A stretch of DNA of 38,557 bases from Gemmatimonadota bacterium (lineage in GTDB: Bacteria > Gemmatimonadota > Gemmatimonadetes > Longimicrobiales > Gaopeijiaceae): positions 1-38,557 of the forward strand of contig JAHEKM010000012.1 in assembly GCA_024638325.1 (NCBI GenBank). The letters are read 5' to 3'. Made by a program: the position numbers and the translations under genes. Positions 1 through 38,557 of the stretch are shown one piece after another. Under the pieces are notes generated by a model, which was given only the letters and a program-made list of their open reading frames with translations, was not told the DNA's origin and searched no databases. The stretch's first letter is position 1; every line of letters begins with the position of its first letter.

Positions 1-447
1 ACACTGGCCGTCGTCCTGGGCCTTCGTGCCAACATCGAGGGCGGACAGACCAAGGTTCGCGTGGCTTCGGCCATGAGCGAGGAGCTCGACGTCATCCTCG
101 CAGCAGAGCCTGGCCACGCAGGCGCCCGTCACATGCTGGGGCGTCTGCATGCCGGGGTCCGGCGAATGGGCCGCGTCACCCGGTGGATCGCCACCAACCT
201 CCTCGGCGGTGGCGAGCTGAAGAGGGCGACGTGGGAGGCAGCCGAGGAGAACCTCTTATACGCGGAGCGTCAGGCGCCGGGAGTCTCGGACCACCACCTG
301 CAATTGGCTCTGCTCTACCGCGACACAGAACGACCCGAGATGGCGCTGGAAGAGCTCTTGCACGTCATGGCCATGCAGGCCACCACGGCGATGGAGCTGA
401 ACGTGCAGCGCGAGGCCATGCAGGTGTGGGCGGACCTCCAGCAATGA
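1..447 (+). CDS. C-terminal part of a TPR-like/hypothetical protein, truncated by window start
   Basis: Open frame 1 from base 1 to TGA at 445-447; helical repeat-like sequence (NLLYAERQAPGVSDHHLQLALLYRDTERPEMALEELLHV). Confidence 0.7.
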   Translation, partial: TLAVVLGLRANIEGGQTKVRVASAMSEELDVILAAEPGHAGARHMLGRLHAGVRRMGRVTRWIATNLLGGGELKRATWEAAEENLLYAERQAPGVSDHHLQLALLYRDTERPEMALEELLHVMAMQATTAMELNVQREAMQVWADLQQ

Positions 448-527
448 AACATTCCGGCTCCTTCGCTCGTCCAATACAGTGTGGATGGGCGAAGGGTCGC
501 CCGGGGCTTCGTGAAGGGGGGACGACG

Positions 528-764
528 ATGACGTACAGGTACATGAAGAACGAAAAGGCTCTGCCCTTGTGGGCAGCTCTCGGAGCACCGCTGGTCGGTG
601 TTCCCTTGATGGTGGGATTGCTGGCGATCGCGACGCCGAAGGTAGAGGCTCCGGCAGAGGAGCCGACGCCCGCGCTCGTGACCGAGCCGGTGGACTCCCA
701 CGTGGTGGCTCCGGCTTCGCGCGACAGCGCCCCAGAGCTCACGGAAGAGCTCGGGGCAGGCTGA
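528..764 (+). CDS. small single-TM hypothetical protein (MTYRYMKNEKALPLWAALGAPLVGVPLMVGLLAIATPKVEAP...)
   Basis: ATG at 528 preceded by a purine-rich RBS-like stretch (gtgaaggggggacgacg); hydrophobic segment; the longer ORF 183..764 overlaps the upstream gene out of frame. Confidence 0.55.
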   Translation: MTYRYMKNEKALPLWAALGAPLVGVPLMVGLLAIATPKVEAPAEEPTPALVTEPVDSHVVAPASRDSAPELTEELGAG

Positions 765-848
765 TCGTCGACTTGGTCGAGTAGCGAGAGCGGCGTCGCA
801 CCCAGCGGCGCCGCTCGTCGCGCTTTCTGGAGGGACGTACCTTCCGTC

Positions 849-1787
849 ATGGACGAGATCCACATCCCCAACGACGCGACATACGCTCCGTTCTCGTTGA
901 CGGACGTGATCGCGACCGCACCCCTCGCCTCGAGGTTGCTGCTCGGTCTGACGCTGCCAGGACGGGTGCTCAGCGCGGCTGCGCTCGGCATGTACGCGAC
1001 GAGTGCGGCACGGGACTGGCTGCGCCGCGCGGACATGCGGTGGATCGACTTCCAGGAGGAGTTCGGGGCCGACGTGAAGACGCTGGAGGAGATGCCACGC
1101 GAGGCGCGGGAAGGCGAAGTACACAGGCTCGCAGAGCGGCTCGAGCGGAACTTCACCGACGAGCGCATCCCGCGTTCGAGGCTCGCCCGGGAGGTGAACC
1201 GCGAGCTGACCGAGTACATGGCGGGCATCACGGGTCAGCGCGTGCACACGAGCTCGGAGATCCGCGACTTCACGCTCGCGCGCCTCGTCTTTCCGTTCGC
1301 CATGGGTGTGTGCGACGTCGTCTCCGGCGACGTGGCGCTCTTCAGGGACACCGGCATCTTCGAGCCACACATCATCTGCCACGAGTTCGTGCACCGGAAA
1401 GGGTACTGGAAGGAGCTCCACGCGCAGGCGCTCTCGTATCTCGCATTGGTCTCGTCCGACAACCCCGTGCTCGTCCAATCCGCCCTCGCGGAGCGGCTGC
1501 ACCGGCAGCTCAAGGCGATCGTGGGGGACGACCACGGTGCGTACCACGAGCTCGTCGACGATCTCGGCATCCGGGAGGAGCTACGCGATGAGCTCCACGC
1601 GTTGCGGCCTCCGGCCGGCGCCTACGAAGGGGCGGTGTCGGTGGTCATGAAGCGGGTCTACGACGAGCGTCTCCGCCTCACGGGACAGAACGGGCTGTCG
1701 GACTACGACGTCGGCTTCACCAACTTCCTGTGGACCTTCTCGAAGAGCGAAGACGCGCGCCAGGACGGCACGCAGGCGACCGTCTAG
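849..1787 (+). CDS. DUF3810-like zinc metallopeptidase-type protein
   Basis: 312 aa; HExxH motif in ICHEFVHRKGYWKELHAQALSYLALVSSDNPVLVQSA, resembling the DUF3810 signature (HE.aH..G...E.EA...Yla...S). Confidence 0.65.
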   Translation: MDEIHIPNDATYAPFSLTDVIATAPLASRLLLGLTLPGRVLSAAALGMYATSAARDWLRRADMRWIDFQEEFGADVKTLEEMPREAREGEVHRLAERLERNFTDERIPRSRLAREVNRELTEYMAGITGQRVHTSSEIRDFTLARLVFPFAMGVCDVVSGDVALFRDTGIFEPHIICHEFVHRKGYWKELHAQALSYLALVSSDNPVLVQSALAERLHRQLKAIVGDDHGAYHELVDDLGIREELRDELHALRPPAGAYEGAVSVVMKRVYDERLRLTGQNGLSDYDVGFTNFLWTFSKSEDARQDGTQATV

Positions 1788-2857
1788 GGAAGCTCTGCCG
1801 CAGCGAACAGGTCGATCTGGGGGCCGCGTGCCGATGCGGGTACCCTGAATCCGTCGGCGGACAATCGAGGAGGTCGGTCCAGCCCCAGCCTCGCGGTGGT
1901 CACGCGGAAGAGCGAGCGGAGGTGCTCGGCCCACGGACCTTCACCGCTCCCGCGCACCTCGTAACGGGCGTCGTACAGCTTGCCGCCACGCATCGCTCGG
2001 ACGCGGTTGAGGACCTTGTCCCTGCGCTCCGGGAAGTGCTGGGCGAGCCACACGTCGAAGAGCTCCTTCACCCCGTGCGGAAGTCGGAGGAGCACGTAGG
2101 ACGCATGGCTGGCTCCGGCCTCGGCCGCCGCCTCCAGGATCGAGGGCAGCTCGTCGTCTGTGAGGCCCGGCACGACCGGGGCCACCATCACGCCCACCGG
2201 TACGCCGGCCTCGCCGAGCTCTCGGATGGCATCCAGGCGCCGGGCCGGCGTGGCGGCCCTCGGCTCCATGGCCCGCTGCACCTCGGGCCGGAGCGAAGTG
2301 ACTGAAACCAGAACGGCTGCGGCCTGGTGTGCGGCCATCTGGGCCAGTAGGTCGAGGTCCCGCGTGACGAGGTGGCTCTTCGTCACGACCTGCACCGGGT
2401 TACGGAAGTCGGCCAGGACCTCCAGGCAGCGGCGTGTGAGGCCCAACTTCCGCTCCACGGGCTGGTAGGCGTCCGTATTGCCGCTGAGGGCCACGACCTG
2501 AGGATTCCACGAACGCGCGGAGAGCGCCTTGGCCAGCAGCTCCGGGGCTTCCTCCTTCACCAGAATGCGCGTCTCGAAGTCCAGCCCCGCCGATAAGCCC
2601 AGGTACTCGTGGGTGGGGCGCGCGTAGCAGTACGCGCAGCCGTGACCGCATCCCCGGTACGGGTTGATGCCCACGTCGAAGCCGACGTCCGGTGCGTCGT
2701 TGTGCGCCAAAATCGACTTCGTGCGGTCCCGCAGCAGGACCGTCTGGGGTGAGGCATCCACCTCGACGGGGTCGAGATCCACGTGGAGCCGCTCGAAGCG
2801 GTTCCGTGGATTCCAGCTCGCGCCGCGGCCCCTAATGACGGGTAGATCGATGCTCAT
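1784..2857 (-). CDS. radical SAM protein, PA0069/Rv2578c family (spore photoproduct lyase-like)
   Basis: GINPYRGCGHGCAYCYARPTHEYLGLSAGLDFETRILVK with CX3CX2C; start chosen at MSIDLPVIRGRG (2857); ORF opens to 2893. Confidence 0.85.
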   Translation of the reverse strand: MSIDLPVIRGRGASWNPRNRFERLHVDLDPVEVDASPQTVLLRDRTKSILAHNDAPDVGFDVGINPYRGCGHGCAYCYARPTHEYLGLSAGLDFETRILVKEEAPELLAKALSARSWNPQVVALSGNTDAYQPVERKLGLTRRCLEVLADFRNPVQVVTKSHLVTRDLDLLAQMAAHQAAAVLVSVTSLRPEVQRAMEPRAATPARRLDAIRELGEAGVPVGVMVAPVVPGLTDDELPSILEAAAEAGASHASYVLLRLPHGVKELFDVWLAQHFPERRDKVLNRVRAMRGGKLYDARYEVRGSGEGPWAEHLRSLFRVTTARLGLDRPPRLSADGFRVPASARGPQIDLFAAAELP

Positions 2858-2867
2858 AGGTCTCGAT

Positions 2868-2889
2868 ACCGAATAAAGACCGAATATAG
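2868..2889 (-). promoter_or_regulatory. tandem 11-bp direct repeat upstream of the radical SAM gene (ACCGAATAAAG/ACCGAATATAG on + strand)
   Basis: Two adjacent 11-mers, 10/11 identical, starting 10 nt upstream of the ATG at 2857. Confidence 0.5.
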
Positions 2890-2916
2890 GCACCGATGGC
2901 AGGACCGCAAATAAGA

Positions 2917-2946
2917 AGGCCCCGCCCGGACGTCCGAGCAGGGCCT
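2917..2946 (-). terminator. Rho-independent terminator of the 2973-3404 gene
   Basis: Minus-strand AGGCCCTGCTCGGACGTCCGGGCGGGGCCT forms a near-continuous stem (with G-U pairs) followed by TCTTATTTG; 27 nt past the stop codon. Confidence 0.75.
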
Positions 2947-2972
2947 CTCGAGCGGTTTCGGCCTCGGTCCCG

Positions 2973-3404
2973 CTACACCACCTCGATGTCGTAGCAGACG
3001 CGCCAGTCGCTCATGTTCTCGGGGTCGTCCGAGCCCTCGTCCGTGGGTTGGTGCCGGCCGACCCACGTGCTCGGGTCCCCGGTGTACTCACGACGATAGT
3101 CCTCGAGCTCGTCGTTGGCCGACATCTGGTCCAGCTCCACGCCGAAGAGCTCTACGACCATCGTGTCGCCCACTTCGCCGTCGAAGAGCTCCTTGTCGAT
3201 CTTGTCCACCTTGTTGCGCCGTGGGTGGTCGGAGATCGCCCAATACCCCTGTTCCGGGAACTCGAGCTCCTTAACTACGTCGCCTGTGGTCACCTTGGAA
3301 CGAAAGCGGAACTCGCCCTCGTCGTCCCACATGGCTTCTTTGTTGTCCTTGATCTGGATCCAGCGAAGGATCACTCGGATCCGCGTACCGCCATTCTGGG
3401 ACAT
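2973..3404 (-). CDS. conserved hypothetical protein (143 aa)
   Basis: ATG at 3404 (MSQNGGTRIRVILRWIQIKDNKEAMWDDEGEF...); promoter-like elements upstream and terminator downstream. Confidence 0.7.
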   Translation of the reverse strand: MSQNGGTRIRVILRWIQIKDNKEAMWDDEGEFRFRSKVTTGDVVKELEFPEQGYWAISDHPRRNKVDKIDKELFDGEVGDTMVVELFGVELDQMSANDELEDYRREYTGDPSTWVGRHQPTDEGSDDPENMSDWRVCYDIEVV

Positions 3405-3443
3405 CCTGACTCCTCTCGTGGTGCGATGCACTCGCGGTGCGGA

Positions 3444-3473
3444 GTAATAGGGCCGCGCGCGGGCCCGGGTCAA
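3444..3473 (-). promoter_or_regulatory. sigma70-like promoter TTGACC-N18-TATTAC
   Basis: Minus strand TTGACC (3473-3468) and TATTAC (3449-3444), spacer 18, upstream of ATG at 3404. Confidence 0.5.
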
Positions 3474-3525
3474 GGCCTTGAGCCCGCCTGCCCGCTCACT
3501 TTTCAGCGCATGGTGTCGCGACGGT

Positions 3526-5844
3526 TCAGAAGGAGACCGCGACGCCCACGAGCGGAAGCACCGGAAGCTCGGCGAGGGGGCGGACAGCATCCGAACGCCA
3601 GCGCTCGAACGCGTAGAAGAGGGCGTCGCGTCGGTCCAGGGCGTTCAAGAGTCGCAGGTAGGGTCTGACCCGCCACGGACGCGACCCCCAGTTGGGCCGG
3701 AGCACGGCATAGATCTCCGCATCGAGCCGGAGGAAGGACTGGTCCAGCTCGGCCTCGAACGTGTTGAGTGGAGGCTCTTCCGTGCCCTCGGTGGGGCTGA
3801 CGACCATGGGCCCGGCGGCCGGCGCATCGTCGCTATACCCGACCGGGATGCTGGTATACGGAAGCCCAGAGCCGAACGCGACGCGGGCCTCCCCGCGGAG
3901 CGGCCCGCGGATGGTACCCGAGATCCCGGCGCTCAGAAGGTGACGTCCCGCGAAGTCGGTGGCGCCCCCCGAGATGTCCGACCGCGACCAGTACCAGGAG
4001 AGGCCGTACCCCAGCCAGGCCGCCAGTTGCTCGGAGCCCCGCAGGACGCGCACGTCCACGCCCGAGCTGCGGACGTTGGCCCCGTTCACGCCGGGCAGAC
4101 CGTCGAACGACTTCCAGAAGCCCTGCAGCCCGATGCGCACCGAACCGCCGAGAATCTGGTCGAGCGACATGACGACGTGGTCCGCCGTCGCCACGGGGAG
4201 GAGCTCCGATGGAGGAAGCTCGCCGTCTGCCACGTCGGATAGCGTCTGCTCGACGTCGATTTCAGGCGTCCGCGTCGGTTGGTGGTAGCGCCCGGCCGCA
4301 ACCGTAAGCAGCACTTCCGGCGCCACGGCCCAGCGGATGGAGGCCCGTGGGGCCAGGTGAGTGGAGCGTCCGGAGAAATGGTCGAGACGGAGGCCGCCCC
4401 GGAGGCTCACGCCTGGTGCCAGCGGCCGAGTGGCGTCGACGAACGCCCCCACCGTGGAGATCGCGCCGCGGCTCTCGGCCCATCCCGGTCCTCCAATGAC
4501 CTGGGCCGAGTACGCCGCGTCGATGTGCTCGTAGGAAAGGCCCGCACGGACCGGCGCGGCGGCGCTGCCCCAGAGGGTTTCGGCGACGACCCGCGCCCTG
4601 TCGGTGTCGGCGGTGGCGAGCAGCGCCGGCGGGACGAGCTCCTCTGGCTCGGCCCCGGGTTGAATGGGGAGCTCGGCGCGGTAGCTGCTCAAGCCCGCCG
4701 TGATCTCGAGCTCGGGTCCGCCCAGGTCGCTCTGGTACGACACCGAGCCCGCCCGATTGCTCCAGCGTGCGTCGTCGGGCGCCTGCCCCAGGTCCAGCGC
4801 GACGGACTCGGCGTTCCAGAAGCCGGTGGCGCGGACCCGATGCCCCTCGGCGGGATCCAGGTCGAGAGAGACCAGAGCGTCCTGGTAGCCGTAGGGTCGG
4901 TCGCCTCCCAGTGGCTCGCTCGCGAGGTCGTGAAGGCTCCGTGCCGAGGCGACCAAGCCGGCGTCGGCGCCCAGAGGGACCTCCACGGCGGTAGTGGCCG
5001 AGAGGAGGTCGACCGAGCCCGAGAAGTGCACAGCGTCCCTGCGCGCCGAGCGAGTGGTGAGCTCCAGGATGTGCGAGAGGCCTCCGTCGAAGCGCGCAGG
5101 TGCTCCACCCACGTGCAACTCGGCCTGGTCGATGACCGTCGGCTCGAACGTCCGCAGCAGACCGGCGACGTGGAACGGCGTGTACACCGGGACCCCGTCC
5201 AGGAGGACGAGCTTCATGTCGGCCGTACTCCCTCTCATGAAGAGCACGTCCGTTGCGTCGCCAGGGTCGTTTCCGGGGAGCTGGGACAGGATGTCCGCCA
5301 TCCCCGCCTGGCCCATGCCTGGACCGACCTCCAGCGCCTGCATCTCGATCTCGGAAAGCGAGCCCTCGTCGGCCCCAGCCATCCCAGCGCGGGCGCGGGC
5401 GCGCGCATCTGCACGCACGTCGAGCGCTGCCAGGCGCACCGGCTTCGCCGCCATCTCCAGGTCCACCGCCACCGACCCCCGGTCGGGCACGACGACCACG
5501 AGGGATAGTGGCTCGTATCCGGCGTGGGTCACCGAAACGGTGACCTCGCCCGGCGGGAGGTCGGGCATCACGTAGCGGCCCGATGCGTCGGTGACGGCCC
5601 GTCGGCGCGCCGTACCGGTCAGCGCTTCGACCATGGCGAAGGGGAGCGTGTGCACGTCCGCCCTGAAGCGGCCGGTGACCTGTCCTACGAGCAGGGTGGC
5701 GGTCGAGTCGGCCCCCGCGGGCACTCCTGCGGGCACTCCCGCGGGCACTCCCGCGGGCACTCGGGCGGGCGCTTGGGCCGACAGCGGGGCGCCGAACGAC
5801 AGCGCCAAGAGCAGCAAGGGCCCGAGTGCGCGCGTCGACCGCAT
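3526..5844 (-). CDS. TonB-dependent receptor with N-terminal carboxypeptidase-regulatory-like domain
   Basis: Signal peptide (MRSTRALGPLLLLALSFGAPLSAQ), CarboxypepD_reg-like (VTDASGRYVMPDLPPGEVTVSVTHAGYEP), plug-like region (VLFMRGSTADMKLVLLDGVPVYTPFHVAGLL), C-terminal VGVAVSF. Confidence 0.8.
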   Translation of the reverse strand: MRSTRALGPLLLLALSFGAPLSAQAPARVPAGVPAGVPAGVPAGADSTATLLVGQVTGRFRADVHTLPFAMVEALTGTARRRAVTDASGRYVMPDLPPGEVTVSVTHAGYEPLSLVVVVPDRGSVAVDLEMAAKPVRLAALDVRADARARARAGMAGADEGSLSEIEMQALEVGPGMGQAGMADILSQLPGNDPGDATDVLFMRGSTADMKLVLLDGVPVYTPFHVAGLLRTFEPTVIDQAELHVGGAPARFDGGLSHILELTTRSARRDAVHFSGSVDLLSATTAVEVPLGADAGLVASARSLHDLASEPLGGDRPYGYQDALVSLDLDPAEGHRVRATGFWNAESVALDLGQAPDDARWSNRAGSVSYQSDLGGPELEITAGLSSYRAELPIQPGAEPEELVPPALLATADTDRARVVAETLWGSAAAPVRAGLSYEHIDAAYSAQVIGGPGWAESRGAISTVGAFVDATRPLAPGVSLRGGLRLDHFSGRSTHLAPRASIRWAVAPEVLLTVAAGRYHQPTRTPEIDVEQTLSDVADGELPPSELLPVATADHVVMSLDQILGGSVRIGLQGFWKSFDGLPGVNGANVRSSGVDVRVLRGSEQLAAWLGYGLSWYWSRSDISGGATDFAGRHLLSAGISGTIRGPLRGEARVAFGSGLPYTSIPVGYSDDAPAAGPMVVSPTEGTEEPPLNTFEAELDQSFLRLDAEIYAVLRPNWGSRPWRVRPYLRLLNALDRRDALFYAFERWRSDAVRPLAELPVLPLVGVAVSF
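5714..5773 (-). repeat. 12-bp tandem repeat (four near-identical copies plus one degenerate) encoding PAGV repeats
   Basis: cccgcgggcact x4 at 5714-5761 then cgggcgggcgct; lies just after the signal peptide of the TonB receptor. Confidence 0.75.
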
Positions 5845-5848
5845 GGGC

Positions 5849-6610
5849 TTACGAGTCGTCGACTCTGAAGCGAACGGACCCGTCATCGCGCTCCACCGCG
5901 GGTCCCGTCACCTCCACCTCACTCGGCGACCCGCTCATGTAGCTGCGGCCGTCGACCTCGAGGCTGATCTGATCGGCGCCGCGTGGGAACACGACGCGGA
6001 TCTCCCCGCGCGCCGCGTCCAGCTCGATACGTCCGGCCGAGTAGGTGAAGCGTGAGCCGGGCGGCGCCGTCACCCTGGCAGCCGCCAGGTCCGACCACTC
6101 CACGAGCACCTCCGTGCCGGGGTCCGCGCCGCGAACCACGACCTCCACCACGCCCTCGGGCAGGCCTACCTGGATACCCGCATCGACCAGGCCCGGCTCG
6201 GCTGAACTCGGCGTGACCGGTGCGTCGAGGAGCTCCGCCTCTGTCGCCGTCGTCTCCTCTGCCGAGTCCGGCAGCAGGATGCTCCTCAGCGGCGAACCTG
6301 GCAGCGCCGTAGCTGCCCCGGCCGTGAGCAGGACGAGCGCTGCCGCCCTGCCGAGATGCCAGCCGCTCCACCTGCTCGACGTCCGCGGCGAGCGCGTGCC
6401 GACGCGTGCACGGACGCCCGCCTTGGCGGCCGTCGGCTCGAGCGGACGGTCCAGCGCCGAGAGCGTCTCGGCGATCGACTCCGCCCTGCGCCTCGTTCCC
6501 TCCAAGGCCGCGGCACAGGTCGCGCAGCCCCCCAGGTGCTCGCGTGCCTCGGCGCTCGCGTCTGCCCCGTCCCGGATCGCCAGCATCGTGGCTTCATCCA
6601 AGTGCTTCAT
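5849..6610 (-). CDS. anti-sigma factor with N-terminal zinc-finger-like motif and one TM
   Basis: MKHLDEATMLAIRDGADASAEAREHLGGCATCAAALEGTRR (HxxxCxxC) then hydrophobic segment; ATGA overlap with the upstream sigma gene. Confidence 0.8.
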   Translation of the reverse strand: MKHLDEATMLAIRDGADASAEAREHLGGCATCAAALEGTRRRAESIAETLSALDRPLEPTAAKAGVRARVGTRSPRTSSRWSGWHLGRAAALVLLTAGAATALPGSPLRSILLPDSAEETTATEAELLDAPVTPSSAEPGLVDAGIQVGLPEGVVEVVVRGADPGTEVLVEWSDLAAARVTAPPGSRFTYSAGRIELDAARGEIRVVFPRGADQISLEVDGRSYMSGSPSEVEVTGPAVERDDGSVRFRVDDS

Positions 6611-7101
6611 ATGGCTTTTCTTCCCGCCTCGGTCACGACTTCGGCGAACCGCCTCTCGGCACGCGCCAGCAGCGTGCCTACGGACGTCGCCGCCACGTCG
6701 ATGGCCCCGGCGATCTCTTTGTAGCTGAAGCCCGCATAGCGCATCAGCAGAATTTCTCGGTCTCTTGGGGCCAGGGCGTCCAGCGCTGCCCGGGCGTGTG
6801 CCCGTGCCTCCGCACGCTCCAGCCGTATCACGGGCGACTCGGGGCCCGACGGCCTGAAGGGATTCTCCATCAGGAGCCGGTCCCGATTCGTCTCGACCCG
6901 ATAGCGGTCTCGCACCAGGTGCGTCGCGGTCTTGAAGAGCCACGAGCGCATCCCCGCTTCCGTGCCCGTCACCTCGCGGTCGAAGAGCCTTACGAGGCTC
7001 TCCTGTGCGATGTCCTCGGCAACGTCACCATCCCCCGTCAACCGGTGGCAGTACCGGACGAGGGGCGGGTAGTGCTGATCGAAGATCGAGTCGAAGTCCA
7101 T
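6607..7101 (-). CDS. ECF-type RNA polymerase sigma factor
   Basis: FDQHYPPLVRYCHRLTGDGDVAEDIAQESLVRLFDRE and DREILLMRYAGFSYKEIAGAIDVAATSVGTLLARAERRF (sigma2/sigma4). Confidence 0.9.
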   Translation of the reverse strand: MDFDSIFDQHYPPLVRYCHRLTGDGDVAEDIAQESLVRLFDREVTGTEAGMRSWLFKTATHLVRDRYRVETNRDRLLMENPFRPSGPESPVIRLERAEARAHARAALDALAPRDREILLMRYAGFSYKEIAGAIDVAATSVGTLLARAERRFAEVVTEAGRKAI

Positions 7102-7161
7102 GACGCTGATATCAACGAATGATCGCCCGCCTACGTGACGGATTCGGGCGTATCTGCTGTA

Positions 7162-8289
7162 CTACCCCGCGTCGGCCATGGGGATCTGCCGTATGATCCC
7201 GTCGACCCACCGAATGAGGGCCCGGTTCGTCGACGTGATCACCACGAAGGCCAGCACTGTGCCTACGCCGGTGCGTAGGGAGAAGGCCGCCAAGATGCCG
7301 CCGGAGAAGAGCGCCTCGAGCGCCGCGGCCAGGAAGAGACCGACCGCGCCGACCGACGAGCTGGCGAGGATGCGACGCGCCAGAGGGCGAGGATCCGAGT
7401 CGCCCCGGTACAGGATCGAGAGCGCGAGCGCCACCAGAAACCCGAGCACGCCGAGGTCTACGAGCAGAGGACGCCAGGCGACGTCGGGCTCGGGCCATTC
7501 GGTCACGCTGACCAGAACGTTGCCACCGATGTACAGGAGCATGATCCCGACGAGCGAGACGAGCGCAACCAGGAGCCACGCCATGCGCGCGCGCCCTTCT
7601 GCGTCCGAGTGCGTCCAAGCCCTCCGGAGGTTCACCACGACCAAGCCCGCCGCAGCCACACGAAACAAATCCATCACGGGGAGGAGCGCGGCGTCGCCCG
7701 CCGAGCCACCCAGTGCCGCGTTGAGTGCGAAGAGCCCGGTGCCCAGGCCGAGGGCGACGACCCAGGGTGCGTGCGGCCGCAGCATCCACACACTCACAGC
7801 GTGCGCGGGAGCGAGCGCGGTAGGAAGCGTCGGCGGTAGCGACAGATCTGCCTCCAGCAGATTCCTGGGGAAAAGGGCCGTGAAGCGTAGCAGTCCGATG
7901 AGGCCGAGGAGTTCGACCACGAGGAAGTGGCCCTCGAAGATCGCCCGCATCGTTCCCGGCGCACTGGGCCGCAACAGCAGCGTGATGCCCGAGTAGGCCA
8001 GCAGGTAGGCCCAGGCACCGAGGGAAACGCCGAGCGCCCGTGCCGCCGCCTGTCGCGCCCCCTCGTGGAGAGCCAGCCCGATGCCCAACGCGGCCGCGAC
8101 GATCGACACCACGGCGTGCGCCGTCAGGAGCGTCAGGAAGGCCCCGCTGACCTGGGCGCCCATCATTGCGGGTGTGAGTTCGAGCCAGTGCCAGGCGATT
8201 GCGTCGAGGTAGGTAACCTGACTGACGACGGCGACCGCACCGAGCAGGGCGGCGAGTGCTCTCAGCAACGTGGGCACGACGGATTTCAT
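7162..8289 (-). CDS. polytopic membrane protein resembling a sensor-kinase membrane input module without kinase domain
   Basis: Many hydrophobic segments; start at MKSVVPTLLRALAALLG (8289, ORF opens to 8325); ends shortly after the last TM (TSTNRALIRWVDGIIRQIPMADAG). Confidence 0.6.
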   Translation of the reverse strand: MKSVVPTLLRALAALLGAVAVVSQVTYLDAIAWHWLELTPAMMGAQVSGAFLTLLTAHAVVSIVAAALGIGLALHEGARQAAARALGVSLGAWAYLLAYSGITLLLRPSAPGTMRAIFEGHFLVVELLGLIGLLRFTALFPRNLLEADLSLPPTLPTALAPAHAVSVWMLRPHAPWVVALGLGTGLFALNAALGGSAGDAALLPVMDLFRVAAAGLVVVNLRRAWTHSDAEGRARMAWLLVALVSLVGIMLLYIGGNVLVSVTEWPEPDVAWRPLLVDLGVLGFLVALALSILYRGDSDPRPLARRILASSSVGAVGLFLAAALEALFSGGILAAFSLRTGVGTVLAFVVITSTNRALIRWVDGIIRQIPMADAG

Positions 8290-8367
8290 CCGGGCAAGGT
8301 GCCCCCCTGCCGACCCCGCCCACAAGAACCTCTCGCACGACCCGACGCATCACTTTAGACTTTGCGA

Positions 8368-10005
8368 ATGCGCTTCGCCTATATCGACTCGCAGGGCAAC
8401 GAGGTCCCCATCCCGAGCATCGACGCGCTCGCGCTCCGTATCGAGCTCGGCGCTGTCGGGCCGGAGACGCAGCTCTACGATGCCCAGGCGGACCACTGGG
8501 GCCCCGCTCACACGCACGAGATCTTCCACTCCCTGTCGCGAGACGCGGGGGAGGAGGGCTTCATGGCGCCGCCTCCGCCTGTTGCCGCGGCCCCGACCGA
8601 CACCGAACCAGCACCGGAGCCGGCGGCCGAGGCCGCCGAGCCGGAGCCGGAGCCAGAGCACGAGGAGGCCGACGATGGTGAGATCGATCTAGGTCTGACC
8701 CTGGCGGATCCCCCGCCCGAGCCTGCGGAGGAAGACGTCACCGAAGAGCCGGCAGGGGTCGGCGATCTCGCCTTGGACATGGCCGACTCCTCCGACATGC
8801 CGCTCATAGCCGAGGCGCCCGTGGAAGCCGAGGCGCCCGTCGAAGCCGAGCCCTTGGCGCTCGAGGACCCGCCCGCCGCAGAGACGGGGGGCTTCGACTT
8901 CGGTGACATCGGCTCGGGCCTGGAGCTCGAGGATGCCTCCCAGTCGGCCGACATGCCGCTCGAGACCGAGATGGAGTTCCAGGCGCCCGTGGCGGATTTC
9001 GGCGGCGGTGGCGAGGACGACGACCTGCAGCTGGAGCAGCCCATGTCGTCGTTCGAGCCGGACTCGCCCCCCGGCTGGATGGAGGAAGGCGAGGTCGACG
9101 AAGTCATGGACTTCTCGGCGGTGGCCGAGGAGGAGGCCGCCGAAGAGAGCGTCGCGTCCGTTGCCGACGCGCCGGTGCGCCAGAGGCTCTCGCCCAAGGA
9201 TCGGCCATCGCCGCCCAAGTTCAAGAAGCAGCGGTCGATGTCGGGCCCCATCGTCTTCGTGGTTCTGCTGCTGCTCATCGGTGTGGGTGGCTACTACGCG
9301 TGGCCCATCGTCCAGTCTCGCATGGCGGAGCGGGATACGCCCGAGCGGCCGGCGGTGGTGATGCCCGCGATCCCGGATGAGCTGCTGCCGCAGATGCGCT
9401 CACTGGGCGAAGCCGCCATCGCCGCCGTCGTCACCGACGTCGACGCCGCGACCCGCACGGCCGACGCCCCCGCCGGTCCCGACGACGATTGGCTCGGCGG
9501 TGTTTATCTGGGCAACGCCAGCCAATACCCCGGCATCGAGACGTTCTGGTCGAGCATGGAGGCCTTCACCCAGGGGCTCCGCGCCGCCGACTGGCAGGCC
9601 TATCACGACGCGTACGTAGCAGCGGTGTCAGGGGCCGGTCTGGCCGCCGACGCAGCTGCACAGGTGACCGAGCGAGCCGACTCGGGATTCGTGGCCGCGC
9701 AGCCCCAGCGGGACCTCGCCTATGCGGAGCTCGAGCAGCTCGTGTACGCTGCGCTCGAGCTGCACGACTTCTTGCTGGACAACGAGACGGACATCGTCTT
9801 TCGACCGGGGGCCACGAGCGCGAACGACCCTACGGTAGACCCGATTCTGGAGATCGCTGCACCTCAGGACGACGTGGAGCGCATGCTTGGCTTCTTCGAC
9901 GAGATCACCGACGCGCTGGACGCGCTCGGATCGCTCGATCGGGTCACGCGGGAGCGGCTGTTATCCGCCATGACCTCGCGGCTCCAGCAGGTCGGGATTC
10001 AGTAG
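8368..10005 (+). CDS. GYF_2-like N-terminal domain / acidic low-complexity / single-TM protein
   Basis: MRFAYIDSQGNEVPIPSIDALALRIELGAVGPETQLYDAQADHWGPA, long Glu/Asp/Ala/Pro stretch, then TM GPIVFVVLLLLIGVGGYYAWPIV. Confidence 0.65.
   Translation: MRFAYIDSQGNEVPIPSIDALALRIELGAVGPETQLYDAQADHWGPAHTHEIFHSLSRDAGEEGFMAPPPPVAAAPTDTEPAPEPAAEAAEPEPEPEHEEADDGEIDLGLTLADPPPEPAEEDVTEEPAGVGDLALDMADSSDMPLIAEAPVEAEAPVEAEPLALEDPPAAETGGFDFGDIGSGLELEDASQSADMPLETEMEFQAPVADFGGGGEDDDLQLEQPMSSFEPDSPPGWMEEGEVDEVMDFSAVAEEEAAEESVASVADAPVRQRLSPKDRPSPPKFKKQRSMSGPIVFVVLLLLIGVGGYYAWPIVQSRMAERDTPERPAVVMPAIPDELLPQMRSLGEAAIAAVVTDVDAATRTADAPAGPDDDWLGGVYLGNASQYPGIETFWSSMEAFTQGLRAADWQAYHDAYVAAVSGAGLAADAAAQVTERADSGFVAAQPQRDLAYAELEQLVYAALELHDFLLDNETDIVFRPGATSANDPTVDPILEIAAPQDDVERMLGFFDEITDALDALGSLDRVTRERLLSAMTSRLQQVGIQ
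8809..8850 (+). repeat. 18-bp tandem repeat (2.3 copies) encoding AEAPVE
   Basis: gccgaggcgcccgt[g/c]gaa repeated at 8809-8826 and 8827-8844, then gccgag. Confidence 0.6.
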
Positions 10006-10041
10006 CCCGAAGACGCCGGCCCAGCGACCGGCGGAGGAGCC

Positions 10042-10620
10042 CTACAGGTAGGGGTTGTCCCCTGACGCGTGGTCGGTGACGTCGTGGACAGCCGTGAGCT
10101 CCGGCACGGCCTCGCGCAGCATCCGCTCGACGCCCTGGCGCAGGGTCATGCGCGACAGCGCGCACCCCTGGCACCCGCCGCTCATCTCGACGTAGACGTC
10201 GGTCTCTTCGACGTCCACGAGCGAGATCATGCCGCCGTGAGCGGCGATGGCCGGATTCACCTGGCTGTCCAGCACGTCGCGAACGCGATCGGCGATTGGG
10301 CCTGTCGGCGTTCCGCGGGGTCCGTCGCGCTTCTTCATGGGCCGTACCTCGAACCCGCTCTCGTTCACTCGCTCCACGAAGTCGACCGTCGCGCCCTCGA
10401 GCGCCTCCTGGTCGTCCCCCTTCAGGAAGACCGCGAAGCCCCCGCCGTCGACCATGATCTCGTCCTCGGCGAGCTCGTTCGCGTTGACCAACGTGAGATC
10501 GAAGTTCGGCGACACCGGGCTTCCGCTCATGCTGATACGGAGGGCCAGGTTCTCGTCGTTGCTCTGGTCCAGGAAGTCCTGGACCGTTTCACGCGCGCGA
10601 TCAGTGAAGTGGATCATCAT
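10042..10620 (-). CDS. nfuA: NfuA-like Fe-S biogenesis protein (degenerate A-type domain plus NifU C-terminal domain)
   Basis: MIHFTDRARETVQDFLD...; VRDVLDSQVNPAIAAHGGMISLVDVEETDVYVEMSGGCQGCALSRMTLRQGVERMLREAVPEL with CxxC. Confidence 0.85.
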   Translation of the reverse strand: MMIHFTDRARETVQDFLDQSNDENLALRISMSGSPVSPNFDLTLVNANELAEDEIMVDGGGFAVFLKGDDQEALEGATVDFVERVNESGFEVRPMKKRDGPRGTPTGPIADRVRDVLDSQVNPAIAAHGGMISLVDVEETDVYVEMSGGCQGCALSRMTLRQGVERMLREAVPELTAVHDVTDHASGDNPYL

Positions 10621-10639
10621 GGCCGATAATATATCACCG

Positions 10640-10668
10640 TTGATCGCCCCAGGTGCCCCGGGTACCTT
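10640..10668 (+). promoter_or_regulatory. sigma70-like promoter TTGATC-N17-TACCTT upstream of glyS
   Basis: TTGATC 10640-10645, TACCTT 10663-10668, spacer 17, about 47 nt before ATG at 10716. Confidence 0.5.
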
Positions 10669-10715
10669 TCGCGGCCCCGCCGTACGGCGAAAACCCTTAT
10701 CGGACAAAGGCTTTC

Positions 10716-12029
10716 ATGAGCGCCGACCTCATGGACAAGCTCGTGTCGCTCACCAAGCGGCGCGGATACATCTTCCAGTCCTCCGAGATCTATGGGGGTA
10801 CGGGCTCCGTCTGGGATTACGGCCCACTGGGGGTCGAGCTCAAGCGCAACATCAAGGACCGTTGGTGGGCCTCCATGGTCCACAAGCGCGACGACATCGA
10901 GGGCCTCGACGCGGCGATTCTCATGCACCCGCGCGTATGGGAGGCCTCCGGACACGTCGAGGGCTTCACCGACCCGCTCGTCGAGTGCACGAACTGCCAC
11001 CGACGTTTCCGGGCGGACATGCCGGAGGTCGAGTCGGGGCAGTGTCCTTCCTGCGGCATGAAGGAGACCTTCACCGAGCCGCGGATGTTCAACCTCATGT
11101 TCAAGACGTTCATGGGGCCGGTCGAGGACTCGACCGCTACCGTCTACATCCGGCCCGAGACGGCCCAGGGGATCTACGTCAACTTCCTCAACGTTCAGGG
11201 CGCGGCGCGCCAGCGGGTGCCCTTCGGCATCGCGCAGATCGGAAAGGCGTTCCGGAACGAGATCACGCCGGGGAACTTCATCTTCCGCACGCGTGAGTTC
11301 GAGCAGGCGGAGATGCAGTTCTTCGTGAAGCCCGGGACGGACGAGGAGTGGTTCGATCAGTGGATGGAGATCCGCATGCAGTGGCACAAGGATCTCGGCA
11401 TCAACCCGGACAAACTGCGCTTCCACGAGCACGGCCCGGACGAGCTCGCCCACTACGCCAAGAAGGCGTTCGACGTCGAGTACGAGTTCCCGTTCGGGTG
11501 GAAGGAGTTCGAGGGCATCCACAACCGGACGGACTTCGACCTCTCACGTCACCAGGAGTACTCGGGCAAGCGTCTCGAGTACATCGATCCGGGCTCGAAC
11601 GAGCGCTTCGTGCCATACGTCGTCGAGACCTCGATGGGCGTCGATCGCGCGGCGTTGGTCGTGCTGGCCGACGCGTACAGGGAGGAGGAGATCGAGGGCG
11701 AGACGCGGGTGCTGCTCGCGCTCAATCCGCAGATCGCGCCGACGAAAGCGGCGGTCTTTCCGCTCGTGAAGAAGGACGGGATGCCTGAGATCGCCGAGAA
11801 GATCCAGCACGACCTCAGGGCCGCCGCGATTCCGGCGTTCTACGACGTGTCGGGCGCCATCGGGCGCCGCTACCGCCGTCAGGACGAAGTCGGCACGCCC
11901 TGGTGCATCACGGTCGACGGGCAGACGGTCGAAGACCAGACGGTGACCGTGCGGGACCGCGACTCTCTCGAGCAGGTGCGGGTCGCGTCGGACCAGCTCG
12001 TCGGGTGGATCCGCGAGCGGCTGGCCTAG
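10716..12029 (+). CDS. glyS: glycyl-tRNA synthetase (single-chain, alpha2 type)
   Basis: LVSLTKRRGYIFQSSEIYGGTGSVWDYGPLGVELKRNIKDRWW; FRNEITPGNFIFRTREFEQAEMQFF; C-terminal anticodon-binding domain. Confidence 0.97.
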   Translation: MSADLMDKLVSLTKRRGYIFQSSEIYGGTGSVWDYGPLGVELKRNIKDRWWASMVHKRDDIEGLDAAILMHPRVWEASGHVEGFTDPLVECTNCHRRFRADMPEVESGQCPSCGMKETFTEPRMFNLMFKTFMGPVEDSTATVYIRPETAQGIYVNFLNVQGAARQRVPFGIAQIGKAFRNEITPGNFIFRTREFEQAEMQFFVKPGTDEEWFDQWMEIRMQWHKDLGINPDKLRFHEHGPDELAHYAKKAFDVEYEFPFGWKEFEGIHNRTDFDLSRHQEYSGKRLEYIDPGSNERFVPYVVETSMGVDRAALVVLADAYREEEIEGETRVLLALNPQIAPTKAAVFPLVKKDGMPEIAEKIQHDLRAAAIPAFYDVSGAIGRRYRRQDEVGTPWCITVDGQTVEDQTVTVRDRDSLEQVRVASDQLVGWIRERLA

Positions 12030-12038
12030 CGGTTCGGC

Positions 12039-12482
12039 ATGGACGGGGTCGTCATCTACGCAGCGGGTGAGATCCACTCGGAGTGGCGAGACGAGCTCCG
12101 CACGCACCTGGAGGGGGCCGGCGTGGACGCAGAGGTCGTCGGTCCTCAGGAAGTGCACGACCGCTCCGACTCGGTCGGTGAAGACATCCTCGGCGAGCAG
12201 CCGGGCCCACGATACCGCGACTTGATGGGAGCGAGCGTCAACACGCTCCGCACGCGTGTATTGATGCAGCGCTCCGATCTCTGTGTGGCCTACTTCGGGC
12301 CGAAGTACAAGCAGTGGAACACGGCGTCGGACGCGGGCGCGGCGGTCGCTTCGGGGTTGCCGCTCGTGCTGGTGCGCTCCGAGGAGCACGTTCATGCCCT
12401 CAAGGAGCTCGACGCGTTGGCGACGCTGACTGTCGAGACGCTGGAGCAGGCCGCGCAGGCGATCGCCTACATCTTCGAGTAG
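12039..12482 (+). CDS. ytoQ: YtoQ family protein
   Basis: VVIYAAGEIHSEWRDEL...VVGPQEVHDRSDSVGEDILG...FGPKYKQWNTASDAGAA matches recalled YtoQ family pattern. Confidence 0.85.
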   Translation: MDGVVIYAAGEIHSEWRDELRTHLEGAGVDAEVVGPQEVHDRSDSVGEDILGEQPGPRYRDLMGASVNTLRTRVLMQRSDLCVAYFGPKYKQWNTASDAGAAVASGLPLVLVRSEEHVHALKELDALATLTVETLEQAAQAIAYIFE

Positions 12483-12502
12483 GGTCACCAAGGGGGGCGC
12501 AG

Positions 12503-13978
12503 ATGGCGTCCAGGTCCGAGGTCTTCACGTCCCGGTGGGGGATGCTCCTCGCCATGCTCGGCATGGCGGTCGGGACCGGAAACATCTGGCGCTTTCCGCG
12601 TATCGCGGCGAGCAACGGCGGCGGGTCGTTCCTGGTGGCGTGGGCCGTCTTCCTGCTCGCCTGGTCGATTCCGCTCCTGATCGTCGAGTTCGCGATGGGT
12701 AAGGGGACGCGCCGCGGCCCCCTGGGCGCCTTCGTGAAGACACTCGGCCCCGGCTTCGCCTGGATGGGCGCCTGGGTCGCCTTCGTCGCCACGGCCATCA
12801 TGTTCTACTACAGCGTCGTCATGGGGTGGACGATCCGCTTCTTCGTCGGGACGCTGACGGGCGAGGTGCCCGGAGCGACGCCGAGTGCCTTCTGGGACGG
12901 CTTCCACTCGACTCCGGGCGCCGTGCTCACGCACGCGGTCGCGATGGGCCTCGGCGTCTTCGTCGTGTCGAAGGGGGTGCGCGGCATCGAGACCGCGGCC
13001 AAGGTGCTGATTCCGAGTCTCATCGCGCTCGTCATCGTGCTCGCGATCCGGGCGGTGACGTTGCCGGGCGCCAGCGCCGGGCTCGCCTTCCTCTTCACCC
13101 CCGACTGGAATGCGCTGGCCGACTACCGCATCTGGCTCGAGGCGCTGACCCAGAACGCGTGGGACACCGGCGCGGGCTGGGGTCTGGTGGTCTCGTACGC
13201 GGTGTACATGCGGGCCCGCGAGGACACGGCGCTGAACGCGTTCGTCATCGGCTTCGGCAACAACTCCATGTCGCTGCTGGCCGGCATCATGGTGCTCTGC
13301 ACGGTGTTCTCCGTCATGCCGGACGCCGCGGGCGAGATCGTCGGCGCCGGTAACGAGGGACTCACCTTCATCTGGGTGCCACAACTCTTCCAGCAGATCC
13401 CGGGCGGGCGCTTCTTCCAGGCGATCTTCTTCCTGGCTCTGGTCTTTGCGGCCTGGACGAGCCTGGTCGCGATGATCGAGCTGGCGAGCCGCGTGCTGAT
13501 GGACCTGGGTGTGTCGCGCGGTCGCGCGATCGCCGCCGTGGGGACCGCCGGACTCCTGTTCGGGATCCCCAGCGCGCTTCGGCTCGAGGTCTTCCAGAAC
13601 CAGGATTGGGTATGGGGCGTCGGGCTCATGCTCTCCGGCTTCTTCTTCGCCTTCGCGGTTCTGCGCTACGGCGTCACCCGGTTCCGGGAGACCTTCATCA
13701 ACCACCGGGACTCTGACATCCGCATCGGCGCCTGGTGGGATTGGGCGATGAGGCTCGTCGCGGTCGAGGCGGTCGTCCTGACGGTCTGGTGGCTCTGGAG
13801 CGCGCGTGGCGAGGACTTCGCCGCGACCTGGACGCTCTTCAGCGCCTACAACGTCGGGTCGGTGCTCATCCAGTTCGGCATCGTGCTGGGGTTGCTTCTG
13901 GTGCTGAACCGCTGGCTCGCCGCGTCGGCCCAGTCGGAAAGCACTGCCGGCGGCGGCGTGGTCGATGCAGGTGACTGA
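12503..13978 (+). CDS. sodium-dependent transporter, NSS/SNF family
   Basis: SRWGMLLAMLGMAVGTGNIWRFPRIAASNGGGSFLVAWAVFLLAWSIPLLIVEFAMGKGTRRG; RBS-like aggggggcgcag before ATG 12503. Confidence 0.92.
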   Translation: MASRSEVFTSRWGMLLAMLGMAVGTGNIWRFPRIAASNGGGSFLVAWAVFLLAWSIPLLIVEFAMGKGTRRGPLGAFVKTLGPGFAWMGAWVAFVATAIMFYYSVVMGWTIRFFVGTLTGEVPGATPSAFWDGFHSTPGAVLTHAVAMGLGVFVVSKGVRGIETAAKVLIPSLIALVIVLAIRAVTLPGASAGLAFLFTPDWNALADYRIWLEALTQNAWDTGAGWGLVVSYAVYMRAREDTALNAFVIGFGNNSMSLLAGIMVLCTVFSVMPDAAGEIVGAGNEGLTFIWVPQLFQQIPGGRFFQAIFFLALVFAAWTSLVAMIELASRVLMDLGVSRGRAIAAVGTAGLLFGIPSALRLEVFQNQDWVWGVGLMLSGFFFAFAVLRYGVTRFRETFINHRDSDIRIGAWWDWAMRLVAVEAVVLTVWWLWSARGEDFAATWTLFSAYNVGSVLIQFGIVLGLLLVLNRWLAASAQSESTAGGGVVDAGD

Positions 13979-14007
13979 GCAGCCCGCTGCCGGAGCGCGG
14001 TGACCCC

Positions 14008-14745
14008 GTGCGCTTCAAGGACTTCGAGCGGGCTGCCCGCGAGGCCTTCGACGAGATCCCGGAGGAGTACCGCGAGGGCGTCGACGGGCTCACCGTGCGA
14101 CGCGAGGCGCTCGGCCACCCGACGCTTCCCGAGGTGTTCACGTTGGGGCACTGCCTGACCGAGGAGCACCTCTCGGGTTACGGCGGGCCCGACACGACCC
14201 GGTCCGTCATCGCGCTCTACTGGGGCTCGTTCCGCGAGCTGTCCGAGCGTGATCCCGACTTCGACTGGGAGGAGGAGCTTTGGGAGACGCTGACGCATGA
14301 GCTGCGCCACCATCTCGAGTCGCTCGCTGGCGACGACGCCCTCGAGGACGTCGACTACGCCGCGGACGAGCTGTTCAAGCGCCAGGACGGGCTCGCCTTC
14401 GACCCCTGGTACTACCAATACGGCGAGGACCTGGGCGGTGGAGTCTACGTCGTGGAGGGCGGCGCCTACCTGGAGCTCGAGTGGGACCCTCGAATGGGGG
14501 GAGCGCCCGACCCCATCGAGTTCGATTGGCGGGGAGCGCGCTATCGCGTGCCCCGATCCGCCGACCCCGGTGACGTGAGCTTCGTCTGGATCGAGGGAGA
14601 GGCGTTCGAGGACGAGGCGCTCGAGCTCGTGCTGGTTCGCAAACGGGGATGGTGGGAGAGCCTACGCGGCGCCGTGGGCTTGTCGCGGCCACCGGAGACC
14701 CGTCAGACCGAGGCGACGGCGGAGCGGGTCGCGGCCACGGGCTGA
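14008..14745 (+). CDS. zincin-like metallopeptidase (minimal MMP-like family)
   Basis: FERAAREAFDEIPEEYREGVDGLTV... and LWETLTHELRHHLESLAGDDALEDVDY (HExxH); GTG start. Confidence 0.7.
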   Translation: MRFKDFERAAREAFDEIPEEYREGVDGLTVRREALGHPTLPEVFTLGHCLTEEHLSGYGGPDTTRSVIALYWGSFRELSERDPDFDWEEELWETLTHELRHHLESLAGDDALEDVDYAADELFKRQDGLAFDPWYYQYGEDLGGGVYVVEGGAYLELEWDPRMGGAPDPIEFDWRGARYRVPRSADPGDVSFVWIEGEAFEDEALELVLVRKRGWWESLRGAVGLSRPPETRQTEATAERVAATG

Positions 14746-14799
14746 GTCCTCGCTCCACACCCTGCGCGTGCGGTCGAGACCGTCTAGCTTCCGCCCCCC

Positions 14800-15582
14800 A
14801 TGTCCCTACACGACCAGTACGCGCGCGTGACGCCGTTCGAGATCGCCTTCCCGGAAGAGGGCTTCATCGACCGCCTCGTCTCGTCGATCGACGAGGAGGC
14901 GTCCGGCCTTGGCGTCGACGCCCAGCGATACGACGTCTTCGTGACCCTGCGCTCGGTGGCCGACGCGGTCCGTGAGCTCAGGGCTCCCGACGCTCCGGAA
15001 GGGGCGGCCCGCGAGCTCTCGGCGCTGCTCTTTCACGTGGTCCATTTCATGCGGGCGGGCCGACCGGTCTACCTGCTCCGGACCGCCGCAACGAGGTACC
15101 TCATCGAGGGCGCGCCCGAGGGAGAGCCGCGGCCACCGGCGTCGGCCGGGTATCTCCAGTTCCCCCAGCACCTCTTCTGGATGGGGTCCGGACGCGAAGG
15201 CGTGCCCGAGTCGGTGGACGGACTGTTCTGGTTCGCCTCGGACGCCGGTAGGCTGCACTTGATGCCGGTGACGGGCGTGTTGCCAGAACGGCTCGCGTTC
15301 CGCGCGCTGCCGCTACCGGAGGCACCGCTCAGGGACGCACCGCTGTGGCTCGACGAGGAGGTGCGGGAGAGTGGGCGCGATTTCACGAGCGCCCTACCGG
15401 GTCACGATCTCGACCGGCTGTACTCGGTGGAGAAGGCCGGCGAGGTCCTCAAGCTGGTGGCCCGCTTCTTCGCATACCTGGAAGTGGCGCCCATGGCGGG
15501 GGAGCGGGTCGCGGCCGGTCCGACCGAGGGAGCCCCGCGGCCTTCCCGCCTCGGCTTCACCACCGTGGACCTGGTCGCGTAG
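14800..15582 (+). CDS. hypothetical protein (260 aa)
   Basis: ATG 14800 close to TAGCTT -10-like hexamer; high coding consistency; no family recognised. Confidence 0.65.
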   Translation: MSLHDQYARVTPFEIAFPEEGFIDRLVSSIDEEASGLGVDAQRYDVFVTLRSVADAVRELRAPDAPEGAARELSALLFHVVHFMRAGRPVYLLRTAATRYLIEGAPEGEPRPPASAGYLQFPQHLFWMGSGREGVPESVDGLFWFASDAGRLHLMPVTGVLPERLAFRALPLPEAPLRDAPLWLDEEVRESGRDFTSALPGHDLDRLYSVEKAGEVLKLVARFFAYLEVAPMAGERVAAGPTEGAPRPSRLGFTTVDLVA

Positions 15583-15588
15583 GGCCCC

Positions 15589-16239
15589 ATGCCGAGGGAG
15601 TCGAAGAAAGCCAGATCGGCCCGTGCGGCGGAGATCTACGACCTGCTGACCGCAGAGTACCCGGACGCCCACTGCGAGTTGGACTTCGAGGACGCGTTTC
15701 AACTCGCGGTCGCCACCATTCTTTCCGCGCAAACGACCGACGAGCGGGTGAACATGGTCACTCCGGTGCTGTTCGCGCGCTATCCCAACGCCGAGGCGCT
15801 CGCGTCGGCCCAGCAGGAGGACGTCGAGGAGATCGTGCGGTCCACCGGCTTCTTCAGGAACAAAGCCAAGAACATCATCGGCTTCGCGCGTGGGCTGATG
15901 GCCGACCACCACGGAGAGGTGCCCGCGAGCATGGACGCCCTCGCCGTCCTCCCTGGCGTGGGACGAAAGACGGCCAACGTCATCCTCGGGAACGCGTTCG
16001 GCCTGGCCGAAGGCGTCGTGGTGGACACGCACGTAAAGCGGCTCTCGACGCTTCTGGGTCTGACCAAGGAGAAGACACCCGAGAAGATCGAGCGCGACCT
16101 CATGGCCCTGTTCCCGCCTGAGCGTTGGACGCTGCTCTCGCACCTGCTCATCTGGCACGGGCGGCGTGTGTGCATCGCTCGACGGCCGCAGTGCGCCGAC
16201 TGCACCCTCAGCCGCCTCTGTCCCTCGTCGACGATCTAG
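15589..16239 (+). CDS. nth: endonuclease III
   Basis: LPGVGRKTANVILGNAFGLAEGVVVDTHVKRLS (HhH and catalytic Asp region); CX6CX2CX5C [4Fe-4S] CIARRPQCADCTLSRLC. Confidence 0.95.
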   Translation: MPRESKKARSARAAEIYDLLTAEYPDAHCELDFEDAFQLAVATILSAQTTDERVNMVTPVLFARYPNAEALASAQQEDVEEIVRSTGFFRNKAKNIIGFARGLMADHHGEVPASMDALAVLPGVGRKTANVILGNAFGLAEGVVVDTHVKRLSTLLGLTKEKTPEKIERDLMALFPPERWTLLSHLLIWHGRRVCIARRPQCADCTLSRLCPSSTI

Positions 16240-16251
16240 AAGGAGATCTGC

Positions 16252-16821
16252 ATGCCCGACCGCGCCGACGCCGTACGCCTGCTCGAGGAGTGGGTCGAGA
16301 ACGAAGGGCTCAGGAAGCACATGTACGCCGTGGAGGCGGCCGTGCGGCACTACGCGAAGCTGCGTGGGGAGGACGAGAACGTGTGGGGGCTCGCCGGCCT
16401 CCTCCACGACCTGGATTGGGAGAAGCACCCGGACCGGCACCCCATGGTCGCCGTCGAGCGGCTGCGCGAGCTCGGCTATCCGGAGGAGGTTGTTCAGGCC
16501 ATCCTGGCACACCGCTCGGACTTCACGGGCGTCGAGCCCGAGTCCGAGCTCGACAAGGTGCTGCTCGCGTGCGACGAGCTCTCGGGGCTCGTCTACGCTG
16601 CGTGCCTGGTGCGGCCCACCGGCGTCGACGACCTGAAGCCGAAGTCGGTCACCAAGAAGCTCAAGGACAAGACGTTCGCCGCCGGTGTGAGCAGGGAAGA
16701 GGTCCAGAGGGGTATCGAGCTGATCGGCCTGGATCGGGCCGAGCACATCCAAAACGTCATCGACGGCTTGCGGTCCGCGGCGGCCGAGTTGGGGATCCGC
16801 GGCGAGGACCTGGGCGGCTGA
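16252..16821 (+). CDS. HD domain protein (HDIG-like)
   Basis: HMYAVEAAVRHYAKLRGEDENVWGLAGLLHDLDWEKHPDRH...ILAHRSD; RBS aaggag before ATG 16252. Confidence 0.85.
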   Translation: MPDRADAVRLLEEWVENEGLRKHMYAVEAAVRHYAKLRGEDENVWGLAGLLHDLDWEKHPDRHPMVAVERLRELGYPEEVVQAILAHRSDFTGVEPESELDKVLLACDELSGLVYAACLVRPTGVDDLKPKSVTKKLKDKTFAAGVSREEVQRGIELIGLDRAEHIQNVIDGLRSAAAELGIRGEDLGG

Positions 16822-16866
16822 GGCAGGTGTAGGGAAGCCGTTCCCGGTCCTCTCCCGCGATCCCGA

Positions 16867-19413
16867 ATGGCTCGTCTCCTCGTCGTGATCGGGGTGCTGC
16901 TCGCGCTCCAACCCTCAGGTGTCTCCGCACAGGACGTGGAGATGCTGGGGCGGCGCTATGGGACGACGCCTCCCGACGCCTACTACCGCGAGCTCGCGCG
17001 CAACCCCGACGCGTTCCGGTTCCAACGCGGCCGAGCCGCGCGGATGCGGGAGCGGGCGGAGCTCCGGTCGGTCGGGCGCGCACAGTTCGGCCCCGCCGGG
17101 GCCGGAGCGGGCGGCCCCGCGCGTGCGGGCCTGGGGCCCCGCGACGAGCCCGTGGTGGGTAACGTGTACGTTCCCGTCGTGCTCGGGCTGTTCAGCGATT
17201 CGCCGAGCCCTCCCGTCACGGCGAGTCAGGTGCAGACAGGATACTTCGGACCCCAGGCCGGCACGGTTTCGGAGTTCTACGCCGAGGTCTCGAACGACAG
17301 CATCACGCTGAACGGCGACGTGCAGGACTGGGTGACGTCGACCCTGACGCAGGCGCAGGCCACCCAGGGCATCAGCGGGCTCGGTTGCTGCGGCATCGGC
17401 AACTACATCCGCTCGCTTCTCGACGCGCTGCCGCCGGTGAACTGGGGCGCCTACGACAACGACGGCAAGGACGGAATCCCGAACTCCGGCGACGACGACG
17501 GCTTCGTGGATGCGCTCGCGGTCATCCATCCGACGGCGGGTGCCGAGTGCCAGGGCAACTGGCCCGACCGCATCTGGAGCCACAAGTGGACGCTCGCCGA
17601 CGCGAGCTCCGCGGGCGCCTACACGACGACGACCGCGCGGACGGGCGCTCCCGGCCAGTTCATCCGGGTCGACGACTACTTCGTGCAGGGCGCCGTGCGC
17701 TGTTCCGGCACGCAGCTCAACGAGATCGGCGTCATGACGCACGAGCTCGGGCACGCGTTCGGGCTGCCCGACCTCTACGACACCCGCCAGTTCGGAGCCG
17801 CGCACGACGGCGCCGGCTCGTGGGAGCTCATGGCGTCAGGCACGTGGGGCTGCAGCGGGACGGCGCCGCAGTCACCCTGCCATATGGGCGCCTGGAGCAA
17901 GGCCATGCTCGGCTGGGTCACGGTCGACACGCTCCCTGCCGACACGGACCTGGGCACGCTGACGCTGCCTCCGGTGGAGACCGGCGGCCTGATCTACCGG
18001 GTCGACGCGGGCGACGGCTCGGGCGAGTACTTCCTGCTGGAGAACCGTCAGAGTGATGTCGGCGCCGTGTACGATCAGCTGCTCCCCGCCGAGGGGCTCC
18101 TCATCTGGCAGATCGATCAGGCGGTCGTCGATGCCAACTGGGCCATCAACCAGGTCAACGCCTCCAATCGCATGGGGGTTTGGCTACGGCAGGCGGATGG
18201 CCTCGACGAGCTGGGCGACCCCGGTGGGGACCGCGGCGACAACGGAGACCCGTTCCCCGGCTCGACCGGGAACACGGCCTTTCACGCGTCGTCGGTGCCG
18301 GCGTCGACGTCGTATCCCGGCACCGCGACCGGCCTGACCGTCCTGGACATCACGCCGTCCGGCAACGACATGCAGCTGCGTGTCCTGACCCGCTTCACGG
18401 ACGTCGGGCTGACGTCCACGGGCACCGGCGGTGGTGCGAGCGTCTTCACCGTGAACGGCTCGTCCGTCCCGGAGTCGCCCACCAGCTCCGTCGCGGCAGC
18501 TCCGTTCGCGCTGCTCACGATCGAGGCCGCCGCGGGCGACAGCGTCTCGCCGGGTGTGCGCACCTCGTTCGACGCCTGGGTCGATGACGCGGGGGAGCCG
18601 CGCTCCCGGCTCCTGGTCACCCCACTCGCCGACACTGCCTTCACCGCGAACTACGCGGGTACGGAGTACGAGCTGCGGGTCGAGCTGACGGGCGGCGTCA
18701 ACGGGGTCGAGCCGGGCGTCCTCTCGTCGAACCCTCCTTCGTCGGACCTCTGGTTCGCGCCGAGCACGGCGGTGACCCTGATCGCCACGGCTCAGACCGG
18801 CTTCTCCTTCCTGGATTGGACGGGTGACCTGACCGGTGAGCCCAATCCGGCGTCGGTCACCATGGACGCTCCTGTCTTCGGGGGAGCGGATTTCCAGTTG
18901 ACCTACGCCGTGCCCGACACGACCGTGGATCTCGTGGCCTCGGTCCCGGCGAACCTCCAGTTGGAGGTCGAGAACGGAACCAGCCCGGTCAGCTGGTCCC
19001 TCCTCAGCGGCGTGAGGCCGCTGGGCGTAGCGATCGGGGCGGACGGGAGCATCACGGGGGCCTCGCTGGACCTCGGCAGCTATCCGCTGGTCCTCCGTGC
19101 CGTCGACGCGCTCGGGCTCACGGCGACGGCCAACATCACCCTGGACATCGGGCCCCCTTCGATTCCGGTCGCGCAGCTGGGCGACGTGTTCCTGCTCGGG
19201 GCGCAGCCGCTCGACTCTCTGCAGGCCGCCTTCCTCGACCGGCAGGGCAACCAGAACGGGGGCTACGACCTGGGTGATTTCCGGGCCTGGGTGCTCGCCA
19301 ACCCGAGTCTGCCACTGAGCGCCAGTATCGAGCCGCCTTCGGAGGCGCCTGTCGGGGCTCCCCGCGTCATTCGGCTCCCGCTGAGGCTCGAAGAGCCGGA
19401 GGCCGGCCGATGA
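16867..19413 (+). CDS. secreted M6 family (immune inhibitor A-like) metalloprotease with C-terminal dockerin-like motif
   Basis: Signal peptide; IGVMTHELGHAFGLPDLYDT; SWELMASGTWGC; C-terminal LGDVFLLGAQPLDSLQAAFLDRQGNQNGGYDLGDFRAWVLANP. Confidence 0.87.
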   Translation: MARLLVVIGVLLALQPSGVSAQDVEMLGRRYGTTPPDAYYRELARNPDAFRFQRGRAARMRERAELRSVGRAQFGPAGAGAGGPARAGLGPRDEPVVGNVYVPVVLGLFSDSPSPPVTASQVQTGYFGPQAGTVSEFYAEVSNDSITLNGDVQDWVTSTLTQAQATQGISGLGCCGIGNYIRSLLDALPPVNWGAYDNDGKDGIPNSGDDDGFVDALAVIHPTAGAECQGNWPDRIWSHKWTLADASSAGAYTTTTARTGAPGQFIRVDDYFVQGAVRCSGTQLNEIGVMTHELGHAFGLPDLYDTRQFGAAHDGAGSWELMASGTWGCSGTAPQSPCHMGAWSKAMLGWVTVDTLPADTDLGTLTLPPVETGGLIYRVDAGDGSGEYFLLENRQSDVGAVYDQLLPAEGLLIWQIDQAVVDANWAINQVNASNRMGVWLRQADGLDELGDPGGDRGDNGDPFPGSTGNTAFHASSVPASTSYPGTATGLTVLDITPSGNDMQLRVLTRFTDVGLTSTGTGGGASVFTVNGSSVPESPTSSVAAAPFALLTIEAAAGDSVSPGVRTSFDAWVDDAGEPRSRLLVTPLADTAFTANYAGTEYELRVELTGGVNGVEPGVLSSNPPSSDLWFAPSTAVTLIATAQTGFSFLDWTGDLTGEPNPASVTMDAPVFGGADFQLTYAVPDTTVDLVASVPANLQLEVENGTSPVSWSLLSGVRPLGVAIGADGSITGASLDLGSYPLVLRAVDALGLTATANITLDIGPPSIPVAQLGDVFLLGAQPLDSLQAAFLDRQGNQNGGYDLGDFRAWVLANPSLPLSASIEPPSEAPVGAPRVIRLPLRLEEPEAGR

Positions 19414-19823
19414 GCGGACGCTCGCTCTTCCGCGGCGCCGCGCTCCTGCGGTCGGTGCGTACGTGGGCCCTGACCGTGGCCGTGCTCCTCGCCGCGTGTG
19501 ACTCGGGCCCGAGCGGCCCGGCGACCGTCGCGGGCACGGTGTCCGGCGACTCCGACCTGGGGGCCGTCGTCCTCGACGTCGTGTGGGCGGGCGTGCAGGG
19601 TTTCGAGGGCCGGGGGGGCACGCAGGTCTACTCCGCCCCCGTGGCCGACACGCCGAACCGGCACCGGGTCATCCTCGTAGGCCCTTCCGGTGGGGAGCTC
19701 GGCTTCTCGATCCTGGTCGACGACCTGTACCTCGAGGGGCCGGTGGTCACCGTGGTGGAGGCGACCAGCTCGAACAACCTCCCGCGTCCCGTGGGGGCCC
19801 TGCAGGTCCGCCTCGAGCGCTAG
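19410..19823 (+). CDS. small secreted lipoprotein, translationally coupled to the M6 protease
   Basis: ATGA overlap at 19410-19413; lipobox-like LLAAC after hydrophobic N-terminus; beta-rich remainder. Confidence 0.7.
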   Translation: MSGRSLFRGAALLRSVRTWALTVAVLLAACDSGPSGPATVAGTVSGDSDLGAVVLDVVWAGVQGFEGRGGTQVYSAPVADTPNRHRVILVGPSGGELGFSILVDDLYLEGPVVTVVEATSSNNLPRPVGALQVRLER

Positions 19824-19864
19824 CGGCCGGCGGCTTGCCCGCCTCACCGGCTTTCACGAGCTTA

Positions 19865-19882
19865 GGCCCGCCAGAGCGGGCC
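19865..19882 (+). promoter_or_regulatory. hairpin in the leader of the MetS-like ORF
   Basis: GGCCCGC-CAGA-GCGGGCC perfect 7-bp stem with 4-nt loop, 17 nt before ATG at 19900; no U-tract. Confidence 0.4.
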
Positions 19883-19899
19883 GAGAGGGGAGACAACGG

Positions 19900-20016
19900 A
19901 TGACGATCGCCACGTGGGTCACGATGATCCTGGTGATCGGGTTCGTGTGGGGCGGCTTCTCCCTGGTGCTGCTGACGGCAATCCGCAAGGAGTCGGGGAA
20001 GCTCATCGATGGCTAG
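19900..20016 (+). CDS. MetS-like NSS transporter small subunit (38 aa)
   Basis: MTIATWVTMILVIGFVWGGFSLVLLTAIRKESGKLIDG: single TM with WGG and Arg-Lys C-terminal pattern of MetS-family small subunits; RBS gagaggggagacaac. Confidence 0.65.
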   Translation: MTIATWVTMILVIGFVWGGFSLVLLTAIRKESGKLIDG

Positions 20017-20019
20017 ACA

Positions 20020-23000
20020 GTGCCGAGACGCGACGACCTAGAGACCATCCTCATCCTGGGCTCGGGGCCGATCATCATCGGTCAGGCCTGCGAGTTCGAC
20101 TATTCCGGCACCCAAGCGGTCAGGGCCCTCAAGGAAGAGGGCTACAAGGTGGTGCTGGTGAACTCCAATCCCGCCACCATCATGACCGATCCGGACATCG
20201 CGGATCGGACCTACATCGAGCCGATCACCGCCGAGTGGGTCGAGAAGGTCATCGAGCGGGAGAAGCCGGACGCGCTCCTGCCGACCATGGGCGGCCAGAC
20301 CGCGCTGAACGTCGCCATGGACCTGCACCGGGCGGGGATTCTCGAGAAGCACGGTGTCGAGCTCATCGGTGCGAACGAGCACTCCATCGAGATGGCCGAG
20401 GACCGGGAGGAGTTCGCCAAGGCCATGGATCGCATCGGTCTGAAGGTCCCGACCGGCGGCTTTGCCAAGACCATCGAAGAGGCGTTGGCCATCGTCGAGG
20501 ACACGGGCTACCCCTCCATCGTGCGACCGTCGTACACGTTGGGCGGCACCGGCGGCGGCATCGCCTACAACCGCGAGGAGTTCGAGGTGCAGGTGCGGAA
20601 GGGCCTCGACGCGTCACCCATCCACGAGGTCCTGATCGACCGGTCCGTCATCGGGTGGAAGGAGTACGAGCTCGAGGTCGTCCGCGACGGCATCGACAAC
20701 GTCATCATCGTGTGCTCCATCGAGAACTTCGACCCGATGGGTGTGCACACGGGTGATTCGATCACGGTGGCGCCGGCCCAGACGCTCACCGATGTCGAGT
20801 ACCAGGAGATGCGCGACGCGTCGATCGCGATCATCCGCGAAATCGGCGTCGAGGCCGGCGGCTGCAACATCCAGTTCGCGGTGAATCCCGAGGACGGTGA
20901 GTTGCTCGTCGTCGAGATGAACCCTCGCGTGTCCCGCTCATCCGCGCTGGCCTCGAAGGCGACGGGATTCCCCATCGCCCGCGTGGGCGCGAAGCTCGCG
21001 GTAGGCTACCACCTGTACGAGCTCCCGAACGACATCACCAAGACGACGCCCGCCTCCTTCGAGCCGGTGCTCGACTACGTGGTGGTGAAGATCCCGCGCT
21101 TCGCGTTCGAGAAGTTCCCGGAAGTCGACGACACCCTGGGTGTCCAGATGAAGTCGGTGGGCGAGACGATGTCGATGGGACGGACGTTCCGGAGCGCGTG
21201 GCAGAAGGCGTTCCGTGGCCTCGAGACCGGACGCCACGGTTGGGTGACCGCGCCCCTGCCGAAGGACGACGGGCTGGACGAGGAAGAGGTCGAGGGCATG
21301 CAGCCGCTCCTGGCCGCCCTGCGCAGGCCGACCCCGAACCGACCCTTCCAGCTGAAGCGGGCGCTCGAGGCGGGCGTGAGCGTCGAGGACATCTACGACG
21401 CGACGAAGATCGACCGATGGTTCCTGGACCAGCTCCTGCAGATCATCGAGTGGGAAGCCCACTATCGGGACGCGGAGGAGGTGACGCCCGAGCTCCTGCG
21501 GGCGATGAAGCGTGAGGGCTTCAGCGACCTGCAGCTCGCAGAGCTCAGAGGCGAGACCGCCGAAGAGGTGCGCGACCGTCGCTGGGAATGGGGCATCCGG
21601 CCCACCTATAACGTGGTCGACACGTGCGCCGGTGAGTTCCCCGCGGAGACGCCGTACTACTACTCGTCGTACGAGGACGAGTCGGAGAGCGTGCCGTCCG
21701 ACCGCGAGAAGGTCGTGATCCTGGGCAGCGGGCCGAACCGCATCGGGCAGGGCATCGAGTTCGACTACTGCTGTGTACAGGCGGTTCTCGCGCTCAGAGA
21801 GGCCGGCTTCGAGACCATCATGATCAACTCGAACCCGGAGACCGTGTCCACCGACTTCGACGTGAGCGACAAGCTCTACTTCGAGCCGCTCACGCTGGAA
21901 GACGTACTGGAGATCCTGCACCTGGAACGTCCGAAGGGTGTCATCGTCCAGCTGGGAGGGCAAACCCCGCTCAACCTCGCGCACGGGCTGGAAGAGCTCG
22001 GCGCTCCGGTGCTCGGCACGTCCGTCGACGCCATCGACCGCGCGGAGGACCGAGACCGCTTCGACGAGGTCTGCCGGAAGATTGGCGCCCGCACGCCGGA
22101 CAACGGCATCGCGCGGAGCGAGGACGAGGCGCTGAAGGTCGCCAAGCAGATCGGCTTCCCGGTGCTCGTCCGGCCGAGCTACGTGCTCGGCGGCCGCGCC
22201 ATGCGCATCATCTACGACGAGGAGTCGCTGAAGCGGTACTTCGTCGAGGCCGCGCAGGCCTCGCCCGACCACCCCGTGCTCATCGATAGCTTCCTGGAGG
22301 ACGCGTTCGAGGCCGACGTCGATGCGCTGTCCGACGGGACCGACGTCGTCGTGGGCGGTATCATGCAGCACATCGAAGACGCGGGCGTGCACTCCGGCGA
22401 CTCGGCGTGCGTACTGCCGCCCTACCTGCTCTCGGCCGAGGCGCGTGACGAGATCCGTGACCTGACGCGCCGCTTCGCACTCGAGCTCGGCGTCGTCGGC
22501 CTCATCAACGTTCAATACGCGATCAAGGACGACGTCGTCTACGTGCTCGAGGTGAACCCGAGGGCGTCCCGAACCATTCCGTTCGTGAGCAAGGCGACCG
22601 GCGTGCCGCTCGCGCGGTTGGCCGCGCGCGTCATGGTGGGCGAACGACTCGCGGACCTCGACGTGCCGGAGGAGCCGCCGGTGCCGGGCATCGCGGTGAA
22701 GGAGGCGGCGTTCCCGTTCAACCGCTTCGACGTCGACACGGTGCTGGGTCCGGAGATGCGCTCGACCGGCGAGGTGATGGGCTTCGACGACTCGTTCGGG
22801 ATGGCGTTCGCGAAGGCTCAGGTGTCGGCCGGCAACCGACTGCCGGAGACCGGCGGTAAGCTCATCGTGACGGTGAACAACCGCGACCGGGAGACGGTCA
22901 CGCCCATGATCCGACGCTTCCGCGACCTCGGCTTCGAGATCCTCGCGACACGCGGCACCCAGGAGTCGTTGCAGGCCCTCGGCGTGCCGTCGAAGTTGGT

Positions 23001-23271
23001 GTACAAGGTGGGCGAGGGGCGTCCGGACATCGTCGATCACATTGTCACGGGCGACATCTCCCTGCTCATCAACACCCCGCTCGGCAAGAAGTCGCAGTAC
23101 GACGACTACGCGATGCGTCGGGCTGCGATCACGTACGGCGTGCCCTACCTGACGACGATGTCGGCTACATCGGCGGCGTGCGACGCCCTCATCGCCATGC
23201 GCTCGAGGACCCGTGAAGTCCGCTCGCTCCAGGAACGCATCGCATCGCTGACGGCGCCGGTCGGCGCGTAA
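20020..23271 (+). CDS. carB: carbamoyl-phosphate synthase large subunit
   Basis: Duplicated ATP-grasp halves ([44 protein letters not shown]) plus C-terminal MGS-like domain; GTG start. Confidence 0.97.
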
Positions 23272-23284
23272 GCGGCGGACGCGC

Positions 23285-24256
23285 GTGTCGGCCAAGACCG
23301 GCTTCTTCCTCCACCCCGCGTCGCCGCTGCACGACACCGGATGGGGGCACCCCGAGCACCAGGGCCGCCTGCGCTCACTCGCGTCCACGGTCGGCAAGGA
23401 CCTGCTGACGCTGCACGGTCACGTGGAGCAGATGCCGGAAGGCGACGCGGACGTCGACGACCTGCTGCGCGTCCACACGCAGGAGCACGTCGACACGGTT
23501 CGAGACGCCTGCCTGCGCGCCAGGGCAGGGCAGACGCTGCTCTCGCTCGACGAAGACACGAAGGTCTCGTCGGCTTCTTGGGAGGCCGCCGTGGGCAGCG
23601 CGGGCACGGCGATCGCGGCGGCTCGCGCCATTGTGGAGGGAACCATCGCGAACGGGTTCGTGGCCACCCGCCCGCCCGGGCACCACGCGACCCCAAGCCG
23701 GGCGATGGGGTTCTGTCTCTTCAACAGCATCGCTGTCGTGGCGCGTTGGCTGCAGGCGCACGGCTACGCCGAGCGCGTGCTCATCGTCGACTGGGACGTG
23801 CATCACGGCAACGGAACGCACGACGCGTTCTACCAGGACCCGACCGTCTTCTTCCTCTCTCTCCACCAGTCGCCGCACTACCCGGGCACGGGGGCCGAAG
23901 ACGAGACCGGGGATGGGGAGGGGGAGGGCTTCACGCTCAACGTCCCCCTCGCGGCCGGGACACCCGCGGCGGAGTATCGCATCCGCTTCGAGCAGGCGGT
24001 CGAGGAAGCCACGAACCGGTTGGCCCCCGACTTCGTGCTCGTGTCGGCCGGCTTCGACGTGATGGCGGGGGACCCGTTGGGCGGTCAGATGCTCGAGCCC
24101 GAAGACCTCCACCGCATGACCCGGCACCTCATGGACGTGGCCTCGGTGTGCGACGGTCGCATCCTGCATCTGCTCGAAGGCGGATACGACCCCAAGAGGC
24201 TCGGCGAGGGCACCGTCGCGGTTATCCGCGCCCTGGCTGGTCTTCCGGTCGCCTGA
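23285..24256 (+). CDS. histone deacetylase family / AcuC-like deacetylase
   Basis: RPPGHHATPSRAMGFCLFNSIAVVARWLQ; VDWDVHHGNGTHDAFYQDPTVFFLSLHQSPHYPGTG; GGYDPKRL. Confidence 0.93.
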   Translation: MSAKTGFFLHPASPLHDTGWGHPEHQGRLRSLASTVGKDLLTLHGHVEQMPEGDADVDDLLRVHTQEHVDTVRDACLRARAGQTLLSLDEDTKVSSASWEAAVGSAGTAIAAARAIVEGTIANGFVATRPPGHHATPSRAMGFCLFNSIAVVARWLQAHGYAERVLIVDWDVHHGNGTHDAFYQDPTVFFLSLHQSPHYPGTGAEDETGDGEGEGFTLNVPLAAGTPAAEYRIRFEQAVEEATNRLAPDFVLVSAGFDVMAGDPLGGQMLEPEDLHRMTRHLMDVASVCDGRILHLLEGGYDPKRLGEGTVAVIRALAGLPVA

Positions 24257-24280
24257 GCCTGCGAGGACAGCCACGGAGCG

Positions 24281-24308
24281 TTGCTCCGCAGGGCTCTCTC
24301 CCTACCTT
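24281..24308 (+). promoter_or_regulatory. sigma70-like promoter TTGCTC-N16-TACCTT, 5 nt upstream of ATG
   Basis: TTGCTC 24281-24286; TACCTT 24303-24308; ATG at 24314. Confidence 0.45.
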
Positions 24309-24313
24309 TCACC

Positions 24314-25363
24314 ATGCCGCCACATGATGCCGGGACGGAGGCTTCGCCGCCTCCCGTCCCCTCCATGCTCGATCTGGTCCGGCTCAGTCCCCGCCGTCTC
24401 TTCCCTCCCGGAGGCGTCGAGCTGTTCCGGCAGATCGCCCTCCTCACCGAGATGTCCGAGAAGGACGAGGTTCTCGGCGTGGCTTGCGGCAAGGGCGTCG
24501 CCCTAGGGTACTTCGTCGAGGAGTTCGGCGTCACGGCGGCCGGAGTCGAGAACGACCCCCGCATGGTGGAGCTCGCCGAGGGTTGGGCGCGCGAGGCGGG
24601 CGTGGCCGGACGGCTCCAGTTCCAGTCCGGGCGATCCGACGCTCTCCCGTATCGAGACGCCATCTTCGACATCTCCATCGGCGAGTACGGGATGGCGAAC
24701 CACTGCGAACCCGGCGACGCGGTGAAGGAGCTGGTCAGGGTGACGAAGCCGGGGGGCTTCGTGATCCTCGTGCAGCTGGTGTGGAAGGCGCCGGTGGACG
24801 AGGTCCGCCAGCGCGTGCTCTCCGAGCACCTGGGCGCGCGACCCATGATGGTGGTGGAGTGGAAGAGGCTCCTCCGCGAGGCGGGGGTGCAGGACGTGCA
24901 CACAGAGAATTGGTCCGACGAAGAGACGTCCTTCCGCGGCGGTGTGGTGAAGCCCTTCCCGGATTTCGCCGAGCTCTTCTCGCTGCCGGAGAAGATGGGC
25001 GTGCTGCGCCGGGCCTGGCGGCGATGGGGTTGGCGCGGCGTAAAGACGATGCTTACGCGCGAGAGCGAGGTACACAGGCTGCTCACTACGGAGCGCATCT
25101 TGGGTCTCGACCTCCTGCGCGGCCGAAAGGGGGCAGTCGAAGGCGAGACCGCGCACTCGATGGAGCGTGGGACCACGACCCAGGCGCCTCAGCCTTCTCC
25201 CGAGGAGCGGATCGTGCCCGCGGCGGTCGCCGCACTCCCACACCCGGCGGACGCAGGCGACGAGTCGGAGCCTGAGGACCGAGACGGGGCGGACACCACG
25301 GGACTGCCGCTCTTCTCGGGAGACGACGCCGAACGGCGCGGGGCTGGGGGAGACGACGCGTGA
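24314..25363 (+). CDS. class I SAM-dependent methyltransferase
   Basis: EKDEVLGVACGKGVALGYFVEEFGVTAAGVENDPRMVELA...LPYRDAIFDISIGEYGM; disordered C-terminal tail. Confidence 0.8.
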   Translation: MPPHDAGTEASPPPVPSMLDLVRLSPRRLFPPGGVELFRQIALLTEMSEKDEVLGVACGKGVALGYFVEEFGVTAAGVENDPRMVELAEGWAREAGVAGRLQFQSGRSDALPYRDAIFDISIGEYGMANHCEPGDAVKELVRVTKPGGFVILVQLVWKAPVDEVRQRVLSEHLGARPMMVVEWKRLLREAGVQDVHTENWSDEETSFRGGVVKPFPDFAELFSLPEKMGVLRRAWRRWGWRGVKTMLTRESEVHRLLTTERILGLDLLRGRKGAVEGETAHSMERGTTTQAPQPSPEERIVPAAVAALPHPADAGDESEPEDRDGADTTGLPLFSGDDAERRGAGGDDA

Positions 25364-26553
25364 GCGTGGGCCTACTCGCCACCGTAGACGGCGTCAGGAG
25401 TGTCCAGGCGGCGCTGCGCGAGATGGAGGTGGACGGCTGGCTCCTGTATGAGTTCCACGGCATCAACCCGGTGTCGGTCCAACTCCTGGGCCTGGGGCAT
25501 ACGACGCGGCGCGCCTTCGTGCTCATACCGGCCGAGGGTGATCCCGTCGCGCTCGTCCACGCGATCGAGGCTTCATCCTGGCGGCACTGGCCCTTCGAGC
25601 AGCGAGGCTATTCGGGTTGGGAGCAGATGGAGAGTGAGCTAGCACGGCTCGTCAACGGATGCTCACGGGTGGCCACGGAGGTGTCGCCGGGAGGCGCCGT
25701 ACCGACGCTGGACTACCTGCCGGCCGGGCTTGCGAGCGTCCTGCTCGGGATGGGACTCGAGCTGAGCAGCTCCGGGGATCTCGTTTCGCGCTTTCACTCG
25801 GCCTGGACCGAGCAACAACTCGCGGACCACCGGAAGGCTGCCGAAGCCGTCGCGGGCATCGCCCGCCGGGCCTTCGAGCGCGCGGCGGAGGCCGTCAAAG
25901 CCGGTGCCCCGACAACGGAGGGCGCGCTTTCGGACTGGATCCGTGAGCAGCTCATCGGCGCGGGGCTGGTCGCCCAGATGGACTGCATCGTCGCCATCGG
26001 GCGGCGGGCGTCGGATCCGCACTACGCACCGGCCGGTGCCGGCGAGACGATCTCTCGAGGCGACCTGCTCCTCATCGACCTGTGGGGTGCGTACGAGGGA
26101 TCTGTCGCGGCGGATCAGACGTGGATGGGCATCCTGGCGTCGACGGTGGACGCCCGCACACAAGAGGTCTGGGAGGCGGTCCGGGACGCGCGCGACGCGG
26201 CGTTGGCGTTCTTGCGTGAGCGGGCGGCGGCCGGAGAAGAGGTCCGCGGCTTCGAGGTCGACGACGTGGCGCGCGAGGTCATACGCGAGCGGGGATTCGA
26301 TGACTATTTCGTGCACCGTACCGGGCACAGCATCGACACGGAGCTGCACGGGACCGGGCCCAACCTCGACAACTTGGAGACACGGGACGACCGGCTGCTG
26401 GTGCGGGGTGTCGGCTTCTCGGTGGAGCCGGGTGTCTACATCCCGGACGAGATCGGCGTGCGGGCCGAGGTGAACGTCCACTGGGGGACCGGAGGTCCCG
26501 AGGTCACACCCTCCGAGGTGCAGAGCGAGATCTTCCTCCTGCTGGACGATTGA
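25360..26553 (+). CDS. M24 family metallopeptidase (Xaa-Pro aminopeptidase-like)
   Basis: LLIDLWGAYEGSVAADQTW; VHRTGHSIDTELHGTGPNLDN; FSVEPGVYIPDEIGVRAEVNV; GTGA overlap with upstream gene. Confidence 0.9.
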   Translation: MSVGLLATVDGVRSVQAALREMEVDGWLLYEFHGINPVSVQLLGLGHTTRRAFVLIPAEGDPVALVHAIEASSWRHWPFEQRGYSGWEQMESELARLVNGCSRVATEVSPGGAVPTLDYLPAGLASVLLGMGLELSSSGDLVSRFHSAWTEQQLADHRKAAEAVAGIARRAFERAAEAVKAGAPTTEGALSDWIREQLIGAGLVAQMDCIVAIGRRASDPHYAPAGAGETISRGDLLLIDLWGAYEGSVAADQTWMGILASTVDARTQEVWEAVRDARDAALAFLRERAAAGEEVRGFEVDDVAREVIRERGFDDYFVHRTGHSIDTELHGTGPNLDNLETRDDRLLVRGVGFSVEPGVYIPDEIGVRAEVNVHWGTGGPEVTPSEVQSEIFLLLDD

Positions 26554-28964
26554 GCCGAGCGACCTCCCTGGTGGCGGTCGCCCTGCCGCTGCCGATCTAC
26601 CGCACCTTCACGTACCGCGTCGATGGCCCGCCCCCGCCTCCCGGCACGCGCGTGCTGGTTCCGTTCCGTGCCCGAGACTGGATCGGGTGGGTGGTCGGGC
26701 CCGCCGAGGCGCGCGAGCTGAAGCGAATCAAGTCCGTGCTGTCCGTCCTGGAGGTCGAGCCGTCGGTCCCGCCCGACCTGCTCGAACTGGGCCGCTGGAT
26801 CGCGGACTACTACGTGACCCCTCTCGGCATCGTGCTACGGACGATGCTTCCGGCCGTGCTTTCCGACGTCTCGCGGGATTACATCCAGCTCGTGGCGGAG
26901 CCGGGCTCGACGCTTCGGCCGCGAGAGCAGCGACTCGTCGACGAGCTCCGGCAACGCGACGGTGCACAGCGGGTCCAGACGTTGCGGAAGTCTCTGGGAA
27001 TGGGCTCGATCTGGCCCGAGATCCGGTCGCTGCAGGAGCGCGGGCTCCTCGTCCACGAGACCGTGCCGCCGAAGGAGCCCGGCGTGAAGACCCGCAAAGT
27101 CGTGCGGCTCGCGCGACATCTCGGCACGCTCTCCGAGCGGGAGGAGCTGTTCGGGCGTGCGGCGAGACAACGAGAGGCGTACGAGCTACTCGAGGCGTCA
27201 GGCGGTGCGGCCGAGCTGGCGCACCTCACGGACGGAGAGGGCTTCAGCCGCAGCGTCGTCGGAGGACTCGAGGAGAAGGGGCTCGTCGAGCTCATAGACG
27301 AGGAAGAGGTACGCGATCCGTTTGCAGCCATGCCGCCGCAGGCTCCCCCCGACCTGAAGCCGACCGCCTACCAACGGGACGCCCTCTCGGCGCTCTGGGG
27401 CGGGCTCGACAACGCTCCTCGGCCCTTCCTCCTGCAGGGGATTACGGGGTCGGGCAAGACGCTGGTCTACATCGAGCTCCTGCGTGAGGCACTCGCGCGC
27501 GGACGCACGGCGATCGTCTTGGTTCCCGAGATCGCGCTCACGCCGCAGACGGCCGGTCGCTTCCGCTCGCACTTCGGCGACCAGGTGGCGGTCCTGCACT
27601 CGGGGCTCTCGCACGGCGAGCGGTACGACGCGTGGCGGGCGCTGCGGAGCGGTGACCGTCGCATTGCCGTGGGGGCACGGTCCGCCTTGTTCGCTCCGCT
27701 CCCCGACCTCGGGGTCGTCGTGGTGGACGAAGAACACGACGGGAGCTACAAGCAGTCCGACGCGCCGCGCTATCAGGCCCGCGACCTCGCCATCGTCAGA
27801 GCGCAGGCCCACGGCGCCGTGTGCGTCCTGGGAAGCGCAACGCCGTCGCTCGAAACGTGGAGCAACGCGCGCTCCGGCAAGTACCAGCACCTGGTCCTCC
27901 CCGAGCGCGTCGGCGGCGCGAAGCTTCCACCGGTCAAGGTCGTCGACCTGCGTGAGTCGCGGGGGATCCTGTCCGACGTGCTCGTCGCCGCCGTGCACGA
28001 GCGGCTACGACGCCGGGAGCAAGTCATCCTCCTGCACAACCGGCGCGGGTACTCGTCGTTCGTGCAGTGTCGCGAGTGCGGTGAGGTCGAGCAGTGCGAG
28101 AACTGCTCCATCTCACTCACCTACCACCGCGTGACGCATCGCCTTCTCTGCCATCACTGCCGATTCGAGGCACCGGCGCCTTCGCGCTGTCCCCGCTGCG
28201 GGTCGGCGGACCTGTCGTTTCGTGGGCTCGGCACCGAGCAGGTCGAGCGGGTGACTGCCGAGGCCTTCCCTGAGGCCCGCATCGCCCGCATGGATGTGGA
28301 CACCACTTCGGGGAAATGGGCGCATCAGCGCATCCTGGACCGGGTCGAGCGGGGCGAGGTCGACATCCTGCTCGGCACGCAGATGATCGCCAAGGGCCTC
28401 GACTTCCCACGCGTGACCCTGGTCGGGGTCGTCAACGCGGACGTGGGCATGCACCTGCCCGACTTCCGCGCGAGCGAGCGTACGTTCCAACTCCTCAGCC
28501 AGGTCGCGGGCCGCGCCGGTCGCGGGAAGCTGGCAGGAGAGGTGCTCATCCAGACCTCCCTTCCGGATCACTACGCGATACGCGCCGCGGTCGCACACGA
28601 GTTCACACCCTTCGCAGAGAGGGAGCTCAAAGAGCGCGAGAGCCCGAGCTACCCGCCCCATGTTCGACTCGCCAACGTCGTGGTGAGCAGTCCGGACCAG
28701 AGGCTCACCGCCCGGGCCGCCGAAGACGGCGTCGCCTGGCTTCGCCGCTGGCTGGAGGCAGGTGCGCGCTCAGGGACGGAGATCGTAGGTCCAGCTCCTT
28801 CTCCGATCGAGCGACTGCATGGACGCTGGCGCTGGCACTTCTTCCTCCGATCCGCCTCCGCCGGGGCGCTCGGTCGGGCCGCGAAGGCGCTCGTGGAGGA
28901 CTTCCGGCTCCCATCAGGCGACGTGAGGCTGGCGCTCGATCGCGATCCGGTCGCGTTGCTCTAG
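26550..28964 (+). CDS. priA: primosomal protein N' (replication restart helicase PriA)
   Basis: GITGSGKTLVYIELL; VVVDEEHDGSYKQSDAPRYQARDLAI; CRECGEVEQCENCSISLTYHRVTHRLLCHHC zinc motif; TTG start overlapping the upstream TGA. Confidence 0.96.
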   Translation: MSRATSLVAVALPLPIYRTFTYRVDGPPPPPGTRVLVPFRARDWIGWVVGPAEARELKRIKSVLSVLEVEPSVPPDLLELGRWIADYYVTPLGIVLRTMLPAVLSDVSRDYIQLVAEPGSTLRPREQRLVDELRQRDGAQRVQTLRKSLGMGSIWPEIRSLQERGLLVHETVPPKEPGVKTRKVVRLARHLGTLSEREELFGRAARQREAYELLEASGGAAELAHLTDGEGFSRSVVGGLEEKGLVELIDEEEVRDPFAAMPPQAPPDLKPTAYQRDALSALWGGLDNAPRPFLLQGITGSGKTLVYIELLREALARGRTAIVLVPEIALTPQTAGRFRSHFGDQVAVLHSGLSHGERYDAWRALRSGDRRIAVGARSALFAPLPDLGVVVVDEEHDGSYKQSDAPRYQARDLAIVRAQAHGAVCVLGSATPSLETWSNARSGKYQHLVLPERVGGAKLPPVKVVDLRESRGILSDVLVAAVHERLRRREQVILLHNRRGYSSFVQCRECGEVEQCENCSISLTYHRVTHRLLCHHCRFEAPAPSRCPRCGSADLSFRGLGTEQVERVTAEAFPEARIARMDVDTTSGKWAHQRILDRVERGEVDILLGTQMIAKGLDFPRVTLVGVVNADVGMHLPDFRASERTFQLLSQVAGRAGRGKLAGEVLIQTSLPDHYAIRAAVAHEFTPFAERELKERESPSYPPHVRLANVVVSSPDQRLTARAAEDGVAWLRRWLEAGARSGTEIVGPAPSPIERLHGRWRWHFFLRSASAGALGRAAKALVEDFRLPSGDVRLALDRDPVALL

Positions 28965-29053
28965 CCCTCCACCGAGGCCATTGCCGGGAAAAGCCGCTCC
29001 GAAATACCTTCGCGTTGACGTATCATGCATGAAGGGCGTGAGGAGAGAGACCC

Positions 29054-29635
29054 GTGGGCTGCTTGGCACTCAACGCATCGTTCGAGCCACTGACCATCGT
29101 CCCGGCTCGCCGGGCCGTGCGGCTCGTGCTCGACGGCAAGGCCGAGATCCTCGAGGAGGAAGGCGGGAAGTCATTCCGCTCCGAGAGTCGCGTAGTCCCC
29201 GCTCCGGCCGTCATCCGTCTGGTCCGCTACGTGCACGTCCCGTACCGCTTCCGCCGACAGGTCACGAACACGTTCCTGTTCGCCCGCGACGACTACACGT
29301 GCCAGTACTGCGGGCGTCATCGGAGCGAGCTAAGGGGGCGGCAGTTCCTCACTCGAGACCATGTGCGCCCTCTGTCCCGTGGCGGCCTCAACACATGGGA
29401 CAACGTGGTGACGAGCTGCTCCTCGTGTAACAACCGGAAGGGCGGAAGGCTTCCCGGTGAGGCCGGCATGGCGCTGTCCCACGACCCGCTCGAGCCGAAC
29501 TACGTCCACCTCGTGTGGGTCGTGCGTCGCGTTACGGACACGCAGGAGAAGTACATCCGCATGTTCTACGGGGAAGACGCGCTCGACGCCGTATGGAGCC
29601 GTCCCGGCGACCGGGGGTTCAGCTCAGTCGTCTAG
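29054..29635 (+). CDS. HNH endonuclease
   Basis: CQYCGRHRSELRGRQFLTRDHVRPLSRGGLNTWDNVVTSCSSCNNRKGGRLPGEAGM; GTG start with RBS aggagagaga. Confidence 0.92.
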   Translation: MGCLALNASFEPLTIVPARRAVRLVLDGKAEILEEEGGKSFRSESRVVPAPAVIRLVRYVHVPYRFRRQVTNTFLFARDDYTCQYCGRHRSELRGRQFLTRDHVRPLSRGGLNTWDNVVTSCSSCNNRKGGRLPGEAGMALSHDPLEPNYVHLVWVVRRVTDTQEKYIRMFYGEDALDAVWSRPGDRGFSSVV

Positions 29636-30097
29636 CCAGGCGTAGGGTCGCTCGCAGAACTGGCCGTATCCGCGCACGGTGCCGCGGTTCGTGTACTCCT
29701 TCCAGGCGACGATCCAGCCCCGTACCGGGTCCTGGATGACCTCGTAACTGAAGCCGGGCTCCTGCGCGCGCTCCGAGAGAAAGCGCTGCAGATACGCGGG
29801 CATGTTCGCGATGCCCTCGATCTCGAACGAGGAGTCCGCGTCGGTCGAGACCGCGCTCTGGATGTGGGACTGCGAGAGTTTCAGGGCCCGAATCGATTCC
29901 TCGACTGCGGTCTTGATCTCGGTGAGGTCCGGAGCGCTGCCAGTGCGGCCCTTGATCTCCTTCACCAAGCTCTCCGTGCCGGGCGCGAGCAACTCGTCGC
30001 GTGCGCGCAGAAACTCAGCCAGCAGCTGCTCGTGCAGGCGCAGCAGCTGCGTGTACTCGCGCTTCGCTTTCGTCGAAGGGGGCTGGGTTTCGGGCAT
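29624..30097 (-). CDS. conserved hypothetical protein (157 aa)
   Basis: ATG at 30097 (MPETQPPSTKAKREYTQLLRLHEQLLAEFLRARDELL...); convergent 12-nt overlap with the HNH gene; TTGCCG-N17-CTTATT upstream. Confidence 0.65.
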   Translation of the reverse strand: MPETQPPSTKAKREYTQLLRLHEQLLAEFLRARDELLAPGTESLVKEIKGRTGSAPDLTEIKTAVEESIRALKLSQSHIQSAVSTDADSSFEIEGIANMPAYLQRFLSERAQEPGFSYEVIQDPVRGWIVAWKEYTNRGTVRGYGQFCERPYAWLDD

Positions 30098-30141
30098 GGT
30101 GCAATAAGGTGTCTTCGGGCCGACGCGGCAATGGTGGCCGC

Positions 30142-30170
30142 TTGACCCGGAGCCACGGCGGTCGTAGGAA
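30142..30170 (+). promoter_or_regulatory. sigma70-like promoter TTGACC-N17-TAGGAA
   Basis: TTGACC 30142-30147, TAGGAA 30165-30170, 8 nt before ATG 30179. Confidence 0.45.
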
Positions 30171-30178
30171 GATATCCC

Positions 30179-30583
30179 ATGAGCGAGCCCGATCACCCCA
30201 AGCCGGTTCCGGCGCGTCCCGCAGGGCCGCAGGCGCCTGGAAAACCGCCTCCGGCGCGTGCGATGTCCGGGGAACGTGCCCCGCCTACGCCGGAAGCCGA
30301 CGCTTCCGAGGCCACCCTCGAGGTGGAGGGAAGGACGTGGACCGTAAGGGTCCTGGGGCGCTCGGGCAGGGCGTCGGGCGCTTCGGCCCCGCTGCTCCAG
30401 CTCGGTTTCTGGGCAGCCGAGAGCGAGGAGGATCCGGTTTTGGAGGTCCTGGTCGTGGGCACCTCCTTGGCCGGTCTCTCGGAGTCGCAGCTCGAGGTCG
30501 CTCTGACCCGGGCCGCGCCCCCCGCCGACCCCGCGAGGGAGAGGCCGTTCTTCGCGGAGGCCGGTCAGGTCCGGCGGCGATGA
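30179..30583 (+). CDS. hypothetical protein (134 aa), Pro-rich N-terminus
   Basis: ORF with ATG just downstream of promoter-like elements; C-terminal part ATLEVEGRTWTVRVLGRSG...LLQLGFWAAES looks like a small beta domain. Confidence 0.55.
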   Translation: MSEPDHPKPVPARPAGPQAPGKPPPARAMSGERAPPTPEADASEATLEVEGRTWTVRVLGRSGRASGASAPLLQLGFWAAESEEDPVLEVLVVGTSLAGLSESQLEVALTRAAPPADPARERPFFAEAGQVRRR

Positions 30584-30602
30584 CGCGGCCCGATCTAACG
30601 AA

Positions 30603-30628
30603 AACTTTCCAGCGGCATCCACGTATAA
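30603..30628 (+). promoter_or_regulatory. ECF sigma-type promoter (AAC-N16-CGT; AACTTT ... CGTATAA)
   Basis: gaaAACTTTccagcggcatccaCGTATAAcgg upstream of an ECF sigma gene; AAC and CGT separated by 16 nt. Confidence 0.6.
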
Positions 30629-30746
30629 CGGAAAGGACGGGTCCCGTCGGGTAGGCGCGGCGGGGCGCCGACCGTTAAACTATTGGTCTGGCCACTGCCC
30701 GAAATGGGCGCCTGAGCACTCAACACGCGATGACCCTCCCGTGTCA

Positions 30747-31325
30747 ATGAACACGTCCGAGATGCCGAGCGACGGCGAGCTCGTCCGAAGGGCCCGTAAG
30801 GGCGAGGAGTTGGCCTTCGGCATGCTCGTGCGGCGGTACCAGCGGCCCGCGTATGCGGTGGCGCTGGGCGTGACGGGTCGGCACGAAGACGCGGAGGACG
30901 CGGCGCAGGAATCGTTCCTGGTCGCGCTGGATCGGCTGGACGAGTGTCGTAGTCCTGAACGGTTTGGTGGTTGGTTGATGACCATCGTGCGGAACAGGTC
31001 GAAGAACCTCGTGCGGAGGGAGTCGCTCAGGGAGACGGACGAGCTGCCTCTCGGGGCGCGCTCGCGCGTTCCGACACCGGACCGCGTGACGGAGGCAGCC
31101 GAGTTGAGGGGGTTGTTACGGGAGGCGTTGCAGGGACTGCCAGAGGTGCAACGGCAGGTGGTGCTCCTGCACGACCTCGAAGGTTGGAAGCACAGAGAGA
31201 TCGCTGAGAGGTTGGACCTGCCCTGCGGCACGGTGCGCTCCCACCTCCATTTCGCCAGAAAGGCTTTGAGAGCGGCGCTCCGGGCGGTTCCCGGGATGCC
31301 CGACTTGATGAGGGTGGCCCAATGA
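30747..31325 (+). CDS. ECF-type RNA polymerase sigma factor
   Basis: LAFGMLVRRYQRPAYAVALGVTGRHEDAEDAAQESFLVALDRLDECRSPERFGGWLMTIVRNRSKNLVRR; sigma4 QVVLLHDLEGWKHREIAERLDLPCGTVRSHLHFARKALR. ORF can open at GTG 30741. Confidence 0.93.
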   Translation: MNTSEMPSDGELVRRARKGEELAFGMLVRRYQRPAYAVALGVTGRHEDAEDAAQESFLVALDRLDECRSPERFGGWLMTIVRNRSKNLVRRESLRETDELPLGARSRVPTPDRVTEAAELRGLLREALQGLPEVQRQVVLLHDLEGWKHREIAERLDLPCGTVRSHLHFARKALRAALRAVPGMPDLMRVAQ

Positions 31326-31714
31326 TAAGGATCCACGAGTTCGACGGGGCGGACGAGCCGGGTCTCGACCGGGAGCTCCGGGCCGCGCTCTCCGTTCTGG
31401 ATCCGGAGAGCCGGGACCCGAACTACTGGCTCCGCTTCCGCTGGTGGGTGATGAGCGGCGCCGCGGGTGAGTTGGCGCGCCGCCGACAGGCGGTGAGCCT
31501 CACCGTCGGCGACGTCTTGGAGTCGTGGGCGAGGGCCCTCCTGCCGACCGCCGCCTTGGTCGCGGCGGTCGCCAGCATGCTGCTCCTGCGAGCCGAGGAG
31601 CCAAGCAATGACTTCCAGCCACTGGTCGTCGAGGAGCTGTTGCTGAGCGAGGTGGGCGGCGGCGTCGTCCCGATCGACGCTTCGGCCCTGACCTTCGCCG
31701 CGGAGATCTTTTGA
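31322..31714 (+). CDS. small single-TM protein, candidate anti-sigma factor (no zinc finger)
   Basis: ATGA overlap with sigma gene; cytoplasmic-like N-terminus, TM ALLPTAALVAAVASMLLL, short periplasmic tail. Confidence 0.6.
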   Translation: MIRIHEFDGADEPGLDRELRAALSVLDPESRDPNYWLRFRWWVMSGAAGELARRRQAVSLTVGDVLESWARALLPTAALVAAVASMLLLRAEEPSNDFQPLVVEELLLSEVGGGVVPIDASALTFAAEIF

Positions 31715-31716
31715 GG

Positions 31717-32169
31717 ATGGAGCAGGGGCTACGCACCAAGCTGCTCACCGCTCTCACCCTCGCGATCGTCTTCGCGACGGGTGGGATCACGGGCTACGCG
31801 GCTTCGGCTCGCGAGAGCGACGCCGCCGAGGCCCTCGAGGCGCCCGCTGCCGCCGAGGCGCCTCGGCCGACGAGGTGGGGCTACGTCTTCGAGCAGTTCG
31901 AGCGGACGGACTCGCAGCAGGTGCAGATCGACCTGATCATGCAGCGACATCGCAAAGCCATGTCCGCGCTCAACGCCGAGCTGGAACATCTCCAGCTGCG
32001 CTATCAGGAGTCGTCCGACTCCCTCTCCCGCGCCACCGGTGAGGCGATCTCCCTGACCTTCCCGGTCGAGGTTCGCGCCGACTACCTCCAGCGGTTGAAC
32101 GAGCGTCGCGAGCGAACGCGCGCCCGTCTCGAGGCCGAGAACGAGTCGCGGGGCGACAGCCGCAGGTAA
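31717..32169 (+). CDS. Spy/CpxP/CnrX-like (heavy-metal-resistance-like) membrane-anchored periplasmic protein
   Basis: N-terminal TM then helical region [54 protein letters not shown]...[19 protein letters not shown]. Confidence 0.6.
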
Positions 32170-32243
32170 TCCATGTCACAAGAACTCCGGGCTTCGGCCC
32201 GTTCACGCGCCTGCCACCCGGTAGGCCAGGCGGAGGTGTAACC

Positions 32244-32951
32244 GTGAGCGACCTGATCATTCGCACGGAAGGGCTGAAGAAGGACTACGTGCTCGGGGCG
32301 GAGACCGTACACGCGGTGCGTGGGGTGGACCTGGAGATTCGACGCGGTGAATTCGTGGCCGTCATGGGGCCGTCGGGCAGCGGAAAGTCGACCTTCATGA
32401 ACATGATCGGCTGTCTGGACACTCCGAGCGCGGGCAATTATTGGCTGAACAGCCAGCTCGTGAGCGAGCTCTCGGACGACCGACTCGCCCGCGTACGCAA
32501 CAAGGAGATCGGCTTCGTCTTCCAGACGTTCAACCTGCTGCCGCGCGCCACCGCCCTCCACAACGTGGAGCTGCCGCTGATCTACGCAGGCGTGAGCTCC
32601 AAGGAGCGCCGTCGGCGGGCGGAGGAGAAGCTGGAGCTGGTCGGTCTGGGCGACCGAATGGATCACAAGCCGCCCGAGATGTCGGGCGGACAGCGCCAAC
32701 GTGTGGCGGTCGCCCGGGCGCTCGTGAACGAGCCGGCGCTCCTGCTGGCCGACGAGCCGACCGGGAATCTCGACTCAGTCACGAGCCACGACATCATGCA
32801 GCAGCTGGGCCAGCTTAACGAACAGGGCCAGACGATCGTCCTAGTTACGCACGAGGCCGATATCGCAGCGTTCGCTAGGCGGCAGGTGCACCTGAAGGAC
32901 GGAGTCATCGAGCGCGATTTCGCCAACGAGGCCGTGGAGACCGCTGTATGA
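32244..32951 (+). CDS. ABC transporter ATP-binding protein (MacB/LolD type)
   Basis: [25 protein letters not shown] (Walker A), [33 protein letters not shown]. Confidence 0.96.
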
Positions 32952-34486
32952 GAACGAAGCTGGATCGACTGGGCGTGGCCCTGTTGTCCACCCTGGTCGT
33001 ATCCGCTGGGTGCGCGGAAGGGGATGTGGCGGAGTCGGGCCCGACCCGGCTGACCGTCGAGGTTCGCCGGGGCAACCTCATCATCCGAGCCGAGGCCACG
33101 GGGAGCATCGAGCCCGTGCGAAGGGTCGAGGTCAAGTCCAAGGCGTCGGGCGAGATCCTCCGGTTGCACGCGGACGTCGGTGACCGGGTCGCACGCGGCA
33201 CGCTGTTGGCCGAGATCGATCCGCGCGATGTGCAGAACAGCTACAACCAGATGCAGGCGGATCTCGCGGTCGCCCAGGCCCGCATGGAGATCTCCGAGTC
33301 CCAGCTCGAGCGCTCGCGGCAGCTCCTCGAGGCGGAGATCATTACCCAGCAGGAGCACGAGAACGCGCGGTTGGACTACGCCAACTCGCAGACCTCGCTC
33401 CTGCGCGCGCAGACGAACTTCCAGCTGGCCGAGCTCCAGCTCCAGGACGTGCGGATCACGGCGCCGATGGACGGCACCATCATCCAGAAGAACGTCGAAG
33501 AAGGGGTCGTCATTCAGTCGGCGTCGCAGAACGTCTCCGGTGGGACGGCGCTCTTCGTCATGGCCAACTTGGGCGAGATGCAGGTGCGCACGCTGGTCGA
33601 TGAGACCGACATGGGCATGTTGCGGGCAGGCATGACCGCCGACATCTCGGTCGAGGCGTACCCGGACCGCTCCTTCGCCGGCACCATCGAGAAGATCGAG
33701 CCCCAGGCGGTCGTCGAGCAGAACGTGACGATGTTTCCCGTCATCGTGAACCTCGACAACAGCTCCGGACTGCTCAGGCCGGGGATGAACGCCGAGGTCG
33801 AGATCTTCATCGACGAAGCGCGTGACGTCCTTCTCGTCGCCAACAACGCGATCGTGAGCGCCGAGGACGTGGGTCCCGCGGCGATGGCGCTGGGTCTCGA
33901 CATCGACGACATGGACCTCACGGCCTTCCTGACGGCTGGTGGCTCCGGAGGTGGGTTTGCGCCTCGCGGCGGTGGAGGAGGGGGTTTCGCGGGGCGCCCA
34001 GATGGCGGTCAGCGCGGTGGCGCGGGGGGTGGGGCGAGCGCCAACCTCGACCCCGAGACCGCGCAGCGCATGCAGGCGATGCGTGAGCAGGTGCAGAGTG
34101 GCGCCATCTCCCAGGACTCCTTGCGGGCGGCGATGCAGGCGATGCGCTCGGCAGGCGGGGCCGGCTTTGGTGGTCCGCCCGCCGGCGCCCCGGCGTCCGA
34201 GGAGGGTGGGGCGCCCGCGGTGGAGACGCGACCCGGTGCCGTGTTCGTCCTGCAGCCGGACGGCAGCATCGAAGCTCGGGCGATTCAGATTGGGCTGGGT
34301 GACTGGGACAATACGTCGGTCACCGGCGACATCCAGGCGGGCGACGTGCTGGTCATCGTCGGTGCGGCTCAGCTCCAGGCCCAGCAGCAGGAGTTCATCG
34401 ACCGCATGCGCGAGCGGATGGGCGACAGCAACCCGTTCGGAGGTGGGGTGCCGAGCGGCGGGCGCGGATTCGGGCGCAGGTTCTAG
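32948..34486 (+). CDS. HlyD/MacA-type periplasmic adaptor lipoprotein with Gly-rich insertion
   Basis: [40 protein letters not shown]; coiled-coil hairpin; beta-barrel; ATGA overlap with ATPase gene. Confidence 0.92.
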
Positions 34487-34498
34487 GAGACCCGCGAC

Positions 34499-35725
34499 AT
34501 GCTGCTCTTCGAGATCATCATGGTGGCCATGGGGGCAGTGAGGGCCAACCTGCTCCGCTCCGTGCTCACCACGCTCGGCATCGTCATCGGCATCGCGGCG
34601 GTGATCACGATGGTGGCGCTCGGAGAAGGCGCCCAGCGGCAGGTCCAGGAGGAGATCAACCGCATGGGTACGACGGTCCTGACCATTCGCCCCGGCCAGC
34701 AGCGCGCGGGCGGCGTGTCATGGGGCGACGCCGAGATGTCGATCGACGACGCCATAGCGCTCCGGGCCGAGGCCAGCGACGTCGTCACGGTGTCGCCCGA
34801 GCAGCGCTCCGGCATGCAGATCGCGTACATGCGCTGGAACGCGCGTTCGGAGGTCATGGGCGTGTGGCCCGAGTACTTCGATATCTACAACATCGGGCTC
34901 GCCGCGGGACGCTACTTCACCCAGAGTGAGGTCGCGGGCCGTCGGCGCGTCGCGGTGCTCGGCGCCGCTGTGCTGGCCGACCTCGACGAGTCCCTGTCTG
35001 ACGTTCATCCCGAGCTCATTCTCGGAGAGACGCTCCAGATCCGGGGCATCAGCTTCGAGATCGTGGGCGTGTTGGAGGAGAAGGGGGACGCGGGCTTCCT
35101 GAGGCCCGACGGGAGCGTCTTCATGCCGCAATCGACCGCGCAGTACCGCGTGATGGGCAGTCGCAACCGCCTGAACACGATCTACGCGTCGACGGAGACG
35201 CCCGAGGACATGAACCTGGCGTACGCGGAGATCGATCGGATTCTGCGCCGGGAGCACCGCATTCGCGCGGGTGACGACGCGGACTTCCAGATCTCCAACG
35301 CGACGGATCTCCTGCAGACGTTCAACGAGACGCGGCAGACGTTCACGGCACTGCTCGCCGGCATCGCGGGCATCAGCCTGCTCGTCGGCGGCATCGGCAT
35401 CATGAACATCATGCTCGTGTCCGTGACGGAGCGGACACGCGAGATCGGCGTGCGTAAGGCACTGGGCGCGACCCGTAAGGCGATCATGATCCAGTTCCTG
35501 GTCGAGGCGCTGTTCCTGTGCATCCTGGGCGGGCTGCTGGGCGTCGGCGCCGGGTACGGAGCGGCCGCGCTCATTCGCAACATGGCCGGGTGGCAGGCTG
35601 TCGTGGCGCCTGTCGCGGTGATCGCGGCGATCGTCTTCTCGGCCGGAGTGGGGCTGTTCTTCGGGATCTGGCCCGCGAGGAGAGCGGCTCTCCTCGATCC
35701 GATCGACGCGCTGCGCTACGAGTAG
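34499..35725 (+). CDS. MacB-like ABC transporter permease
   Basis: AVRANLLRSVLTTLGIVIGIAAVITMVALGEGAQRQVQEEINRMGTTVLTI; VGGIGIMNIMLVSVTERTREIGVRKALGATRKAI. Confidence 0.95.
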   Translation: MLLFEIIMVAMGAVRANLLRSVLTTLGIVIGIAAVITMVALGEGAQRQVQEEINRMGTTVLTIRPGQQRAGGVSWGDAEMSIDDAIALRAEASDVVTVSPEQRSGMQIAYMRWNARSEVMGVWPEYFDIYNIGLAAGRYFTQSEVAGRRRVAVLGAAVLADLDESLSDVHPELILGETLQIRGISFEIVGVLEEKGDAGFLRPDGSVFMPQSTAQYRVMGSRNRLNTIYASTETPEDMNLAYAEIDRILRREHRIRAGDDADFQISNATDLLQTFNETRQTFTALLAGIAGISLLVGGIGIMNIMLVSVTERTREIGVRKALGATRKAIMIQFLVEALFLCILGGLLGVGAGYGAAALIRNMAGWQAVVAPVAVIAAIVFSAGVGLFFGIWPARRAALLDPIDALRYE

Positions 35726-35758
35726 GCTCTAGGGCTTCGAGTACCGCCTTCTTCGGGC

Positions 35759-35937
35759 AGGCTGGGCCGGCGCGTGTGCCCCGGGGGTTCGGGGGCCGCT
35801 CGTCGCTTGGGCGGGCAGGTCCTTTCCACGTACAGTGACTCGCTGCGGCGAGGGGCCGACCGACCCGCGCCCTGCAGGCGCGGGTTCCCCTCGCCGAGCC
35901 CCGCTCACCCACCGGGGCACACGCGCCGGCCCGGCTT
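35759..35937. repeat. nested inverted-repeat element: 21-bp perfect outer arms plus inner 10-bp and 8-bp stems
   Basis: GGGCCGGCGCGTGTGCCCCGG (35764-35784) / CCGGGGCACACGCGCCGGCCC (35912-35932); CGGCGAGGGG (35846-35855) / CCCCTCGCCG (35887-35896); CCCGCGCC (35864-35871) / GGCGCGGG (35877-35884). Confidence 0.85.
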
Positions 35938-36043
35938 CACGGCTCGCGGGGGTCGTGTGGCTCTGGGACGGGCAGGGTGATCGGAGCGGGGAGGCCTGGC
36001 GCGGGGCAAGGGCGGGGCTCGAACGCTCGCTCGCGCGAGTGCC

Positions 36044-37255
36044 CTACCGCCTCAGCAAGACCTCCAAGGTCCGGCCTTGCCTCACCAGCGAGATCGGCAG
36101 GGCCTCTCCCGAGCGGGAGACGCCGAAGCGGAGCTCTTCGACGGATCGGACCCCGACCTGGTCGATGCGGGTGATGACGTCACCTGGGATCAGTCCAGCC
36201 ATGGCGGCGGGGGTCCCGGGGGCCACGTCGACGATGAGGACGCCGTTCTCAACGGCGAAGTACTGGGCGAGCTCGGGTCGGAGGTCGATGACGTGGGCGC
36301 CGGCGACCATGTTGCTGCCGACGACGTAGGGCGTCAGCGGCCGGAAGACCGGCGTCTGGTCCGGGGCGGCCGGTGGTGGTGCAGGCGTCGCCGACGGGGC
36401 CCACACGGGTACGGGGGACGACCAGCCAGGCACGATGTACTCGACGCCCGCCGATGCTCGGGCTGCATCGGACATCGCTGCCCGCAGCTCGGCGGACTGC
36501 CTGGTCACCTCCTCGATCGAGGCCCTCAAGCGCCCCAGGTCCTCCTCGGCCTCGCGGGCCGCCCTCCGGCTGAGCGAGGCCAGCCGGAGCTTGTCCAGCT
36601 GGGCCTCCTCCTGCCGACGAAGGTCGTCACGGGCGCGGGTGAGCGCCTCCATCGCCTGACGGAGCGAGTCGTGGGCTTCCCCACGGAACACGAAGAACTC
36701 GAAGGGCGCGTTGACCCCCCCGTCCGTCTGTGTCTCATCTACGAGCCGAATGGTGCCTCTGCCGCGCGCATCGTCGTCGCGGTCGGCGTTCATCTGAACG
36801 AGCCGTACGCGCAGAGAGTCCATCGCCCGAACCATGGTCTCGACCATGGCGTCGGTCTCCGTTGCCACCCTGACGGTCCGAGTGCGGACGTCGTCCGGAC
36901 GTTCGGCCGCCCTGACGACGACCTCGCGGCGACGTCCGTCGCGCTCGATTCGCACGCGTACACGCTCGCCCACTCGCAGGCGGAGCCGCTCGGGCAGCGC
37001 CAGGAAGTCCTCGGCTCCTCGCAGGTCGTTGATGGACACGAGCCTGTCGCCGGGGCGCAGTCCGGCCTCCTCAGCGGGGCTCCCCTGCCGCACGTCCTCG
37101 ATGAACACGAGGGTCCGGTCGTCGGCGCGCCCGCCCACGACGCGAACGTCGAGCGAGATACCGATCCACCCGTCGCGCTCGCGCTGTGCGGACGCCGGCT
37201 GGGCGACCGTCACCAGCACACCGAGGGCCAGGAGCCCGACCGAAGCTCGTCTCAT
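36044..37255 (-). CDS. secreted tandem-PDZ protein without protease domain
   Basis: Signal peptide MRRASVGLLALGVLVTVAQPASAQ; PDZ1 GWIGISLDVRVV...VRQGSPAEEAGLRPGDRLVSINDL; PDZ2 GVLIVDVAPGTPAAMAGLIPGDVITRIDQVGVRSVEELRFGV; coiled-coil between. Confidence 0.85.
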   Translation of the reverse strand: MRRASVGLLALGVLVTVAQPASAQRERDGWIGISLDVRVVGGRADDRTLVFIEDVRQGSPAEEAGLRPGDRLVSINDLRGAEDFLALPERLRLRVGERVRVRIERDGRRREVVVRAAERPDDVRTRTVRVATETDAMVETMVRAMDSLRVRLVQMNADRDDDARGRGTIRLVDETQTDGGVNAPFEFFVFRGEAHDSLRQAMEALTRARDDLRRQEEAQLDKLRLASLSRRAAREAEEDLGRLRASIEEVTRQSAELRAAMSDAARASAGVEYIVPGWSSPVPVWAPSATPAPPPAAPDQTPVFRPLTPYVVGSNMVAGAHVIDLRPELAQYFAVENGVLIVDVAPGTPAAMAGLIPGDVITRIDQVGVRSVEELRFGVSRSGEALPISLVRQGRTLEVLLRR

Positions 37256-37256
37256 A

Positions 37257-37898
37257 TCAGAACCAGTTGTCTTCCGTGAGCGAGACCATGCGCGCGGCAG
37301 CGTTGCGCTCAGCCAAGGCAGAGGCCAGGAAGCCGTTGAGGAATGGGTCGGCCGGCGCCTGCCGCACGGCCGCCTGGCTGACGGATACGAGCTGCTCGAG
37401 CGCCGCATACCGGCTGTACGGGTCCGAGCCGGAATCGTCGACGCCGTCCTCGGCCAGCAGGTCGCGGTAGGTGGATACGGCGGTCACGTAGCGTGTCTCG
37501 GCCTCGCGCACCGCGCTCGCGGCTTCCTCCACCGTGGACGCGACGGGCGCGGGTCGGGCGCTCTCGCGCGCCATGAGTCCGGCCCCCGTCGCGGCGCCGG
37601 CGAAGAAGAGGACGATCGCGGCGGCGGCGGGCATCCACGCCGGGGTGCGTGCGAGACCGAGCTTGCTGAGCGGCGTCGCGTCGCTCACCAGCCCCTCCGA
37701 TCGCAGTTGCGCCTCGAGGACCTCCCAGTCACCGAGGGGCGGCATGATCTCGGGGAGCGTCGCAAGCGCCTCGGTCTGATCGCGCAGCGCGGCCAGCTCG
37801 TCGGCACAGATCTCGCACGCGTCGAGGTGCTCCGTCTCCGCCGGGCCGGGACTTCCGTCCACGAGCCTGGCCAACGTCTCAGCGGTCAAATGCTCCAT
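37257..37898 (-). CDS. zinc-finger anti-sigma factor with one TM
   Basis: MEHLTAETLARLVDGSPGPAETEHLDACEICADELAALRDQ (HxxxCxxC), TM AAAAIVLFFAGAATGAGLMA. Confidence 0.85.
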   Translation of the reverse strand: MEHLTAETLARLVDGSPGPAETEHLDACEICADELAALRDQTEALATLPEIMPPLGDWEVLEAQLRSEGLVSDATPLSKLGLARTPAWMPAAAAIVLFFAGAATGAGLMARESARPAPVASTVEEAASAVREAETRYVTAVSTYRDLLAEDGVDDSGSDPYSRYAALEQLVSVSQAAVRQAPADPFLNGFLASALAERNAAARMVSLTEDNWF

Positions 37899-38467
37899 GC
37901 TTCTGCTCCATGTTCCTGCACGGACCCGGACAGCGAGGAAAGCATCTCCCTCATCTTGGCCCGAGCCTTGAATAGTTGTGACTTCGACGTCCCGGACGTC
38001 ACGCCCAGCACGTCCCCGATCTCCTCGTGGGTGTATCCCTCCACGTCGTGGAGAATCAGGACCTGCCTCATGCCCTCTGGGAGCTTGTCGAGCGCTCCCT
38101 CGAGTCGCTTCCTGAGAAGCGAGTCGTTCTGGGCGGGGGCCACGGGGATCTCCTCAGGAGGCGGCGCCTCGCGGCGTGTTCTCGTCTCGGCCTTCCGCAG
38201 CGCCTGGAGCGCGGAATTCACGGCGATCCTGTGCAGCCACGTCGAGAAGCGCGCGTCTCCTCTGAATGTGGGCAAGGCACGGATCGCGCGGATCCACGCG
38301 TCCTGTGCGTAGTCCTGCGCGAGGTCGTCGTCTGCAGCGATACGGCGCACGACGGCATACACCCGCGGCGCGTACCGGTCGTACAGCGTCCGGATTGCGC
38401 GGGCGTCTCCTTCCGTCGCGAGACGTATCAGCTCGCGTTCCTTGTCCTGCCGGTAAGGATCGCTCAT
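37886..38467 (-). CDS. ECF-type RNA polymerase sigma factor
   Basis: IRTLYDRYAPRVYAVVRRIAADDDLAQDYAQDAWIRAIRALPTFRGDARFSTWLHRIAVNSALQALRK; QVLILHDVEGYTHEEIGDVLGVTSGTSKSQLFKARAKMREML. Confidence 0.94.
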   Translation of the reverse strand: MSDPYRQDKERELIRLATEGDARAIRTLYDRYAPRVYAVVRRIAADDDLAQDYAQDAWIRAIRALPTFRGDARFSTWLHRIAVNSALQALRKAETRTRREAPPPEEIPVAPAQNDSLLRKRLEGALDKLPEGMRQVLILHDVEGYTHEEIGDVLGVTSGTSKSQLFKARAKMREMLSSLSGSVQEHGAEAWSI

Positions 38468-38557
38468 TCAGGTGCTTCGATGCGCAGCGGCACGTCCTGG
38501 GTTGCCCAAGAAACTCGGCGCCGCATCGGCGGGTCGAGTATGTTATCGCCCTCCGCT

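Follow-up and report, generated by a model that had tools for sequence, protein, structure and literature searches.

The stretch of DNA that we analyzed, hereafter the window, comprises 38,557 nt of a contig from a Gemmatimonadota bacterium (JAHEKM010000012.1). Toward its end, a gene for a MacB/FtsX-type ABC permease and a convergent gene for a protein with two PDZ domains are separated by a gap that holds a nested inverted-repeat element (Table 1). An earlier note on this DNA, made from the sequence alone, had described such an element, and our analysis bears this out: the outer arms measure 27 nt and contain a 21-bp perfect block (35764–35784/35912–35932). One alignment of the outer stem (P1) gives 24 bp with a single G.U pair, not the two of the earlier description. 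The permease stop lies at 35725 and P1 begins 35 nt further on, very near the 34 nt estimated previously. A second perfect stem of 10 bp (P5) lies within, again as described, and the apical stem around the CTGCA loop has 9 bp (ACCCGCGCC, 35863–35871, with GGCGCGGGT, 35877–35885), one pair more than had been counted.

The element folds with z = -8.41 on the plus strand and -7.03 on the minus strand, and 0 of 200 shuffles were equally stable, which answers the earlier call for a fold check of both strands. Its outer stem is the longest inverted repeat of the window and one of only three stems with a score of at least 15 in 354 kb of the host genome. In 175 kb of first-order random control sequence, one stem arose, with a score of 16. 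A chance origin of the inverted repeat in the window is excluded.

Table 1. Features of the permease-PDZ locus and of the element between the two genes.
Feature	Position	Strand	Basis
Upstream gene, MacB/FtsX-type ABC permease	34499..35725	+	Pfam PF12704, PF02687
P1 left arm, long closing stem	35761..35787	+	Inverted repeat, 93% complementarity over 27 nt; 21 bp perfect
Conserved core	35788..35907	+	Covariance-model match: R1 78.3 bits, E 1.3e-13 for the genome; R3, including P1, 46.9 bits
P2 left, GGGGC	35792..35796	+	Pairs with 35898-35902 (GCCCC); all six pairs of the helix covary (core alignment)
Junction motif CCGCTCG, first base also closing P2	35796..35802	+	Conserved columns of alignment A8
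Junction motif GACTCGCT (family consensus GGCTCGCT)	35837..35844	+	Conserved columns of alignment A8
P5 left, CGGCGAGGGG	35846..35855	+	Pairs with 35887-35896; 8 of 10 pairs covary
P5 loop motif CCGACCGA	35856..35863	+	Frequent, not universal, in the element family
Extra apical 9-bp hairpin around CTGCA, inside P5 loop	35863..35885	+	Absent from aligned tuf copies of the genus
P5 right, CCCCTCGCCG	35887..35896	+	Partner of P5 left
P2 right, GCCCC	35898..35902	+	Partner of P2 left; same covariation basis
P1' right arm, closing stem	35909..35935	+	Same basis as P1; no T-run behind
Convergent gene, protein with two PDZ domains	36044..37408	-	Pfam PF17820, PF13180

The element belongs to a dispersed family of structured elements, present at low copy number in a single Gemmatimonadota family and apparently undescribed so far. 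A DNA search turned up a related stretch that follows tuf, both in this genome and in that of a congener. The interiors of the window and tuf copies are alike; their outer arms differ in sequence, yet pair in each copy. A pattern search returned five further copies in another genus, and a first covariance model, limited to the core, found copies in ten genomes plus one spurious match in genome G109. When P1 was included, the covariance model gave 37 matches in 13 of 40 genomes, one of them (c98b of genome G130) a truncated tandem copy. An additional copy, G017:C96:14208, came from a census of stems, and because it had escaped the whole-genome model search, these copy numbers are lower bounds. 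With at least 37 copies, the element is not the single-copy palindrome that the earlier note had named as one ground for calling it incidental.

The range of the family appears narrow, although the genome searches score only the best candidates per genome, so that absence is not proof, and many of the genomes searched are incomplete metagenome bins. With P1 in the model, no match reached threshold in two sister families (24 genomes sampled) or in 16 more genomes of the carrier family. A less strict search across 395 Gemmatimonadota genomes produced two marginal matches outside the family (G194 and G253), with no convincing fold. The proposed search for a known structured RNA came back empty, with no match in Rfam 15 at E values up to 1 in the region and four related loci and none at the gathering score in the window. 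Several groups of candidates were discarded: motif-scan matches in Streptomyces and others among about 85,000 species genomes (all those outside Gemmatimonadota fail the covariance model), weak early BLAST matches (L006–L015, short chance matches), several pattern matches (L016–L020) in which the element is absent on reading by eye, and G109c100, G194, and G253, which score above or near threshold and lack the fold.

Three parts make up the element, namely the closing stem P1, a junction with conserved motifs, and the stems P2 and P5. P1 is 16–34 bp long (20–34 bp in most copies), its arms lie about 80–130 nt apart, and between copies it has almost no sequence conservation and, in most of them, nearly perfect pairing; in alignment A8, all 16 of its pairs have changed on both sides. 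Conservation is strongest at unpaired positions, CCGCUCG and GGCUCGCU. The roughly 61-nt left interior segment, which had been called unpaired or lightly paired, was thus incompletely described, since it carries these junction motifs and is the best conserved part of the element rather than filler. A predicted hairpin, P3, likely forms between the two motifs. In about ten copies, a longer loop of variable sequence stands in place of the P5 loop motif.

Covariation within the family is strong. The alignment of the 37 matches was fitted to the model and thus leans towards structure; in it, standard pairs occupy 93.8% of paired cells (58.8% when shuffled), both sides have changed in 28 of the 29 pairs, those of P1 among them, and the covariation score is 0.792, compared with 0.181 for shuffled alignments and less than 0.17 for every slid control. 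Alignment A7, built from copies chosen mostly for their shared register, leans the same way, while the detection of stems copy by copy is independent of both alignments, and the core-only count agrees. Compensatory helix changes of the kind that mark a structured RNA family are therefore present, and the second ground for regarding the element as incidental, a want of covariation in relatives, falls away.

The position of the copies relative to genes is also consistent. With tandem duplicates left out and orthologous copies (which are not independent) counted, a simple ORF caller places about 30 of 36 copies downstream of a stop codon on the same strand; for tuf copies at contig starts, the gene position was assigned by reading the sequence. 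Most copies start within about 10–40 nt of that codon, and in the 25 copies where the gap between stop and P1 could be measured, its median is 7 nt, with 15 gaps under 10 nt. The exceptions are a few copies with no close sense gene upstream and G022c31, which stands behind an opposite-strand gene. Host genes were assigned by Pfam or, in the case of tuf and the remaining sufD copies, from sequence. They include tuf (six genomes) and sufD (three), as well as rpsJ, rpoC, sucA, gdhA, yggX, and genes for a molybdopterin oxidoreductase and an adenosine deaminase; we take tuf, rpsJ, and rpoC to be highly expressed.

Such a gene-end position, with convergent genes in the window, raises the potential that the element is an unusual terminator in which a long G+C-rich hairpin stops transcription between genes without a T-run, and stems of 15–18 bp with short loops likewise stand at gene ends in genome G017. 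However, an intrinsic terminator pairs its G+C-rich hairpin with a following T-run, and the 15 nt behind P1' hold a mean of 2.4 T and at most 5, with no T-run 3' of the window copy. In addition, an arm spacing of about 80–130 nt is too large for a classical intrinsic terminator, and the element also occurs inside the tuf-rpsJ and rpsJ-rplC gaps. We consider this explanation improbable, and we concur with the previous judgment that the element, with its missing T-run and an interior of about 100 nt, is not a simple terminator. The broader idea that long stems are common terminators of the host genome failed, given only three such stems in 354 kb.

Our preferred reading, which we hold tentatively and at somewhat less than even confidence, is that the element is a structured 3'-UTR element that determines or shields the 3' ends of mRNAs and whose core has spread between gene-end hairpins. 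The upstream mRNA would carry the element as its tail, and P1, right behind the terminating ribosome, would form a barrier that fixes or shields the 3' end, either by blocking 3'-5' exonucleases or by being cut as a double-stranded processing stem. The upstream gene could then be expressed separately from what follows, and the core module may recognize a factor or shape the barrier. We favor this reading because of the covariation far above shuffled and slid controls, the position behind same-strand stops with short gaps and no T-run, and the nature of the host genes; it is also favored by the behavior of relatives that lack the core and by paired changes in P1, both described below. Of the candidates that the earlier note had put forward, a structured element at mRNA 3' ends thus gains support from position. 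Against our reading stand the patchy distribution of the element (13 of 40 genomes) with congeners that lack it at the window's permease-PDZ locus, the few copies without a near sense gene, and G022c31 with its opposite-strand neighbor.

The evidence on strand also counts partly against the 3'-UTR reading. Single folds favor the plus strand in 24 of 35 cases, and consensus energies are nearly equal. If selection acted on the sense RNA, G.U wobbles should be preferred among mismatches, but the opposite is found: mismatches of P1, P2, and P5 pooled on the plus strand comprise 21 G.U and 37 A.C. The tuf copies of genomes G000, G001, and G091 have 3–5 A.C mismatches in P1 on the sense strand. We did not adopt a minus-strand reading drawn from the wobbles of tuf copies, as other copies point the opposite way and position favors the sense strand. 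Overall, the indications on strand conflict, with position favoring sense and the pooled wobble pattern leaning to the opposite strand.

Alternatively, the element may be a trans-acting or housekeeping small RNA, either cut from 3' UTRs or expressed from a promoter of its own, perhaps on the other strand; P1 would then serve as a processing stem. Conserved unpaired motifs, a long stem around a fold of about 100 nt, and the lean of the wobbles (37 versus 21) would all suit such an RNA, although the preference of single folds for the sense strand does not, and many nonidentical copies per genome, with none in most relatives, would be odd for a housekeeping RNA. We regard it as unlikely. The rarity of G.U pairs (21 of about 990 cells, no commoner than A.C) is what one would also expect if the stems were kept perfect by a DNA-level process, with one palindrome arm copied onto the other and no selection on RNA. 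It would also suit the partial tandem duplications that adjoin several copies (repeating the element's 3' half just downstream at L040 of genome G103, L089 of G003, and L033 of G130), as though the palindrome slipped readily. Such maintenance of the arms is possible, yet it leaves both the conserved unpaired motifs and the fixed position behind stop codons unexplained, and as a full account we find it very improbable.

Relatives that lack the core bear on the history of the element. In many of them, tuf is followed right behind its stop by a plain, long, near-perfect hairpin with no T-run and an unrelated sequence; others have a short gap behind tuf and no hairpin. The plain tuf hairpins, for instance at L095, L102, L105, L108, L110, L114, and L115, mostly have short loops. 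The orthologous permease-PDZ gap holds a plain stem of 24 nt around a 56-nt loop in genome G003 and a weaker hairpin in G001, with nothing comparable in G009. The gap hairpins of G001 and G003 (L123 and L124 among our loci) have a loop stretch in common, CTYCGGCTGATCGCG, and different stems; a putative "core B" family based on this stretch was dropped, as other exact matches to the motif have no flanking stem. Judged from these tuf and permease gaps, the hairpin seems to belong to the gene end and the core to be optional, a module that appears to be spreading among gene-end hairpins.

The cores themselves group by genome, with 18 changes on the core tree compared with 25.7 when shuffled, although branch support is mostly weak. 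This grouping above chance indicates that copies arose within genomes, as expected of a spreading repeat, and thus tells against the 3'-UTR reading. Close cores can sit in unrelated P1 stems, as in the tuf, c98, and yggX copies of G130 and the c22c and c96 copies of G017, while in two pairs, c31/c16 of G022 and rpoC/m20 of G003, P1 was kept along with the core. A comparison of the orthologous tuf copies in G000 and G001 shows changes on both sides of at least two P1 pairs (A-U to U-A and G-C to A-U), so pairing was kept after divergence.

These patterns lend weight to the main rival of our reading, a miniature mobile element that consists of the core and inserts into the loops of existing gene-end hairpins, with P1 as host sequence and the structure kept for mobility rather than host function. 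Close cores in unrelated stems of the same genome, the clustering by genome, the existence of plain long hairpins without a core, and P1 mismatches that show no wobble preference, as in decay, are all consistent with it. It fits less well with the two pairs in which P1 was copied together with the core and with the P1 pairs that changed on both sides after divergence; moreover, we came upon no identical stem with an empty site, and 12 of the 13 carriers yielded no Y1 transposase. We judge it rather unlikely, though a serious competitor to the 3'-UTR reading. If it is true, a tiny element can spread while the enclosing palindrome is replaced.

The census of genome G017, over 400 kb, revealed other long-stem elements with unrelated cores. 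Two inverted elements between divergent genes (L241:12256–12413 and L241:12726–12867) have interiors about 80% identical and different long stems, the same design of conserved core and free stem with another core. Another pair (L241:2082–2244 and L246:3775–3941) is 85% identical over its whole length, ends in ACTAGTGTCC, and looks like an ordinary MITE. The tuf-rpsJ gap of G000, G091, and G130 holds a second long-stem element ahead of rpsJ. In G000 (L032:1554–1691) it has a 25-bp perfect stem and an 88-nt interior and stops 16 nt short of rpsJ. The interiors of the G000 and G091 elements are 82% identical and their stems unrelated; a similar element occurs in G130, and G003 has a related interior. 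This second element was also seen in L037 and L051, where the minus strand was read, and has no Rfam match.

It is possible, if doubtful, that several unrelated cores in this lineage make up a whole class of small elements, each with a conserved folded module inside a near-perfect palindrome of free sequence, which in the present family is placed against stop codons. Such a class would be either a new type of gene-end regulator or a new type of mobile element that jumps between gene-end hairpins and leaves its palindrome behind. If the 3'-UTR reading holds, key messages, such as those for EF-Tu, a ribosomal protein, and RNA polymerase, would end in a specific folded module rather than a plain terminator. 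This would offer a handle on 3'-end biology in Gemmatimonadota, a phylum for which we found no literature on 3'-end biology of this kind.

Several known systems resemble the element in part. REP, BIME, and REPIN sequences are extragenic palindromes that are thought to affect mRNA 3' ends and that spread within genomes (PMC3116915, PMC3733652); REPs measure 20–40 bp, have a GTAG or CGTC tag at one end, and often occur in very many copies (PMC3733652). Our element is likewise a palindrome outside genes that has spread within genomes, but it is about 180 nt long, occurs in a handful of copies, has arms with no common sequence, and has a conserved interior. Neither the size nor the tag of a REP or REPIN was found; the P1 ends read from copies have no tetranucleotide in common. 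The Y1 transposase (PF01797) is represented among the 13 carriers, several of them incomplete genomes, by one short match in G002. MITEs have conserved terminal inverted repeats, whereas here the arms differ in nearly all copies and the core is conserved. The REP/MITE-like repeat proposed in the earlier note is therefore disfavored, on account of the low copy number, the unconserved arms, and the near absence of the transposase, even though the clustering of cores by genome shows that a repeat-like history is present all the same. IS1397 and other insertion sequences target REP palindromes (PMC1525189). Like them, the core is a unit inside gene-end palindromes, but they are full insertion sequences with a transposase, and the core has about 100 nt and no gene.

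Comparative genomics has revealed structured RNA motifs in bacteria (PMC2864571). Our family resembles these motifs in that it covaries, can be defined by a covariance model, and is limited to one clade; unlike them, it lies behind the stops of unrelated genes, with a sequence-free outer stem, and not ahead of one gene class. The RNase III processing stems around pre-rRNA are long double strands whose sequence matters little and which enclose a folded RNA. P1 likewise forms a long, sequence-free double strand around a folded core and in most copies reaches the length of about 20 bp or more expected of an RNase III stem. Cleavage is putative here, and the core is small, lies in 3' UTRs, and occurs at many loci. 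Group IIC introns target terminator-like hairpins. At about 100 nt, with no intron-encoded protein seen and a place inside the hairpin rather than beside it, our element differs from these introns, yet it shares with them the arrangement of a structured element at gene-end hairpins in a fixed orientation.
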